Source of the DNA: Acidobacteriota bacterium
GTDB lineage: Bacteria > Acidobacteriota > Terriglobia > Bryobacterales > Bryobacteraceae
Assembly (NCBI GenBank): GCA_016213775.1
Contig: JACQZR010000147.1
Location: 62,001-126,000, forward strand
Direction of reading: 5' to 3'
Length of the DNA stretch: 64,000 bases
Below the pieces are notes generated by a model. That model searched no databases and was not told the DNA's origin. It was given only the letters and a program-made list of their open reading frames with translations. Position numbers and translations under genes: made by a program. Below, in pieces: positions 1-64,000 of the stretch (the stretch's first letter is position 1; each line of letters begins with the position of its first letter).

Positions 1-1397
1 CCGACCCCGTATTGCGCCATCAATAGGTCGTAGACCGTGGTGACCGTGACCGTCGAGCCGTCCGCCAGCAAAAGCTTCTTCACAGGTACTCCGCGCATCA
101 CCTGCATACCTGCCCCGAAGTCGTCCAGCCGGACCTGTACCGATCCTTCTTCGCTGCCCAACAGTGTCAGCGCCGGTTGAATCTCACTGCCATCCAAGCC
201 ATCTTTGAGCAACAGGTTCCATTTGCCCTTTTCCTTCTTGGCCCAGCGATCCCCGCTGCTGCCCATCGGCATCTTTGGCTTGTTCTCTCCCGTGTCCCAC
301 ATCAGAAACTTCCAATCGCCGTTCTCGATTCCGGCATATGGCGCCACCCGGTTGGCTCGCAGCAGTTGACCGGCCTGATAGGAACCGTTGCTCTCGACGA
401 GTTCCACCAGGTACGGACAATCCGTAAAACGCTTGCAGTAGTCGACGAAATATGGCTCCTGAGCCTCGTGGTGGAACTCCTTCAGCAGCACATGCGACAC
501 GGCCATCCAGAACGCGCCGTCCTGGCCTGCATTGACCGGAATCCACTCGTCGGCGTACTTGGCCACTTGGTTGAAGTCCGGTGCAAACACCCACATCTTG
601 GTGCCGTTGTGCCGGGATTCGGCGGCGAAATGACAGTCCGGGGTGCGGGTCATGTTGAGGTTTGAACCCATCACGGCCAGCAGCTTGGCGTTGTACCAGT
701 CCGCCGATTCGTGCACGTCGGTCTGCTCTCCCCAGATCTCCGGAGATGCGGGAGGCAGGTCGGAATACCAGTCGTAGAATGAAAGAGCGACGCCGCCCAT
801 CAACTGCAGCATGCGCGCTCCCGACGCATAGCTGATCATCGACATTGCCGGGATTGGCGAGAAGCCAGCGATGCGGTCCGGACCCCATTTCTTGGTTGTA
901 TGGATGCAGGAGGCGGCAATCAGCTCAGCAGCGGTGTCCCAGTCCATGCGCCGGAATCCACCCTTGCCACGCGCCCGCTGCCATCGTGCACGCTTCTCCG
1001 GATCCTCCACCAGTGATCGCCATGCATCGACGGGATCGTCGTGTTCCGCGCGCGCGATCCTCCAAAGGTCGAGCAGGGCGCCTCGCACGTAGGGGTACTT
1101 CACCCGAAGCGGGCTGTACAAATACCAGGAATAGGAGATACCGCGCTGGCAACCGCGCGGCTCGTAGGGTGGCAGGCCGCTTTCCAGCTTCGGGTAATCC
1201 AGCCCTTGCATCTCCCAGGTGACGATCCCGTCTTTGACGTAGATCTGCCAGGTGCATCCGCCCGTACAATTCACTCCATGCGTGCTGCGGACAATCTTGT
1301 CGTGCTGCCACCGGTTGCGATAGAACTCCTCCCAGCCGCGCAACGCCGGGTTCGTCTCGTCCTTGATCCACGTCAGTGGTCCATTGCTCTCGGTCAT
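1..1397 (-). CDS. narG: Respiratory nitrate reductase alpha subunit, 5' part
   Basis: Molybdopterin subunit that reduces nitrate to nitrite at the inner membrane. The frame is open from the ATG at 1397 to the window edge: about 465 of roughly 1,200 residues are visible, so the end is missing. The N-terminal Fe-S motif HGVNCTGGC (His40, Cys44, Cys48) with a later Cys83 is the FS0 ligand set of NarG. The stretch [12 protein letters not shown] puts Asp254 at the expected Mo-ligand position. The start overlaps the stop of the upstream cytochrome gene (ATGA), so the two are translationally coupled. The nar partners narH, narJ and narI would lie beyond the left edge. Confidence 0.93.
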
Positions 1398-2251
1398 TCT
1401 TCACCTCGGTGCGTGCTGCTCAACACGAGCGGTTTCCGTACGGCTCGAAAACGTGCTTTCCACGCCGAATCGAACATCACCAGACTAAATGCCGCACCGC
1501 CCAAGCCCAGCAGCAGGAACGTGAGCGGTGCGGCGGATTGATCCTCTCCGCCTTTCTTCGCCTCATCCTCCAGGAACGCCACCAAGGGCAGAATCTCCTC
1601 TGACTGCAGAGCGTGCCGCTTGAAGATCGGCGACATCGTTGGCCCAGGCGGGGCGGTCAGCCATGCCGCAAGCTGCTTGCGACCCTCCAGCCGTTCGAAC
1701 ACCAGCGTCAGATCCGGCCCCAACTTCCCTCCGCCAAGACCGCCCAAATCTCTCGCCGTATGGCAGGACACGCAGGAAGGGCCGCCCTTGACAAGATGCT
1801 GAATCCCCAAAAACACAGTCTTGCCCTGCGCGATTTCTGCTGATGTGAACGGGCGATCGGTAATCTGGAGCCCGATGAACTGCGATTTCTCCAGCTTGGA
1901 TTCAGCGGCAATCAGATTCAGAAGCGATTCGGCCCGGTTACGGTTCATGCCGCTGATGGCAGGCATCACCACGCCTCGTGCTTCCTGTTGCAGCTTCTGC
2001 GCATACGGATCGCCTGAGTCGAGCATCGCCTGCGGATTCGACAGAAACCGCACCAGCCACTCGCGCTCTTTGCGGTCCTGCACACCTTTGAGATCCGGCC
2101 CTGTCAGGCGTCCCCCTCCGATCGTGTGGCAACTGGTGCAGTTCTCCCGGAAAAAGTCTGCGGGTTCTTGCCCCCATGCCCGACACGCCGCCGCCAGCAG
2201 AACGCCGCAACAGATCCCGATCCGCTTCCGCCTACCAACTGGTTCTTTCAT
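1394..2251 (-). CDS. Diheme c-type cytochrome, membrane-anchored
   Basis: 285 residues with an N-terminal signal segment (about 10-27), two heme c motifs (CTSCH at 38-42 and CVSCH at 160-164) and a likely C-terminal membrane helix (about 243-262). It should be an exported electron carrier held in the membrane. It lies directly before narG with a 4-bp ATGA overlap. The order resembles the narC-narGHJI arrangement of Thermus, where a diheme cytochrome is part of the nitrate reductase complex. By analogy it probably passes electrons to or from the nitrate reductase; that role is inferred from position. Confidence 0.85.
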
Positions 2252-2703
2252 ATGTCCGCTCCCGCATGCCGGCCGCTTTTATCGTGCGAGCCGACTGTCA
2301 ATCGCCTCTCCACCAGATGTTTGATCGTTGTATTCGCCAAAAAACTGCGAACGGCTGTCCGCGCTTCGCGGCAACTTTCGTGAGCCACACAAGGATTCGC
2401 CTCCGAACAACCCCTCGCTCCACTCAGTAGACACCGAGTGTTCGACGTTCGCCCGTCGATGACGTCCACGACGTCGATGAGGTGAATGTCTTCCGGTTTT
2501 CGTCGCAGTCGGTACCCACCCTTGATGCCGCGTGAGGCGTCTACAATCCCGGCGTTGCCCAAGGCCCACAGGATTTTCGACAGGTAGTTCGCAGGGACAT
2601 CGGCGCGGCGCGCCAGCTCCCAGCCGAGTAGGGGTCCGCCCGCAGGGAGGGTGGCCAGTTCGACGAGGGCTCGCAAGGCATGCTCGCTGGTAGCAGTTAG
2701 CAT
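2248..2703 (-). CDS. Rrf2-family regulator with cysteine cluster
   Basis: 151 residues: an Rrf2 winged helix-turn-helix at the N-terminus (helix about 28-60, with the typical GIKGGY wing), then a cysteine cluster with Cys91, Cys99, Cys105 and Cys111. The first three match the spacing region of the [4Fe-4S] ligands in NsrR, so an NO- or redox-sensing Fe-S regulator is likely. It overlaps the cytochrome start by ATGA and is the first gene of the nar operon, so it probably regulates that operon and itself. An 8-bp palindrome TTCATGAA at 2714-2721, just before its start, is a weak operator candidate. Confidence 0.87.
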   Translation of the reverse strand: MLTATSEHALRALVELATLPAGGPLLGWELARRADVPANYLSKILWALGNAGIVDASRGIKGGYRLRRKPEDIHLIDVVDVIDGRTSNTRCLLSGARGCSEANPCVAHESCREARTAVRSFLANTTIKHLVERRLTVGSHDKSGRHAGADI

Positions 2704-2853
2704 TGTTCATTTGTTCATGAAGAACTGGTCAACTTGCCCAGCAATTCCCTAACCGTTGCTTTTGCAGTATTTACTTCATTACATCGCGCAAGAACCCAAC
2801 TCTATCGGCTGGGTGAGTTGACGCAGATCGGTGCATTTCACCCACTTCCGCCG

Positions 2854-3399
2854 TCAGGATGCACGGCCTTGCACTGCGCTGCTCCCGAGGAATTCTATCA
2901 GGCGCGACTCCGTCGCCCGCAGCCGTACCGCCACCATTGCCGCGACCTTCGGGAAGAAGGCCGCCCCCAGCCGCTCATCCCTCTTACAGGCTTTTTTCAA
3001 CCGGTCGCCTCGCAGCCGGATCACAAGGCTTGCCTCCCGAGCCCGGATCTGGAATGCCCGGTACGGCTTGTCCACCAGCGCCGACCAGCCGAACGCTTCT
3101 CCACCGTGGAGGTGTTGGATACACACGGTATAGACCGGCGTTTGCAGTTCCAGCGACATGGTTCCCGACACCAGGAGATAGAAGTACCGCGATCGTTCGC
3201 CCGATCCGAAAACCACCTGCTCCGGAGCGACCCCTACACATTCGGCCATCGCTGACAGAGTGGCGAGTTGCGGTGCCTTCATTCCCCGCGTAAAAGGGTG
3301 TATCCGTAACAGCGTCGATATTTGCGATTGCGTCAATGACTGTTGCCGTTTGCTCCCGATTCCACGCGGCTTCGACAAGGTCATCCCCGTTGGTTGCAT
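2854..3399 (-). CDS. Cyclic-nucleotide-binding domain protein without HTH
   Basis: 181 residues. A CRP-like cNMP-binding beta-roll spans about 30-150 (FYLLVSG, then GGEAFGWSALV). The C-terminus is a short helix with RLRATESRLIEF and then ends, so the DNA-binding wing of CRP/FNR is absent. The role is unclear: it may be a sensor or a partner subunit. It overlaps the upstream Cys-rich gene by 19 bp, so the two are one transcription unit. An alternative start is Met6. A regulatory link to nitrate respiration is inferred only from position next to the nar operon. Confidence 0.72.
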   Translation of the reverse strand: MQPTGMTLSKPRGIGSKRQQSLTQSQISTLLRIHPFTRGMKAPQLATLSAMAECVGVAPEQVVFGSGERSRYFYLLVSGTMSLELQTPVYTVCIQHLHGGEAFGWSALVDKPYRAFQIRAREASLVIRLRGDRLKKACKRDERLGAAFFPKVAAMVAVRLRATESRLIEFLGSSAVQGRAS

Positions 3400-3794
3400 G
3401 GCTCGTTTTGGAATGCGTCGATTGTATGTTCCAGCGCTTCAATTACCAGGGAGGGGTTACTTGACTTGTTGTGGCCACTGAATGTCAGCGAAGGAACTTG
3501 CAGGAAAGTGGCAATTACCATGGCCGCAGGGACCCTGTCTCGGAGTTCACAGCCACCTTCGGCCTCCAACCGCGGACACGTCGTGCAGAGTTCCTCGCGT
3601 ATGGCCGGGAAATACGCCTTGGCGCCATCACCCTTGACGGACACAATCGCCTTGGCGACCTGTGGAAGATACCGAATGGGCCGGCAACGCTCCTCATCCC
3701 GCAAACGGCACTCACCATTTGCCTGCCCCTCGCCACAAATGCCGCAGATCTCTCGACACAACGCGGCACGCACGTCCTCGAGTGGATTGGTCAT
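3381..3794 (-). CDS. Cysteine-rich hypothetical protein
   Basis: 137 residues with eight cysteines in two groups: C-x3-C-x2-C with further cysteines near residues 13-37, and CTTC plus another near 70-82. The spacing suggests metal or Fe-S binding, but I do not recognise the family. It is soluble, with no signal peptide or membrane segment. Its 3' end overlaps the start of the cNMP-binding protein, and codon use looks like real coding sequence. The pair could form a redox/ligand sensor module for the adjacent nar operon; this is speculation from context. Confidence 0.6.
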   Translation of the reverse strand: MTNPLEDVRAALCREICGICGEGQANGECRLRDEERCRPIRYLPQVAKAIVSVKGDGAKAYFPAIREELCTTCPRLEAEGGCELRDRVPAAMVIATFLQVPSLTFSGHNKSSNPSLVIEALEHTIDAFQNEPCNQRG

Positions 3795-4228
3795 CCCAGC
3801 CTCCTCACACAGTCCTCGTTCGAAAGCGCTGTAGCAAGCGTGATTCCATCCGGATCATTGAAGGTGCCTACGGGGCAACCGGCCAGGCAGTTCGAGGTAT
3901 TCAGTTGGGCGGCTCAGCGTGAAAACGTGGACGGCACCGGCCGTCGTAGACCTTTTCATGTGGTTGTCGTATCGCTGCTACAAGGCAAAAGGCAAGGAGT
4001 CGATCTCCATCTTTGGTGGGCATGGCTTCGTAAACCAGCTTGGCGCCGTCGAGTATTCGCGCCCGCGACGATTCCGTGCCATGCTGTGTCAGTGGCTCGG
4101 TGTAGTTCGGAGTGTTTGGCCGGAGTGTCCAGCTCGAATCAGTAGTGATGGTCAGACTGTCGTTTTGGACCGCTCGCGGCTCCGTCTCGACACTATCTCT
4201 TGCTTCGCCATCAGGCCCTGAAGTCTGA
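3795..4228 (-). other. Intergenic region with a possible gene remnant
   Basis: No intact gene. On the minus strand a stop-free frame of about 110 codons (roughly 4228 down to 3900) reads plausibly as protein, with pieces such as LDGAKLVYEAMPTKDGDRLL, but it has no start codon near its beginning and ends in a short unstructured tail. It may be the tail of a decayed gene whose front was lost together with the TonB receptor next door. No family is recognised. Confidence 0.3.
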
Positions 4229-5530
4229 TCAGAACGTTACTCGAAGCGCTAGTTGAACAGTCCTTGGCAGATTCGCCTGCGAAGTGATGCGCCCGAAATC
4301 ATTGCTCGTCGGATTCACCTGGGGAGCGTTAAAGATCGGGTGATTGGCCAAGTGGAACGCCTCGGCGCGAAGCTGCACGTCGAAGGCGCGATTGATGTTG
4401 GACGCGTCGAAGTCGAGGTCGCCGCCTCGGAAAATAACGTTGCCGAATCCGACCGGGGCTCCGGATTGAAGCGAGTAAATAGCAGCGACCTGCCAACCAC
4501 CAACCAGACGGTCAGTCCACGGTCCGACAGAGCCCGCAACTCGTTTGCCCTTGCCGAAGGGTAGATCGTACACGCCCGAGAAGACGAACCGCAGAGGGCG
4601 GTCCTCTCCCGCCACGCGGTAATCCAGGTTCGCCGCAGAGGGGAACCGGCAACATGTGGAAATTAGAGAGGCCTACTATTTGCGCGTCGGTGCGCACGCC
4701 GCCGTTGCCGGAGAACTGCGGGAAAGGCCGAAGCAGATTCTCGGCGGAGGTAGTGTTCCCATTGAGGCCGGTCCCTGGTAGCAGACCCCGGAACGGGTTG
4801 GCGACCACCGCGGTCAACCGGTTAATCGCGTTCTGATCGCGCAACGTTGCGGTGGACAGAAACCCAATCGGGACGAAGTTGATGTCCCGGTCCACTCCAC
4901 AGATTCTCAGCACGCGATCCGATGTAACCCAATTCGAGAAGCAGGTTCTGTCCCATTTGGCGCTGTGTTGAGATTCCAACGCAGCGTGTAAGGCTGATCA
5001 AGCTCACGCTGCACAAACCTCACGCTTTGTCCAAGGAACGTGTTGACACCTCGCGTGCTTCCAACCGGCGGAAGAATCCCATTGGGGAAAGGATTGCTCA
5101 GCGTCGCCGCCGGCGTCAGGAAATTGTCTGGGGTCGAGACGAACCGTGTCGTCTGGCTGAAGCCTGGCTGCTGGACGCCAAAAGTACCAAAGGTATTAAA
5201 GAACAGTCCGATTCCTCCCCGGACGACGCTTCTGCCGCCAAGCCATAGAGGTGACCAGGCAAAACCGAAACGCGGACTGTACGCCGTATCGGGGGTGCTG
5301 TAGATTGTCCGGTGATCCGGATCCGAGAACAGGATACCGCCCACGGGATTGAATCCGCTGTCTGGCCGCAACGCGGGAGGATTGGCTGCGAAGGCCGCGC
5401 GCGCGGCATCGGTGATGCTCAGCGTTGCCGTTGGGTCGAAGCCGCGGACGGCACGGTTGTGGCGTTCAATTGTGCCGGTCTCCTTCTCGTAACGCAGGCC
5501 AAGCCGGCATTTCCTTCGCCACCTCCGCAG
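4229..5530 (-). pseudogene. TonB-dependent receptor remnant, frameshifted and truncated
   Basis: Outer-membrane TonB receptors of the large acidobacterial type end in a beta-barrel with pieces such as YSPRFGFAWSP, VVRGGIGLFFN, FVFSGVYDLPFGKGK and a terminal LRVTF. All of these are present in the right order on the minus strand, but spread over three reading frames (about 5500-4990, 4980-4650 and 4615-4229). The plug and the front of the barrel, usually another 600 or more residues, are missing. At least two frameshifts plus the truncation make it a dead gene. Confidence 0.85.
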
Positions 5531-5566
5531 GCCGCTGTCATCCTTCCCGCAGCGGCCTGACTTTTT
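5528..5566 (+). terminator. Hairpin followed by T-run
   Basis: A perfect 10-bp inverted repeat (CAGGCCGCTG at 5528-5537, CAGCGGCCTG at 5550-5559) with a 12-nt loop, followed by a T-run at 5562-5566. It has the form of an intrinsic terminator reading on the plus strand, although both flanking genes are on the minus strand. On the minus strand it lies 3' of the DinB gene but lacks a T-run. Confidence 0.5.
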
Positions 5567-5613
5567 CGTCATTTCCAAACGTCGATCGGTTGCAACCTTG
5601 ACGCCAGCCTCCA

Positions 5614-6192
5614 CTATGCTCCTCGAGCTGCGGCGTCCACCGTCGTCGTCGGGTCCGCGCCGTCCCAGGTCACATCTGCGGTAGGCCCGTAACTGGATGG
5701 AACGGGACGATCCAGGAGCCGCAAGTAGACGGTAAGCTGAGTGCGATGGTGAGCCGTGTGCAGCACGCGCCTCCAGAACACCCAGATACGTGACCGCGTG
5801 ACGTCGAAGAACGAGACGTTCCCGTGCCACCACTCCTCCGTTCGCTCCGCGAGAAAGACCAGCCGCGGCCGCGCCAGGCTGGTCAACCGCACGCAATACG
5901 ATCTCACGTCTTCTTTGTCGGGAAGGACGATGGAGGCTTCTGGCTCCGGTGCCTGGAGAAACTCGCCGAAGAAGCGCCGCTCACTCAACAGTTGATGACG
6001 GAGGATCTCCCGCACGCTGCTCGATCGCGAGTGTGGCCGCCAGTCAAGGTCCTCGTCGGTGAAGGATCTCCAAACGGACTGCACTTTGTTTGTCTCGCTC
6101 GCGTATGTGTCCAGCAGGTGCTGAAAGGGTAGCGATACGGCGCGAGGAACTTCGTCTCCCGCAATTGCGGTATATGCATACGTCATGGGCAT
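5614..6192 (-). CDS. DinB-family protein
   Basis: 192 residues from the ATG at 6192, chosen because AAGGAGG lies 8 nt upstream; the longer frame to 6255 has no such site. It is a four-helix-bundle DinB/YfiT-like fold, with His residues in the right places for the metal triad: RHQLLSERRFF near the middle and HTAHHRTQL near the end. Members are metal-dependent, often thiol-related enzymes. It is the last gene of the operon, 37 nt after the SDR gene. The substrate is unknown. Confidence 0.75.
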   Translation of the reverse strand: MPMTYAYTAIAGDEVPRAVSLPFQHLLDTYASETNKVQSVWRSFTDEDLDWRPHSRSSSVREILRHQLLSERRFFGEFLQAPEPEASIVLPDKEDVRSYCVRLTSLARPRLVFLAERTEEWWHGNVSFFDVTRSRIWVFWRRVLHTAHHRTQLTVYLRLLDRPVPSSYGPTADVTWDGADPTTTVDAAARGA

Positions 6193-6229
6193 GAGTGTCG
6201 CCTCCTTATTACTACAACGATTGGATCGG

Positions 6230-7000
6230 CTAATTGCGGCCCGCCGTAACACCACCGTCTACCGGTAGTACCGCTCCGGTGATCCAGGATGCCTCCTCGG
6301 ATGCCAGGAAGAGAATCGCGGCGCTGACATCCCTTGGTTGCCCGTTCCGGCCGATCGGGTGGAACGTGTGGAATGTCGCCAGCACATTGGCCGCATCCTC
6401 CTTGCTCAGGAACGTTTCGTATACTGGCGTCTCAACCACCGCAGGCGCTACGGCGTTGATCCGGATACGGAAAGGTGCCAGTTCCAGCGCGAGGTTCCGC
6501 ACCATGGCATGCACGCCTGCGTTGGCTGCGGAGTAGGCGCTCGATGGTGTTGCCCCCACGGCCATGATCGCCCACATCGAGCCGGTTTGGACGATCGCAC
6601 CGCCGCCGCGCTTCTGCATCGCCTTCCCCGCCGCCTGCGCCATGAAGAACTTACCCTTGAGAATGATGTCGAGGAAGTGATCGTAGTCCGCCTCGGAGAT
6701 CTCCAGGAACGGCCTTGGTTTGAAGACGCCGGCATTGTTGATGAGAATGTCCACGCCGCCAAACCGCTCTTCTGCCGCCGCTACCAGTCCATTTGCTGTC
6801 TCGGGGCGGCTGATGTCCCCAGCTACGGCGGCTGACTCATCCCGACCCAGCAGTCTGACCGCGTCGTCGAGCACCTCTCGGCGGCGGCCGTTGAGCACCA
6901 CCTTCGCTCCTTCCGCGACCAGTTGCCGGGCGGTCTCGAGCCCGATGCCCGAACCGCCCCCAGTGACAATGGCGACTTTCCCTTCGAATCGGCGGCTCAT
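6230..7000 (-). CDS. Short-chain dehydrogenase/reductase with altered active site
   Basis: 256 residues, normal SDR length. The nucleotide-binding TGGGSGIG (about 13-20) and NNAG motifs are intact, as is a typical C-terminus (ITGAVLPVDGG). The catalytic YxxxK reads YSAAN: the Lys that lowers the Tyr pKa and holds the nicotinamide ribose is Asn, confirmed at codon level (TAC TCC GCA GCC AAC). It may be inactive, altered in mechanism, or a non-catalytic binding protein. The start overlaps the stop of the upstream isochorismatase-like gene (ATGA). Confidence 0.9.
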   Translation of the reverse strand: MSRRFEGKVAIVTGGGSGIGLETARQLVAEGAKVVLNGRRREVLDDAVRLLGRDESAAVAGDISRPETANGLVAAAEERFGGVDILINNAGVFKPRPFLEISEADYDHFLDIILKGKFFMAQAAGKAMQKRGGGAIVQTGSMWAIMAVGATPSSAYSAANAGVHAMVRNLALELAPFRIRINAVAPAVVETPVYETFLSKEDAANVLATFHTFHPIGRNGQPRDVSAAILFLASEEASWITGAVLPVDGGVTAGRN

Positions 7001-7809
7001 TTCTCTTCCGCCTGGACGGCCTGCATCTTGGAGACTGTCTGGGCGGTACTCCAGACATCGCTCGCCATGAGACGGAAATTGACGAACGCTGCTTCGTAGC
7101 CGTCGAATCCAGGCAACTTGGCGGCTGCCGTAGCGTCTGTCACCACGGTAACCTCGAATCCCTGCTCAAGCAGTTCGCGCATGTGCGACTCCACGCATAG
7201 GTTTGCAGACATACCCGCGAGGATCACTTGACTGACGCCCGCCTTGCGAAGCTGAAGCGCCAGATCGTTGGACTCCGGGCCGAAGACCTTGTGCGGACTG
7301 GTCACCACCGTCTTGCCGTCTTCGATGTAGGGCTTGTACCGATCGAGCCAGTCCGCTCCGGAGCCGCTAAAACCTGTAGTTTTCAAAGCTCCCTTACGGT
7401 CGAACATGCCGATCTTGTGCATCAGGACTTCCAGCGCGCCTCCGAACTTCCATTCATGATCGTGAGGGTAGTAGTAGTGAGGACTCACGAAAACCGGCAT
7501 GCCGGCAGACTTCGCCGCCTGAAAGAGAGATTCGAGGTTCTCCACTGTCTTGTTCTCGCGAACGCTCTCTCCGACCACGCCCCAGGCAACCCCTTTGGGG
7601 TTCAGGAAGTCGTTCTGAGGGTCCGTGATCACCAGGGCTGCCCGTCCTCTCTCCAGTTTCACTCCCGGTCGCGGGACCGGCGCATCCTCGCGCGGCCCCG
7701 AGTAATGGTGAATGGTCGGCTTTTCCTGGGCGAATAGCGGAGAAGTGCTGGGTTGGCCGATGACGAGTGACGCGACGGCGACCACCAGTGATATCGTTCT
7801 GGTCTTCAT
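6997..7809 (-). CDS. Exported isochorismatase-like cysteine hydrolase
   Basis: 270 residues from the ATG at 7809, which has AAGGAGT 9 nt upstream. The first 28 or so residues form a signal peptide, so the enzyme is exported. The cysteine-hydrolase fold shows the catalytic triad: Asp in TDPQNDF, Lys in SPHK and Cys in SANLCVES. Relatives hydrolyse isochorismate, nicotinamide or N-carbamoyl compounds; the substrate here cannot be told. It is coupled to the SDR gene and follows the AhpD-like gene by 44 nt. Confidence 0.87.
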   Translation of the reverse strand: MKTRTISLVVAVASLVIGQPSTSPLFAQEKPTIHHYSGPREDAPVPRPGVKLERGRAALVITDPQNDFLNPKGVAWGVVGESVRENKTVENLESLFQAAKSAGMPVFVSPHYYYPHDHEWKFGGALEVLMHKIGMFDRKGALKTTGFSGSGADWLDRYKPYIEDGKTVVTSPHKVFGPESNDLALQLRKAGVSQVILAGMSANLCVESHMRELLEQGFEVTVVTDATAAAKLPGFDGYEAAFVNFRLMASDVWSTAQTVSKMQAVQAEEK

Positions 7810-7853
7810 CTTGAATGACTCCTTGTTTCTTGATTCGTGTCCGTTCAAAGTGC

Positions 7854-8417
7854 TCAGTCGCAGTGGCAGGAGGCCGCCTGCTCACGCCCGGGCTTTACCT
7901 CGGGGAAGTCGACATCGGTGCCTGCGATGTGATTCACGTAGTTGCTGAAAATGTTCAGCGCCACGTTGGCGATCGTCTCGATGATGTCGGCGTCGGTGAG
8001 GCCTGCCGCTCGCGCCCGCTCGAGACCGCCCGCGCCGATTTCGCCACGCTGCACGACGATGTTGCGGGCGAGTTCGAGAATGGCGTTGGTTCGAGGGTCT
8101 GCCGCCTGCGCGCGCCGGGCAGCGAGGATATCTTGTTCACTTAGCCCTAACTTGCTCCCGACGAAGGTATGCGCGCTCAGGCAATAACCGCACTGATTGA
8201 CTTCGGCCACAGCGAGTGCGATCTGTTCCCGTTGCTTTGCCCCGAGCACGCCTCCGCTTAAAGCGGCGCCGAATCCGAGGTAGGCATCCAGAGCCGCGGG
8301 TGCGTTCCCCAGGACTCGGAAGAGGTTTGGGACGACCCCCAACTTTTTCTGGACGCCCTCGAAGAAAGCCTTTGCCGGGCTGTTGGTCGCTGGATCGATA
8401 GCGTTGATTCTGCTCAT
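7854..8417 (-). CDS. AhpD-like carboxymuconolactone decarboxylase-family protein
   Basis: 187 residues from the ATG at 8417, with AAGGAG 7 nt upstream. The CMD/AhpD helical domain carries the redox motif CGYCLSAHT (Cys-x-x-Cys with the proton-relay His), so a peroxidase-like or alkylhydroperoxidase activity is likely. The C-terminus ends in ASCHCD. It is the first gene of a four-gene operon (AhpD-like, isochorismatase-like, SDR, DinB) behind a sigma-54 promoter, which suggests inducible detoxification or catabolism of a small, perhaps electrophilic, compound. Confidence 0.87.
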   Translation of the reverse strand: MSRINAIDPATNSPAKAFFEGVQKKLGVVPNLFRVLGNAPAALDAYLGFGAALSGGVLGAKQREQIALAVAEVNQCGYCLSAHTFVGSKLGLSEQDILAARRAQAADPRTNAILELARNIVVQRGEIGAGGLERARAAGLTDADIIETIANVALNIFSNYVNHIAGTDVDFPEVKPGREQAASCHCD

Positions 8418-8476
8418 TGTCTGTCTCCTTGTGAAATTGGTGCTGCCGACTTTTCTTGCGGCAGTGCTCTCAGAAT

Positions 8477-8494
8477 GGGCAAGCCTGACACCAA
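8477..8494 (-). promoter_or_regulatory. Sigma-54 (-24/-12) promoter
   Basis: On the minus strand the sequence reads TTGGTGTCAGGCTTGCCC. It has the invariant GG (8492-8491) and GC (8480-8479) exactly 10 nt apart, close to the consensus TTGGCACG-N4-TTGCW. It lies about 62 nt upstream of the AhpD-like start. The adjacent divergent gene encodes a sigma-54 activator, which strongly supports the call. Confidence 0.8.
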
Positions 8495-8562
8495 ACCGAA
8501 TAGTCATCGTAAGCGTTGATTAATGAATAGTTTGGGGGCAGAGTTGGGCGACAAGAGACAGT

Positions 8563-8592
8563 ACGAACTATCGTAGAACTACGAATAGTCGT
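8563..8592. promoter_or_regulatory. Inverted repeat, candidate activator-binding site
   Basis: A near-perfect 14-bp dyad with a 2-bp centre (ACGAACTATCGTAG, AA, CTACGAATAGTCGT). The sub-motif GAATAGT recurs twice more in the intergenic region (near 8498 and 8525). Its centre lies about 87 bp upstream of the -24 element, a normal distance for an enhancer-binding protein. It probably binds the product of the neighbouring activator gene. Confidence 0.6.
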
Positions 8593-10226
8593 TGCACCAA
8601 AAGACGAGTTTTCGTAATATCGAACTTGTGGATACTTCCAAGCTGCCTCAGGTCATGGTCACAACCGCACTCCAACGCACCCTGGCGGATGTTCTGAATG
8701 CTGTCACTGGAGGCATTGCACAGTGCCCGAGCGTCGCACTCACTCGGATCTGGCTGCTCCTGGACGACGGCGATTGCAGGGTGTGTGCCGCTCGAGGGAA
8801 TCCGCCCGCGACGGCCCGCAGCCTGCATCTCGTGGCAAGCGCCGGAACAGCCCGGAACAGCGATCAGGACTGTAGCCACCTGCAAGGTGCTTTCCATCGT
8901 TTTGCGCTCGGCGAGCGCAAGATCGGCCGGGTTGCGCACAGTAGCGACCCTCTATTGCTGGCGGGGCTGAGAGGGGATGAAGACTGGATCGCAAATCCCG
9001 CGTGGATGGCCGCCGAAGGCATCCGGACATTCGCGGCGCAACCCCTGGTTTTCCGCGGTGAGGTTCTTGGTGTTCTGGCTCTGTTCGACCGCGGAGTGTT
9101 GAATGCCGCCGCCTTCGAGTGGATGCGCGTGTTTGCCGATTACGCGGCGGTAAGCATCGCCAACGCGAGAGCCTTTGAGGAGATTGAGCACCTGCGCAGC
9201 CGCCTGGAGGAAGAGAACTTATACCTCCGCGAGGAGGTGAGCGAGGCGCTCGGGGGAGGAGACTTCGTCGGCGAGAGTGAAGCACTTCAAAAAGTACTCA
9301 GACAAGTGCAACTGGTAGCACCCACCGATGCAGCAGTGCTCATCACGGGGGAAAGCGGGACCGGCAAAGAACTGGTCGCTCGTGCCATCCATAACCGCAG
9401 CGTGAGGAGCGCCCGCGCGCTGATCAAGGTGAATTGCGCCGCTGTACCTGAAAGTCTGTTCGAGAGTGAGTTCTTCGGGCATGTCCGCGGCGCGTTTACG
9501 GGAGCAATGACTGACCGCACCGGGCGTTTTGAATTGGCGGACGGAGGCACACTCTTCCTTGATGAGATCGGGGAACTGCCTCTCGCGATGCAAACGAAGC
9601 TCCTGCGCGTCCTTCAGGAAAAGGAATTCGAACGCGTGGGCGATACTCGAACGCGCAAAGTGGATGTTCGCGTCATCGCCGCTACCAACCGTGATCTGAA
9701 GCAGGAAGTGGAGGCCGGCCGATTCCGGCGAGATCTGTTTTATCGTCTCAGTGTCTTCCCCATAGATATCCCTCCAATCAGAGAGCGCCGCGATGATATC
9801 CCGCTCCTCGTTCGGCACTTCGTACACCAAACCTGCCGAAAGCTGAATCGGGCCGCACCTCGGGTTTCCCAGACAGCACTCGACAAACTCGTACGGCACG
9901 CCTGGCCCGGCAATATCCGCGAGCTCCAGAACGTGGTCGAACGAGCGATCATTCTGTGGCAGGGTGGTCCATTCACGCTTCCCCTGGATGCAGGACAACC
10001 GAACCCGGTCCCGGCCGGTACGCAGTCTGCGCCGCCGGAGCCTCAACTCCTGACTCGCGAAGAACTGAAACAGTTGGAACGGGAGAGCCTCGTGGAGGCG
10101 CTCCGTCGCGCTCAAGGCCGCGTGTTCGGAGCCCGTGGCGCGGCGGAACTCCTCGGGATGAGGCCGACCACGCTGGCCTCGAGATTGCGGGCGTTGCGAA
10201 TCAAGCAGCCAAATTCCCCCTTTTGA
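8592..10226 (+). CDS. Sigma-54-dependent activator (GAF, AAA+, Fis-type HTH)
   Basis: Up to 544 residues. An N-terminal GAF sensor (about 25-190) is followed by a short coiled coil, then the AAA+ domain with Walker A GESGTGKE, the sigma-54 contact loop GAFTGA, Walker B GGTLFLDEIGE and an R-finger region, and finally a Fis-type HTH. The architecture is FhlA/NorR-like. The frame opens with TTG at 8592, which overlaps the inverted repeat, so GTG 8628 or ATG 8655 may be the true start. It is divergent from the sigma-54-driven operon and almost certainly controls it through a GAF ligand. Confidence 0.92.
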   Translation: MHQKTSFRNIELVDTSKLPQVMVTTALQRTLADVLNAVTGGIAQCPSVALTRIWLLLDDGDCRVCAARGNPPATARSLHLVASAGTARNSDQDCSHLQGAFHRFALGERKIGRVAHSSDPLLLAGLRGDEDWIANPAWMAAEGIRTFAAQPLVFRGEVLGVLALFDRGVLNAAAFEWMRVFADYAAVSIANARAFEEIEHLRSRLEEENLYLREEVSEALGGGDFVGESEALQKVLRQVQLVAPTDAAVLITGESGTGKELVARAIHNRSVRSARALIKVNCAAVPESLFESEFFGHVRGAFTGAMTDRTGRFELADGGTLFLDEIGELPLAMQTKLLRVLQEKEFERVGDTRTRKVDVRVIAATNRDLKQEVEAGRFRRDLFYRLSVFPIDIPPIRERRDDIPLLVRHFVHQTCRKLNRAAPRVSQTALDKLVRHAWPGNIRELQNVVERAIILWQGGPFTLPLDAGQPNPVPAGTQSAPPEPQLLTREELKQLERESLVEALRRAQGRVFGARGAAELLGMRPTTLASRLRALRIKQPNSPF

Positions 10227-10357
10227 AAAGAACGCCCCGAGCGGAAGTTCCGGGCCGGGCGCAGTTCGAGTCGGCCGGGCCAGCGGCTGGCCGCGATGGT
10301 CGCGGAAGTCAAACCCTGATTCCCCGGGGGTGGCCTCGATCCGCGCCACGTGGAATT

Positions 10358-10978
10358 TCATCGGGCGTTCACTGGCGGATTGAAGAGCGAATAGTCGAGC
10401 GTTTTCTCCGCCGGGATCGGGTTGGTCCCAGCAATCCCGGAGAGCTGTACGATGCGGCGGTTTTCGAAGTCGGGCGCTACGACGGCTGCAGGCGGGTCGT
10501 GCAGCAGATTGCCGAGCGTGTTGAACATGCTGTTGCCGGGCCGACTACTTTGACGAAGCCCGGCGATCTGCCGCGGTGACTGATGTCGTAGCCGCGTTCC
10601 GGACTGCGGGTCGCGGCGAAGATCGCGTCTGCCGGGGCGTATGGCGACAGCAGCCCCACGGCCGGTTCGCCGAGGACAGGCGAGCAGGCCGGGAAACTCT
10701 CGTCCACGTCAATCTACAAGTGCCGGGCGTCGTCGATCTGCGCGGGACCGTTGATGTGGATGCGGCGGTGCGTGGCCAACTCAATGACAAGCGAGCCAAG
10801 CCGGCCTTCGTGCTCGATGTTCTCCCAAACCGGATCCAGGGGATCGATCAGCGCCGGGAATGCGGACACCCGGCCGCGAGAGCCAGGCAGCATGCCGAGG
10901 TCGCGATCGCGGCGTTGGAAGGCGGTCTGGTTCTGGCGCGAGTCTCCGGCAACCGGCAGCCTTTGCTGCGCGCCCTTT
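10358..10978 (-). pseudogene. Pyridoxamine-5'-phosphate-oxidase-like flavoprotein, broken
   Basis: Translation of the minus strand gives family landmarks of the split-barrel PNPOx-like proteins in order: HRRIHINGPAQ, then IDVDESFPAC, then FAATRSPERGYDISHRG and SPGFVKVV, then in another frame MFNTLGNLLHDP and a terminal segment ending at 10358. An in-frame TAG sits right after the ARHL segment (about 10713). A deletion with frameshift lies near 10540, where the usual YPGN loop should be. The front is poorly preserved. It is a decayed gene, not an expressed enzyme. Confidence 0.72.
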
Positions 10979-13054
10979 CTAACGCCAGCCCTCTACGACG
11001 AACAGCTCCGAAAGCACACGGCGATACGAATAAATATAGGATCGGCAGTCTCCCGATAGCACTACACCCGTTATGGAATTCACTCCAAGAGGATCGGATG
11101 GCTGAAGTTTTTTCCACGGCGTCAGACGCCCTGATGGAACGTGCACCCTTGATAGTTGAGCCGAACTGTCGCTTGCGCGACGGAGATGCTGTACAACGAT
11201 CCACATCGCGTCGGGAGTCCAGCGCAGCGGAGCCAGCGGCTCGTCCGCCGGAATGACCCGCGGCGCGCGCCCGCCTGACGTGTCGTAGAGCACAAGCTCG
11301 TTCTTCGGCGTTAGAACTGCCACCGACTCTCCGTTTGGCGAGATCGCAGCGTTGCGAATGGTCATCTCCGGGCTGATGGCGACAACCCCTGAGCCATCGA
11401 GCTTGTGCACGTAAAGCCGCAATCCCTGTTGAGGACGGCTGGCCAACGCCAACAGATGCTCGCCATTAGGAAGAAAACGGGCCCACTGATACCGCAGACC
11501 GGAAGCAGGGAGCCAGCGATAGGCATCGCCGTTAACCGGAACCAGGGCAAGCTGCTCGCGATCTTCTCTGGCGATCAAAGCCAAATCTCGGTCCGGAGAC
11601 AGGGCCATTGCCATCCCTCGGCCCAGCCGTCTCACTGCGCCAGTCTGGTTGTCCCGGACATAGGCCACCGACCGGTTGTTTACCGCCTCTCCGCTCTCGT
11701 CGAACAACAGGATTCGTCCATCGTTGCTGAGTTCCTGCACACGCGACCAGTCGAGCCACGAGAAATCGCGTTCGGCCGAGTGTGCGTGAAGGCGGCCCGC
11801 CATTTCGAGACGGCGGGTATCGCGTGTCACCAGCACTCGCCCGTCTCGACTGAAATCCTTAAGTGTCAACACTCCTGGAGCCTGCGCGATCGGCCGGAGC
11901 CGGCCGTCCAGTGTCACCGCCCAAACAGACCGCGGCCGATCCTCACGAGCGGCAGTAAACCATATCGCTTGATCGCTAGGATGCCAGGCGAGCCCAACCA
12001 CACTGGCCCACCCTTCGGAAAGGATCTTAACCCCCTTACCCGGCTCGAACAGCATGAGGCGCCCGCTTTCGTCATGTCGGAACGGATGCTCCACGAACGC
12101 GACACGGTCGGAGTTGGGAGCGACGCGTGGACTACTGAGCCATCCTCCCGTCCGGTATACAATCGTGCCGGAGGGACTCTCAAGCTGGTTCTTGCCATCG
12201 ATGGCTCGTACCACAACCAAGTGGTCGCCATCGCGTGTCCAGTCCGCACTCATGACCCCACGCTCGGCGAATACTGGCGCGGCGCCGGTTACCGGAACGC
12301 GCGATAACACGCCGCCTGAGATGTTCATTGTGCCGCCGGACGCCAGAAGGGCCAGTTCCGCCTTCCGCGAGACCGAGGCGAGCGAGAGATCGAGAAATCC
12401 CAGCGGTCGCGATTCAGGTCCGCCGCCGCCCACGATATACAACTGTCTAGGCCCGTCCTCCCAACGCGCGGTGTAGAGAACGGTTTGTCCGTCTGCCATG
12501 AAGCGCGCTCCTGACACTTGGCCCCGCCGGAAGGTCAACTCACGGAAGCGGACTTCGTGAGGAGAAGCTGGCCCCGTGCCATAACGCCACGCCAATCCCG
12601 CCAACAACATGACCACGACAGCCGCGCAGCCCGCATAGAGGCTTCGCCTGCGAGGGCGGGGCGCACCGGCTTGCGGCTCAAAATGCGCGTCTCTCTCATG
12701 CTCAGGCTCCTGGCCGTCTCGCTGCTCAATCATGCCAATGAAACGGTAGCCCACACGAGGGAGGGTCTCGACATAGCGAGGATTGGACGCCGAATCACCA
12801 AGCTTGATGCGGAGCCGGTTCGCTGTCGTGTTCATGCCGCTTTCGAAGTCCACGAACGTTCCATCAGGCCAGAGCTTCTGCCGAAGCTCCTCTCGCGTGA
12901 TTACGCTGCCGGGCTTCGTCAGCAGAACGCCAAGCAGTTGTTGCGCTTTCGGTTGCAGTTGAATCCGGACGCCCTGCTTGCGTAGTTCGCCGGATTCGCC
13001 GTCGAACTCAAACGGCCCGAACCGGAAGACGCGTCTAACAGGTGGGACGATCAT
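10979..13054 (-). CDS. CadC-like winged-helix protein with TolB/WD40-type propeller
   Basis: 691 residues from the ATG at 13054, which has GGGGAG 8 nt upstream; the frame extends further to 13135. Domains: OmpR/CadC-type winged helix (about 8-110, ending RYVETLPRVGYRF), a single membrane helix (about 140-162), then repeated propeller blades of the kind SPDRDLALIA and SPNGESVAVLTPKNE. DNA binding in the cytoplasm is therefore tied to a periplasmic propeller that could sense a ligand or envelope state. It is monocistronic, with unknown targets; the cytochrome fusion across the divergent gap is a candidate. Confidence 0.88.
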   Translation of the reverse strand: MIVPPVRRVFRFGPFEFDGESGELRKQGVRIQLQPKAQQLLGVLLTKPGSVITREELRQKLWPDGTFVDFESGMNTTANRLRIKLGDSASNPRYVETLPRVGYRFIGMIEQRDGQEPEHERDAHFEPQAGAPRPRRRSLYAGCAAVVVMLLAGLAWRYGTGPASPHEVRFRELTFRRGQVSGARFMADGQTVLYTARWEDGPRQLYIVGGGGPESRPLGFLDLSLASVSRKAELALLASGGTMNISGGVLSRVPVTGAAPVFAERGVMSADWTRDGDHLVVVRAIDGKNQLESPSGTIVYRTGGWLSSPRVAPNSDRVAFVEHPFRHDESGRLMLFEPGKGVKILSEGWASVVGLAWHPSDQAIWFTAAREDRPRSVWAVTLDGRLRPIAQAPGVLTLKDFSRDGRVLVTRDTRRLEMAGRLHAHSAERDFSWLDWSRVQELSNDGRILLFDESGEAVNNRSVAYVRDNQTGAVRRLGRGMAMALSPDRDLALIAREDREQLALVPVNGDAYRWLPASGLRYQWARFLPNGEHLLALASRPQQGLRLYVHKLDGSGVVAISPEMTIRNAAISPNGESVAVLTPKNELVLYDTSGGRAPRVIPADEPLAPLRWTPDAMWIVVQHLRRASDSSAQLSRVHVPSGRLTPWKKLQPSDPLGVNSITGVVLSGDCRSYIYSYRRVLSELFVVEGWR

Positions 13055-13240
13055 CTGTTCAACTCCCCAGAAAGAATTACCGCTCATTGTATCCGTTCCA
13101 AAGCCGGTTAGACGAGCACGTAAGGCACAAGACATCTAGCGTTTACATGGTTAGGCCCAGATTATCCCACGTCCATTGCATGGCTGCCCGATCAGCACCA
13201 CAATGACTTGACTGCTTTAACCATACTACGAGGGGCCAAC

Positions 13241-14035
13241 ATGAAAAGAGTCTTGTCTGCTGCTGTCGCGGCTTTCGTGCTGCTAGTGCCGGGTGCCTTG
13301 ACACAGAACCCGCCCGCTCCCACCTTGGACCGTGTCGGCTTCCCAGCCAGCTACCAGGATTGGCCAGTGCTCTACGTTTATGATCGTCCCGACAACCGGC
13401 AAGTGCGGACGATCTTTGCGAACGAACTGGCGTACAACGTGGAGGACGGGCAGCAATCAAACTATCCATACGGTTCGATACTCGTGATGCAGACGTGGGC
13501 CTGCCTGCGTGACACCTCCGGGGCCTGCATCCTTGACGAGAACGGCCGGTTCCAGAAGGACCCGGCGGCGACACCCACGTTGTTCGTCATGCGAAAAGAG
13601 AAGGGATTCGGGCAAGAGTACGGACCCAATCGAACCGGCGAGTGGGAATACGTAGCTTATCGCCCGGACGGGTCCTATCAGACCACGCCTCAGAACTCGT
13701 TCTCTTGTGCCGTCTGCCACTCCGAAGCGCAGAAGAATCTCGACTACACGTACCGAACGACACTGCGGACTCACAACGGTAGTGGCGCTGTGCCTAATAT
13801 CGTCATTACCAGCTACCGTTTTCTGCCCAGCACCCTTACGGTCAAGGCTGGCACGGTAGTCACGATTGTTAACGAAGACGCGCCGGCCCACACCGTTGTC
13901 GACGACGACCGATACGCAACAGATCGAATGCGGCGCGGAAATAGTGTATCCATCAAGTTCACTGTACCCGGCGAATGGAACTATCACTGCTCCATTCATC
14001 CCAGCATGCAAGGCAAGATTATCGTACAGGAGTGA
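13241..14035 (+). CDS. Secreted cytochrome P460-cupredoxin fusion
   Basis: 264 residues from the ATG at 13241 (GAGGGG 7 nt upstream). After a signal peptide (about 1-22), a cytochrome P460-type domain (about 30-175) carries a single heme motif CAVCH. The last 80 residues are a cupredoxin with type 1 copper ligands: His in PAHTV and the Cys, His and Met in YHCSIHPSM. P460 cytochromes oxidise hydroxylamine or detoxify NO, and a fused blue-copper domain could be the built-in electron acceptor. It belongs to the nitrogen-oxide theme with the nar operon, though not in the same operon. Confidence 0.82.
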   Translation: MKRVLSAAVAAFVLLVPGALTQNPPAPTLDRVGFPASYQDWPVLYVYDRPDNRQVRTIFANELAYNVEDGQQSNYPYGSILVMQTWACLRDTSGACILDENGRFQKDPAATPTLFVMRKEKGFGQEYGPNRTGEWEYVAYRPDGSYQTTPQNSFSCAVCHSEAQKNLDYTYRTTLRTHNGSGAVPNIVITSYRFLPSTLTVKAGTVVTIVNEDAPAHTVVDDDRYATDRMRRGNSVSIKFTVPGEWNYHCSIHPSMQGKIIVQE

Positions 14036-14340
14036 TTCGCTCCGGCCGCGCTCCGTTTTGGCCTGCTGCGCCAGCGGCCCTCGTAGACGGGAACCGTCTC
14101 CTGAATCGCTGGCAGGTGGAGCATCTTCGAACTGGGCAGCGACAACGCATGGAACAGCCACCCGGTAGAGTCCTTGGACCGCCATTCGAGCGGCTTGTAC
14201 CCTTTAACCCCAGGTGCGTAAACGTGCATTCTCGCCTTCAACTCAGCATCAAGAACGAGTGTGACTCGATCGCCGGGCCGGACGGTTTCATCACTGGCCG
14301 AGTAGGAATGGACGGAAAGATTGACCACAGCGCTGCCGCG
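14036..14340 (-). pseudogene. C-terminal remnant of a redoxin-type protein
   Basis: A minus-strand frame starting near 14328 contains RPGDRVTLVLDAELKARMHV, then YAPGVKGYKPLEW. This matches the DsbD-like C-terminal beta domain found behind redoxin domains in Acidobacteriota. The thioredoxin fold itself is absent, and the frame runs into the cupredoxin gene. It is a truncated fragment. Confidence 0.45.
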
Positions 14341-14361
14341 GCGAAAGCTCGCGCACCCTTG

Positions 14362-14571
14362 TTAGCCGGAGTGATCGCAAATGGCCGCACGAAGAGACCG
14401 GTGGACTGGACACGCGTCTGCAAAGACTTCGTGCACTCGCTCGACCGTCGCACGGCTGCCTCCGTCCGTTCTCAGCAGCAACCAAACGTGAATCCTACGG
14501 AGGACGAGAACCCCGTCTTCAACCGCAGTATCTCCGATGGCCTCGCCATTCAAAGGCTCGGCGCGAAAACG
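14362..14571 (-). pseudogene. Possible OsmC-like gene remnant beside the attachment site
   Basis: The minus-strand frame contains SRATVERVHEVFADACPVHR and SLRAAI. The CPVxRSL pattern resembles the second conserved cysteine region of OsmC-family peroxidases. No front half exists: the frame runs into the tRNA fragment at 14572. It is most likely a host gene fragment present before the mobile element inserted. The family assignment is tentative. Confidence 0.33.
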
Positions 14572-14616
14572 TGGAGCGGGAGACGAGAATCGAACTCGCA
14601 ACCAACAGCTTGGAAG
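14572..14616. repeat. attL: left 45-bp attachment repeat (tRNA 3' half)
   Basis: Identical over 45 bp to 26743-26787. It holds the T arm, the 3' acceptor strand and CCA of tRNA-Gly up to the anticodon region, but not the 5' half, so it is a tRNA fragment and not a gene. This is the chromosomal 3' end displaced by integration. Confidence 0.93.
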
Positions 14617-14720
14617 TTGATTGGTTAATTGATTCTAAAGAACTTAAGCGCATCAGAGCGCGTGTCCTGACTCTCAAAAACCACGTCGATTCAGTAACTT
14701 ACATTTTGAGCCTTGTGAAA

Positions 14721-14771
14721 CAGGGTAATAACAGGGTAGGAGTTTCCACGTTCCTGCCCTACTTTGCCCTT
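14721..14771. promoter_or_regulatory. Candidate integrase arm-type sites, attL side
   Basis: Two related ~20-bp motifs face each other: CAGGGTAATAACAGGGTAGG at 14721-14740 and, inverted at 14752-14771, a copy reading AAGGGCAAAGTAGGGCAGGA on the other strand. A third copy lies just after the integrase gene near attR. Motifs shared between both ends inside an element are typical of integrase arm sites. Confidence 0.5.
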
Positions 14772-14778
14772 GGATTGT

Positions 14779-14839
14779 CTCGTTGGACAAGAAACGAAAA
14801 GGCCCGCGGTGACGCCCGCGAGCCCTTAAATCCAACGAG
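14779..14839 (+). promoter_or_regulatory. Nested hairpin leader before the first satellite ORF
   Basis: Outer arms CTCGTTGGA (14779-14787) and TCCAACGAG (14831-14839) are perfect complements. Inside them GGCCCGCGG (14801-14809) pairs with CCGCGAGCC (14816-14824) with one mismatch. The 3' arm includes the ribosome-binding region of the ORF at 14846, so the structure could control its translation. Confidence 0.5.
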
Positions 14840-14845
14840 GTTCAA

Positions 14846-14998
14846 ATGTCGAAACTCAACACCATCGTATCGCCAAAGGGGAATTCCCGCAAGGCAAACC
14901 GCAACAAGCTTCTCTCTTTCGTCAAACAGTGGACAAAGGCCGAAGCTGCCGCTCTGAGGCACAAGGAAGCACTATCCGCAGCACGGAGGCGCAAGTGA
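14846..14998 (+). CDS. Small basic protein, first satellite gene
   Basis: 50 residues, strongly basic (many Lys and Arg, ending AARRRK), no cysteine and no membrane segment. The ATG has ACGAGG 5 nt upstream. Its stop overlaps the GTG start of the next gene (GTGA), which together with good codon use supports it as real. The function is unknown; its size and charge would suit a DNA-binding or regulatory peptide of the replication module. Confidence 0.6.
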   Translation: MSKLNTIVSPKGNSRKANRNKLLSFVKQWTKAEAAALRHKEALSAARRRK

Positions 14999-15672
14999 GA
15001 CCGGAGATGGGGGGCCGCCCTTCGGCGCGGTCCTTTCATATCGACTGGGGCCGGTTGCGCATTCTCGACGTGTGGCGAGACCTCGGGGGCGGTGAACTCC
15101 GCGGCAACCGGGGGCGCGCCTTCTGGCGGGATGGCGACGGCTACAACGTCTCTATAGATCCAGACCGGCAAGTATGGTACGACCATGCACGCGCGGAGGG
15201 TGGAGGTTTTCTTGAACTGGCGGCAGTAGCACTCGGGAGCAAGGCGGCGGCGGTCCAGTGGATTGCCGTGATGTACGGCGAAGCGCTTGATCCAACGGAA
15301 GCCCAAAAGGTTGGACAGGAGTTGGCGCAACGCAGGCAAATCGCGGAGTACGCACGGCTTTGGCGCGCTGCCAACATCCGCACTACCGAGAACATCAAGG
15401 CCGATACGTGCGTGATGATCAACGCGCGTGTCGGTGAAGAAAGGGATCGGGCATGGTTTCTCTTCACGCAAGCAGCGCGCGAACTCTGGCGATTTGAGCA
15501 ACTGCACAGCGATGCACTTCATGACGCCTTTGTCTCCGCGGTCGCAAATGACCCCGAATACGTGGCACGGCTGATCCACGAACAACGGGGACATGAAGGC
15601 GAGGCGAAAGGATTGGCCTGTTTCATCGTTGCATGCCTTGCACACGAACAAAGGGGGGCGAATGCAGCCTAA
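14995..15672 (+). CDS. Primase-like (CHC2-type domain relative) protein
   Basis: 225 residues from GTG 14995 (GGAGG 5 nt upstream). Residues about 15-75 (RDLGGGELRGNRGRAFWR, DGDGYNVSID and WYDHARAEGGGFLEL) match the layout of the primase zinc-binding domain, in which an FDHARGEGG-like stretch is followed by an alpha-helix. The zinc cysteines and histidine are not evident. The rest is helical with no TOPRIM motif recognised. It lies directly before the RepA-like ATPase with an 11-bp overlap, so it probably acts in initiating satellite replication. Confidence 0.6.
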   Translation: MRPEMGGRPSARSFHIDWGRLRILDVWRDLGGGELRGNRGRAFWRDGDGYNVSIDPDRQVWYDHARAEGGGFLELAAVALGSKAAAVQWIAVMYGEALDPTEAQKVGQELAQRRQIAEYARLWRAANIRTTENIKADTCVMINARVGEERDRAWFLFTQAARELWRFEQLHSDALHDAFVSAVANDPEYVARLIHEQRGHEGEAKGLACFIVACLAHEQRGANAA

Positions 15673-16693
15673 CCTTCAATCGGAAGCGCTGGCGACGGTA
15701 GGGAAGCATCTGACCATCATTGAGGGCGCGGAGAAGTCCGCAAAGAAGAACGGGAGACCGCGGCCGCAACTGGAAACCGTCGATGCTCTCGACATCTTCA
15801 AGCGGGAATTCCCTGAGCCGCAATTCCTCATTGATGACCTGCTGCCGAATGGTGTCACCATTCTGGCGGGCCGGCCGAAGTCTGGAAAAAGCTGGCTTAC
15901 CCTTCAAATCGCTATCAGCGTCGCGTGTGGCTCCCCGTTGTTCGGGGAGCACAAGACAAAGCAGGGGCGTGTTACTTATCTCGCACTGGAGGAACCGGAA
16001 TCGCGGACCCATCACCGATTGAAGCGGCTGATTAATCCGTCTGAATGTGACACCCCGTTCCTTCAGAACATTTCTTTCGTTTACCGGATTCCCCCTTTGC
16101 TCGCAGGTGGAAAGGAAATGCTTGATGATCACCTGGCGGCGCATCCATCACAACTCTGCGTGATTGACACCTTGCTCGCCATCGTTCAGAACCGAAGCAG
16201 CAAGGATGTCATGCGGAGCGATTACACGGAAGTGAACGAACTCCGCAAGCTGGCAGAGAGGCACAACACGGCGATCCTCTTGGTGGCCCACAGCCGGAAG
16301 ATGGGCGCGGATTATCACGTTGATACCGTTGCTGGCACGTCGGGGGTTACCGCGGCGTGTGATGCCATCTGGAGCCTCAAAAAGAAACCGGAGGGCGCAA
16401 CCCTGGACATCACGGGCCGGGAGTTTGAAGAGAACGTTATCGGCTTGCGTTTCGACACTGATGTCCCCTTCGGTTGGCAAAAGACCGGTGAGGGTGAGGC
16501 GGTGGCCAACAGCGAGGAGCGAGAGGAGATTATCACCCTTCTAGGGGATGAGGCTCCACTGTCCCCAAAGGCCATTGCAGACGGGCTACGGAAGAACAGG
16601 AACACCATTCGGCGGCTGTTGCAGAAGATGTACTGTGCTGGCGCCGTGGTGAAGAACTCGGATGGGAGGTACTGCCTTGCATCAGGGGTGTGA
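15662..16693 (+). CDS. RepA-like replicative ATPase/helicase with C-terminal wHTH
   Basis: 343 residues from ATG 15662, after GGGGGG. The RecA-type AAA fold has Walker A AGRPKSGKSW (about 70-80), an acidic LALEEPE and Walker B LCVIDT, and a sensor-like LLVAHSRK. The final 70 residues look like a winged helix (SPKAIADGLRKNRNTIRRLL), which could recognise the iterons that begin at its stop codon. The layout of helicase-initiator followed by iterons is like the rep-ori region of phage satellites and some plasmids. Confidence 0.83.
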   Translation: MQPNLQSEALATVGKHLTIIEGAEKSAKKNGRPRPQLETVDALDIFKREFPEPQFLIDDLLPNGVTILAGRPKSGKSWLTLQIAISVACGSPLFGEHKTKQGRVTYLALEEPESRTHHRLKRLINPSECDTPFLQNISFVYRIPPLLAGGKEMLDDHLAAHPSQLCVIDTLLAIVQNRSSKDVMRSDYTEVNELRKLAERHNTAILLVAHSRKMGADYHVDTVAGTSGVTAACDAIWSLKKKPEGATLDITGREFEENVIGLRFDTDVPFGWQKTGEGEAVANSEEREEIITLLGDEAPLSPKAIADGLRKNRNTIRRLLQKMYCAGAVVKNSDGRYCLASGV

Positions 16694-16854
16694 ACAGGCG
16701 TGAACAGGGAACAGCGTGAACAACCGTGAACAGCGTGAACAGATCGGGGTAGGTGTGAACAGGCGTGAACAGGCCGTGAACAGGAGAACTGCGTCTAAGT
16801 TGCTGCAATCGCGTCTCTTATGTTTTCTGTCCCTCTCCTGTTCACGCTGTTCAC
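16690..16854. repeat. Iteron array, candidate replication origin of the satellite
   Basis: The 8-mer GTGAACAG occurs seven times exactly in direct orientation (starts 16690, 16700, 16726, 16735, 16755, 16765, 16776), plus a variant GTGAACAA at 16716 and a partial copy at 16708. Spacing is about 9-11 bp, one helical turn, within each cluster. After a 54-bp gap with relatively more A and T, two copies occur in inverted orientation (16838 and 16847). The array starts at the end of the RepA-like gene, the classic place for an iteron origin. Confidence 0.75.
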
Positions 16855-16873
16855 ACACACGAGAGAAGAGATT

Positions 16874-17113
16874 ATGAAGAACCCCACCTATGAGCACCTA
16901 AGGCTATTGCAGGCGGCAGAGCAAGCCCGCGGCATCCTGCGCCTGTGCATCACCAGCGGGGTAGAGGAACGCGCCAGAGACGCCATGGGACGCGCGGCGG
17001 CCGTGCTCACAGCGGGCATGAAGGCGCGGAAGGGCAGGGGCGTCAAACGATCTTTTGAGCCAGAAAGCCCGCGGGTAGCAGCATTGCGCAGTCTTTCTAG
17101 TGGAAGTGATTGA
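16874..17113 (+). CDS. Small helical protein of unknown function
   Basis: 79 residues from ATG 16874 (GAGAAGAG upstream), mostly alpha-helical and basic in the second half (MKARKGRGVKR). There is no recognised domain, membrane segment or signal peptide. It follows the iteron array and could be a replication accessory or regulator. It is shorter than the full open frame, whose beginning lies in the inverted iterons. Confidence 0.5.
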   Translation: MKNPTYEHLRLLQAAEQARGILRLCITSGVEERARDAMGRAAAVLTAGMKARKGRGVKRSFEPESPRVAALRSLSSGSD

Positions 17114-17125
17114 AATATGAGGGGC

Positions 17126-17692
17126 TTACCGTACTTGATTATTACTGAGGGCCCATACCACCATGTTCCGAAGCACTATGGCTTCCCGGAGTCGCATATC
17201 CAAGTAGAAGGACATCGCCCATTGGTAACTGGAACGTGTACGCGTGCCGAGGTTATCCCAGTCTGTTCTTCGGTTGTCGGAGTGGAACCAATGAGAAGCC
17301 CACGCGCTCACCAGTTGTTCGGGGGTGTACTCTCTACTTTTTCCAGAGGACAGTTCGATGAGCTTCGGCCGCATCGTACTGACACAGCTACGAATGTGGC
17401 TTCTCAACTCTCTGGCAACCTCCACAATCTCCGAATCAGTGACACTTCTGCTGATTGCGGAGTAGACCCGATCAATGTGTACAGGGTCACTTTTCAACAG
17501 GAACAACTGCCGGAATTCCACAAAAAAGGACTTCATTGTCTCACTTCTCACGTTAGTCGCGCTGCCAGCTTGGAGGCGATGTTCCCAATTCTTCGCGTAC
17601 CGGGATTGCAAGAGTTGGGTTGCGACCTCTTGAAATCGGTGAAGTATTTCCTTGTCGGAAATGGATGGCGCGCTACCCTTCTTTCTCCCCAT
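17126..17692 (-). CDS. Minus-strand accessory gene of the satellite, unknown function
   Basis: 188 residues from ATG 17692. Helical and moderately charged, with RFQEVATQLLQSRYAKNWEH early and TPEQLVSAWASHWFHSDNRR later; no family recognised. It runs against the rest of the element and starts only 20 bp from the divergent TerS-like start, so the two promoters must overlap coding sequence. The location between replication and packaging modules is where satellites carry variable cargo such as defence or helper-interference genes. That role is inferred from position alone. Confidence 0.6.
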   Translation of the reverse strand: MGRKKGSAPSISDKEILHRFQEVATQLLQSRYAKNWEHRLQAGSATNVRSETMKSFFVEFRQLFLLKSDPVHIDRVYSAISRSVTDSEIVEVARELRSHIRSCVSTMRPKLIELSSGKSREYTPEQLVSAWASHWFHSDNRRTDWDNLGTRTRSSYQWAMSFYLDMRLREAIVLRNMVVWALSNNQVR

Positions 17693-17712
17693 AGGGTGGA
17701 CGGTAACAAAAA

Positions 17713-18033
17713 ATGCCCAAACTGAGCAAGTCCGACATATTCGCCAAAGTCTCACAGAACGAGGCGCGGCGGCGGAAAGAGGTAGCTCTCGCCGAACTCC
17801 GCGAGATGGAAGTTGCCAAACTCCGGGGCGAACTCGTGGCGCGGGATGCGGTTTCAGATGCGGTGACAAAGGCGTTCGGCATGGTGAAGGCGGCGGTACT
17901 CCGGATACCAGACAAGAGCGCGCGTCACGTGATGGCGGCGGGGACTCCGAAGGAAGCGCGGGATATCCTCCTAGCGGACTGTGAAGGGGCATTGAAAGGG
18001 GCACATGACGAGCTTGCAAAATTCGCCGGTTGA
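17713..18033 (+). CDS. Terminase small subunit-like protein (Nu1-type)
   Basis: 106 residues. N-terminal basic helix (RRRKEVALAELREMEVAKLR) and then a segment of the type RDAVSDAVTKAFGMVKAAVL with RIPDKSAR, as in Nu1/TerS-type packaging proteins. It directly precedes TerL and overlaps it by 29 bp. It would recognise the satellite's own DNA (pac or cos) and recruit TerL. No clear HTH could be assigned at the N-terminus, so the identification rests on this pattern and on gene order. Confidence 0.68.
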   Translation: MPKLSKSDIFAKVSQNEARRRKEVALAELREMEVAKLRGELVARDAVSDAVTKAFGMVKAAVLRIPDKSARHVMAAGTPKEARDILLADCEGALKGAHDELAKFAG

Positions 18034-19816
18034 CTTCATCCACGCAACGGCCGCGGCGGCCATCCTTCCACCGCGGCGCGTGCGTCTTTCTGAGTGGGCA
18101 GAGGAGCATTACCGACTTTCCAGCGAATCGAGCGCGGTTCCGGGGTCGTTCACCTGTTTCGAGTATCAGCGCGAACCTTTGGACGCCATGGGGCCGGATT
18201 CCGGCTATGAAAACGTGGTGTTGGTTTGGGCCAGTCAGATGGGCAAAACCAATCAGACTTTGGCGGCGGTCTGCCACATGATCGCAGAAAACCCCGGGCC
18301 GGCCTTGTGCGTTCAACCGACTTTGAGCATGAGTGAGGCCTTCAGTAAGGAACGGCTTGCCCCCATGTTCCGGGATTGTCCGATTCTCCGCGGCAAGGTT
18401 GCCGAATCGAAGGGGCGGGATTCCGGGAGTACGATCTTTTCGCGGCGGTTCGCCGGCGGGCAACTCTCCATCGCAACCAGCAATTCGCCGGCGGGCCTGG
18501 CGTCGCGTCCCATCCGGTTTCTGTTGCTCGATGAGGTGGACCGGTTCGAAGCATCCGCCGGCAGCGAAGGCGATCCGGTGGACCTGGCGCGGGCTCGCAC
18601 CCGGAGTTTCTGGAATCGCAAAATCGTGATGACGAGCTCGCCCACCACGAAGGGCGCAAGCCGCATAGAGGCCGCCTGGCTGGAATCGGATCAACGGGAA
18701 TTTGAGATCCCTTGCCCGCACTGTGGCGCGTACCAGGTGTTGACGTGGGGGCGCGTCGAATACGACGAAGAGCGGCTCGAGGAAACGGCGTACCGCTGCT
18801 CGCATTGCGAGGAACTTATCCCGCACCATCGCAAGCTGTATATGCTGGCCCGCGGCAAGTGGGTGGCGCGGCAACCGGGCCGGCCGGTGGCTGGCTTCCA
18901 CCTGAGCGAATTGTACAGCCCCTGGCGCGCATGGGGCGAACTGGCGGCGGACTGGCTGAAGGCGCAGGGCTACCCGGAACGGTTGCGGAGTTTTATCAAC
19001 GTCACATTGGCGGAGTGGTGGAGCGATGAGGCGGCCGGGGCGGTCCGTGAGGACGAACTGATGGCGCGGCGGGAATCCTATGGGCCGGTGCTGCCAGAGC
19101 ACTCGGCGCTGATAACCGCGGGCGTCGACGTGCAAGCGGATCGCGTGGAAATCTCGGTGTTCGCATGGGGCGCCGGCGATGAAAGCTGGCTGATGACGCA
19201 TCGTGTGATTCCCGGTGACCCATCGGCGCCGGGCTTATGGCAAGCGCTCGATTCGTTCTTGATGGAGCAATGGCAACACCCGATTGTGGGACCGATGCCG
19301 ATCCATGCGGCGTGTGTCGATAGCGGCGCGTTTACGGGGCAGGTTACCCGGTTCTGCGATGAACGGCGCGGGCGGCGTGTGTTCGCCATCAAGGGCGCAC
19401 CTGGCGGGCGTCCGGTGTGGCCGCGGCGCGACAGCAAGGCGGCAAAGGGGCGCGTGTGGATAATCGGCGTTGATGCCTTGCGAACTACGCTCACGCATCG
19501 CCTGAGAATCGAGGAAGGGCCGGGCCGGATGCACTTCCCCGCGAAGGTGGAGCGGGGATATTTTGAGCAACTGACTTCCGAGTACGTGAGCACCAGCTAC
19601 AAACGGGGTCGTCCTTTGCGCGTGTGGGAACGGCGGAAGGGCCGGAGGGCTGAGGCGTGGGACTGTTCGGTCTATGCGCTGGCGAGCGTCTATGCACTTG
19701 CGGCGCACGGTATATCGGTGGATGTCGAGGCGGCGCGCATCGAATCCATGCGGCAAGCCGGGGCCGTGCGGACGGAAGGCTATCAAACATTTCGGAGTCG
19801 GTTTGTTTCGGGGTGA
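18005..19816 (+). CDS. Phage terminase large subunit (lambda gpA type)
   Basis: 603 residues, normal for the GpA family. The ATPase half has a Walker A-like SQMGKT after YENVVLVWA, an adenine/coupling region, and LLLDEVDR as the Walker B with catalytic Glu. A zinc-ribbon-like CPHCGAY and CSHCEEL follow near the middle, and the C-terminal nuclease carries acidic residues (AGVDVQADRVEI, VDSG). It packages DNA into preformed heads. It is the strongest phage marker in the element. The start overlaps the TerS-like gene. Confidence 0.95.
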   Translation: MTSLQNSPVDFIHATAAAAILPPRRVRLSEWAEEHYRLSSESSAVPGSFTCFEYQREPLDAMGPDSGYENVVLVWASQMGKTNQTLAAVCHMIAENPGPALCVQPTLSMSEAFSKERLAPMFRDCPILRGKVAESKGRDSGSTIFSRRFAGGQLSIATSNSPAGLASRPIRFLLLDEVDRFEASAGSEGDPVDLARARTRSFWNRKIVMTSSPTTKGASRIEAAWLESDQREFEIPCPHCGAYQVLTWGRVEYDEERLEETAYRCSHCEELIPHHRKLYMLARGKWVARQPGRPVAGFHLSELYSPWRAWGELAADWLKAQGYPERLRSFINVTLAEWWSDEAAGAVREDELMARRESYGPVLPEHSALITAGVDVQADRVEISVFAWGAGDESWLMTHRVIPGDPSAPGLWQALDSFLMEQWQHPIVGPMPIHAACVDSGAFTGQVTRFCDERRGRRVFAIKGAPGGRPVWPRRDSKAAKGRVWIIGVDALRTTLTHRLRIEEGPGRMHFPAKVERGYFEQLTSEYVSTSYKRGRPLRVWERRKGRRAEAWDCSVYALASVYALAAHGISVDVEAARIESMRQAGAVRTEGYQTFRSRFVSG

Positions 19817-19817
19817 G

Positions 19818-20117
19818 TTAGCCGTGGCGAGACCACAGGGAAAACGCTTTGATCAATTCTGCGGCATGCTCATCAGTAAGGTCGATCGCAACGTACCAAC
19901 CGCGGATGATTCCACCATGTTCAGAATTTTCCTCTGTATCGCCAACCACAGTAAGCCAGATGTTTTTCCCGTCATTGGTTCGAAGAACGCTCTCATGGAT
20001 GTTAGCCGCTAGGTTCGGCTTCTCAGCAAGAATGAACGAGTCCCTGATGGAATATGGAATACCATCGTGCGAGAAGTAGAACATCTCAAATGGACTGATG
20101 TCGAAAGTTACTCTCAT
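19818..20117 (-). CDS. Small minus-strand protein, unknown
   Basis: 99 residues, acidic, beta-rich in the first part with an ordered helix near the C-terminus (TDEHAAELIKAF). No family recognised. It sits convergently 2 bp after TerL and divergent from the MerR-like gene. Upstream there is a good promoter (TTGCCC, 16 nt, TATACA on the minus strand) overlapping that of the MerR-like gene. It may be controlled by that regulator; a role in regulating packaging or the helper phage is possible but unproven. Confidence 0.58.
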   Translation of the reverse strand: MRVTFDISPFEMFYFSHDGIPYSIRDSFILAEKPNLAANIHESVLRTNDGKNIWLTVVGDTEENSEHGGIIRGWYVAIDLTDEHAAELIKAFSLWSRHG

Positions 20118-20166
20118 GTTCGCGTGGGTTACTTTATGCCAGTTTGATTAGATGCACAGAAGCCAT

Positions 20167-20205
20167 TGTATACACTTGACAGACCATCGGGCAATGGTCT
20201 ACTGT
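20167..20205. promoter_or_regulatory. Divergent overlapping promoters with shared dyad operator
   Basis: Plus strand: TTGACA (20176-20181), an 18-nt spacer and TACTGT (20200-20205), driving the MerR-like gene. Minus strand: TTGCCC (20194-20189), 16 nt and TATACA (20172-20167), driving the 99-residue gene. A perfect 7-bp inverted repeat AGACCAT/ATGGTCT (20181-20187 and 20194-20200) fills the plus-strand spacer. This is the layout used by MerR-type regulators. Confidence 0.65.
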
Positions 20206-20224
20206 AAAAACAGAACAACACGCG

Positions 20225-20887
20225 ATGGTTTTAACGGCAGATCTTCGAAAGCAACTTGCGGACGAACCCGCAATCACATTCGCTGGCTTGCTGTACATCA
20301 CGGGTCTGCCACGTGGCACAGTGGAAGGCTACCTCCGGCGGGGCATCGTAAAGCTATCCGACGATCAGCCACGGGGAAAGGGCCATCATCGGCGGTATAC
20401 CGGTCGTGAGGCCGCGAAAATCTACAGCGTGTTTCTCATGTCGAAGGCCGGCGTAGCTCCCGCTTCCATATCCTCCCTGGTTAATGAATCCCCCAAGTAT
20501 CGGGATCACTATGAGATGCCAAAGGAGCAGCAAGAACGATTGTTCGATCTCTTTAAGGAAAAAGGAATCCCGATTCCGCTTCCGTTGACGGCGGACCAAA
20601 AGGCAGCCCGCGAACCAGCATGGATTGATTTGATCATTGACGACTTCATCCAAAACGGTGAGGAAAGCAAGTATGCGAATGCGTCACCTGTTGTATGCAA
20701 CCCCAGCGGACACTACGGCATCACGACAGGAAAGATGAATGTCCTCTTTGCGGACCGGGAGAGTCTCGTTGCGCAAATGAGAGAAGACAACACCCTGACA
20801 TATGTCGTTGTCGATCTGTACCAAATTGTCCACGACGTGTTCAATGGCAGTCTATTAGAGGTATGGCAACAGAGCCAGGAGAATTGA
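20225..20887 (+). CDS. MerR-like HTH regulator inside the packaging module
   Basis: 220 residues. Residues about 15-90 form a MerR-type winged helix: FAGLLYITGLPRGTVEGYLR, a basic wing GKGHHRRYTGREA, then a helix pair with SKAGVAPASISSL. The C-terminal 120 residues are an unrecognised domain with EMPKEQQERLFDLFKEKGI. The ATG lies only 20 nt from the -10 box and has no clear ribosome site, so translation may be near-leaderless. Its stop overlaps the portal ATG (TGATG), so regulator and portal are cotranscribed. Probably autoregulated through the dyad upstream. Confidence 0.72.
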   Translation: MVLTADLRKQLADEPAITFAGLLYITGLPRGTVEGYLRRGIVKLSDDQPRGKGHHRRYTGREAAKIYSVFLMSKAGVAPASISSLVNESPKYRDHYEMPKEQQERLFDLFKEKGIPIPLPLTADQKAAREPAWIDLIIDDFIQNGEESKYANASPVVCNPSGHYGITTGKMNVLFADRESLVAQMREDNTLTYVVVDLYQIVHDVFNGSLLEVWQQSQEN

Positions 20888-22254
20888 TGTTCACGCGTGC
20901 TACGAATTGGCTTCGATCCCTCATCCTGCGCAGTGTCCTTTGGGACGCCGCGGGCGGCGGAAACCGCCTGGCACGGTGGGGCGCGCCTGCGTCCGGGCCG
21001 GCAACCTACCACGACAACCCCATCCAATTACGTGCGAGGGCAGAGGATCAGTACCGGAACAACCCTTGGGCGCGGAAAGCCGTGAACGCCATTCGCGACG
21101 CCGCGTGGGGCGCATCGGCGATCAACCCCATGTTCGCGAACAAGGTCACTCAGGAGGCCTGGAAACGCTGGGAATCGTCATGCGACGCAGCGGGCCGCCT
21201 GGATTGGTGCTCACTCGGTGCGATGGTGGTTCAGACGGTGATTGTCTCCGGGGAGGCGTTCATTGTTCTCTCTTTAGATCCGAACGCCAAGGGGCATCCG
21301 TTGCGCCTGACTGTGTTGGGGCCTGAGTTCCTGGACACGTCGCGCGTGGATGGTGATACCTACGGTATCCGCTACGACGGGGCGCGGGAGGCGGGTTACT
21401 GGCTGTTTCCGCGGCATCCCGGTTTACAGCCGATGGCAAGTTTTGAAAGCGTCTTTGTTCCGGTAGAGAACTGCCTCCGCATCGCGCGGGATATCGCACC
21501 TGGCGCGCAACACGGGCAATCGTGGCTGGCACCTGTTTTGCTGCCTTTGCGGGAACTGAATGAGTATCTCGAATCGGCGTTGGTGAAAGCGAAGGTGGCG
21601 GCGCTGTTCGCTGGATTCGTCCGAACTCCGGACGGATCAAACCCGATGCTGAACTCTGACGGCGTGCCGGTGCTGGAACCTGGAAGTATGACCCGGTTGC
21701 GGCCATCTGAGGAAGTGGAATTTTCAAACCCACCTGACGTGGGCATCTCTTTCGATCCCTTCGTCAGAGCGCAGTTGCGGCGGATCGCGTCCGGGCTCAG
21801 CATCCCCTACGAGATTCTTTCCGGTGACCTTTCGGCCGTCACATTTGCAAGCGGCCGTCATGGGCTTCTGGAGTACCGTCGGACAATGGAGAGCATCCAG
21901 TATGGCCTGATGGTGCCCCAGTTTTGCGCACCCGTGATGAGGCGCTGGCTGGCGATCGCGGCGGCGTTGGAAATGATTCCCGCGGAGGAGCCTATCCGGT
22001 GGATCGCTCCCAACCTGGAAATGCTCGATCCGCGAGTAGAGACGTTGGCACAGATTCAGCGTGTCCGGGCCGGGTTCACTTCGAGAACTGAAATTGTAGC
22101 GGCGGCCGGTTGGCGCGTGGAAGACATTGACTCGGAAATTGCCGCGGACAACTCGCGGGCCGACGGCTTGGGCTTGGTGCTCGACTCGGACCCACGCAAA
22201 ACGACCTTGCAGGGACAGGAACAACCGGAACAACAGGGAGGGCAAGCGGCGTGA
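20887..22254 (+). CDS. Phage portal protein (lambda family)
   Basis: 455 residues from ATG 20887, chosen because GGAG lies 5 nt upstream; the open frame extends to 20695 inside the regulator gene. Typical lambda-portal pieces: RAEDQYRNNPWARKAVNAIR, then VNC-type core AFIVLSLDP and the conserved GLSIPYEILSGDLSAVTFAS with YRRTME. The protein forms the dodecameric ring at the capsid vertex through which DNA enters. It is slightly short for the family but intact at both ends. Confidence 0.93.
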   Translation: MFTRATNWLRSLILRSVLWDAAGGGNRLARWGAPASGPATYHDNPIQLRARAEDQYRNNPWARKAVNAIRDAAWGASAINPMFANKVTQEAWKRWESSCDAAGRLDWCSLGAMVVQTVIVSGEAFIVLSLDPNAKGHPLRLTVLGPEFLDTSRVDGDTYGIRYDGAREAGYWLFPRHPGLQPMASFESVFVPVENCLRIARDIAPGAQHGQSWLAPVLLPLRELNEYLESALVKAKVAALFAGFVRTPDGSNPMLNSDGVPVLEPGSMTRLRPSEEVEFSNPPDVGISFDPFVRAQLRRIASGLSIPYEILSGDLSAVTFASGRHGLLEYRRTMESIQYGLMVPQFCAPVMRRWLAIAAALEMIPAEEPIRWIAPNLEMLDPRVETLAQIQRVRAGFTSRTEIVAAAGWRVEDIDSEIAADNSRADGLGLVLDSDPRKTTLQGQEQPEQQGGQAA

Positions 22255-22454
22255 TCTACAGTCATCAGCAAGGGCCGCCAGAGTACCGGCAACCGCGGCA
22301 ATTTGACCCGGTGCGAGGAGCGCAGGGGCGCGCGTGGGGATTGACCCGCGAGCTATTGAGATGCATCCGTGAAATCCCGGATGATCGGCGCGGCAACGCA
22401 CTTGAAGACTTGGCGGAGTATCTGGAGAAAATATGCGCACAACCGAAGTCTTAA
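22251..22454 (+). CDS. Small protein between portal and capsid genes
   Basis: 67 residues starting with GTG 22251, which overlaps the portal stop (GTGA); its end overlaps the protease-capsid start by 22 bp. The tight overlaps on both sides and helix-rich C-terminus (NALEDLAEYLEKI) argue for a real gene. No family recognised. It could be an assembly factor. Confidence 0.5.
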   Translation: MIYSHQQGPPEYRQPRQFDPVRGAQGRAWGLTRELLRCIREIPDDRRGNALEDLAEYLEKICAQPKS

Positions 22455-24166
22455 CACGTGGGGCGACCTTTGAACCCTCAACGTTCAACGCGGAGAGCAA
22501 CACCGTTTCCGTGGTGTTCTCGACTGGCGCCGAAACGACGCGTTGGGACGGGCAAGGCCAATTCATAGAACGCCTGGACATGACGCCGGCGGCCGTGGAT
22601 CTCACCCGGTTGAACGGCGGGCCGGTGCTCGCCAATCATGACCGTTTTTCCGTCGATTCTGTTCTCGGAATCGTGGAAACCTCCACGGTGGACGGCACCA
22701 GGGGTACGGCAACAGTCCGATTTGGACAACGGCCTGAAATTCAGGGCATCGTTACCGACATCCGCGGCGGCATCATTCGCAGCGTCTCAGTGGGCTACAC
22801 GGTCCAGCAGTGGAAGGAAAGCAAGCGGCCGGACGGGGTACGCGTGAAAGATGCGATCCGCTGGACGCCAGTAGAAATTTCGTTTACGCCGATTGGGGCC
22901 GATCCCGCGGCCAAAACTCGCTCGATTGGAGAATCCATGCACGAAACACAAATTCGAGAGCTCGCAACCGCGGTAGGCGTTCAAGCGGCTTTCGCTGACG
23001 ATCTAATTCAACGCAACATCAGTTTGGATGATGCCCGTACCGCCATCATCCGTGAGGCGGCCGGCCGCCTTCCCACTATCAACAACCGGCAACCGGCAAC
23101 GGTTACCCGCGATTCCCGCGATGGGCTGATTGAGCGGATGGCCGATGGCCTTCTAGCCCGCATCAATCCGCTTCACAAACCGGACGCCGGCAAGGAGTTC
23201 GCCACGCACAGGATTGGCGAACTGGCTTTGCGGTATTGCCGTGAGACCGGGCTCAGCACCTTGGGTAGCAGGGCTGAACTCATCACGCGCGCCATGCAAA
23301 CGACATCCGATTTCCCCTACATCTTGGCGGAGGTGTTCAATAAAGGTCTGCTGGTACTGCGGACAAGCCCAACGCCGATTCTGCAAGTGTTCAAGCGCGC
23401 GACGGTGGATGATTTCCGCAAGCGTCACGTATTGGAGCTCAGCGACGGTTCTGGGCTGTCGAAAGTTGCTGAGAGCGGTGAAATCAAGTGGGGAACCATC
23501 AAGGACGCGGAACTGGCCAGCTACGGCATTGCCAGCTACGCCAAAGGGTACACGATTAGTTTCCAGACTCTCGTGAATGATGACATGGGAGTGCTCGCCG
23601 ATCTGTCCATGAGAATCACCCGCGGTGCGCGTACCTGGTTCGCCGGGTTCCTGGTGGACACCATCATTGCTAATCCAAAACTTGCGGACAACAAAGCCGT
23701 CTTTCATGCCGATCACGGCAATCTGGCGGGGACCGGCAATGCGCCTGGCGAGGGCCAACTTTCCGAGGCGAAACTTGCGATGCGGTTGCAGACCGATCTA
23801 TCCGGCAATCCGATTGACGCGCGGCCGGTTTACATTCTGATCCCCGCGGCGCTGGAAACTGGCGTTGATAAACTCATGGCTCAGTTGTACCCGCAGCAAT
23901 CCAGCGATGCGGAGGTTTCGGCGCGCAACCTTACCTCTGTTGTCGATCCGCGGTTTGATGCCAAGGGGCAGAACAAAGCTTGGTACTTGTTTGCCGATCC
24001 CGCAACGGCGCCGGTGTTCGAGTATGCCGAACTTTCGGGATACGAAGGTCCGCGAGTCGAGACGCAACCGGGCTTCAATACCCTGGGAACGGAAATGCGC
24101 GTTGTCTGGCACGTCGGCGCGGGCGCAATCGACCATCGCGGAGCGTACAAAAACGCAGGAGTGTAA
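22433..24166 (+). CDS. Prohead protease-major capsid protein fusion
   Basis: 577 residues from ATG 22433 (GGAG 5 nt upstream). Residues 1-168 form an HK97-type prohead protease with His69 (LANHD) and Ser119 (SVSVGY), and the closing PVEISFTPIGADPA. The rest, from about Met169, is a Mu gpT-like major capsid protein (TRITGARTWFAGFLVD-like helix and NPKLADNKAVFHADHGN). An internal ATG at 22937 has GGAG with ideal spacing, so a capsid-only product may also be made. Protease and capsid are usually separate genes. Confidence 0.9.
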   Translation: MRTTEVLTRGATFEPSTFNAESNTVSVVFSTGAETTRWDGQGQFIERLDMTPAAVDLTRLNGGPVLANHDRFSVDSVLGIVETSTVDGTRGTATVRFGQRPEIQGIVTDIRGGIIRSVSVGYTVQQWKESKRPDGVRVKDAIRWTPVEISFTPIGADPAAKTRSIGESMHETQIRELATAVGVQAAFADDLIQRNISLDDARTAIIREAAGRLPTINNRQPATVTRDSRDGLIERMADGLLARINPLHKPDAGKEFATHRIGELALRYCRETGLSTLGSRAELITRAMQTTSDFPYILAEVFNKGLLVLRTSPTPILQVFKRATVDDFRKRHVLELSDGSGLSKVAESGEIKWGTIKDAELASYGIASYAKGYTISFQTLVNDDMGVLADLSMRITRGARTWFAGFLVDTIIANPKLADNKAVFHADHGNLAGTGNAPGEGQLSEAKLAMRLQTDLSGNPIDARPVYILIPAALETGVDKLMAQLYPQQSSDAEVSARNLTSVVDPRFDAKGQNKAWYLFADPATAPVFEYAELSGYEGPRVETQPGFNTLGTEMRVVWHVGAGAIDHRGAYKNAGV

Positions 24167-24171
24167 AAGCA

Positions 24172-24378
24172 ATGACCCTGAGTGAACTGCAAGCGGAGCG
24201 AGACAAGATTCTGAAGGCTCTTTCGATGCCTCATAGCCTCACTGCTGGAGACAAGTCGGTAACCCGACAAACCAGCGTTGAACTGCGAGAGTCTTTGGCG
24301 GTGGTGGATAGCGAGATTGCCCGCTTGCAGGGCAGTACAGGCAGAACGTTCGTGATTCAAAGTGATAGGGGAATTTGA
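24172..24378 (+). CDS. gpW-like head-tail connector protein
   Basis: 68 residues, the same length as lambda gpW. Pattern: an N-terminal helix (LSELQAERDKILKAL), a short beta-like segment with Gly and Thr, then a second helix (SVELRESLAVVDSEIARLQ) and an extended tail. gpW-type proteins plug the filled head and form the tail-binding site. AGGAG lies 10 nt upstream. Its presence in an element without tail genes fits a capsid designed to receive a helper's tail. Confidence 0.6.
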   Translation: MTLSELQAERDKILKALSMPHSLTAGDKSVTRQTSVELRESLAVVDSEIARLQGSTGRTFVIQSDRGI

Positions 24379-24380
24379 AA

Positions 24381-24731
24381 ATGAAAAACTACATTCAGAA
24401 GGGCGAGACGCTCACGGTAACGGCACCTGCCACCATCACAAGCGGGGCGGTTGTCGTCGTCGGTTCCATCATCGGCATCGCGGCAACGGACGCCGCAAGC
24501 GGCGATGAAGTAGAGGTGGACACGGAAGGCGTCTTTGAGCTTACGAAGGTCACAACGGACGCTGTGAGCCAAGGGGACAAGTTGTATTGGGACTCTGGCG
24601 CATCGAAGGTCACCAAGACAGCGGGAACCGGATCAAAGCCATTGGTAGGCGTCGCAACGGCCGCGGCCGGCAACGGCGTAACGTCGGTGAATTGCCGTTT
24701 GATGCTGACGGGGCAAACCGGGGCAGCCTAA
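24381..24731 (+). CDS. Capsid cement/decoration protein (DUF2190-like)
   Basis: 116 residues from ATG 24381 (TTG at 24375 is an alternative). Composition is beta-rich with many Ala, Gly, Thr and Val and blocks such as SGAVVVVGSIIGIAATDAAS and LYWDSGASKVTKT, characteristic of the small capsid cement family DUF2190. It would bind to the outside of the shell and stabilise packaged heads. Codon use is consistent with its neighbours. Confidence 0.78.
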   Translation: MKNYIQKGETLTVTAPATITSGAVVVVGSIIGIAATDAASGDEVEVDTEGVFELTKVTTDAVSQGDKLYWDSGASKVTKTAGTGSKPLVGVATAAAGNGVTSVNCRLMLTGQTGAA

Positions 24732-24740
24732 GGAGGCACC

Positions 24741-25151
24741 ATGCGCAGAATCTTTCCCGTGCTGATTGCGGCGTTCCTGACGGTGGCGATTCCTTCCACT
24801 GCGCAGGAGCCTTTGCTTTCGCGCGTCACAACATCTATCGCCAGCGGGCAGAGTCTCACGGGTTCAATCGACCTCAAGGACCATCCGCTCATCGCAATCG
24901 AGATGCCTGCCTCCTGGACCGCGGCAACCCTCACCTTCCAAGGTAGCTCCGACGGAACCACGTGGAAGGACGTGTTCAACATGGAGGGCGACGAATTCAC
25001 GATTCAGGCGGCTGCCTCGCGCTACATCGTCCTTAGCCCGTTCGAGTTTCAATGGGCGCGGTACATCAAGATCAGGAGCGGAACAACCGGAACGCCGGTT
25101 AATCAAGGGGCTGCACGAACCCTAGTGGTGGTGACCCGACGCATTCTGTAA
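24741..25151 (+). CDS. Signal-peptide protein resembling a phage structural protein
   Basis: 136 residues. The first ~21 residues are a clear signal peptide (FPVLIAAFLTVAIPSTAQ). The mature part is beta-rich with FQGSSDGTTWKDVFN and VRYLKIRSGT-like segments (YIKIRSGTTGT), which occur in small phage virion-associated proteins. A signal peptide on such a protein is unusual, and export by the host would separate it from the cytoplasmic heads. It could be a cell-surface factor such as superinfection exclusion. The function is not known. Confidence 0.6.
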   Translation: MRRIFPVLIAAFLTVAIPSTAQEPLLSRVTTSIASGQSLTGSIDLKDHPLIAIEMPASWTAATLTFQGSSDGTTWKDVFNMEGDEFTIQAAASRYIVLSPFEFQWARYIKIRSGTTGTPVNQGAARTLVVVTRRIL

Positions 25152-25251
25152 CCGAGTTTTGGGCCGGGGCTTCATTGGGATTGGATTCACCCTGGCGGGC
25201 CGTCTCCAGCGCGGGCCTCCTTCGCGCCCACGGCGGCATTTTGAGATTGTC

Positions 25252-25497
25252 ATGGAAGTAAAGAAACGAACACGTGCACCGAAACCACCCATCGACTCGC
25301 GGGAGTGGATGAGCGCTGAGGAAGTGGCCGCGATGATCGGATGCAGCAAGGCAACCGTTCAACGGTTCGCCAATGGTGAGTATCGGCAATACCCACGGCT
25401 TCCTTTTATTCCATGCGGAATCAAGAAACGCGTCTATCGGAAAGAGAGCACGCTCGCCTGGCTGGCTGAGTTAGAAAGGATGGCGATTGCGAAGTGA
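25252..25497 (+). CDS. Small helix-turn-helix protein (excisionase/AlpA-like)
   Basis: 81 residues from ATG 25252. A single HTH of the DNA-binding excisionase type (SAEEVAAMIGCSKATVQRFA) with a Tyr/Lys-rich wing. It directly precedes the integrase. Small AlpA/Xis-like proteins in this position control excision and the induction of PICI-type islands by a helper phage. The length suits a recombination directionality factor. Confidence 0.72.
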   Translation: MEVKKRTRAPKPPIDSREWMSAEEVAAMIGCSKATVQRFANGEYRQYPRLPFIPCGIKKRVYRKESTLAWLAELERMAIAK

Positions 25498-25553
25498 TAC
25501 CCTGTCTTTCGAGTCATGAACACGTTGTCTCTGTTGCGCTGGAAGGAACCATC

Positions 25554-26687
25554 ATGCGCAAGAGAGCACCGAGACGGCGCTATCAGAGGGGGTGCATTCG
25601 CAATGTAGAAGGAAGTTGGATTCTCAAGTACTACGACGCCGAACGGAAGCAACGGACCAAGACCCTGGGGCCATCGGCGGGGAAAGACAAGCTGTCACGC
25701 AACCATGCGGAGCGCGCGGCGGCCGAGTTTCTGAGGCCGTTCAATGAAGATCCGAAGGAACGCAAGCGGCAAACCACCCTGGCGGAGTTTGTCGAGAAAG
25801 TGTACGTCCCCATCAAACGTAATTCCGGGGCTTGGCGTAAGGGAACGGAGATAACGGCAGTGGACACCATAGAAGCTTACCTACTGCCACATTTGGGCAC
25901 TGTCAGAATGTCTGAACTCGAACCCGATCATTTCAGACAAGTGCTCCTGAAGGTCAGAGACAAGGGGCTGGGGAAGTCGGTCCTTTCGCACGTCCGCACC
26001 TTCGCCAAAGCCATCTGCAAAATGGCACACGCGGAGGGCTACATTGATCGTGACATCACGGCGGCGCTCGACCCAGTGACGCCGAAGGGTGCGCAGAAAG
26101 AAAAACTGACAGTCACCAAGGAAGATTATGCGCTCGCGAAACGAATGGTAGCCGAACGCGAACGCCTGGCGCTGGATCTTGTGATGTACTGCGGGCTACG
26201 TGAAAGCGAAGTGTATGCTTTGCAGGTTGGCGACTTGATGGAGGGCAACGTTTTGGAGGTTCGCCGGTCCTGGCACCAGGGCGCCGTGAACGATCCGAAG
26301 TCCTTCAAAGGGCGCCGTAAGGTTGGTGTACCTCCGAAGGTCATGGAAGCATTGCGGACGTGGGCAGCAACCCTGCCTGATTCGTCCGCGGCCGCTTGGC
26401 TGTTCCCATCATCCACCGTGGTAACCCCATTGTGGGGCGGGAACATCCTGGGGAAGCACATCAAGCCGAAGTTGAAGCCGGTCGGGCTCGATTGGCTGAA
26501 CTTCGCCATCGTGAGGCGGACCCATTCCACCGAGCAAGAGAAGCTGAAAACCGATCCGCGGATTGTGGCCAAGCAGCAAGGTCATAGTATGGACGTTCAC
26601 TACCGTGAGTACGTCCAAACCGACACTTCAGAACTTGAAGCGGCGGCAACGCTGTTGCATACTAAATTTGACGAGACAATCGTCTGA
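25554..26687 (+). CDS. int: Tyrosine-recombinase integrase
   Basis: 377 residues from ATG 25554 (AAGGAA site upstream; the frame also opens at GTG 25494). N-terminal arm-binding region with RRYQRG, a core-binding domain around 80-180, then the catalytic domain: GLRESE (Arg I), VRRTHST (Arg-His box, in which the usual first His is not obvious), GHSMDVHYREY with the Tyr nucleophile. It should catalyse recombination between the 45-bp repeats, which begin 56 bp after its stop. The 3' end is followed by an arm-like site. Confidence 0.93.
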   Translation: MRKRAPRRRYQRGCIRNVEGSWILKYYDAERKQRTKTLGPSAGKDKLSRNHAERAAAEFLRPFNEDPKERKRQTTLAEFVEKVYVPIKRNSGAWRKGTEITAVDTIEAYLLPHLGTVRMSELEPDHFRQVLLKVRDKGLGKSVLSHVRTFAKAICKMAHAEGYIDRDITAALDPVTPKGAQKEKLTVTKEDYALAKRMVAERERLALDLVMYCGLRESEVYALQVGDLMEGNVLEVRRSWHQGAVNDPKSFKGRRKVGVPPKVMEALRTWAATLPDSSAAAWLFPSSTVVTPLWGGNILGKHIKPKLKPVGLDWLNFAIVRRTHSTEQEKLKTDPRIVAKQQGHSMDVHYREYVQTDTSELEAAATLLHTKFDETIV

Positions 26688-26688
26688 A

Positions 26689-26708
26689 CAGGGCAAAGAA
26701 GGGTAGGA
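26689..26708. promoter_or_regulatory. Candidate integrase arm-type site, attR side
   Basis: CAGGGCAAAGAAGGGTAGGA, starting immediately after the integrase stop. It is closely related to the two copies at 14721 and 14752 on the other end of the element. Confidence 0.5.
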
Positions 26709-26742
26709 CTGAATCGCGTGGGCTTGCAAGCTGTTGAAAAGA

Positions 26743-26787
26743 TGGAGCGGGAGACGAGAATCGAACTCGCAACCAACAGCTTGGAAG
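26743..26787. repeat. attR: right 45-bp attachment repeat
   Basis: Perfect copy of 14572-14616. Here it completes the functional tRNA-Gly gene, as expected when an element integrates into the 3' half of a tRNA and restores it. Confidence 0.93.
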
Positions 26788-26817
26788 GCTGTGACTCTAC
26801 CATTGAGTTACTCCCGC
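26743..26817 (-). tRNA. tRNA-Gly (anticodon TCC)
   Basis: 75 nt with encoded CCA. The cloverleaf is complete: acceptor GCGGGAG/CTCCCGC, D stem ACTC/GAGT, anticodon stem ACAGC/GCTGT with loop CTTCCAA (anticodon TCC), T stem with TTCGATT loop. Its 3' 45 nt are supplied by the mobile element. The promoter would be on the right, outside the element, so host expression is preserved. Confidence 0.95.
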
Positions 26818-26907
26818 TCACTGCCGATCAACACCATTGTAAAACTAGAGCGGTTGCGCGCGCTACTGCTCTGGGCGCGAAGGCCTTTTTCTATGGCATT
26901 CTGAAGT

Positions 26908-27486
26908 ATGGGCACCGAGTCGAGTTCTCTGGATGGGGCACCCTGCGTCTCGGCGATGCATGCAATTCTGCGGGCGGCTCATTTCGCGGCCGAATGTCAT
27001 GCGGGACAGCGCCGCAAGGGCGCCAATGGGGAGCCGTACATCAATCATCTGCTGGAAGTGGCGTCGCTAGTGGCAGGCGTGCTGGATTCGCCCGATGAGC
27101 ACGTTGTCATCGCTGCCCTGCTGCACGACACCATTGAAGACACAGGTGTCACGCGGGAGCAGTTGACGCGAGAGTTTGGGGCGGATGTCGCCTCGCTGGT
27201 GGTGGAAGTGACCGACGACAAATCGCTGCCGAAGGCGGAGCGGAAGCGGCTGCAGATTGCGAGCGCGCCGCACAAAAGCCGCCGCGCGCAGTTGATCAAG
27301 ATCGCGGACAAGATTTCGAACTTGCGGTCGATTGTGGTGAGCCCGCCGCCAGAGTGGAGCTACGAACGCAAGCGCGAGTATTTCGAGTGGGCGCGGCGCG
27401 TGGTGGAAGCGCTGCCGGAGCCGCATCCGGCGCTGCTGGCCGAGTTCGCGCGGGCGTACGAGCGATTTCAACTGATAGCGGAGTAG
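26908..27486 (+). CDS. HD-domain (p)ppGpp hydrolase-like protein (MESH1/SpoT-type)
   Basis: 192 residues; ATG 26956 (Met17) is an alternative start nearer the conserved region. Shows the RelA/SpoT HD hydrolase pattern: HxxG-type front with GEPYINHLLEVA, the HD pair LLHDTIEDT, and a later KIADKISNLR segment. The synthetase, TGS and ACT domains are absent, so it resembles single-domain small alarmone hydrolases. It probably removes (p)ppGpp in the cytoplasm. It is convergent with the etf operon, 14 bp apart. Confidence 0.85.
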   Translation: MGTESSSLDGAPCVSAMHAILRAAHFAAECHAGQRRKGANGEPYINHLLEVASLVAGVLDSPDEHVVIAALLHDTIEDTGVTREQLTREFGADVASLVVEVTDDKSLPKAERKRLQIASAPHKSRRAQLIKIADKISNLRSIVVSPPPEWSYERKREYFEWARRVVEALPEPHPALLAEFARAYERFQLIAE

Positions 27487-27500
27487 TGGGCTGGCGTTGC

Positions 27501-28499
27501 TCACCCGCCGAGCATACGGTTGACGATCGCCATGACGGCGAAGGCATCGGCCACATACACAACATCGGCCTTGCCCCGCGCCCAGCCGCAGTTGGCATCC
27601 ATGTTGACCGCCCGCCGGTCGTTGATGAACCGCCACCCAACTACGTGCGGCTCTTCACCGTGACAACAGGTGGAGAGTCCCTTCGGATGCCGCGGCGTCG
27701 ATCCGGTTTGCCCCACCTGATTCAGATGGCTCATGCACCGCAGCACCGCCTGACCCTCGCCGCTCAGGTCCACCAGCGATTTGCTTCCGCCGAGCGAAGC
27801 TTGCGAAGCACGCAGGAAGCCGAGGATGAGTTGCTCGGCCTGATCCGTGTGAATCGCGCCGTCTGCCTGCTTCTTGGTCCAACCGGCGCCGGCGACGAAC
27901 AACAGGTTCGCCTCGGGACGGATGGTCTGCTCATCGGTCTTGGAATCCTGCAGACCCTGCACCGTGGTCCGAGTGGGCACAGCAGCCATTGGTACCTGTT
28001 CGGCTGTGGCGCTGCCCGCCGCACCGTTCCACGCGGCCGCGCAATCAGCTTCCAACAGCAGCATCCACGGTCGTTGTGTGCGTGTGAGGGTGCCTTCCAT
28101 GCGTTGCCGGTAGAACCATCGTGTCGCGCTTAGGTCCGCGCCCAACGAAGTGACATGCGTATCGACGGCACCGTGCAGTCGCGCGGCCACTCCGGGCAGT
28201 GCACGTGCCCATCGTGAAGTGGATGGTGCGATCACGACGGTGGCTTCGGACACGCGGCACAATGCCTCCGCTGCGGCCGCATCGGTAGCGTAACGAGGCT
28301 GCGCAAACGCTTCCCCGTCCACCGCGAGAAACCGTGCTGCGCCGCAAGTGGCAATCGAATCCGCCGCGGCCTGCGTGCTCACTCCAGCCAACCCCACAAC
28401 CAACTCGCCGCCGAGCCCCGAGGCCGCTCCCAGCGCCTGCAATGCGCCCTTCGACAGCGGCCCGCCATCGGTGTGGACGAGAAACAATATCTTTTCCAT
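27501..28499 (-). CDS. etfA: Electron transfer flavoprotein alpha subunit, atypical
   Basis: 332 residues. N-terminal half has the ETF fold (MEKILFLVHTDGG). The C-terminal FAD domain retains NQVGQTG, but the usual next motif GISGAxQHxAG and the following VAINKD are replaced by a Cys/His-bearing stretch (CCHGEEPHVVGW) and INDRRAVNMDANCGW. FAD is normally held by that motif, so cofactor binding may differ. It is last in the operon, 3 bp after etfB. Confidence 0.82.
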   Translation of the reverse strand: MEKILFLVHTDGGPLSKGALQALGAASGLGGELVVGLAGVSTQAAADSIATCGAARFLAVDGEAFAQPRYATDAAAAEALCRVSEATVVIAPSTSRWARALPGVAARLHGAVDTHVTSLGADLSATRWFYRQRMEGTLTRTQRPWMLLLEADCAAAWNGAAGSATAEQVPMAAVPTRTTVQGLQDSKTDEQTIRPEANLLFVAGAGWTKKQADGAIHTDQAEQLILGFLRASQASLGGSKSLVDLSGEGQAVLRCMSHLNQVGQTGSTPRHPKGLSTCCHGEEPHVVGWRFINDRRAVNMDANCGWARGKADVVYVADAFAVMAIVNRMLGG

Positions 28500-28502
28500 G
28501 GG

Positions 28503-29315
28503 CTACTTCTCCCTAATCCATGCGACGAGTTCGCGAGCGATTTCTTCCGGCGGCATGTCCTTTACGACACGCGTTTGCCGCTGGAGTTTGGGCACGTTCA
28601 CGGCGGCGAAGCGCAGCCCATCGGCTGCCACCGCCGACGCCTTGGCGCGTTGCAGCGCAGGCATGATCGTCTTCATATTTGTCATACCCACTTGCGGGTT
28701 GTTGCGAGGCTCGGGCAGATGTCCCGTGGCCCATCCAAACGCCGCCGGCGGCGCGCTGCACACCGACACAAGATGCCGTCCACCTTCCACGCGCTCCAGG
28801 ATTTCCATGCTGCCGTCCTCGCGCACAGTCAACTGATCCACGCCTTGAAACTGCTCGCTGATGCCCAACCGCTCTGCGACAATCTGCATCGTCGAACCGG
28901 CTCCGCGTGACGCCGATTCCCAGCCTCCGAACAAAAGCAGCCGGTCACGGTTCAAGGCCGGGATGCCAGCCACCGCATCGGCGAGCACCTGTGCCGTAGC
29001 GAGCGAATCGCAAAAGCCGGACGCAGGACCATCCAACGCCACCAGCTCAAACGGAACCTTCTGCGCCACGGTGAGCATCACCTGCTGCAGCTTCGCCTTC
29101 GGTCCCAGGCTCACCAGCCACACCTTGCTCCCTGCGTGTTTCGCGGCCAGGTGCGCCGCTTCAAACAGCGCGTGCGCTGCCCAGGGATCGAGTACCGCCG
29201 GCAGCATCATCTCGTTCTTCAACGCCGGCCCCGCGGCACCGGTGACAGGCTCCAGCATCTGCAGCGGATCAGGCACAATGCTGCCGCACACCACAATATG
29301 GAATGGTTGGCTCAT
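28503..29315 (-). CDS. etfB: Electron transfer flavoprotein beta subunit
   Basis: 270 residues, usual length. EtfB motifs are visible: an N-terminal VVCGSIVPDP, the central DSLATAQVLADAVAG, and a C-terminal NMKTIMPALQRAKAS (the AMP-binding loop and LMKARKKP-like zone). It pairs with EtfA to take electrons from the acyl-CoA dehydrogenase and deliver them to the ETF:quinone oxidoreductase, both encoded upstream. The gene abuts the oxidoreductase gene with no gap. Confidence 0.87.
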   Translation of the reverse strand: MSQPFHIVVCGSIVPDPLQMLEPVTGAAGPALKNEMMLPAVLDPWAAHALFEAAHLAAKHAGSKVWLVSLGPKAKLQQVMLTVAQKVPFELVALDGPASGFCDSLATAQVLADAVAGIPALNRDRLLLFGGWESASRGAGSTMQIVAERLGISEQFQGVDQLTVREDGSMEILERVEGGRHLVSVCSAPPAAFGWATGHLPEPRNNPQVGMTNMKTIMPALQRAKASAVAADGLRFAAVNVPKLQRQTRVVKDMPPEEIARELVAWIREK

Positions 29316-31025
29316 CTAATTCTCCGTGGAATGTAGGCCGCCGGGCGCGGCCTGAAAGCTGACGTTGGTGCAGTTCCATAGGCAGGCCCCGCAGTGGACG
29401 CACTTCTCGCGATCAAACGCCGGCACGCCGCTTGGGGCTGGCGTGATCGCCTGGCCGGAACAAATCTCAATGCAGACCCGCGCCGAACACGCCGCGCAGC
29501 GCGAAGCATCGCGGAAGCTGACGTGATCCTCATAGCCCGCCGCGCCTTGCACCTTGCCGCCCATCAACAGCGCGTCCTGATGGGACACCAGCAACTGCCC
29601 GTCATAGGCAATCGGCGGCCACCCGCAGTGGTCCATGAGCGCGTCGTGACACGGCGCCCCGCGCCGTCCGCACTCACTCACAATTCGATCAATCTCCGCG
29701 GCGGGAATGCGCTCCCGGTAATAGCTGTGCAGATCCATTAACGGCTGCGGCTCGCCGGGCATCGAAACGCGCCCTGCGGTGAGTCCTGATAGCGCCATGC
29801 CCAACAGGCCCGGCAGCACACCGTGATGGAACCCATCGCGAGACTTCGCGGCCACCCGGCCTTCTTCCTCCACCCAACTCGCGCGGCGTCGTGACACGTA
29901 AGCGCGATCCAGATTCTCCCGTGTGAACGGTGCGCCCTCGCGTAGCAACTCAATCACGCCCTCGGCCAACTGCGTGCCCGTAGTCCACGCTTCGTCCACG
30001 CCCGATCCTGTGAGCACATTCGTCGAGCCCGATCCTTCGCCGATGCGGGCATAGCCGTTGCCCACCAGTTTCGGTTCGCCGCGCTGGCCCGACTCCTGCA
30101 GCGACTTCGCGCCCCATGCCCGCAGCCGTCCGCCCTGCAAATAGCGCCACAAGTAAGGATGCTGAATGAAGTGCTGGAGGTAGCGATACGATGTCCGCAC
30201 CGGGCTCCGCATCCACGAAGGGACGAAGATGCCGGCAGTCACCACCCGATCGGGATGCGCGTAGAGGAATCCGAAGATCTCCGGCTCGGGAAACCCAAAC
30301 GTGTGAATCACCGTACCGGGCTCCAGATCCACCCCGTCCGCCAAGTCCACCACCATCTTCATGCCGACGGCCCACTCGCGATAGTGATGCCCTTCGGGCA
30401 TGCCAAACACCGTGTCCAATTGCCGTCCCACCGCGCCCACCGGCCCATCGCCCACCACAACCAGGCGGGCCCGCACATCCATGCCCTGTCCGCCAAGCCG
30501 CACGCCGCAAACGCCGCCATCTTCGATCAGCGCCTCGGTAACCGCGCACGCCGGCCAGATCTGCAGCATGCCGCCGCCCATAATTTCGCCGCCGACGAAC
30601 TGGAGAAACTGGCCCATCGACAGTACAAACCCGTCGCTCTTGTGCAGGAACGGAGGGATATAGGGAAGCTCGGCCGCCAGTAGGTCGTTGTGGATCGCCA
30701 GGTCCGCCATCTTGAGCGCCGCGGACCGCCGGCTCGCCCCAAAGGGATCCTTCAGGTAGACGACGCGCTCACTGGCTACTCGCGCGGCCATCGGAATCGA
30801 CGCCGGATCCAGATCCGGAATGGAGGCGCGAATCCCGCGCGCCCGCGTCACCATGCCCGACACGCCGAACGCAATGTCATCAGCCCGTTCGTAGCACACC
30901 ACCATCGGAGCGGCCGCTGCCAACTCCGCATCCGCCTGCATCGCGCGGTTCAACGTATACAGGAAGCCGGCCGTGGCCGGTCCAAAGCCGATACAGGCAA
31001 TGTCGATTTCCAGGGCCTCGCTCAT
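29316..31025 (-). CDS. ETF:quinone oxidoreductase (FixC-like) with 4Fe-4S tail
   Basis: 569 residues. N-terminal FAD-binding Rossmann motif (CIGFGPATAGF), a GxxDEAWTTG-like late FAD motif, and a C-terminal ferredoxin part with cysteines in CAACSARVCIEICSG and CVHCGACLWNC. This arrangement is that of ETF-QO/FixC-FixX fused proteins, which move electrons from ETF to the quinone pool at the membrane. The start and stop are each a few bases from the neighbouring genes, so it belongs to the operon. Confidence 0.9.
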   Translation of the reverse strand: MSEALEIDIACIGFGPATAGFLYTLNRAMQADAELAAAAPMVVCYERADDIAFGVSGMVTRARGIRASIPDLDPASIPMAARVASERVVYLKDPFGASRRSAALKMADLAIHNDLLAAELPYIPPFLHKSDGFVLSMGQFLQFVGGEIMGGGMLQIWPACAVTEALIEDGGVCGVRLGGQGMDVRARLVVVGDGPVGAVGRQLDTVFGMPEGHHYREWAVGMKMVVDLADGVDLEPGTVIHTFGFPEPEIFGFLYAHPDRVVTAGIFVPSWMRSPVRTSYRYLQHFIQHPYLWRYLQGGRLRAWGAKSLQESGQRGEPKLVGNGYARIGEGSGSTNVLTGSGVDEAWTTGTQLAEGVIELLREGAPFTRENLDRAYVSRRRASWVEEEGRVAAKSRDGFHHGVLPGLLGMALSGLTAGRVSMPGEPQPLMDLHSYYRERIPAAEIDRIVSECGRRGAPCHDALMDHCGWPPIAYDGQLLVSHQDALLMGGKVQGAAGYEDHVSFRDASRCAACSARVCIEICSGQAITPAPSGVPAFDREKCVHCGACLWNCTNVSFQAAPGGLHSTEN

Positions 31026-31028
31026 GTG

Positions 31029-33239
31029 TTATCTGGGATAGTCAGCCGCTTCCGGAATCATCACCGTGGTGAGCGCGTCGGCCGCGCGATCCTTCGCCAG
31101 CCGTGAGCCCGTCAGGCACCCATCCATGCGGGTCCGCATGCGCTGGAACGGCTCCAGACCTTCGTACCTGGCGCAAGGTCCCGCCTTCTGCTGATGGCTG
31201 CCGTCGTTCTCGACAACGTCCGTTAACCCCCGCGCCGCACCATCGATTCCGGGGATCAACGATTCCCAGGCTTCCAACTCAGTAGCGCTGTAGCAGGCCG
31301 CGCAGTCCTGCTCGCCCCACCGTGGATGGCGGTTGTAGCCGAACACCAGCTCGGCGCAGATGCGGCCCACTTCGCCCGCCGCATGTGCCGATTGGACGTG
31401 ACACAGGTCTGTCAGGAAGCTCACCAGGCCGGGCAGCCCGTCCGCCAGCGCGGGATTTTCCGGTCCCATCCGCGCCAGCTCCAACACGTCCTGAATCTGC
31501 GCGCGCGACGCCAGCAGCCAGCACAACGCATCGGCCAGCGCGAAGGTCACGCCCTGCCGCGAGCTGTGATACAACGCTGCGCCATCGGCATCTTTTGATT
31601 CGCGCAAATGCTCCAGCGTCCACATCCACATCTGCATCGCCGTCGCCAGCGCGCATGCACCTGTCCCGGGATGATCATTAGCGACGCGCCGCAACTCGCG
31701 AATCCATCCGCGGAACTGCATCAGGAACAGATCATCCGTCATCGTCACGCCCAACTGCCGCCGCTGCACGGCTTCGGGTCCTTCATAGGTGGCCTCCAAT
31801 TGCGAGTCCATCCATTTGTAACCCAGGAAGCCGGGGCAGTCTTCCGTGATGCCGTAGCCGCCCATCAGGCTCACGGCCTCGCGCATCATCCGCGATCCCA
31901 CTCCGGTGTTCCACAGCTTGCACGCCGGGCAGAGCACATTCGCGATGCTGTCGAGCAGCGCGGTTTGCACAACAACATCATCAGCCAACTCCGGCCGTTC
32001 GCCACACAGAAACGCAAGCGCGTCTTTGTTGATCTGTTTCCGCGCGCGCAACGCCGCCATGCCGCCGCCCACGCCACGCTCGGCGAGCACGCGATCACGG
32101 AGCCTCTCCATCGGATCGAGCCGGTCAAACAGCCGCGCCGCTTCAAATCCCAGCGACGCGCTCGCTTCGCCGGTGGCCCACACGTCCACCAACCGGTGCA
32201 CCACGTCTTCCTTCATCTGCAGCCCAAGGTCGTAACGCGGAGATCCCGGTCCAGTCGCCGCTCCGCCGCGGAATCGTGAGCGTTGATAGCGGATCACCGG
32301 CTCCACCGCCGACAGCAGCTTTGCCGACGTCATGATCCCCACGGTCACGCGGGTGCGCCGGAACACGGCCTCGATCACTTCGCTGTGATTGTAGTGCGGC
32401 ACGATGACGCCATCGCGCACGTCATACCCACCAATGATGCGGCTTGCCGGCACGCGCAGGTTGAACACCGGATCGCAGGTGGAGGAAAGCTGATGCACCA
32501 GTTTCCGCGTCGGCGTGCCGCGATCGAACGTTCCTGGATCGCCTTCTTCCAGGATCACCATGAGCGTCCCCTTGATCCGCGGGTCGTCGGACTCCACCGC
32601 CGCGGTGACAAAGTTCGCAAAGCCCATGTTGGTGATGAACCGTCCGCGCTTCTCTACTTGCAGCACCGGCTCACCGCCTTCGGGCCAGTCCACAATGCGC
32701 ACCTTGCCGCCCAACTGGCCGGTGTCCACGCCGACATACGGAATCGGTTCGGTAAGGCAAAACGCGCCGCGCCACGGGAGGCGAGCTTCGCCGGGTTGGG
32801 CCGGTGCGCATCGGCTCAAATATGTTTGTTGCTGTTCCGCGGTGCCTCGTTCGTGAATCGGCGCCAGCGCGAGACAGCCCGCCAGGCTTCCGGTTGCCGC
32901 ACCTGCGTCCACCCACGCCAGCTCAAACGCTACCAGCGCGAGCGCGAGGTTCTTCGGTCCTTCAATAAATCCGCCCTGCTCCGGGTCCATGAACACGCCG
33001 GTGATGCCCGATTCGTCGTAGGCCTTCAACAACTCGTTCTTCGCCGGAGTCCAGCCGTGATCGGCCCGCGCGCCCTGCGCCACCAGCCGGGCCACCGGAC
33101 CGCGCGCGACTTCCCTGGCGGATTGAACCAGCATCTGCAAATCGTAGCGGCCGGCAAACCGCCACATCACCTGCCGGACCTCGTCTCCGGGCAAAGCCTG
33201 CAAATCGTCTTTTTGTTTTTCCGAAGCAGCTACCGGCAT
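31029..33239 (-). CDS. Acyl-CoA dehydrogenase-like flavoenzyme, long form
   Basis: 736 residues from ATG 33239, with AGGAG 8 nt upstream; the frame to 33344 lacks this site. The core shows the family pattern: FCLTEPI-type motif (GAFCLTEPIPYVGVD), NMGFANF, RVTVGIMTSAKL and the late catalytic-region stretch GGYGITEDCPGF. It is longer than typical 380-600 residue forms, by an extra C-terminal part of about 150 residues with helical character. It oxidises an acyl-CoA, with electrons leaving through the ETF proteins encoded downstream in the same operon. First gene of the unit. Confidence 0.9.
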   Translation of the reverse strand: MPVAASEKQKDDLQALPGDEVRQVMWRFAGRYDLQMLVQSAREVARGPVARLVAQGARADHGWTPAKNELLKAYDESGITGVFMDPEQGGFIEGPKNLALALVAFELAWVDAGAATGSLAGCLALAPIHERGTAEQQQTYLSRCAPAQPGEARLPWRGAFCLTEPIPYVGVDTGQLGGKVRIVDWPEGGEPVLQVEKRGRFITNMGFANFVTAAVESDDPRIKGTLMVILEEGDPGTFDRGTPTRKLVHQLSSTCDPVFNLRVPASRIIGGYDVRDGVIVPHYNHSEVIEAVFRRTRVTVGIMTSAKLLSAVEPVIRYQRSRFRGGAATGPGSPRYDLGLQMKEDVVHRLVDVWATGEASASLGFEAARLFDRLDPMERLRDRVLAERGVGGGMAALRARKQINKDALAFLCGERPELADDVVVQTALLDSIANVLCPACKLWNTGVGSRMMREAVSLMGGYGITEDCPGFLGYKWMDSQLEATYEGPEAVQRRQLGVTMTDDLFLMQFRGWIRELRRVANDHPGTGACALATAMQMWMWTLEHLRESKDADGAALYHSSRQGVTFALADALCWLLASRAQIQDVLELARMGPENPALADGLPGLVSFLTDLCHVQSAHAAGEVGRICAELVFGYNRHPRWGEQDCAACYSATELEAWESLIPGIDGAARGLTDVVENDGSHQQKAGPCARYEGLEPFQRMRTRMDGCLTGSRLAKDRAADALTTVMIPEAADYPR

Positions 33240-33445
33240 TTCGATTGCTCCTGTTCTTGAGCGGAGCAGGGGAAATCGCCCACCCCGCCGGCGATGGTCG
33301 TAAGTGGTGCCAGAGCAATCGGCCTGCCATGCGCTGAATTGCATAGAATCAACAGAATAGGGGCGAACGATGCAGGAGCGGCGGTGTTAGTGCGGAAGTT
33401 GACGCAGCGTCTCTGCGTTGCGGGACCAGCCCCAACTTGACAGAT
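33238..33445. repeat. Leader of the acyl-CoA dehydrogenase operon, repeated elsewhere (copy A)
   Basis: About 200 bp that recur, diverged, at 50087-50291 and partly at 49025-49075. Includes a near-perfect inverted repeat CGCAGCG/CGTTGCG (33403-33409, 33416-33422), perfect in the other copy, followed by the shared string GGACCAGCCCCAACTTGA. It is the promoter and 5' untranslated region of the operon, and the dyad is an operator candidate. Confidence 0.7.
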
Positions 33446-34336
33446 TTGGCCACGCGGCAATGCGCCATGCCTGTAATTCAGAATTCCTACCGTGTTGGAA
33501 CAACTCCGAAAGTACAACGAGTCAGCGTATTTCTGTGCCTCCACGAGGTTCGGCCAGTTCGCATCGAAACTTGCAGACCGGGCGTGCACACGAGTTCCCG
33601 GCATCGAGCGGTGATAACACGGGGGCTTGGGGTTGCGGTTCAACGAACGCCGGCGGCGCGTTGCTTGCCGAAGCCGTGCCGCCTCTTGCCCGCTCACTGA
33701 AAAGGCCCGCCTCGCGATAGGGATGTCGCGTCGCGGGCCTTGTCCTAAGTTTGCGATTTTCCGGGTGCGGCGGTGGAGATGGTGGGTAAGTGGCTGATTT
33801 GTAATGGTTGAGGGGTGGTGAAACAAATGTTGTTGGCTTGTGACCAGCCAGGGTCACAGATGAAACCCGGATGAAACGGATAAACGCGACTTGCTGCGCC
33901 TAGTCAGCACGGCCAATGGCGAACTGTGGATGGGGATTCATTCAGGCTGAGCGCGCTGATGATTTAGCCTTTCTTTGCCGATTCTTTGATGGATGGTGGG
34001 TGTGCTGGTTCGGGACCAGGCAGGTCGGCGGCTGGGGTTACTTTCCATTCGTGGAGGCTCATTCGAAAATCGGCGAGACACTGGTGAGGACTTCCGCGAT
34101 GATGGCCACAGGAACGCTTTCGAGTTTCTTGCCACCCCGGGGAGAGGGCAGGTCGGCACTCATTCGCAGACCATGGTGGCTGTTGAGGGCCAACCAGGCA
34201 GACGCGCTGTGGCACATGTCAGCGTCCGGACAGCGCTGATCGTGCTGGTGGGGCGAGCTAATGCGGCGGAGAAACACGCAAGCTCAGCTTCAGATGTGCC
34301 CCACTGCGTGTACAATAGCATCCGAGTGCGCGGTTC
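33446..34336. other. Intergenic region, 0.9 kb, no clear gene
   Basis: Contains a strong hairpin AAGGCCCGC (33702-33710) and GCGGGCCTT (33733-33741), which could be a terminator or attenuator. On the minus strand, 34277-33970 has two short frames that might be a remnant (VPVAIIAEVLTSVSP, then a Pro-rich tail ending KESAKKG), with no recognisable family. Otherwise I see nothing. Confidence 0.4.
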
Positions 34337-36199
34337 ATGACACCGTTTCTGCCAGCCGGCGTGACCGAGCAGGACGTCCGCCTACAAGTAGATAGGATGG
34401 CGGCCAGCAATGGCTTTGTCCGTTCCGAGCGGCTTCGGCGGTTTCTGGGGTTCCTTCTCGACCATTCTCTTGCCGGCGATACCGATTCCATTCAGGAATA
34501 CGTGATCGGGCTCAAAGTTTTCGATCGCCGGGAGTCCTTCGACCCATCGGGAGACTCGATTGTGCGCGTCGAAGCGCGTCGCTTACGCAAACGGCTGGCG
34601 GAATACTACGAGGGAGAGGGCCGGAACGATGCGGTAGTGATCGGACTGCCGGCAGGGGGATACTTGCCCACCGTGCAATTGAGGCAGCCGGCGCTCGGTT
34701 CGGGAAAGCATCACCCAGCGGCGAAATGGCTCCTCATGGCGGGGCTACTGGCGATCGCAGGCTTGGCTCTGGCGTACGTTGTCAACAGGACGGGGTCGCG
34801 GCCGGTATCCTTCGGCGGCTCGAAATCGATTGCAGTGCTGCCGTTTGCCAATCACTCAAAGGACGCTGCGGAAGACTACTTCGCCGACGGTCTGATGGAC
34901 TTTCTCGTGGCGGACCTTACACAGATTCGTGCCCTGCGAGTGATCTCACGCACGACTATGATGCGATACCGGGGTGTGCACAAGGCGGTTCCGGAGATCG
35001 GCAAGGAACTGGGGTTGGACTATGTGGTGGAGGGAGGTGTGTTGCGGTCGGGTGACAGAGTGCGGGTGACTGTTCAGCTCATTCACGCTCCGACGGATCA
35101 CCACGTGTGGGCCAGGACATACGAGGAGGAAGCCGGCCGCGTCCTTGACGTGCAGCGGGCGATGGTGAAGGACATCATAGGCCAGGTTGCGGTCACTCTT
35201 TCTTCTGAAGAGGTGGTGCGCGCGGAAACGCCTCCCACGGCCAGTCCCCGTGCCTACGAGGCGTTGCTGAAGGGTGTGTTTGCATGGAACAAGTGGACGG
35301 GTACGGGAGCTGAAATGGCGGTAGGCTACTTCCGCTCCGCGGTGGAGGTGGACCCGCGGTTCGCTTTGGGCTGGGCTTGGCTGGCGGCGGGTCACCGCCA
35401 GTCGGTCTGGATGGGAGACAGGCCGAGCAAGAAGACGCTGGCGGAGGCGAAGACGGCGGCGCTGCGAGCGGTGGAACTCCAGCCAGGCCTGGGTACTGCC
35501 CGTCATTCTTTGGGACTCTGCCTGGCGATGGATTGGCAATGGAAGGAGGCGGAGAAGGAACTGCTGGAAGCGATTCGCATCGAGCCGGGGAACGCCCTCT
35601 TTCATCATGGGTACGGGATATTGCTTCTGGCGCCGCTCGGACGCTTGCGCGAGGCGGAGGCGGAGGTCCGGCAGGCGGTGAGGACGGATCCTGTATCGTT
35701 GACGAATAAAGTTGTGCTGGGAAAACTGATGTACTTCTCGGGCCGCCATAAGGAGGGCGAACGAGAGTTGCGGGAGGTGCTGAGCCTGGATCCCAATTAC
35801 GCGGACGGGTGGAGGAACCTTGGTGCGGTCCTGATCGGGAAGGGCCTGCATGAGGAAGGAATCGCGGCGCTGGGGCGGGCGCAGCAACTGGCGCCGCTCA
35901 CTTGGGGGGATGGGCTACTTGCCTACGCGGAGGCGCTATCGGGTGACAGGGAGGGCGCGACCCGCCGGCTCAGTGGCCTGATCGAGGAAGCTCATGCCGG
36001 ACGGGCAGCGCCAATGGCGATTGCCACGGCCTACTCCGGTCTGGGGGCGCGAAAAGAGGCAGTGGAGTGGCTGCAAAGGGCCATCGAGGAACACGATGTG
36101 CGGGTTTCGCTGCTCGACGTGGACCCCATCTATGCGCCCTTGCGGAGCCATCCGGGATACGCCGGCCTGTTGCGGAGGCTGGCCCTGCCGCAACGGTAA
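34337..36199 (+). CDS. Membrane TPR protein with winged-helix-like front and TolB/FlgO-like domain
   Basis: 620 residues. The first ~115 residues (SERLRRFLGFLLDH, DSIVRVEARRLRKRLAEYY, GLPAGGYLP) resemble the N-terminal DNA-binding-like domain of acidobacterial regulators. Then comes one membrane helix (about 128-150), a TolB/FlgO-N type domain (IAVLPFANHSKDAAEDYFAD, RVISRTTMMRYRG) at 160-290, and at least five TPRs to the end. The architecture is common in the phylum, thought to be sensory or scaffolding. It has no obvious operon partners. Confidence 0.82.
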   Translation: MTPFLPAGVTEQDVRLQVDRMAASNGFVRSERLRRFLGFLLDHSLAGDTDSIQEYVIGLKVFDRRESFDPSGDSIVRVEARRLRKRLAEYYEGEGRNDAVVIGLPAGGYLPTVQLRQPALGSGKHHPAAKWLLMAGLLAIAGLALAYVVNRTGSRPVSFGGSKSIAVLPFANHSKDAAEDYFADGLMDFLVADLTQIRALRVISRTTMMRYRGVHKAVPEIGKELGLDYVVEGGVLRSGDRVRVTVQLIHAPTDHHVWARTYEEEAGRVLDVQRAMVKDIIGQVAVTLSSEEVVRAETPPTASPRAYEALLKGVFAWNKWTGTGAEMAVGYFRSAVEVDPRFALGWAWLAAGHRQSVWMGDRPSKKTLAEAKTAALRAVELQPGLGTARHSLGLCLAMDWQWKEAEKELLEAIRIEPGNALFHHGYGILLLAPLGRLREAEAEVRQAVRTDPVSLTNKVVLGKLMYFSGRHKEGERELREVLSLDPNYADGWRNLGAVLIGKGLHEEGIAALGRAQQLAPLTWGDGLLAYAEALSGDREGATRRLSGLIEEAHAGRAAPMAIATAYSGLGARKEAVEWLQRAIEEHDVRVSLLDVDPIYAPLRSHPGYAGLLRRLALPQR

Positions 36200-36328
36200 G
36201 CCTCCCATTTTCATTGCATTTCACGTAGATCTCACATTCCGCTCACATGCTGCTGCTTGCCCGCTTGCATGCCGCCGGGCCATGCTCAGTGCAGCCGCCG
36301 GTATTCCGGCGCACAGGAGACAGTCTTT

Positions 36329-36823
36329 ATGAAAATGATTCTGACGCTCGCTGCGATGTTTTGCGCGACTTGTCCGGGTGCGGACGGAGATGGCACATGC
36401 AGCGTGAAGGATTTCCGCGGGACATATGGGTTCACCGCGCGGGGGACAAATGTAACCAACAACACGCCGATCGCATTCGCGGGCACGCTGACGGCCGATG
36501 GCAATGGGAAGATCACGGCGTGGAAGGACTGGGTGAGTGTTCCGGCAGATCCACCGATCACGCCGCCGAACTTCAAAGTGGTTCCGCCAGTGCGAGACAT
36601 TGTGGAACAGGCACGCAGTCTAGGGAACGAGATTCTGTACACCGTGGAAGCCGACTGCCGGATGACCATTACGACGGCAGTTCCGGGACCGGCGCCGGGA
36701 ATCGTGATTCCGGTGGCACACGTGGGAGCGCTGGTGGCCAAAGGCAAGGAAGCTATGTTGATAAATGGTGCGCCGGGGTCTCCTTATCACACGGTAACCC
36801 AAATGAAGCACGTTTCCGAGTGA
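36329..36823 (+). CDS. Small secreted protein, unknown
   Basis: 164 residues from ATG 36329 (AGGAG 9 nt upstream). A short hydrophobic signal (MILTLAAMFCATCPG) is followed by a mature, beta-rich domain containing FRGTYGFTARGT and GTLTADGNGKI, a pattern in many secreted acidobacterial proteins. Cysteines near residues 20, 27 and 105 suggest a disulfide or a lipid attachment; there is no clean lipobox. No function assigned. Confidence 0.72.
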   Translation: MKMILTLAAMFCATCPGADGDGTCSVKDFRGTYGFTARGTNVTNNTPIAFAGTLTADGNGKITAWKDWVSVPADPPITPPNFKVVPPVRDIVEQARSLGNEILYTVEADCRMTITTAVPGPAPGIVIPVAHVGALVAKGKEAMLINGAPGSPYHTVTQMKHVSE

Positions 36824-36914
36824 GATCGCGGGATCAATAATCCGATTCCAGGTATATACTGCGGGGTACCGCAGGGCGAGGATTGCGTCGAATACGTCGC
36901 TTGCAGGAGGTGTC

Positions 36915-38265
36915 ATGAGCGTTCCTCTTCCCCTCGCGATCCTGTTCGTGATCGCCGCGCCGCTGGCCGGTGAAGAATGGCGGCGGTTTCGCGGACCAAA
37001 CGGCAGCGGAGTTTCTACCGGCGCGGTGCCCCCAACCGATTTTGGACGTGGGCAAAACATGGCTTGGCGGACGGAGGTCCCGTTTGGGCGTTCTTCCCCG
37101 GTGGTCACAAAAGACCGCGTCTTTCTCACGGCAAGCGAAGGGGACAAGTTGCTCACGGTGAGCCTGGATCGTTCGAGCGGCAGGATACTATGGCGCCGGG
37201 AACTGCCGCGCCGGAATCGGATGGACATGTATAAGCACAACGACCGGCGTCTCCGGCAGTCAGCGACGGCACGAACGTTTACGCGTTCTTCGCGGAGTTT
37301 GGTTTGGTCTCCTATGGCCCGGACGGTGGGGAGCGTTGGCGTCTGGGAGTTGGGGCCGTTTCAGAGTTTCTATGGGATGGGTTGATCGCCGGTGCTTCTG
37401 GGATCCACGTTGATAATGATCTGCGATAACCGTGCGGGTCCGTACGTGGTGGCCGTGAACACCCGCGACGGGACGTTGGTCTGGAAGACGTCGCGGTCGA
37501 ACCCGGTGGAAGGATACTCGACACCGGCCATCTATACACCGGCTGAAGGACGGCCTCAGTTACTCGTCTTCGGAAGCGGCGCTCTGGACGCCTATGACAC
37601 GGACAACGGCAAGCGTCTTCGGTGGGTAAACCGCGTGGGGCTACAGCCGAAGGGAGTCCCCTGTGGTGAGGGAGAACATGGTGTATGTCAGCGCCCCCGG
37701 GTCAGATGAGCCGTCTGTTCCACCAGCACAGTTGATGGTCAAGCAATTCGACACCAACGGCGATGGATTGGTGCAACGGGATGAGGTGAAGTCAGACGCC
37801 TTCCTTACGGAGCACTTTGGCTACATTGACGCCAGTGGAGATGGCGCCGTCGATCTACAGGAGTACAACTACGTGCGCAATGCCGGGGCCTCCGGATACG
37901 GGCTGACAGCGATCCGGATCGGAGGTGCCGGGGACCGAACCGCGACTAATGTTGCCTACATGGTGAAGACGGGTGGGATCGTCACGGTGCTCGATCCGGT
38001 TACTGGCGAAATCCTGAAGACCGGCCGGATTGAGAAAGCGATCGAAGAGTACTTCTCCTCGCCTGTTGCCGCCGGCGGAAAACTGTTCTTCGTGAGTGAA
38101 AGCGGCAAGGTGGGAGTGGTGTAGTCAGGGAGGGAGTGGGAAGTGCTTGCCGTCAACGGTCTCGGGGAGGATGCTTTGGCTACACCGGCGGTGGTTGATG
38201 GGCGGTTGTATGTCAGGACGCGGCAGGCGCTCTACTGCTTTGCCAACTCGGAGGTGAAGCGATAG
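36915..38265 (+). pseudogene. PQQ-type beta-propeller protein with EF-hands, broken by frameshifts
   Basis: Front: signal peptide and EEWRRFRGPNGSGVS as in the quinoprotein-like secreted propellers of soil bacteria. After 37220 the frame breaks several times: blades continue at 37392-37709 (YVVAVNTRDGTLVWKTSR), then at 37663-38124 in another frame, with two EF-hand loops (DTNGDGLVQRDE and DASGDGAVDLQE). A stop occurs at 38124, and a last piece ([20 protein letters not shown]) is found before 38265. At least three disruptions, so inactive unless the assembly is wrong. Confidence 0.8.
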
Positions 38266-38351
38266 GCTAGAAGAGCCGAACACTTGAAAGAGTTTCCGTG
38301 CAGCGGCGGTCGCAACCGCCTTGCAGGTTTGCAGTCATCTCGGAGGTCAGA

Positions 38352-38888
38352 ATGCCAATCCCGTTTCCAGGAACATCGATCATTCTTTCCGCCATCCGTC
38401 GCCTGTTCGCGATCGGAGGGCTTGCCCTGATGCTGTTGAGCGGCAAAACTACCGCCATGGCTCAGACGCCGACACCAGCCATGGTGGAAACACATATGAA
38501 GGCTTGGTTCGCCGCTTGGGCGTCCCTCAATCCCGAGGCGATTGTGAAAGTCGATCCACCAGCAAATGGCTTCGGATTCAGATCCCCGGCCGTCCGGTCA
38601 GCCGGGACGCCGATGCCGGAGTACTCAAAAAAAATCAAGTCCTTTCTTGGCCTGATGGATTACTTCAGAATCGAGTTGAACGAACTGCATACGGCTGTCG
38701 AAGGCGACGTCGGGCTGGCGTGGGGATTTCACACCGAAGACTACAAGCTCAAAGGGCAGGCTCCACGGAAGGTTCGCGTTCGATTCACGGTAACTCTGAA
38801 GTATGAGCGGAATGGTTGGCGAACGCTGCTCTACCATCGTGACATTCAGCAGTTCGATGAACGTGGCTATCCTGTAATCTCGAGGTAA
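38352..38888 (+). CDS. Secreted SnoaL/NTF2-like protein
   Basis: 178 residues from ATG 38352 (GGAGG 5 nt upstream). Signal-like hydrophobic stretch (about 15-32), then an NTF2-like cone fold: helix MVETHMKAWFAAWASLN, several strands, and a closing strand pair RVRFTVTLKYERNGWRTLLYHRD. Members are enzymes or ligand carriers of many types; nothing identifies the ligand. It stands alone downstream of the broken propeller gene. Confidence 0.65.
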   Translation: MPIPFPGTSIILSAIRRLFAIGGLALMLLSGKTTAMAQTPTPAMVETHMKAWFAAWASLNPEAIVKVDPPANGFGFRSPAVRSAGTPMPEYSKKIKSFLGLMDYFRIELNELHTAVEGDVGLAWGFHTEDYKLKGQAPRKVRVRFTVTLKYERNGWRTLLYHRDIQQFDERGYPVISR

Positions 38889-39344
38889 CCGCCTATCAGC
38901 TATGAGGCGGCGCCGCCACCACGGCCCGAACTCCGCTGAGATGGGGCGAATTCGCTTCGGAGAGTTGGAGTCATTCCGCGGCCTTATAGAGACGCGGAAC
39001 TCGAGCAGGACACCTCGTATGCTTGTGGCGAGTAAGACGTCGCCTCTCTGTAGTTCGAATACCTGTTGCCGTCAAGAATGAACTGGACCAGCTCTCGCAT
39101 GCGGATGCGGCGAAGGAAGTCCGAGGCGCTTTGGGCGAAGTGTGGATCAAACTGCCGAATGCTCCAACCCACCCTCGATGACGGTGAGGCTGAAGCGATT
39201 GGTCTCGCTTTGGAGGCGCCGGCCGGTCGTATTGCGGCCGCGCGCCGAAGGGATTGACAAGTTGCGCGCGCGAGCCCGGTTCTTCGATCTTGCCGGGGAA
39301 TGGAGTACATGAGTACGCCCGGCGCATACGGTGGTTGGCGCTGG
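38889..39344 (+). other. Intergenic region with a possible PIN-like toxin remnant
   Basis: No intact gene. On the plus strand around 39105-39260 two frames give AKEVRGALGEVWIKLPNAP and LDDGEAEAIGLALEAPAG, which together resemble DUF3368/PIN-domain toxins. A frameshift and a stop separate them, and both ends are missing. This is a weak identification. The rest shows nothing. Confidence 0.3.
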
Positions 39345-41979
39345 TCATCGCTCGTCGAGCTTTGCTCCGAGAATGGGGCGGCCGGCAAGGGCAATGCGGA
39401 AGGCGTAGAGGCCGAGCGCGAAAAGCAGGAGAGCGTTGATCCTGCCCGGTTGCTGATGCCAGGCGGAGAAGTCCAAGCCTCCCGGTAAGCTGAGGTTGAG
39501 AACGACTGTCACCATACAGGTGATCATTGTGGTCAGTCCAACCCGAAGGAGAAGGATGACATACAACGCCACCACGAGGCCTATGCCCGCCCAGGTAACC
39601 GCTTGTGGGACGACGATCGCGTAACCTCCCGCTGCCGACACGAACACCGCGGTCAACAACGCCCAGCCAACGAGCGCCGCCGCCCACTTCCGGCCCAATA
39701 TAGCCCAAAGGCCCGAGAGGGACACGACGAAAGTTATCCCAAAAAGCACGGGCGCCGACACGGGAATTGCCATCGTCTCGACAATCGACCCGAGGCCCAC
39801 TGGCAGCGCATAGCCGACTAGAGTCCCTGTTGAGAGTGCACTCCAGGCAACTCCCACAGCCGTGACTCCCACAGCCGTGACAAAGGCGCACCCTGCCGTG
39901 ATGCCGATGAGCAGATCGCGGCCCAGGAGTGGATCGCGCCAGCGGCCCGAAAGGAGACGGCTCCAAGTGATGAGCGCCTGCGGCCAGATGCGGCGCGCCA
40001 ACGGCTCCAGACCGATGTATGCCAGCCAGACCTGGAAGGCCAGCATCACGGAACGGTGGATGGCGGGCAGCTCCCGTTCGAATGGGTGCGCCAGGTCGCC
40101 GACGGCAATGGCCTGAATCAGTTGAACCACAAAAATGTAGACCGCAATGCGGAACGCTCCGCGGCGGTCGCCGCGGCCGCTACGCAGATTGCGCCAGGCA
40201 AGAACCGAGGACAGCAGAACCAATGCCCACATCCAGACGGCACCGACTGGGTTCATTAGCGCTCTGACACCGGGGCGGACACCGACGACTCGAATAGGCT
40301 CTCCGTCCTGTGGACTCACCCATGGGTGGAAGATACGGAAATACACAACTCGGCCGCCCTTGGTTCCGGCTTCAACACGGATCAGCGGTTCCGGCTGTCC
40401 TGGATAACTTCCGTTCCAGGCTTTTCTCATGTCGGGGAGTAACGGTGGAGCCCACTGCGAGCCAGTCTCCTCGAAGTCGCGCATATCAAGCCCGGCGGCG
40501 CCAAAGAGGGTTCTCCAATTGTCGAACGCCGGCGTGGCGGGCGCCACGGCCACCGGAACAACTCCGAACTGGATCAGGTGCCCGGCGCTGTCCAATTGCA
40601 GCGAAAGCATGCCGGGCTTGGATGGTGGCGGATCGAGATACCGGACTCCCCCCACGGATCCCGGCAGCAGCGGGGAGGGCGACTCCCGGTACCAGAAGTA
40701 GATCGGGGACGGTCTCCGGTCGCGCAGGGGGCGCCGGTCCTTTGCCGTCCACATATGCTGGAGGTAATCGGTGTCGTAGGCCATCCCGAAAGCCCGGTCG
40801 CGCGGTTTGGCCGGATAGCCGAAGGCACGGCATACCTCTCGCGCTCTCGCCGCCAAGGCGTCGGGTGGCAGGTCCAGCGAAACAGCCCCCGCAATCTGGC
40901 GGTCGTCGCTGATCCACTGGCCAACAAGAATGGAAGCAACCAGAAGCATCAGGCACGACACCGCCGCGCGCACGCTGATTCCGATGTCAGCGCCTGCGCC
41001 AGCCACCATTTCAGGCGATGGTGTCTCACCGGCGGCAAGAGCGGCAGCTAGCGGATCGCCCCCCGGCAGCGCCATCGCCACCGCACACGCCGAGTCTGGC
41101 CTGTCAGCCGGGTCGGGCGCAAGGCAATGCAGGATCACGCGCTCGACACCTGGGTCGATCTCCTTGACGAGCGAAGAAGGGGTTCTTCAGATCCGAGCGG
41201 CCGGTGCCTTCAAACGCATGGTGGCCAGTGAATATCTCATAGAGGACCGCGCCCAGAGAATAAATGTCACTCTTGCGCGTGACTTCGCGGCGCTCCAATT
41301 GTTCCGGCGCCATGTAGGCCGGTGTTCCGCTACCGGCGTCGATGCCGCGCAGTTGGTCCGCCACCACAGCCAGCCCGAAATCGGTGACGCGCACTTGTCC
41401 CGCGGCGTTCAACATGATGTTGGATGGCTTGAGGTCGCGGTGGAGGACGCCGTGGCTGTGGGCGGCGGCGAGCGCGGCGCAGATTTTGCGGGCGATTTCA
41501 ATGCCCTTGTCGGTGGGGAATCGGCCGATGCGGCGGAGCAGGTGGGTGATGTCCTCGCCGTCGATGAACTCCATGGTGAGGAAATGCAAGCCGTCGCCTT
41601 CCGCGATATCGTAAACGCGGCAGACGTTGGGGTGAGAGACCTGGCGGGCAATGCGGACTTCGTTGTGGAGCCGCGCGAGCGCGCCTGCGTTGCGGCGTAG
41701 ATCTTCGGGCAGAAACTTGAGGGCGACCGTCTGATCGAGTTTCAGGTCGTACGCGCGGTAGACTTCTCCCATGCCGCCACGGCCGAGTAGATCGAGGATG
41801 CGATAGCGGCGTGCGATGAGAGCGCCGGGAATGAACTGGCCCTGATTGCCGGAAGGCGTTGGGGTGGGAGTGGACGGGATGGTGGTGGCGGAGCCATCGC
41901 CTTGCACGGGAGATCCACAACCGCCGCAGAATCGCGCCATGCCGGGGATCTCGTAGGAGCAGACCGGACAGCGGTGCAT
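39345..41979 (-). pseudogene. Ser/Thr protein kinase with membrane domain, frameshifted
   Basis: From ATG 41979: a zinc ribbon (CPVC...CGGCG), then a kinase domain with GRGGMG (P-loop), VALKFL, HRDLKPSN, DFGLA and APEQ. In the αH-αI region the frame must change near 41170: the first frame loses sense after SDLKNPFFAR, and the second continues with KEIDPGVERVILHCL. The second frame encodes an extracytoplasmic segment and at least eight membrane helices. One indel separates two otherwise good halves, so this may be one recently broken gene or a sequencing error. Confidence 0.75.
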
Positions 41980-42071
41980 TGTTGCGAGTATACAGCCAAG
42001 TTGGAAATTCGGGAGTATTTTTTCGGGCCCGCCACAATGGCGAGTGGATTGCTTAAGCAGCCGGATATCCC

Positions 42072-45000
42072 ATGAGGCCGGGCAATAGTCTCGGGCCGTA
42101 CAGGGTCCTCGCACCGTTGGGTGCGGGAGGCATGGGAGAGGTGTATAAGGCGCATGACACACGGTTGGACCGGATGGTGGCGATCAAGGTGTTGCCGGCT
42201 CACATGGCGTCAGACGCGACGGCCCGAGAACGGCTGCGGCGCGAGGCATTGGCGGCGGCCGGGCTGGATCATCCCTTTATCTGCAAGATCTTCGAAATCG
42301 GTGAGCACGACGGTGTTCAGTTCATCGTGATGGAGTTCGTCGCCGGCGAGACGCTGCAAGCGCGGCTGGCGGCTGGGCGGATGCCTCTGGCGGAGGCTCT
42401 GCGCATTGCGGGCGAGCTTGCCGAGGCTCTGGAAGAGGCGCATGGCAAGCGTTTCGTACATCGCGATCTCAAGCCCGCCAACATCATGCTCACCCAGCAG
42501 GGCCACGTCAAGGTGATGGACTTCGGGCTCGCCAAGCGTGTCCAGGTTTCGGTCAACGATGCAACCGTGGCCGGGCTCACCCGGCAAGGGGCGCACGTTG
42601 GCACGCCGGACTACATGTCCCCCGAGCAGATTCGCGGGGAGACGGTGGACGTCCGCTCCGACCTGTTCTCATACGGCATCGTGCTGTGCGAGTTGTTGGG
42701 GGCGTCGCACCCGTTCCAGCGGCCCACCAGCGCGGACACGATGACGGCGATCCTGCGCGATCCTCCGGCTATCGTGGGCGATCTGCCCCAGGGGCTGATG
42801 CTGCTCGTGCGCCGTTTGCTGGCCAAAGCTCCGGGGGAACGCTACCAGACGATGAGAGATGTGCGCGCGGAATTGGCGCACGTGGGGGTGACGCCGAGCG
42901 GGGAGAGAGACGTTCCGGGCGCGCGCATTCCGCTGATTGGCCGCGAGGCCGAGCGCGCCGAGTTGCTGCGGGCGCTCGATCAGGCGATGGCCGGGCACGG
43001 ATCCGTGGTGCTGATTGGCGGGGAGCCGGGGATCGGCAAGACGCATCTGACACAAGCGCTGCTGGAGGAAGCGCGGCAGCGTGGCGCCTTCTGCGTTACC
43101 GGACACTGCTACGAAATGGAAGGCGCGGCGCCATATGTTCCGTTCGTGGAGATGCTGGAATACAGCGCGCGTATGGCCCCTCCGGAGGGTTTCCGCTTCG
43201 CTATTGGGGATGCGGCGCCGGAGGTGGCCAAGCTCATGCCGGCGCTGCGGCGCATGTATCCGGATATTCCACCGCCGTTGGAACTGCCCCCAGAACAACA
43301 GCGGCGGTTCCTGTTCAACGCATACCGGGATTTCGTGGAGAGGGCGGCGAGGGTGACGCCGATTGTGGCGGTGTATGAGGATCTGCACTGGGCCGACGAG
43401 CCGACGCTGCTACTGTTTCGGCATCTGGCGCAAAGCATCGCGGCCATTCCCACGCTGATGATTGGCACCTACCGCGACGTGGAGCTGGATGTGACGCGTC
43501 CGTTCGCCAGCGTGCTGGAGAATCTGACGCGGGAGCGGCTGGCGGCACGCATGCCCTTGCGGCGGCTGCCTGTGGGCGCAGTGGAAGCGATGCTGTCGGC
43601 GATGAGCGGCAAGGCTGCGCCGCCGTCTCTGGCGCGTGTGGTGTTCGCCGAGACTGAAGGGAATCCGTTCTTTGTGGAGGAGGTGTACCGGCACCTGGCG
43701 GAGGAGGGCAAACTGTTCGATGCGGCAGGGGGCTGGAAGCAGGAACTACGGTTGGACGAACTGCACGTGCCGGAGGGAGTTCGGCTGGTGGTGGGGAAGC
43801 GGTTGCAACGGCTGAGCGAGGAGACGCGGCGGGTGCTCACAACAGCGGCGGCGATCGGGCGGGGGTTTTCATTGCGGTTGTTGGAAGCGATGGAAGGTGC
43901 GCATGCGGATGCGGCGCTGGAGGCGCTGGAGGACGCCGAGAGGGCGCAGTTGGTGTCGGCGGAGAATGTGGGGCGGGAGCCGCGGTACCGCTTTGTGCAC
44001 GAATTGATCCGGCAGACGCTGGCGGATGCGCTGTCGCTGCCACGACGGCAGCGGCTGCACGCGCGGATCGGGGAGGCGATGGAGAAGGTGTACGCCGCGG
44101 CGCTCGACAAACACGCGCCGGCGATCGCGCACCATTTATACCAGGCGGGAACGGCCGCGGATGCGGATAAGACGCTCGATTACCTGTTACGGGCGGCGGA
44201 CAGCGCGCAGCGGGCGGCGGCGCACGAGGAAGCGCTGGCGAATCTGGATAATGCGGCGGCGCTGATGGAAGGCGAGCGTTCGGTGCGGATGGCGGATGTG
44301 CAGGAACGGCGGGCGAATGTGCTGCGTAGCGTGGGGCGTTTGCCGGATGCGGTGGCAGCGTATGAGCGGGCGATCGCGTTGTTCGAGGCGGGGGGCGAGA
44401 ACGTTCGAGCGGCGGAGTGCTGCCTTGTGCTGGGCGGCATCCGGACGTGGACCACCCAGTACGCCCAGGCTGACGCCGTGCTGCAGCGTGGGATCGGCCT
44501 GCTGAGAGGTGCGGATCCGTTAACGAAGGCACGGTTACTATCGGCGCAGGGACAGAATTCCGGAGGTAGCGGGCAGGCGGAGGAAGGTGTGCAGCTTTTG
44601 CAGGAGGCAGAGTCGTTTTGGACACCGGAGATCGGAGCTGAGTACTATCTTCACCAAGCGTGGGGCTACTACGGGGTTGCGGATTTCGCCCGATCCCGGG
44701 AGTTCATCGAGAGAGGATTCGAAACGGCTCGGAAGAGAGACGATCAATGGGCACAGGCGGAACTCGCGGCGGCCCTACTCCTGGGACGTGTCGTTACGGG
44801 ACCTCCGTTGGACTTGGGCCAGGCAGGGCAATTCATGGAGCAGGCGATCCGCGTGGGACACCAGTACGCGACGATGTGTCTCCGGATCTTGCTCGATGTC
44901 GCAGCGATCGTCCGTGCGGACCTGGGCGCCGCTGAGCGTTCGGCACGGGAGTCCATTGAGCACAGCGCGTCGTTCCAGGCGAGTTACCGATTCACCGACT

Positions 45001-45620
45001 ACTTGAATCTGGCAGCCGCCCTCCATTTCCAGGGGCGTGAAGAGGAGATGATGGAAAGTCTGCGGGTGGCCATCGAGTATGAGCCGGCGGCATGGATCTC
45101 CGGAGTTTCACAGGCCTTTCTTTTCCGCCTACGGGCTTTTGAGGGAACGGCGGATGCTGTGAGCGCGCTGCATCATCCTTCGTTGCGGTTGCCCGTGGCG
45201 GGGAGGCGGCATTCGTTGGGATCCTGGTGGGCATTGGGCTCAGTTGTGGAAGGCTTGGCGGTGTTGGGCCGTGTGGAGGAAGTGGCGGCACTGCGGCAGG
45301 TGACCGAGGAATGTCTCCGCACGGGTCTGGAGTTCCTATGGCCCTGCTCGCCGGCACGGAGCGTGGCGGGCATCGCAGCGGCATTCGCCGGCGACTTCTT
45401 CCGCGCCGAGGAGCATCACCGCTCGGCGATCCACGTGGCAGACACGATGCCCATGCGGCTGCTGCAACCGATCACCCGCGCCTGGTACGCGGAGACCATG
45501 ATCATGCAAGGGGAATTCGCCCGCGCACGTGGGCTGCTGGGTGAAGCGCTTGTGTTGTATGAGAAGTTCCGCATGCCCGGCTACGCACGCCGCACGAGTG
45601 AAAGGCTGGCCGGGCTATGA
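42072..45620 (+). CDS. Ser/Thr kinase-AAA ATPase-TPR multidomain protein
   Basis: 1,182 residues. Kinase domain at 1-270 ([29 protein letters not shown]). An AAA_16/STAND-type ATPase follows at about 290-600, with Walker A GGEPGIGKT and Walker B VYEDLHWADE. The remainder is TPR helices to the end. This is a cytoplasmic signal-transduction ATPase like those of guanylate-cyclase/LuxR families. It is translationally coupled to the following kinase (ATGA at 45617), implying joint function. The last 470 bp are duplicated at 48312-48781. Confidence 0.92.
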   Translation: MRPGNSLGPYRVLAPLGAGGMGEVYKAHDTRLDRMVAIKVLPAHMASDATARERLRREALAAAGLDHPFICKIFEIGEHDGVQFIVMEFVAGETLQARLAAGRMPLAEALRIAGELAEALEEAHGKRFVHRDLKPANIMLTQQGHVKVMDFGLAKRVQVSVNDATVAGLTRQGAHVGTPDYMSPEQIRGETVDVRSDLFSYGIVLCELLGASHPFQRPTSADTMTAILRDPPAIVGDLPQGLMLLVRRLLAKAPGERYQTMRDVRAELAHVGVTPSGERDVPGARIPLIGREAERAELLRALDQAMAGHGSVVLIGGEPGIGKTHLTQALLEEARQRGAFCVTGHCYEMEGAAPYVPFVEMLEYSARMAPPEGFRFAIGDAAPEVAKLMPALRRMYPDIPPPLELPPEQQRRFLFNAYRDFVERAARVTPIVAVYEDLHWADEPTLLLFRHLAQSIAAIPTLMIGTYRDVELDVTRPFASVLENLTRERLAARMPLRRLPVGAVEAMLSAMSGKAAPPSLARVVFAETEGNPFFVEEVYRHLAEEGKLFDAAGGWKQELRLDELHVPEGVRLVVGKRLQRLSEETRRVLTTAAAIGRGFSLRLLEAMEGAHADAALEALEDAERAQLVSAENVGREPRYRFVHELIRQTLADALSLPRRQRLHARIGEAMEKVYAAALDKHAPAIAHHLYQAGTAADADKTLDYLLRAADSAQRAAAHEEALANLDNAAALMEGERSVRMADVQERRANVLRSVGRLPDAVAAYERAIALFEAGGENVRAAECCLVLGGIRTWTTQYAQADAVLQRGIGLLRGADPLTKARLLSAQGQNSGGSGQAEEGVQLLQEAESFWTPEIGAEYYLHQAWGYYGVADFARSREFIERGFETARKRDDQWAQAELAAALLLGRVVTGPPLDLGQAGQFMEQAIRVGHQYATMCLRILLDVAAIVRADLGAAERSARESIEHSASFQASYRFTDYLNLAAALHFQGREEEMMESLRVAIEYEPAAWISGVSQAFLFRLRAFEGTADAVSALHHPSLRLPVAGRRHSLGSWWALGSVVEGLAVLGRVEEVAALRQVTEECLRTGLEFLWPCSPARSVAGIAAAFAGDFFRAEEHHRSAIHVADTMPMRLLQPITRAWYAETMIMQGEFARARGLLGEALVLYEKFRMPGYARRTSERLAGL

Positions 45621-48304
45621 TCGGCGAAACGCTGGCCCACTACCGCATTACCTCGAAGCTTGGCGAGGGCGGCATGGGTGTGGTCTACCGCGCCACCGAC
45701 ACGAAGCTGTCGCGCGAAGTCGCCATCAAGGTATTGCCTGATGCCTTCGCCAGCGATGCCAACCGCATGGCGCGATTCCTCCGCGAGGCACAGGCGCTGG
45801 CCGCCTTAAATCACCCCAATATTGCCGCCATCTACGGCATTGAAGACCGTGCCATCATCATGGAATTGGTGGAAGGGCCAACGCTTGCGCAGCGCATCGG
45901 ACAAGGCGCACTGCCGTTGGATGAGGCGCTTCCGGTAGCGAAGCAAATCGCTGAAGCGTTGGAAGCGGCGCACGACAAGGGCATCGTCCATCGCGATCTG
46001 AAACCAGCGAATATCAAGCTGACCCCCGAGGGGCGTGTCAAGGTGCTCGATTTCGGCCTGGCGAAACTGGCCGATCCCACCGAACCTGTCGAGGACCCGG
46101 CGAATGCGGCAACCGTGGTTCACGGAAATTCCCCCACCGTGGCGGGAGTTATTCTCGGCACGGTGGGCTACATGGCGCCGGAGCAGGCGAGAGGCAAACG
46201 AGTTGACAAGCGGGCCGACATCTGGGCCTTCGGGGTGGTGCTGCTGGAGATGCTCACGGGGAAGCAGATGTATGGAGGCGAGACGGTTTACGACACGCTC
46301 GCGGCGGTGCTCGCCAAGGAGCCCGACTTCACCACTCTTCCAGAGGCGATGCCGCCCGGCATCCGCAAATTGCTCCGCCGCTGCCTGGACAAAGATCCGC
46401 ATCACCGGTTGCGCGACATCGGCGAAGCGCGCATAGCCATCGAAGAAGCGCTCGGCGGAGAGCAAATCGTCGCGGGGCCGGCGGAAGGTGTGAAGCCCCG
46501 GCACAGCTATCCGTGGGCGGTTGCACTCCTTTCGCTGGCACTGGTGGCACTCGCAGTATTCCATTGGCAAACAACGCGGCCCGTTGTGCGCCCGTTGATG
46601 CGATTCAACCTCGACATGGGAAAAGAAGCCCTGCGCGACGCCCGAAATGCCCCCCTCATTTCACCCGATGGGACACGGCTGGTCTACGCGGCCACTGCGC
46701 CGAACAGCTCTGTCCCCATGCTGGCCACGCGGCTGCTGGGCCAGTCGAATCCCTCACTCCTGCCGGGTACGGAAAACGCCTCGCTCCCCTTCTTTTCTCC
46801 TGACGGCAACTGGATCGGCTTCTTCGCGGACCGTAAACTGAAGAAAATCTCGGCTCAGGGAGGTGCGGCTGTCACGCTTTGTGAGTCCTCAAGCGCTCCG
46901 GGAGGGGGCAGTTGGAACGACGACGGTACAATCATCGCAAGCCTTCGTCCGCTGTCTCTGGTCCGCGTGCCGGAAGCGGGAGGTGCCGCGCAACCGCTAG
47001 CCAATCCCGAAGATCGCGGTATGCGAGGTTATTTCTGGCCGCAGATCCTGCCGGGCGGCAAGACAGTATTGTTCACTGGGGTCGCCGGCACTGACTTCGA
47101 GCAAGCGAACATCGAAGTTCTGTCGTTGCCGGATGGCGCCGTGAAAACGTTACACAGGGGCGGCTATTACGGCCGCTATCTCCAGAGCGGGCACCTCGCC
47201 TACGTCCATAAGGGTACGCTTTTCGCGGTGCCCTTCGACTCGAAACGTCTTGAGGCGCGCGGCACTCCCGTCCCGGTATTGGAGGATGTCGCGGGCGATC
47301 CGCAGCGAGGTGCGGGACACTTCCACTTCTCTCAATCCGGAGCATTTTTCTATCTCGCGGGGAAGTCGTCCGATATCGCCTTGCCACTCGTTTGGTTGGA
47401 GCCCGATGGGAAGACGCATCCATTTGTCACTCCGGCTACACCAGCCACCACTCCGCGCCTATCCCCTGACGGCAAGCGGTTGGCGTTCTCAATGGATGGG
47501 GACATCTGGGTGTACGATCCAGGGCGTGGCACTACGACGCGCCTCACCTTCGACCGCCAACAGAACCGGCATCCGAATTGGACCCCTGGCGGGGAGCACA
47601 TCGTCTATCTGCAATGGGGAGGCGCTGGGGCAGAATCGCACATCCATAGCGTCCGGTCCGACGGTTCCGGCAAGCATCAGAAACTCCTCGGCATGCGTGG
47701 GATATTTTCGCCCACTCTCTCCTTCGACGGGCGCCGCGTGGTATTTACGCGGGCTGAACCAGCTCGCGCATGGGATATCTGGACGCTGCCACTGGACTGG
47801 AGCGCTCCCGATCCCCCTAAGGCGGGCAAGCCGGAGGTATTCCACGAAGAACCAGGGGACCAGTCTCACGGCACTCTCTCTCCGGACGGGAGATGGATGG
47901 CGTACGAAAGCACCGAGGCGGGCAACCCCCAAGTGTTTGTCCGGTCGTTTCCGCCATCGGCGGCGGGCGGCAGATGGCAGATTTCCACTACCGGTGGCAT
48001 CCATCCGGTCTGGGGGCAAAACGGGCGGGAGCTGGTCTTTCTGAATTTCGGCGATAGCCGCCTCATGGCCGCCAGCTACACTGCCAAAGGCGATACCTTC
48101 GCGGTGCAACCGCCCAGGCAGTGGTCGCCTGCCACGATTCCACGCCCGGGCCTCCGGCCCTTCGATCTGGCGCCGGACGGCCGCCGTGTTGTTGTTTATC
48201 AACCACCCGACGTGACACCCGCGGAGGAGGCGTCGAATGTGCGTGTTACGGTACTGCTGAATTTCTTTGACGAGTTGCGGCGGCGCGTACCGCCCGGGAG
48301 GTGA
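45617..48304 (+). CDS. Ser/Thr kinase with membrane helix and beta-propeller
   Basis: 895 residues. Kinase at 1-270 with [25 protein letters not shown] and APEQ, all catalytic residues present. A single membrane helix lies near 305-322, then a periplasmic propeller of TolB/WD40-type blades ([32 protein letters not shown]). Topology would place the kinase in the cytoplasm and the propeller outside the inner membrane. It follows the STAND kinase with 4 bp of overlap. Confidence 0.93.
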
Positions 48305-48311
48305 CAAGGGG

Positions 48312-48781
48312 GAGGAGGATGCAGTGAGTGTGTTGAATCATCCTTCGTTGCGGTTGCCCGTGCCGGGAAGGCGGAATTCGTTGGGATCTCCTGGTGGGCA
48401 TTGGGCTCCGTCGTGGAAGGCTTGGCGGTGTTTGGCCGGTTGGAGGAAGTGTCGGCACTGCGGCAGGCGACCGAGGAATGTTTGACGACGGGTCTGGAGT
48501 TCTTATGGCCCCGCTCGCCGGCACGGAGCGTGGCGGGCATCGCAGCGGCATGCGACTTCTCCCGCGCCGAGGAGCATCACCGGTCGGCCATCCACGTGGC
48601 GGATACGGCGCCGATGCGGCTGCTCCAGCCTATGGCGCGCGCCTGATACGGAGAGATGCTCGCCACGCAAGGTTAAACTGCACAAGCACGCGTGATGTTC
48701 AGCGAGGCGTTAGCCTGGTACGAATTTATCGGCATGCCCGGCTACGCCCGCCGCGCCAGCGAGCGGATGGCCACTTTATGA
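48312..48781 (+). pseudogene. Duplicated C-terminal fragment of the upstream kinase-AAA-TPR gene
   Basis: About 470 bp that match 45150-45620 closely, e.g. LNHPSLRLPVPGRRNSLGS, then GSVVEGLAVFGRLEEVSALR and FSRAEEHHRSAIHVADTAPM. Frameshifts and stops break it. It has no start or kinase domain. It probably marks an unequal recombination that once held a second copy of the operon. Confidence 0.9.
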
Positions 48782-48929
48782 ACCCGCAGCGATGCTCGAC
48801 AAATCAAGGCCTGTACTACGCACGCTTCCAGAATCGTTGGTGAAGCGGCGCTCGGTCGCGTTGCACGGAACAATGATCACGAGAGCGCAAAGTCAAGTGC
48901 CCCGGCACCAGATGAGCGAAGCATTTTCC

Positions 48930-49075
48930 TTAGCAGCCGGTCAAACCGCCACAACATTTGCCGTGCCTTGTCTCTGGCGGCGCCCGCAGATCATCTTCGT
49001 GTTTTTCCGAAGCAACTGCGGGCATTTCGATGACTCCTGGCGGGGTGGTCATCTGGAATCAACGGAATAGCTGCA
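48930..49075 (-). pseudogene. Start fragment of an acyl-CoA dehydrogenase paralog with its leader
   Basis: On the minus strand from 49025: MPAVASEKHEDDLRA, which aligns with the first residues MPVAASEKQKDDLQA of the gene at 33239. The DNA match continues past the stop (GAGACAAGG, CGGCAAATG, TGTGGCGGTTTG) with small differences. The upstream bases to 49075 also match its leader. The rest of 48782-49139 shows nothing. Confidence 0.75.
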
Positions 49076-49139
49076 CCGGCGCCGGCGCAGGGCGCCCCAG
49101 TTGTTGCAGCCGATGCGGAGGGAACTGGTGACCCACCTG

Positions 49140-50009
49140 TCAGTTGGAGGCGCGCTTCAGGAGCTTCGCTAACACCTCGCGCGGCGTCACCGTTCCCCTG
49201 CGGATGTCATTCCCCTCGTAACGGACGTGGTCTCGATTGATGGCATCCACCATTTCCTGATACAGGTCGGCCAAGTTCTTGGGGAAACCGAATCCCTCCA
49301 GTGTGGCGGGCATCGCCTCAATGGGGACCTGCTGCGCCGTGACTGTCTTCCCCAGTAGATCGCTCAGCGCCGCAGCGATGTCCAGGGGACTGTAGCTCTC
49401 CGGCCCGCTCAGTTCGATGACCCGCTTGCCGGCGACGGGATGGAGGAGGGCCTCCGCAGCCACCCGCCCAACGTCGAGCGTGGCCACCATAGGAATCTTC
49501 CGGTCCGCCGTGAGAAAGGTGGGCAGCACGCCATGCTGGATTGCGGCATCGAGCACGCTTGCCCAATTCTCCATGAAATACGCCGCGCGAACGATGGTGA
49601 TGTTTCGCGCCGCTGTCCCGATCACGCTCTCCGAATAGTGCGTGGTGAGAATGGCTCCCGTCCCTGCATCGAGATGGCCGCCTACGGACGAAAGCAATGC
49701 GACGTTCGCAACGCCGCTTGCCTTCACCGCTGCTGCCAGAGCATCTGACACTTTTCGACGGTCCGCGAGAAAATCGTCCGCGGACATCGTCGGCGGAACC
49801 ATCAAGTACGCGCCGCCCGCCGAGGCCAGTATCTTCGTCATGGCGTCCGCGTCACCGAGGTCGGCGACCGCGATTTTCGCACCCCGAGCTTCCCATCGCG
49901 CGCCCTTGTCCTTGCCCCGAACAACGACAGTGACACTGTGCCCTTGCGTGAGCACCGCATCCGCGGCCGCTTGCCCCGTGTTCCCGGTTGCACCCGTGAT
50001 GACAATCAT
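49140..50009 (-). CDS. NmrA-like NAD(P)-binding protein
   Basis: 289 residues from ATG 50009 (AAGGAAGG upstream). Rossmann motif VITGATGNTGQAA at the very start, then the NmrA/atypical SDR pattern: AKIAVADLGDADAM, VALLSSVGGH and YFMENWASVL. The catalytic YxxxK of classical SDRs is not used in this group. Close relatives include NAD(P)H:quinone or azoreductase-like proteins. Preceded by a copy of the acyl-CoA dehydrogenase leader, which may provide the promoter. Confidence 0.88.
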   Translation of the reverse strand: MIVITGATGNTGQAAADAVLTQGHSVTVVVRGKDKGARWEARGAKIAVADLGDADAMTKILASAGGAYLMVPPTMSADDFLADRRKVSDALAAAVKASGVANVALLSSVGGHLDAGTGAILTTHYSESVIGTAARNITIVRAAYFMENWASVLDAAIQHGVLPTFLTADRKIPMVATLDVGRVAAEALLHPVAGKRVIELSGPESYSPLDIAAALSDLLGKTVTAQQVPIEAMPATLEGFGFPKNLADLYQEMVDAINRDHVRYEGNDIRRGTVTPREVLAKLLKRASN

Positions 50010-50079
50010 GCGTCCTTCCTTTCCATACCATTCATGGATTCGCGTGTCATGTGACGGGATGCAGCGAATGAGCGAAGCA

Positions 50080-50291
50080 GACTGCGGGCATTTCCATGAC
50101 TCCTGTTCTCTGCGGCCATGGAAAATCGCCAACTCCGCCGGTGTTGCTGGTGGGTGATTGCAGAGCAACCGACCTGCCAGCGCGGAATTGCATGGTTTCA
50201 ACACCATAGGTGCGAACGATGCAGCAGCGGCGCTGTTACTGCGGAAGTTGACGCAACGTGTCTGCGTTGCGGGACCAGCCCCAACTTGATT
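50080..50291. repeat. Diverged copy of the acyl-CoA dehydrogenase leader (copy B)
   Basis: Matches 33230-33445 in order with small gaps, and includes the minus-strand start codon region at 50091 (MPAVCFAHS). The inverted repeat CGCAACG (50252-50258) and CGTTGCG (50265-50271) is perfect here. The longest shared strings are GGTGCGAACGATGCAG-like and GGGACCAGCCCCAACTTGA. Confidence 0.75.
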
Positions 50292-50339
50292 GACGACCGC
50301 TTGCTGAACGCGGGCGGCTCGGTTCCGCTTGTCAGGACG

Positions 50340-51167
50340 CTATGGCAGCGTCACGTGAGGCGCCAGGAACGCACGGGCGCTCGCAGTGTCCAGGCGGTAG
50401 TCCACGTTGGTGGCACGACAAACGGAGTCTCCCGTTATCGTGATCGCCATCAGGATCAACGACCCGTCAACCTCCAGAAAATTGGGCCCCCCGGAATCGC
50501 CATAGCACGTGCCGCCATCGCCCGTTGCAGGGTTTTGGGAGAGCCGCAGATAACCCGGAGACAACGCCTCGAAGCTGGGGTTCGACCACATGCGCGGAAT
50601 CGGATTCAAGTCCTGAAAATACGGTACGCCGCCACCCACGACGCGATTCTGCACTCCATAGCCAGCCGCCGTGAATACCTTCTTCTTCAGTCCGTTCTTT
50701 GCCGCGAGTGCGTCAAGCTGGTTCAAGGTGGGTAGCGCCGCTGGTGTAATTCCAATGGTCGATCCCGCCGCAAGTAGCAGAACCGCGATGTCGCCCGAAT
50801 CACTCTGCCGCTGGTTGTATTCCGGGTTCGTTACGACTCCTGTTACCGGTATCAGATTGGTGGCTGGCGAAGTGAGCGCACCAAACGGAATGAGCACATC
50901 GAAGCTGACGAAGGCGGTGTAGTTCAAGGGCGCGAGCACGTTCTCAAAGTACACGGTGCAGTGGCTTGCGGTCAGAAACACCGTCGGCGCGATCAGCGTC
51001 CCCGAACAGAGCGGAAAAACCCTTCCAGTGGCCGGCGACCTGACAATAAACGCACCGGTGTTGGCGTAAATGTTCTGTGTGTCCACGGTGCCATAGGTGA
51101 TACCGTCCATGCGGGTCAGGGCTACAGTGAGCACCATGGCTGCAACAGCGATCAATCGGTTTCTCAT
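50340..51167 (-). CDS. Secreted trypsin-like serine protease
   Basis: 275 residues from ATG 51167 (GGAGG 6 nt upstream); the frame runs further up without a site. A signal peptide (about 1-24) precedes a chymotrypsin-fold domain with the catalytic triad: His in TASHC, Asp in SGDIAVLLLA and Ser in YGDSGGP. Cysteines suggest disulfides. It is probably exported. It is divergent from the symporter gene, 136 bp away, and its target is unknown. Confidence 0.9.
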   Translation of the reverse strand: MRNRLIAVAAMVLTVALTRMDGITYGTVDTQNIYANTGAFIVRSPATGRVFPLCSGTLIAPTVFLTASHCTVYFENVLAPLNYTAFVSFDVLIPFGALTSPATNLIPVTGVVTNPEYNQRQSDSGDIAVLLLAAGSTIGITPAALPTLNQLDALAAKNGLKKKVFTAAGYGVQNRVVGGGVPYFQDLNPIPRMWSNPSFEALSPGYLRLSQNPATGDGGTCYGDSGGPNFLEVDGSLILMAITITGDSVCRATNVDYRLDTASARAFLAPHVTLP

Positions 51168-51303
51168 CAGCGTCCTCCTTAGGATTCGCCCAGTATACCG
51201 GGTTTCCGCACCAGGTAGGAGCCGTGATTCTGCGATTGAGATTTGACAGCCCCTCCACGCGAGAGATACTCTGTGTAAGCCATTACAGCCGATCGCAAGC
51301 AGA

Positions 51304-52992
51304 ATGCCCATGTCGTCGCACCTCATCACACTGTCCCCCCTCGACCTCACAATCATTGCCATCTACTTCGTCGTTGTCATTGCCATCGGCTTCTACCTGA
51401 AAGGCCGAGCGGGCACCGGCGAGGACTTCTTTCTCGCCGGCCGCGAAATGACGGCCTGGGTAGCCGGCCTCTCCTTCCTCTCCGCCAACCTCGGCTCGTT
51501 AGAACTGATGGGCTGGGCCGCGGCGTCCTATCAATACGGCATTCTCGCCACCCACTGGTATTGGATCGGCGCCATCCCTGCCATGCTCTTCCTCGGCATC
51601 GTGATGATGCCGTTCTATTACATCTCCAAAACGCACAGCGTCCCCGGCTATCTGAAACTGCGCTTCGGTGAAAGCTCGCGTGCTCTCTCCGCCATCACTT
51701 TCGCTTTCATGACCATCCTGATGTCCGGCATCAACATGTACTCGATGGCGCTGGTGATGAAAGTGGTGCTCGGTTGGGACATCAACTTCAGCATCTGGGT
51801 CTCGTCTCTCACGGTCGCCGTCTACGTCGCGCTCGGCGGCCTGCGCTCTGCCATCTTCAATGAGGTGCTGCAGTTCTTTCTCATCTGGCTGGGCGCACTG
51901 CTCATCCCGATTCTCGGCATGATCGAAGCCGGAGGCTGGAGCGGCCTCTCGGCCCGCATCGCCCAGAACCTGGGCAACTCGAGCTTCACGCATTTGTGGA
52001 GCACGCTCGGCTCCTTTACCGACAACCCGATGGGCATCCACTGGACCGGCATCGTCCTCGGCCTCGGCTGGGTCATCTCCTTCGGCTACTGGACTACCGA
52101 CTTCCTCGTCGTCCAGCGCGTCATCGCCGCCAAGGATCTGCGCTCCGCCGAAATGGCCCCCATCATCGGCGCGGCGTTCAAGATGATGGTCCCGTTCATC
52201 GTCATTCTTCCCGGTCTGTTGGGTCTCGGCCTTCTGCCGATGAAACTCACCGGCGAGGCGGAAGCCGTCGCCACAGGCGGCCACAGCTACAACGAAGTGC
52301 TCCCGCTGATGCTCGCGCGCTACTGTGGACCCGGGCTCATGGGCCTCGGCATCACCGCCCTGATCGCCGGCTTCATGTCGGGTATGGCCGGCAACGTCAG
52401 CGCCTTCGCTACCGTATGGACCTACGACATCTACCGGGCGTTCATCAAGAAAGACGCCACTGACGCGCAGTATGTCAGCATGGGCCGCTGGTGTACCATC
52501 ATCGGCGTGCTCGTCAGCATCGGCACAGCCTATCTCGTCATGCAATTCCAGAGCATCATGGACTACGTGCAGGCGCTGTTCAGCTTCTTCATCGCGCCGC
52601 TGTTCGGCACCGTGCTGCTCGGGATGCTGTGGAAACGGGCCACTCCCGCAGGGGGATTCTGGGGGTTGCTCTCCGGCACTGTCGGGTCGATTGCCATGTG
52701 GGCGTGGGTAAAGGCGGACCCCTCCGCTCTGCGCTACATTGCGCTTTCGCCCAACGCCAAGGACATGGCCGAAAATATGTACCGCGGACTCTGGTCGTGG
52801 CTCATCTGCGTCGGCGTTACGGTCGCGGTCAGCTATGCCACCAGGCCCAAACCTGAAAGCGAACTAAAGGGCCTCGTCTACGGCTGCACGCTCATCCCGC
52901 GCGATGAGCACGTGCCTCTGTTCCACCGCCCCATGTTCTGGGCGGCCATCGTCACTACGGTGTTCTTCATTCTGAACATCGTGTTCTGGTAG
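51304..52992 (+). CDS. Sodium:solute symporter (SSS family)
   Basis: 562 residues with about 13-14 hydrophobic helices. SSS landmarks: the N-terminal FFLAGREMTAWVAGLSFL with SANLGSLELMGWA, the sodium-site region, and FMSGMAGNVSAFATVWTYDIY. It is an inner-membrane permease, probably for a sugar or sugar acid, judged by its neighbours. First of a three-gene plus-strand operon; the next gene begins 11 bp later. Confidence 0.9.
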   Translation: MPMSSHLITLSPLDLTIIAIYFVVVIAIGFYLKGRAGTGEDFFLAGREMTAWVAGLSFLSANLGSLELMGWAAASYQYGILATHWYWIGAIPAMLFLGIVMMPFYYISKTHSVPGYLKLRFGESSRALSAITFAFMTILMSGINMYSMALVMKVVLGWDINFSIWVSSLTVAVYVALGGLRSAIFNEVLQFFLIWLGALLIPILGMIEAGGWSGLSARIAQNLGNSSFTHLWSTLGSFTDNPMGIHWTGIVLGLGWVISFGYWTTDFLVVQRVIAAKDLRSAEMAPIIGAAFKMMVPFIVILPGLLGLGLLPMKLTGEAEAVATGGHSYNEVLPLMLARYCGPGLMGLGITALIAGFMSGMAGNVSAFATVWTYDIYRAFIKKDATDAQYVSMGRWCTIIGVLVSIGTAYLVMQFQSIMDYVQALFSFFIAPLFGTVLLGMLWKRATPAGGFWGLLSGTVGSIAMWAWVKADPSALRYIALSPNAKDMAENMYRGLWSWLICVGVTVAVSYATRPKPESELKGLVYGCTLIPRDEHVPLFHRPMFWAAIVTTVFFILNIVFW

Positions 52993-53003
52993 GGAGTCAT
53001 CCA

Positions 53004-53216
53004 ATGCAACATAAAGAAATCCCCATCTGGTTCTTCATCGGTTCCCTGCTGGCCGTTTACGGGGTTCTCATCCTCGGCTACGGCCTGTACTCGCTCGGCG
53101 ATCCCACTGCAGGCAAGACAGTCCTTGCTGAACTGCACGCCGATATCTGGTGGGGCGCATTGCTTCTGATCATCGGCGCCGGCTATTGCATCAAGTTCAA
53201 ACCGTCCCGGAATTAA
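53004..53216 (+). CDS. Small two-helix membrane protein
   Basis: 70 residues with two clear hydrophobic helices (IPIWFFIGSLLAVYGVLILGYG and WWGALLLIIGAGYCIKF) joined by a short hydrophilic loop. It lies between symporter and isomerase with 11- and 7-bp gaps. It may be an accessory subunit of the transporter. No family recognised. Confidence 0.75.
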   Translation: MQHKEIPIWFFIGSLLAVYGVLILGYGLYSLGDPTAGKTVLAELHADIWWGALLLIIGAGYCIKFKPSRN

Positions 53217-53223
53217 TACCCAT

Positions 53224-54630
53224 ATGTCCAATACATTCGGAATCATCGTTGGAAACCGCGGCTTCTTCCCTGATCACCTCGCCCGCACCGGGCGCGAGGA
53301 AATGATCGAAGCCGTCACCAAATCCGGCCACAAGGCCGTTGTTCTCGGCCCTGACGACTCCAAGCACGGAGCTGTGGAGACGCGTGAAGAGGCTATACGC
53401 TGCGGCGACCTCTTTCGCAAACACGCGGCTGAGGTCGATGGCATCATCGTTACGCTGCCCAACTTCGGCGACGAGCGCGCCATTGCGGAAACGCTGCGCC
53501 ACGCCAACCTCAACGTGCCCGTGCTGATCCAGGCCACGCCCGACAACGCCGGCCGCATGACCATCGCCGACCGCCGCGACAGCTTCTGCGGCAAGATGTC
53601 GGCCTGCAACAATCTCAAGCAATACGGTATTCCCTACTCGCTCACGCGCCTTCATACGGAGGCCCCTGGCAGTGCGGAATTCGCCGCTGACCTCGATTGG
53701 TTCGCCGCCGTTTGCCGCGTGGCGAATGGAATGCGCCACCTCCGCGTGGGCGCAATCGGGGCGCGCCCGTCGGCCTTCAACACGGTCCGTTATAGCGAGA
53801 AAATCCTCGAAAAACACGGCATTTCGGTGGAGCCGATTGATTTGTCCGAAATCTTCGGACGAGTGGAACGGTTGAAGGATGACGATGCCGCCGTTGTCGC
53901 CAAACTCGCGGAAATCCGTGGGTACGTGGCCACGACCGGAATCCCTGAGGCGGCCCTGTTGAAGATGTCGAAGCTCGGCGCCGTGATCGAAACCTGGATG
54001 AAAGCAAACTCGCTCGACGTCAGCGCCATCCAGTGCTGGACCTCGATGGAAGAATACTTCGGCGTCGTCCCCTGCACAGTGATGAGCATGATGTCCAACG
54101 GCCTCATGTCGAGCGGCTGCGAAGTGGACGTGGCCGGCGTCCTCGGCATGCATGCGCTGCGGCTGGCTTCCGGTACGCCCAGCGCCCTGCTTGATTGGAA
54201 CAACAACTACGGCGACGATCCCGACAAGGCCGTGTGCTTCCACTGTTCCAATCTCCCCAAACATTTCTTTGAAGACGTGCGCATGGATTTTCAGGAAATC
54301 ATCGCCGGCACGGTGGGCAAGGAGAACACCTTCGGCACATGCGTCGGACGTGTCAAGGCTGGCCCAATGAGCTTTGCCCGCTTCTCCACTGATGACGATA
54401 CCGGGCGCATTCGTGGCTATGTCGGGGAAGGGGAGTTCACCAAGGATACTCTCAACACCTTCGGCGGCGCCGGCGTGGTGCGCATCGGCAACCTGCAGGG
54501 CCTGCTGCGCTACATCTGCGAGAACGGCTTTGAACACCACGTCGCAGCGAATTTTTCGCAAACGGCATCGGCGGTGCACGAAGCGTCGGTTCGTTACTTA
54601 GGTTGGCAGGTCCACCGCCACAACGGCTAG
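53224..54630 (+). CDS. L-fucose/L-arabinose isomerase-family protein
   Basis: 468 residues. Two-domain isomerase architecture: an N-terminal Rossmann-like domain with DGIIVTLPNFGDE, and a C-terminal catalytic domain with ETWMKANSLDVSAIQCWTSMEEYFG and metal-ligand-type acidic and His residues (DMAN-like pattern: CEVDVAGVLGMHAL). The reaction is probably aldose-ketose interconversion of an incoming sugar. The exact substrate is unclear; the co-transcribed symporter suggests the same compound. Confidence 0.85.
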   Translation: MSNTFGIIVGNRGFFPDHLARTGREEMIEAVTKSGHKAVVLGPDDSKHGAVETREEAIRCGDLFRKHAAEVDGIIVTLPNFGDERAIAETLRHANLNVPVLIQATPDNAGRMTIADRRDSFCGKMSACNNLKQYGIPYSLTRLHTEAPGSAEFAADLDWFAAVCRVANGMRHLRVGAIGARPSAFNTVRYSEKILEKHGISVEPIDLSEIFGRVERLKDDDAAVVAKLAEIRGYVATTGIPEAALLKMSKLGAVIETWMKANSLDVSAIQCWTSMEEYFGVVPCTVMSMMSNGLMSSGCEVDVAGVLGMHALRLASGTPSALLDWNNNYGDDPDKAVCFHCSNLPKHFFEDVRMDFQEIIAGTVGKENTFGTCVGRVKAGPMSFARFSTDDDTGRIRGYVGEGEFTKDTLNTFGGAGVVRIGNLQGLLRYICENGFEHHVAANFSQTASAVHEASVRYLGWQVHRHNG

Positions 54631-54673
54631 TACCATTCACCTCTGTTGCATAATGAACTAGAGGGACTTGATC

Positions 54674-54958
54674 ATGAGCGCCAACACGTCCGTTCCCAAC
54701 ACCGAGGCGGGCATTCTCTCACGGCTGCTCGATCTTCGCGGAGCCGCTCTTACGCCTCCCGCGGCGGAGTTCCTCCTCGGGATCAGATTTCCCGACGAGG
54801 ATATTGCTCGTATGAATCAGCTTTCGGATTTGGCGCGGCAAGGCACGCTTTCGGCGGAACAGCAGTCGGAACTGGACTCATACATTCATGTGAGTAATCT
54901 GCTTGCGTTGATGCAGGCGCGCGCCAGGCGGCTCCTTCAGACCCAAGGTTGTTCTTGA
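54674..54958 (+). CDS. Small helical protein preceding an HNH gene
   Basis: 94 residues from ATG 54674 (GAGGG upstream), mainly helical, with FPDEDIARMNQLSDLARQGTLS. This type often precedes HNH endonuclease genes as a partner. Its stop overlaps the TTG start of the downstream frame (TTGA). No metal ligands or membrane segments. Confidence 0.7.
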   Translation: MSANTSVPNTEAGILSRLLDLRGAALTPPAAEFLLGIRFPDEDIARMNQLSDLARQGTLSAEQQSELDSYIHVSNLLALMQARARRLLQTQGCS

Positions 54959-55320
54959 GTCCCGATCTGGACCGACTGGTACGCGCGAGAGCGAATTGAC
55001 GTTGTGAGTACTGCTGCCTTGCAGCCGAGCTTCACCCGGCGCCGTTCCAAATCGATCACGTGATTGCACGGCAGCACGGCGGTCAAACGGTTGCGGACAA
55101 TCTCGCCTTGGCCTGTATTCACTGCAATCGCTTCAAAGGGCCAAACGTTGCGGGAATAGATCCGCACACCGGCGAGATCGTTCGCCTGTTCCATCCTCGG
55201 CGCGATGCGTGGGCCGATCACTTCGCATGGAATGGCCCATACCTCGTCGGATTGGCACCGGTAGGTCACGGAAACGTCCGCGTGGAGCTTCGCCTGGCAC
55301 TCGCCGACGAAAAGCACTGA
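54955..55320 (+). pseudogene. HNH endonuclease gene interrupted by an in-frame TGA
   Basis: Continuous frame of 122 codons from TTG 54955 to 55320, with TGA as the 15th codon (in NxRCEYC). Downstream are the HNH hallmarks: CEYC near the front, QIDHVIARQHGG (the HxxH/N zone) and ALACIHCNRFKG (last Asn-His-like set and zinc ligands). All catalytic features lie after the TGA, so translation must read through or start internally, or the gene is dead. A TGG to TGA change is the simplest origin. Confidence 0.75.
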
Positions 55321-55323
55321 CCG

Positions 55324-58014
55324 TCAGCGCTTCACCGCCGCCTGCCAGTTCAGCACGACGGTGATGGGCGCGGCGGTTTCCCCCGCAGGATCGTATGTGG
55401 ATGACACGAGAAACCGCTTCCCGCTCGCGTCGACGTCGTAGGTGTAGGTACGACCGGCCGTGGCGAAGGGGAGCTTGAACAGGGCTTGCGGAGTGCCGGC
55501 AGCGAACGTTGGCGACGTTTTCACTTCCACCGCCATCAATTGGTCATTCCGGCTCACATAGTAGATTTCCTTTCCATCGCGACGCCACCTGGGGAAGACG
55601 GCGGCACTACCCGTCGACACCTGAAACTTACCTCTACCGGCCGGGAAGGATTGCACATAGACATGGTTCTCTCCGGACTCGTTGGAAACGTAGGCGATCC
55701 AGCGGCCATCGGGCGAGAATTTTCCGTGGTCTTCGTTGGCGGGTGTCTGAAGGTAAGGCGTCGGCTTGGCTCCCGCTGACCCGGAACCCACCGGGAGGAC
55801 CCACAGATCCGACTGTGTCTTGAGGTCCATGCGGCTGTACAGCAGGTGCCGCCCGTCCGGAGACCAGGAGTTGGGCCACAGCGGCGCACCATTGGCCGGC
55901 AACAGCAGTTCCTCATTGCCGGAACCACTCGAATCCTTGGAGTAAAGTGCCGGGATACCCGCTGATTCCCGGTCGGAGGCGAAAATCACACGTTCGCCGT
56001 CGGCCGACCAGACAGGTTTTTGGTCCAGACCGGAGTGAAACGTGAATCGCGTGGAAACCCCACGAACGATGTCCGACAGCCAGACGTCCCTGTTGTTGGC
56101 ATCCAATCTAGCAGAGGCCACGCGCTTTCCATCCGGCGACAATTCCACTGCGGCGTAGCTTCCCAGCGGCGCGACCGACTCCAGTTGCTTGCCTTGCCGG
56201 TCGAACCAGTACAATCTCGAAATTCCCGTCCCTCTGGCACTCCCGGTGCGATAGGCCAGCACTCCGTTGGTGGACACCGCAAAGTAGCCCAGGGCCAGCG
56301 TGGAACCCACCTGTTCGGCCACTGGGAAGGCGTCGCCGGCGGGTTCATAGCGCGTTGGGTGGAGGGGTTGCGCCATCAAAATGCCATCGCGCAGAAACAG
56401 GAGGTGCCCGTGTTCGGAGCCGGGTGCTGGAGGAGCGTAAACGCCCGCCTGCTGAGACCGCACCAGAAGTCTACGCGGCTTGCCGTCGAGGGAAGCCAGG
56501 TAGATTGCCGACCCATCCTGCTGCCCCGTGCGGGAGACATACAAGAAGTGTTGTCCGTCCGGCAGAAACCAGGGGCGCATATGCCCCAGTTCCCCTGGGA
56601 ATTGATCGGATTTAGTCAGTTGTGTCGGGGTGCCGCCGGCCTGGGACACGCGGAGCAGACCACCGGTAATGGTACCGAAGACGATGACACCGTCGCGGCT
56701 CCACGACCCGCCAATCAGCGTTCCTGGCACTTCACACAGCGTTTGGGGAGGACCGCCGGCGGCTTCTATCCGCTTCAGCTTGCCCTGTACCAGGAATCCG
56801 ATGGAACGGCTGTCGGGAGACCAGAAGGGACTGAAGTTCGCCCCCTCGGTACCAGGCAGCGCGCGCGCCGTCAAAGAATCCAATGGACGCAGCCACAGCA
56901 TCGACAGGCCTCCGCCTCCGGCGGCAATGAAGGCCAGATTGCGTCCGTCCGGCGATAGGACCATGCCGTATCTGCTGAACGTGGAGTTCTCAGGAGGCGG
57001 CACGTGGAAACGGACTGGCTGCGGAGATGGAAGCGTCTCGCGGAAGTGCACGATGGCGAGTCCCGCCGCCGCAACGGTCATCACTGCGGCTACTGCCATC
57101 CACCAGCGCTCGACGCCTTTTGGCGCGGGCACCGCTGCCGTGGCCGCCACTACCGGAGCCTCCGGCGCCCCCCCAAGCGCCTCTTCTATTTCCATCCGCG
57201 CCACCGCAATATCCGGCAGCCGCTTCTTCCGGTCGCGTTCCAGACAGCGCCGCAGCAGCCGTTTCACCGGCGCCGGTGTGTCCACGGGCAACATCGTCCA
57301 ATCGGGATCGCGCAACACCACCGCCGCGATCATGTCCGTCACCGTTTCCCCACCCGCGAACAGCATCTTGCCGCTGAGCATTTCAAACAGCACCACGCCG
57401 TAGGCCCAGATGTCGGCACGTTTGTCCACGCGCAGTCCGCGAGCCTGTTCTGGTGACATGTATCCAGCCGTCCCCATGATCACACCGGCCATCGTAGGAG
57501 AATTGCCGCGGACCACTGTTGGCGCGGACGCCGGATCCTCGGTGGTGTCGGTAGGGTCCGCCAGCTTTGCCAGACCGAAATCGAGCACCTTCACTTTGCC
57601 CTCGGCCGAGACTTTCACATTGGCTGGCTTCAGGTCGCGATGGATGATCCCTTTCTCGTGCGCCGCTTCCAGTGCCTCGGCGATCTGCCTGGCGATGGCG
57701 AGCGCCTCGTCCACAGCCATCGCCCCCTGAGCCATGCGGTCTGCGAGCGTCGGCCCTTCGATCAACTCCATCACGATGGCGCGCTCTTCGATACCAAAGA
57801 TAGTGGCGATGTTGGGATGGCTCACCGAGGCCAGCACTTGCGCTTCCCGCTGGAATCGCGCCAACCGGTCCGGATCGCTGGCGAAGGCGTCCGGCAACAC
57901 CTTGATCGCAACGTCGCGATTCAGCCTGGTGTCCGACGCCCGGTACACAGCTCCCATGCCGCCTTCTCCCAGCAGGGCGGTAATGCGGAAATGGCCAACG
58001 GACTGTCCGATCAT
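55324..58014 (-). CDS. Ser/Thr kinase with membrane helix and beta-propeller
   Basis: 896 residues. Kinase ([29 protein letters not shown]), a membrane helix at about 307-324, then a propeller whose blades include LSPDGRNLAFI, WSPDSRSIGFL and FSPDGRWIAYVS. Shares long identical stretches with the next gene, such as IFGIEERAIVMELIEGPTLA. It overlaps the upstream kinase by 4 bp (58011-58014), so both are one operon. Confidence 0.93.
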   Translation of the reverse strand: MIGQSVGHFRITALLGEGGMGAVYRASDTRLNRDVAIKVLPDAFASDPDRLARFQREAQVLASVSHPNIATIFGIEERAIVMELIEGPTLADRMAQGAMAVDEALAIARQIAEALEAAHEKGIIHRDLKPANVKVSAEGKVKVLDFGLAKLADPTDTTEDPASAPTVVRGNSPTMAGVIMGTAGYMSPEQARGLRVDKRADIWAYGVVLFEMLSGKMLFAGGETVTDMIAAVVLRDPDWTMLPVDTPAPVKRLLRRCLERDRKKRLPDIAVARMEIEEALGGAPEAPVVAATAAVPAPKGVERWWMAVAAVMTVAAAGLAIVHFRETLPSPQPVRFHVPPPENSTFSRYGMVLSPDGRNLAFIAAGGGGLSMLWLRPLDSLTARALPGTEGANFSPFWSPDSRSIGFLVQGKLKRIEAAGGPPQTLCEVPGTLIGGSWSRDGVIVFGTITGGLLRVSQAGGTPTQLTKSDQFPGELGHMRPWFLPDGQHFLYVSRTGQQDGSAIYLASLDGKPRRLLVRSQQAGVYAPPAPGSEHGHLLFLRDGILMAQPLHPTRYEPAGDAFPVAEQVGSTLALGYFAVSTNGVLAYRTGSARGTGISRLYWFDRQGKQLESVAPLGSYAAVELSPDGKRVASARLDANNRDVWLSDIVRGVSTRFTFHSGLDQKPVWSADGERVIFASDRESAGIPALYSKDSSGSGNEELLLPANGAPLWPNSWSPDGRHLLYSRMDLKTQSDLWVLPVGSGSAGAKPTPYLQTPANEDHGKFSPDGRWIAYVSNESGENHVYVQSFPAGRGKFQVSTGSAAVFPRWRRDGKEIYYVSRNDQLMAVEVKTSPTFAAGTPQALFKLPFATAGRTYTYDVDASGKRFLVSSTYDPAGETAAPITVVLNWQAAVKR

Positions 58015-60620
58015 TTTGCGCCTCCAGAGGCAGCTCGCCGGTCGAGTTCCTCCGTGATGTTCCGAATCACCCGAAGATTCCTCTCCGGTTCACTCTCCTC
58101 CGCTTGACAGATCCCGAGCACGCGCTTCCCATCGGGGGTGACGCTGTAAACGCGATAGGGGCCGGTATTTCCAAACCGTTTGCTTGGCCACTCCACTACC
58201 TTTCCTGGATCAAATGTCTCCCCGTTTGCCGACCACGGCAGAAACCGCGCCCCTCTTTCAAAGAAGCCGGATTGATAGAACAGTACCTTCGCAGAGGGGA
58301 CCCACTGCGGATGCCCTCCCACGCGATTGGACACTTTCCATTTCGGAGCGGTATTCTCCACGGAACCGGTGAACCGTTTGACGTAAATCTGATTCCCGTC
58401 GCCGCCTTCGGCCGAGGAATACGCCAGCCACCGCCCATCCGGAGAGACCTCCGCATTGTTCTGGTTGAATGGCCCTTCCACCAGAGCCTGGGGAGTTCCC
58501 AGCCTCAACTCGTTCCCACTCCGGTTCACCGGAGACAACCAAATGTCCAAATTGCCCTGGCTCACCGACCGGCTGAACAAGAGCCATTTGCCGTCCGGTG
58601 AGAAGCTCGGGTATCGAAGTAGACCTGGCAGACTCTGTGCAGTCCCGGCGCCATCTGCTCGAATCCACGCTACTCCATCACCACGGGCGAAGGCCAGATA
58701 ATCACCGTCTGGACTCCAGGACAGATTGGAGTCTGCACCATCCCCCGCCGGAAGCTTCGTCATGGTCTCTCGCGCGAAGTCATATACGGCTATCCCTTGC
58801 ACGCCGTTCTCAGCCATCAGAATCGCTGCCCGCTTTCCGTCGGGGGAAAGTGTCACCGAAAGATACGCACCCGGCGTTCGAATTGCAGGAACGCTCTCGC
58901 CCGTGGGGGAAACCCAGGTGAGGATTGTATTCCCCGCCGCTCCGCTCCGCCTATAGAGCAGCGTCCCGGAAGCCGACACCTCAAACGCACCGCCAGAGGA
59001 GTAGTCGTAGCCTACTTTGTCCACCAGTTGCGTTGCCGGGCCGCTCAATTCCAGCCGCTTCACATCCATTGGCGCCGAATAGAGACTGCCATTGCGGAGA
59101 AAGAAGAGATGCCCTGCCGCATAGCGGCCGTAAGGGGAACCTGGCACAAGTGTTTTTTGCGTACCATTCCCGGCGAGAACACGCAACGAGCCCGTGACCG
59201 AACTGTTATTGTTCGCCGAGAACAGGATCGCCCCGCCAGGCAGGCTCTGCGGCCAGCGGTGGGTTGCCACCGCGGGTTCCACCATGAATGGCAATGCCTT
59301 TGGATCGCCGCCCATCGCCGGCACGCGCGACATCCCCCCGTTGATGTTCAGCGTCGCGATGATCTCGCCATCCTCCGTCCACGTCGCCCCGCGACCGTTG
59401 CTCGCATCGCAAAGTGCCGACGGAATGCCACCCTCAACGCTCAACTTCATAAGCTTCCGGTTCGCGAAGAAGCCGATCGATTTTCCATCCGGGGAGAAGA
59501 ACGGCGAAGTGGCGCCCTCGGTTCCGTTCACCGGCGTCGCCGTTGCCTGATCGAACCGCCGCTGGTAAATCCGCCCTTTCGATACGTAGGCGATCCTGCT
59601 ACCGTCAAGCGAAATGGTGGGAAACTGCGTATCCGCGGGGGCCTCCAGTTCGGCGTACAGCACCTCTCGACTCCTGGCGTCCGGACGTAACTTCCAAAGT
59701 GCCAGCATTGCCAATGCCGCGACGCAAGCAGCCAGCGCCACCCAGTGCCATTGCCACCCGGACGGACGATCGGATACCGCTGCTGTGGCCGGCACTGGTT
59801 CTTCCTGCAACAACTCCTGCCACACACTGATATCCCGCAAGCGCTTCCGCGGGTCCCGCTCCAGACAGCGCACCACCAGTCGCCGTGCCGCTACTGGAAC
59901 TGCCTGCACATCCACGTCGCCCTTCAAAACGCCGGCAAGCACGTCCGACACTGTCTCGCCGCTGAAAAGGCGCCGCCCCGAGAGCATTTCCCAGAGCACC
60001 ACTCCGAACGCCCAGATATCGGCGCGCTTGTCCACCGCCTGGCCGCGGGCCTGCTCAGGCGCCATGTACTCCGCAGTGCCCATGATCATCCCTGCAATAG
60101 TCGGCGATTGCCCCTGCGGCACTGTTGGCGCCGACTCGCGCCCCGGCACTGTCTCTTTCGGGTCCTTCAGTTTGGCCAGCCCGAAGTCGAGCACCTTCAC
60201 TATCCCTTCGGGAGTGATCTTCACATTGTCCGGTTTGAGATCGCGATGCACCACGCCTCGATCGTGTGCAGCTTCCAGCGCCGCGGCGATCTGCGATGCA
60301 ATCCCCTTCGCTTCTTCCCAGGGCATCGCCCCCTGAGCCATGCGGTCTGCGAGCGTCGGCCCTTCGATCAACTCCATCACAATGGCCCGTTCTTCAATCC
60401 CGAAAATGGTGGCGATGTTGGGATGGCTCAGCGAGGCGAGCACTTGCGCCTCTCGTACGAACCGTGCCAGCCGGTCCGGATCATTGGCAAAGGTCTCCGG
60501 GAGCACCTTGATTGCCACATCGCGATTGAGCTTGGTGTCAGTGGCGCGATACACCGCGCCCATACCGCCCTCTCCCAGTTTGGACACGATCTTGTAGTGC
60601 GCAATGTTGGAGTTCAGCAT
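58011..60620 (-). CDS. Ser/Thr kinase with membrane helix and beta-propeller, paralog
   Basis: 869 residues with the same layout: kinase with GEGGMG, VAIKVL, HRDLKPDN, DFGLA and APEQ; a membrane helix near 290-310; propeller blades (LSPDGKRAAIL, WSPDGDYLAFA, VSPDGRWLAYS). The kinase halves of the two genes are almost identical in places, while the propellers differ. This suggests recent duplication, or gene conversion confined to the kinase, with the sensor half free to diverge. Confidence 0.93.
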   Translation of the reverse strand: MLNSNIAHYKIVSKLGEGGMGAVYRATDTKLNRDVAIKVLPETFANDPDRLARFVREAQVLASLSHPNIATIFGIEERAIVMELIEGPTLADRMAQGAMPWEEAKGIASQIAAALEAAHDRGVVHRDLKPDNVKITPEGIVKVLDFGLAKLKDPKETVPGRESAPTVPQGQSPTIAGMIMGTAEYMAPEQARGQAVDKRADIWAFGVVLWEMLSGRRLFSGETVSDVLAGVLKGDVDVQAVPVAARRLVVRCLERDPRKRLRDISVWQELLQEEPVPATAAVSDRPSGWQWHWVALAACVAALAMLALWKLRPDARSREVLYAELEAPADTQFPTISLDGSRIAYVSKGRIYQRRFDQATATPVNGTEGATSPFFSPDGKSIGFFANRKLMKLSVEGGIPSALCDASNGRGATWTEDGEIIATLNINGGMSRVPAMGGDPKALPFMVEPAVATHRWPQSLPGGAILFSANNNSSVTGSLRVLAGNGTQKTLVPGSPYGRYAAGHLFFLRNGSLYSAPMDVKRLELSGPATQLVDKVGYDYSSGGAFEVSASGTLLYRRSGAAGNTILTWVSPTGESVPAIRTPGAYLSVTLSPDGKRAAILMAENGVQGIAVYDFARETMTKLPAGDGADSNLSWSPDGDYLAFARGDGVAWIRADGAGTAQSLPGLLRYPSFSPDGKWLLFSRSVSQGNLDIWLSPVNRSGNELRLGTPQALVEGPFNQNNAEVSPDGRWLAYSSAEGGDGNQIYVKRFTGSVENTAPKWKVSNRVGGHPQWVPSAKVLFYQSGFFERGARFLPWSANGETFDPGKVVEWPSKRFGNTGPYRVYSVTPDGKRVLGICQAEESEPERNLRVIRNITEELDRRAASGGAK

Positions 60621-60688
60621 CCGGCCCGCTCATCCTATCACTTCCCGCCCATGCGAGATCAGAAGCCTGGGCCCACACGGCGCAAGTA

Positions 60689-61318
60689 TCAGGGCTTCGC
60701 TTTGATCTTATCCAGGATTTGGCGTGCGGCGGCGGTGTCGCAGTAGTTTCGCGAAGAGGGGAATCGCTTCTGAATCACCATTCCGACGGATTTCTGCAGT
60801 AGCACTCGCCGTTCTTCCTGCCGGTCTTCCTGCCAGCCCTCCTTCAGACCTTCCTCTTTCCACTCATCTTTACCCTAATGCAGCCTGCCCCAAGGCATTA
60901 AATGTCGACGCCACCTTGCGCTGAACGTCCACCTCACCAATCCGGACGATCTCCCGTTTCGTTGCCAGTAGATCTGCCTCGGTGGAATGCGCCAGCGGCG
61001 CCAACGCAAGCAAGTGCGGCCGGCCACTTGCCAGCAATTCCGCTGCTTCCACCTCCCACAGCCGGATCACCTGGAAACGGTGCTCGGCGCGGAAGCCTCC
61101 TTTTCGCAGGCGGCCGACCCTGGATCATAGCCCTTCACCATGAGAACAACAGTCGAGAACACAGGTAGCATCGTCTTCAGTACCAGTTCCCCGCCGTAGA
61201 TGACCATGGTTTCCGGCGCATCGGCCGGCAATTTCGAGTAGGCCTCGATGTGTTCGATCCGAGGATTGCGCGTCAACTCCCGTAAATCCTGACCACGAAT
61301 TCTCCTGTCTACATACAC
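60689..61318 (-). pseudogene. Rpn/PD-(D/E)XK-type nuclease gene, degraded
   Basis: Minus-strand pieces in three frames fit an acidobacterial Rpn-like protein: VYVDRRIR-like start (MYVDRRIRGQDLRELTRNP), APETMVIYGGELVLKTMLPV, then VIRLWEVEAAELLASGRP and ADLLATKREIVRIGEVDV, and a final charged helix (WKEEGLKEGWQEDRQ). A frameshift near 61075, a stop at 60870 and the missing N-terminal nuclease core make it inactive. Confidence 0.75.
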
Positions 61319-61367
61319 AGTGGGCCGAGGCCCGGAGAATTCTCACATTAAGTTAGCGAGTACGGAA

Positions 61368-62846
61368 TCAACCGCGCGCCAACGCTCCGATCAGCCCATC
61401 CAGCGTATGCTCCCCCGCCTCCACATCCACCCTCAGCCCATGCATCCGCACGGTCTCCGACGTCACCGGTCCAATGGAAGCAATGCGAACTCCGCCCAAA
61501 ACCTCCGCCCCCGCCAGCGCGAGAAAATTCTTCACCGTTGACGAACTCGTGAACGTCACCCAATGCGGCTTCCTCGCAAACACCTCGCGCGCCAGCTCCG
61601 CCCCGTGCACCGGCACGATCGTTCGATACGCCTCCACCACATCCACCTCCGCTCCGCGCGCCCGCAACTCCACCGGCACTACATCGCGAGCCACGGCCGC
61701 CCTTGGCAACAGTACGCGCTTCCCTTTCAGATCCTCACCCGCGAACGCCTCCACCAGGCTCTCGGCGACATACTCCTTCGGCATCAGATCCACCTTCAGG
61801 TGCAGCGCCTCCAGCGCCCGCCGCGTCGCCGGACCGATCGCGCACAGCCGTGCCCGCAGACCGCGCAGATCATACGGCGAGCCATCCAACGCCTCCAGAA
61901 AAAACCGCACGCCGTTCACGGAAGTGAAGATCAACCAGTCATACCGCGAGAGATGAGCCAGAGCTTCCAGCAACGGCCGCGCATCCGCTGGCGCCACCGT
62001 CTCGATCACCGGAAACTCCACCGGCTCTGCTCCCAGAGACCGCAGCTTCGCGCTGAACTCCGGCGCCTGGTTCCCGGCCCGCGTCACCACGATCCGCTGC
62101 CCGAACAGCGGCAGCTTCTCATACCAGTTCAGCCGCTCGCGCAACCGTACCACTTCGCCAATCACGAACGTTACCGGAGGCTTCAATCGCGCCGCGTCCG
62201 CCTGATCGGCAATCGTTGCCAGCGTCCCTACCAGAGTCTGCTGATCCGGCCGCGTCGCCCAGCGCACCGCCATCGCGGGCGTATCCGCAGCCTTCCCCTT
62301 CGCAATCAGCTCCGATGCGATCTCGCGCGCATGGGTCAGCCCCATGAACAACACGAGCGTTTCGGAATGCCCGATCTTGCCCCAGTCAATCGCCGAGGTG
62401 TCATGCCCCGTGACAAACGTCACCGCCGAAGTGTGTTCGCGATGCGTCAACGGAACGCCGCAATACGCCGCAATGCCAAGCGGCGTTGTCACGCCCGGCA
62501 CCACTTCAAAGGCAATCCCCGCATCCGCCAACGCCTCGGCCTCTTCGCCTCCGCGTCCGAAGATAAACGGGTCACCGCCCTTCAACCGCACCACGTGCTT
62601 TCCCGCTCGCGCCTTCGACACCAGCAGAGTGCAGATCTCCTCCTGAGACAGCGCATGGTCCGACCGCTTCTTGCCGACGTAGATGCGCTCAGCCGCGCCG
62701 GGCGCAAACGCCAAAAGCTCAGGATTGGCCAGATTATCGTAGAGCACGCAATCGGCCTGCTCCAAGACCCGACGTCCCTTCAACGTGAGCAATTCGGGAT
62801 CCCCAGGCCCCGCGCCCACCAGATACACCTTGGGTTCAGGCGCCAT
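61368..62846 (-). CDS. cobA-hemD: Uroporphyrinogen-III methyltransferase/synthase fusion
   Basis: 492 residues from ATG 62846. Residues about 1-245 are the SAM-dependent methyltransferase (SUMT) with VYLVGAGPGDPELLT, RLKGGDPFIFGRGGEE and the central loop; the rest is uroporphyrinogen-III synthase. It links ring closure to precorrin-2/siroheme formation. The start overlaps the hemC stop by 11 bp. The fused arrangement of these two steps is known in several bacteria. Confidence 0.92.
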   Translation of the reverse strand: MAPEPKVYLVGAGPGDPELLTLKGRRVLEQADCVLYDNLANPELLAFAPGAAERIYVGKKRSDHALSQEEICTLLVSKARAGKHVVRLKGGDPFIFGRGGEEAEALADAGIAFEVVPGVTTPLGIAAYCGVPLTHREHTSAVTFVTGHDTSAIDWGKIGHSETLVLFMGLTHAREIASELIAKGKAADTPAMAVRWATRPDQQTLVGTLATIADQADAARLKPPVTFVIGEVVRLRERLNWYEKLPLFGQRIVVTRAGNQAPEFSAKLRSLGAEPVEFPVIETVAPADARPLLEALAHLSRYDWLIFTSVNGVRFFLEALDGSPYDLRGLRARLCAIGPATRRALEALHLKVDLMPKEYVAESLVEAFAGEDLKGKRVLLPRAAVARDVVPVELRARGAEVDVVEAYRTIVPVHGAELAREVFARKPHWVTFTSSSTVKNFLALAGAEVLGGVRIASIGPVTSETVRMHGLRVDVEAGEHTLDGLIGALARG

Positions 62847-63738
62847 ACACTTGCGCCAGGATCTCACGAGCACCCGCATCGAGCAGCGTCTGTGCCAGCG
62901 CCGCGCCCAACTCCGCCGCCTGCCCGCGAGCGCCGCTCCCCTCGCGCCGGATCAGTATTGCACCATCGGGAGTCACCACCACCGCCTGCAAATGCATCCG
63001 ATCCCCTTCGAGGGTCGCATGCGCGCCCAAAGGAACCTGACACCCGCCGCCCATCGCACCTAACAACGCCCGCTCCGCCGTCACGCAAGCTCGCGTTGCC
63101 GCGTCGTCCAGCCTGGTCGCGGCCTGATGCCCGGCCCCGCCATCCGCCCGCGTCTCAATCGCCAGCGCGCCCTGACCCACGGCTGGACACATCTGCGCCG
63201 GTGACAGGATCTCCGCAATCCGGTCCTGCCATCCCAAGCGCCGCATTCCCGCAGCCGCCAGTAGAATCGCGTCATACTGCCCCTCGTCCAACTTCCGCAG
63301 CCGCGTGTCCAGATTTCCACGCACCGATTGCACATCCAGATCCGGCCGCATGGCCTTCAACTGTGCCGCGCGCCGCAACGAGCTCGTGCCCACCTTGCCG
63401 CCGTGCGGAATGGCCGCCAGCGGCATCCCGATCACCGCATCGCGCGGATCTTCCCTTACCGGAATTGCCGGCAACACCAAACCCTCCGGCAGCTCCGTCG
63501 GCATGTCCTTCAACGAATGGACCGCCAGATCAATCGACTCCGCTAACAGGGCCTCTTCAATCTCCTTGGTGAAAAGCCCCTTGGTCCCCACCTTCGCCAG
63601 CGGGACATCGGTCACCTTATCGCCGGTGGTGTGAATGATCTCAATGCGAGATTCCAGCCCCAATCCGGCAAGCTGTGCCATCACCCAGTTGGCCTGCCAC
63701 AAGGCCAGTTTCGAGCCACGCGATCCAATAACGAGCAT
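62836..63738 (-). CDS. hemC: Porphobilinogen deaminase (hydroxymethylbilane synthase)
   Basis: 300 residues, normal size. Motifs: IGSRGSKLALWQ at the start, VHSLKDMPTE around 75-85, and the cofactor-binding cysteine in GGGCQVPLGAHA (the dipyrromethane Cys), all intact. It makes hydroxymethylbilane from four porphobilinogens for the HemD half of the next protein. 1 bp after the hemA stop. Confidence 0.96.
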   Translation of the reverse strand: MLVIGSRGSKLALWQANWVMAQLAGLGLESRIEIIHTTGDKVTDVPLAKVGTKGLFTKEIEEALLAESIDLAVHSLKDMPTELPEGLVLPAIPVREDPRDAVIGMPLAAIPHGGKVGTSSLRRAAQLKAMRPDLDVQSVRGNLDTRLRKLDEGQYDAILLAAAGMRRLGWQDRIAEILSPAQMCPAVGQGALAIETRADGGAGHQAATRLDDAATRACVTAERALLGAMGGGCQVPLGAHATLEGDRMHLQAVVVTPDGAILIRREGSGARGQAAELGAALAQTLLDAGAREILAQVYGA

Positions 63739-63739
63739 A

Positions 63740-64000
63740 TTAGTCCGGTAGGCGGAACAACCGCCTCACCAGCCCGATCACGTGCGACGGCTCGCCATGG
63801 CTGGCCTGCTTCCGCATCTCCGTAATCGGTCCGTGGGCGATCTTCGCCAGAATCCCTTTCGTGAGCGCATCAATCGCTTCCTGCTGCTGTGGCGTCAACG
63901 CTCCCAGCTTGTTCTTCACGCGCTCAATCTCCGCCGTACGAATCTGTTCCAACTGCTCCTGCAAACTGACGATCGTGGGCGTCAACTCCCGCTCGCGCAT
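63740..64000 (-). CDS. hemA: Glutamyl-tRNA reductase, C-terminal part
   Basis: Only the last 86 residues are in the window. They correspond to the dimerisation helix of HemA: TPTIVSLQEQLEQIRTAEI, LTPQQQEAIDALTKGILAKI and HGPITEMRKQA. The rest lies beyond 64000. Position directly before hemC supports the call; the operon is hemA-hemC-cobA/hemD. Confidence 0.85.
   Translation of the reverse strand: MRERELTPTIVSLQEQLEQIRTAEIERVKNKLGALTPQQQEAIDALTKGILAKIAHGPITEMRKQASHGEPSHVIGLVRRLFRLPD

What the first reader, a model, noticed from the sequence alone, without database searches (positions are those of the whole stretch)
16690..16854. Iteron array with flanking inverted copies next to a RepA-like ATPase
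Seven exact and two near copies of GTGAACAG, about one helical turn apart, plus two inverted copies 54 bp away. The array begins at the stop of an ATPase with a C-terminal winged helix. Satellites such as SaPIs place their rep gene beside two iteron sets flanking a melting region, and the layout here is the same in outline.
Basis: partly seen in the sequence, partly recalled or inferred. Interest (0 to 1): 0.7.

Follow-up and report, generated by a model that had tools for sequence, protein, structure and literature searches.

The report
Phage-satellite replication origin beside its helicase
Short DNA repeats just behind a helicase gene in a small phage-like element look like its replication start site, and in distant relatives the repeats and the part of the helicase that should read them change together.

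Summary
The repeats are real: seven exact GTGAACAG copies forward and two inverted, starting at the stop codon of a 343-residue protein, far beyond chance. They lie in a 12.2-kb tRNA-Gly-integrated, capsid-encoding element with no recognised tail genes. The protein is a RecA-fold (RepA/DnaB, SF4) helicase with a C-terminal winged helix, not the motor families found here in P4 and an E. coli PICI. Among 176 non-identical homolog loci, 105 carry a short-repeat array at the rep 3' end (6 of 176 control regions do); 103 of the 105 have both orientations, commonest spacing is 9 bp, and the gap between opposed copies is AT-enriched. The 8-mer itself is not conserved: 75 distinct best 7-mers in 99 loci. 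Over 45 disjoint pairs, repeat similarity follows the recognition helix (partial rank correlation 0.68, 0 of 5000 permutations), not the rest of the winged helix or the ATPase. Best reading: a PICI-format origin driven by a helicase carrying its own origin-reading domain, with fast-changing specificity. The core match to the P4 origin repeat is probably convergence. No replication or binding was shown.

The parts
14572..14616 (.). attL: 45-bp copy of the tRNA-Gly 3' end
   Evidence: direct repeat with 26743-26787, identical over 45 bp; start-to-start 12171
14929..15672 (+). 247-aa protein upstream of rep; weakly similar to the N-terminal part of a fused homolog (L075), so possibly a split primase-side subunit
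   Evidence: phmmer vs L075 5.7e-6, L030 1.3e-15, L046 4.1e-14; no Pfam match above cut-off
15662..16693 (+). rep: 343-aa RepA/DnaB-like (SF4, RecA-fold) helicase
   Evidence: AAA_25 2.7e-28; AF2 pLDDT 89.4; VIA Z 23.2 to RSF1010 RepA 1g8y
16496..16681 (+). coding stretch of the C-terminal winged helix (residues 279-340); recognition helix 313-325
   Evidence: AF2 models; weak HTH families
16690..16783 (+). forward iterons: seven exact GTGAACAG plus near copies at 16707-16714 and 16716-16723; begins at the rep stop codon
16784..16837 (.). 54-bp gap between opposed iterons, candidate melting region: 52% AT vs 42% in the element, 92nd percentile of 54-bp windows in it
16838..16854 (-). two inverted GTGAACAG copies, 9 bp apart
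16874..17113 (+). 79-aa ORF of unknown function right after the origin
   Evidence: no Pfam or PHROG family
17713..18033 (+). terminase small subunit
   Evidence: phrog_57 5.6e-14
18005..19816 (+). terminase large subunit, gpA type
   Evidence: GpA_ATPase 1.7e-79, GpA_nuclease 4.1e-86; phrog_15 3e-220
20695..22254 (+). lambda-type portal
   Evidence: Phage_portal_2 8.3e-72; TIGR01539 4.2e-67
22433..24166 (+). prohead protease / major capsid fusion
   Evidence: NF045541 1.1e-168; phrog_4523 2.1e-158
24375..24731 (+). head decoration protein
   Evidence: phrog_122 9.5e-34; Phage_cement_2 1.2e-28
25159..25497 (+). HTH_17 excisionase/regulator-like protein
   Evidence: HTH_17 1.2e-5, just under its cut-off; phrog_66 4.3e-6
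25494..26687 (+). tyrosine integrase
   Evidence: phrog_1 1.7e-36
26743..26817 (-). tRNA-Gly (tcc), integration target; attR 26743-26787

Best explanation
The array is the replication origin of a small capsid-encoding phage satellite. The C-terminal winged helix of the adjacent 343-residue RepA/DnaB-like (SF4) helicase binds the 8-mers through its recognition helix. Subunits gather on the forward and the inverted block, one on each side of the AT-richer 54-bp gap. The gap opens, and a helicase ring is placed in each direction without a separate initiator or loader. Steps shown by sequence: the array and its geometry, the helicase fold (predicted), the winged helix (predicted), and covariation of the repeat with the recognition helix across the family. 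Steps inferred: binding, melting, ring loading, bidirectional replication, and induction by a helper phage.
For: Array far above chance and its paired form unique in the genome. 105 of 176 non-identical homolog loci have an array at the rep 3' end, 6 of 176 same-locus control regions do; 103 of the 105 have both orientations; same-orientation spacing peaks at 9 bp. In 63 of 103 loci the locus-wide repeat maximum lies at the rep 3' end, about 4% expected. Copies form exactly two orientation blocks in 55 of 105 loci, shuffling gives 18 on average. Gap AT 0.492 vs locus 0.405 in 94 loci, Wilcoxon 4e-12. Iteron similarity tracks the recognition helix: partial Mantel given ATPase 0.225, 0 of 1000 permutations; in 45 disjoint pairs partial rank r 0.679 given ATPase and rest of winged helix, 0 of 5000, while the rest of the winged helix gives -0.10 and the ATPase 0.19, p 0.11. 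Natural switch: L060 vs L067 share 222 of 237 ATPase residues but 5 of 14 helix residues, and GGTGACA becomes GGTTGCA. Converse: L006 vs L158 share 63 of 235 ATPase residues but 8 of 14 helix residues, and both use CCAACAG. Covariation is strongest at R318, N314, K311, R317. Same layout, with 9-bp steps in its forward block and another motor, in E. coli PICI EcCIMP1.
Against: No binding, replication or excision data. 71 of 176 homolog loci show no significant array by the test, among them 5 of the 15 closest to the window (two of the five, L012 and L030, miss by one shuffle in 100). The window's two sets are unequal (7 vs 2 exact) and its gap is only 52% AT. The exact 8-mer is not kept even in the closest relatives. 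Shared ancestry is lessened, not removed: in the first, smaller all-pairs test (68 loci) ATPase given helix (0.189) was as strong as helix given ATPase (0.16), and helix given whole winged helix was weak (0.069, 59 of 2000); in the larger one (99 loci) ATPase given helix was still 0.118 (0 of 1000); in one pair test it was p 0.007. The array transcript could fold (RNA z -2.5, 5 of 200 shuffles as good).
Confidence: 0.85

Rival explanations
1. The repeats are operators: Rep or another wHTH protein represses the downstream late genes or rep itself, and the origin lies elsewhere.
For: The inverted pair ends 19 bp before the start codon of the 79-aa ORF; the wHTH profile matches transcription regulators best in the PDB.
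Against: No sigma-70-like promoter was found at 16500-17200 (weak evidence in this phylum). The arrays are multi-copy, often two-block, and 3' of rep across the family. No other exact copy of the 8-mer occurs in the window.
Confidence: 0.08
2. The repeats act in the transcript, as a long hairpin that ends or controls transcription.
For: Forward and inverted copies pair in the predicted RNA fold, -62.9 kcal/mol, z -2.5.
Against: No Rfam family there and no terminator-like site. Covariation with a DNA-recognition helix is not expected for an RNA element. Same-orientation blocks at 9-bp spacing are not needed for a hairpin.
Confidence: 0.03
3. It is a copy-control or incompatibility site bound by Rep, like one of the two P4 sites (ori and crr), rather than the start site itself.
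For: P4 has type 1 repeats both in ori and in crr, and crr lies right behind the alpha gene.
Against: All exact 8-mers of the window are in this one array, so no separate origin with these repeats is left over.
Confidence: 0.05
4. Close relation to P4: the shared GTGAACA core means a homologous alpha-type system.
For: 11 of 16 annotated P4 type 1 repeats read TGTTCACC, the reverse complement of GGTGAACA, with neighbours often 9-11 bp apart.
Against: P4 alpha is D5_N/DUF5906/Pox_D5; the window protein is AAA_25 with HTH families of another kind. The base before the core is G in P4 and never G in the nine exact copies here. The family has 75 distinct best 7-mers in 99 loci, so one chance match to a known iteron is not surprising.
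Confidence: 0.03

Closest known systems
PICI/SaPI replication origin (pri-rep-ori)
   Same: Origin immediately 3' of rep; two iteron sets flanking an AT-rich stretch (PMC6092414, passages). E. coli PICI EcCIMP1 shows three copies of TGAACCA in each orientation around an AT-rich gap, one block at 9-bp and the other at 21-bp steps. The SaPI Rep C-terminal domain recognises the origin (PMC7581432, passages).
   Different: The EcCIMP1 Rep is Zn_Ribbon_Prim-Toprim-DUF927 and has no match to the family HMM; here the motor is RecA-fold SF4.
Satellite phage P4 alpha / ori / crr
   Same: Helicase with C-terminal DNA-binding domain (recalled), repeats with the same 7-base core, an array right behind the gene.
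   Different: P4 alpha is D5/SF3 type; P4 has a second array in ori far from alpha; no Sid, Psu or delta family was recognised in the element's ORFs.
RSF1010 RepA hexameric helicase
   Same: ATPase fold, Z 23.2 over 214 residues, tied with DnaB chains; sequence match E 8.3e-6.
   Different: RSF1010 RepA has no winged helix and the plasmid uses a separate iteron-binding RepC (recalled); here the helicase and the putative reader are one chain.
V. cholerae PLE RepA-ori module
   Same: The DNA-binding domain and the origin covary and swap together in satellites, and an origin-directed phage nuclease may select for it (PMC8263062, passages).
   Different: PLE uses a RepA_N initiator and three ~30-bp iterons; here many ~8-bp iterons and a helicase.
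capsid-forming PICI (cfPICI)
   Same: Terminase pair, portal, protease and capsid, integrase, no recognised tail genes. Two viral-contig relatives, L057 and L080, have int-rep-HNH-TerL-MCP-protease-portal; L080 has the array, L057 has none by the test.
   Different: No HNH endonuclease or head-tail connector recognised in the window element; lambda-type cassette.

Membership tests
PICI-type origin | iterons immediately 3' of rep | tested here: met
PICI-type origin | two iteron sets flanking an AT-rich region | tested here: met
   7 forward, 2 inverted, 54-bp gap at 52% AT vs 42% element; AT excess is modest
PICI-type origin | DUF927-type Rep, as in EcCIMP1 | tested here: not met
   window rep is AAA_25; EcCIMP1 rep is DUF927; family HMM finds no match in EcCIMP1 rep
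PICI-type origin | rep-ori drives autonomous replication | not testable with these tools
   needs a plasmid assay
cfPICI | own capsid and packaging genes (TerS, TerL, portal, protease, MCP) | tested here: met
cfPICI | HNH endonuclease | tested here: not met
   none recognised among the 16 element ORFs scanned with Pfam and PHROGs
cfPICI | head-tail connectors | tested here: inconclusive
   none recognised; several small ORFs have no convincing family
cfPICI | helper-phage induction and tail use | not testable with these tools
   needs induction experiments
P4-like satellite | alpha-type D5 primase-helicase | tested here: not met
P4-like satellite | type 1 repeat GGTGAACA | tested here: inconclusive
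   7-base core shared, preceding base never G in the nine exact copies
SF4 RepA/DnaB-like hexameric helicase | RecA-fold core closest to RepA/DnaB | tested here: met
   VIA Z about 23 to RepA and DnaB chains
SF4 RepA/DnaB-like hexameric helicase | hexamer and helicase activity | not testable with these tools
   needs purified protein
Classical iteron plasmid (Rep_3 initiator) | Rep_3 / RepE-type initiator | tested here: not met
   no such Pfam match in rep

The most novel reading that the evidence does not exclude
A widespread class of self-loading SF4 helicases in phage satellites and related elements fuses the replicative motor, sometimes also primase domains, to its own origin reader. Its specificity drifts and switches quickly: mainly residues K311, N314, R317 and R318 of the recognition helix set the 8-mer. 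This creates many mutually blind replicons, perhaps to escape rivals or origin-directed nucleases. The same origin format (about 9-bp steps, two opposed blocks around an AT-rich gap, right behind the helicase gene) is then independent of the motor class, seen with AAA_25 here and with DUF927 in an E. coli PICI.
Probability: 0.5. Interest if true: 0.78.

Novelty: new variant of a known kind. Interest (0 to 1): 0.62.

Why it matters
It turns one array into a testable family rule: a helicase carrying its own origin-recognition domain and a readable, changing repeat. Natural pairs such as L060/L067, nearly identical in the motor and different in helix and repeat, allow a direct swap test of origin specificity. 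It also lets satellite origins be predicted from sequence and grouped by compatibility, and shows the PICI origin format with a motor fold (RepA/DnaB) that differs from the PICI and P4 Reps checked here.

Tried and rejected
P4 homology was my first lead, since the 8-mer core equals the P4 type 1 repeat. It was dropped because alpha is D5 type and the family samples 75 different 7-mers. RNA element: no Rfam family; the fold is only mildly better than shuffles.

A single-protein viral scan found no relative; profile scans were needed. The near search of the whole element against phage records found nothing. Order, class and phylum scans added few members: 18 of 257, 10 of 399 and 5 of 396 genomes at E 1e-40.

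Structural search of the winged helix alone gave only generic winged-helix proteins among the 50 chains listed, none at E 0.001. No P4 or SaPI domain is in that list, which excludes nothing.

Eight phage records with AAA_25-like proteins were checked: 3 of 8 have an array; the two Gordonia phages, the Wolbachia WO record, a spring podovirus and one fecal contig do not.

Rows dropped: one search dropped two loci without a stop codon (L025, L034). From 224 loci with the gene, truncated and identical C-termini were removed, leaving 176; 105 with arrays became 99 after redundancy removal. L020 was read in a wrong frame; read in the right frame it still has no array. The six helix residues were picked after on the same loci, so I rest, which uses the whole 14-residue helix fixed since. 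The EcCIMP1 repeats were counted without a shuffle control.

Full report
1. What was checked. The finding describes seven exact and two near copies of GTGAACAG plus two inverted copies. All are present at the stated place, and all nine exact copies in the 64-kb window lie in this array (shuffle mean 1.7). The first copy contains the rep stop codon. In the whole 10.96-Mb genome the paired form occurs only here.

2. The element. A 45-bp direct repeat of the tRNA-Gly 3' end stands at 14572 and 26743 (tRNA), bounding about 12.2 kb with an integrase beside the intact tRNA. Inside are terminase small and large subunits, a lambda-type portal, a protease/major capsid fusion, a head decoration protein, a HTH/excisionase-like protein and the integrase. 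Over the 16 ORFs scanned with both Pfam and PHROGs no HNH, connector or lysis family was recognised; the only tail-labelled matches are sub-threshold (phrog_17517 E 0.023 for the 136-aa ORF, phrog_4628 E 0.37 for the 247-aa protein). So I call it cfPICI-like and not a cfPICI, by the definition quoted in PMC10690885 (passages read). The host is therefore very likely an acidobacterium (inference).

3. The protein. The 343-residue protein matches AAA_25 at 2.7e-28. Its AlphaFold2 model, built on 49 aligned window and locus sequences, has mean pLDDT 89.4. VIA-align puts RSF1010 RepA (Z 23.2, 214 residues, rmsd 3.0) and DnaB chains at the top, tied within 1 Z. So the motor is of the RepA/DnaB (SF4) kind. 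Residues 279-340 form a winged helix; alone it resembles many transcription-regulator winged helices. Among ten longer homologs scanned, single ones carry CHC2 zinc-finger, Toprim, DUF3854 or DnaB N-terminal domains in front of the AAA_25 domain. The 247-aa protein upstream of rep is weakly similar to the N-terminal part of a fused one, L075.

4. The family. I collected homologs by profile from the window's bacterial family (30 of 237 genomes at E 1e-15), wider ranks, viral contigs (the first two capped at the best 80) and titled genomes. After removing truncated and identical C-termini, 176 loci remained. Searching 280 bp before to 350 bp after the rep stop for the best repeated 7-mer, 105 of 176 exceed all of 100 dinucleotide shuffles, against 6 of 176 control regions of equal length elsewhere in the same loci; five or more copies occur in 85 versus 2. 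Of the 105, 103 have copies in both orientations. The commonest spacing of same-orientation neighbours is 9 bp (187 cases; next is 8 bp with 37). Arrays start at a median of -1 relative to the stop codon. A separate location test on a first set found the locus-wide maximum at the rep 3' end in 63 of 103 loci, with about 4% expected; in 8 of the other 40 (L007, L060, L061, L063, L065, L067, L071, L091) it lies 177-247 bp before the stop, inside the end of the coding sequence. In the fifteen loci closest to the window (L003-L006, L012, L020-L024, L026-L030), 12 have an array by the 40-shuffle test and 10 by the stricter test (listed).

5. Geometry. In 55 of 105 loci the copies fall into exactly two orientation blocks, where shuffling orientations gives 18 on average and 28 at most. 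The largest gap between opposed copies is AT-richer than its locus (0.492 vs 0.405, 94 loci with a gap of at least 15 bp, Wilcoxon 4e-12). The window gap is 52% AT against 42% for the element, the 92nd percentile (all). This is the PICI origin description: iterons in two sets flanking an AT-rich region, 3' of rep (PMC6092414, passages). As a named control I read the rep end of the E. coli PICI EcCIMP1 (place taken from PMC11773190, passages): three copies at 9-bp steps, an AT-rich gap, three inverted copies at 21-bp steps, repeat TGAACCA. Its Rep is Zn_Ribbon_Prim-Toprim-DUF927 and has no match to the AAA_25 family HMM.

6. The letters change with the reading helix. The 8-mer is not kept: 75 distinct best 7-mers occur in 99 non-redundant loci. 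Nearest to the window's are TGAACAG (L029) and ATGAACA (L004; L047 carries the same repeat), both with a KN..TVRRLL helix close to the window's KNRNTIRRLLQKM; L052 also has ATGAACA with a less similar helix. A first all-pairs test on 68 loci gave both helix given ATPase (0.16) and ATPase given helix (0.189), each 0 of 2000 permutations, so it could not separate them. With 99 loci, helix given ATPase is 0.225 (0 of 1000), ATPase given the helix 0.118 (0 of 1000), ATPase given the whole winged helix 0.057 (68 of 1000). To limit shared ancestry I took 45 disjoint nearest pairs. The helix given ATPase and rest of the winged helix has partial rank correlation 0.679 (0 of 5000); the rest of the winged helix gives -0.10 and the ATPase 0.19, p 0.11. 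A natural switch: L060 and L067 share 222 of 237 ATPase residues, but only 5 of 14 helix residues, and their repeats are GGTGACA and GGTTGCA. The converse: L006 and L158 share 63 of 235 ATPase residues but 8 of 14 helix residues, and both use CCAACAG. A similar helix does not always mean the same repeat: L003 vs L073 and L053 vs L119 have similar helices, dissimilar ATPases and different repeats. Aligning the repeats along the winged-helix tree gives a family consensus near GTNACA. Mutual information with the helix exceeds 40 of 40 permutations on average and for the ten highest values, though not for the single highest value. It is strongest at R318, N314, K311 and R317 (K303, outside the helix, reaches z 2.4), and low at I316 and L320.

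7. How it most likely works. The winged helices of several Rep subunits bind each block. The opposed blocks set two helicase rings facing away from the melted gap, as proposed for SaPI Rep and SCCmec Cch2 ('two hexamers', PMC7581432, passages). Here the ring is a RepA/DnaB-type motor. In RSF1010 a separate RepC reads the iterons (recalled); here one chain seems to do both. Why the repeats change so fast is open. In V. cholerae PLE satellites the RepA DNA-binding domain and origin covary, and a phage nuclease that copies the RepA specificity may select for it (PMC8263062, passages).

8. What is and is not new. Origin format, iteron reading by a C-terminal domain, and module exchange are known from PICIs, SaPIs and PLEs. 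I found no paper describing an AAA_25/RepA-like helicase with its own iteron-reading winged helix or this covariation, in the listings of searches of an open-access library that lacks most subscription papers; the original SaPI origin, P4 alpha and cfPICI papers were not read. I therefore rate it a new variant of a known kind. Two viral-contig relatives, L057 and L080, have a cfPICI-like order int-rep-HNH-TerL-MCP-protease-portal, so the rep gene is not limited to elements of the window's type; L080 has a significant array, L057 has not.

9. Limits. Nothing here shows binding or replication. The array test misses 71 of 176 loci, some of which may use degenerate repeats or place them elsewhere. 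Viral contigs may include fragments. P-values over related sequences are approximate.

Noticed in passing
L012 (G000 contig C226): The same genome holds a second family member: a 677-residue CHC2-AAA_25-wHTH protein with its own 3' repeats of CTGTAAG (4 copies; above 40 of 40 shuffles, 1 of 100 as good), so two origins with different repeats may share one cell.
   Followed up: partly
L060, L065, L067: In these relatives the array lies inside the coding sequence of the protein's C-terminal tail, so the repeats are also translated.
   Followed up: partly
   Followed up: no
window 20225-20887: A MerR-HTH-like 220-aa ORF (E 0.007, under the cut-off) sits between terminase and portal.
   Followed up: no
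window 24741-25151: A 136-aa ORF with a signal-peptide-like start lies in the capsid cassette; only weak matches (F5/8 type C E 0.0039, a tail PHROG E 0.023).
   Followed up: partly
window 17117-17728: About 600 bp between the 79-aa ORF and the terminase small subunit hold long open frames on both strands (202 aa on +, the end of a 691-aa frame on -) without any Pfam or PHROG match.
   Followed up: partly
L085, L103, L106: These loci hold stronger repeat arrays outside the rep 3' zone (12 copies at +328, 12 at +1874, 23 at +1257 from the rep stop) that I did not identify.
   Followed up: no
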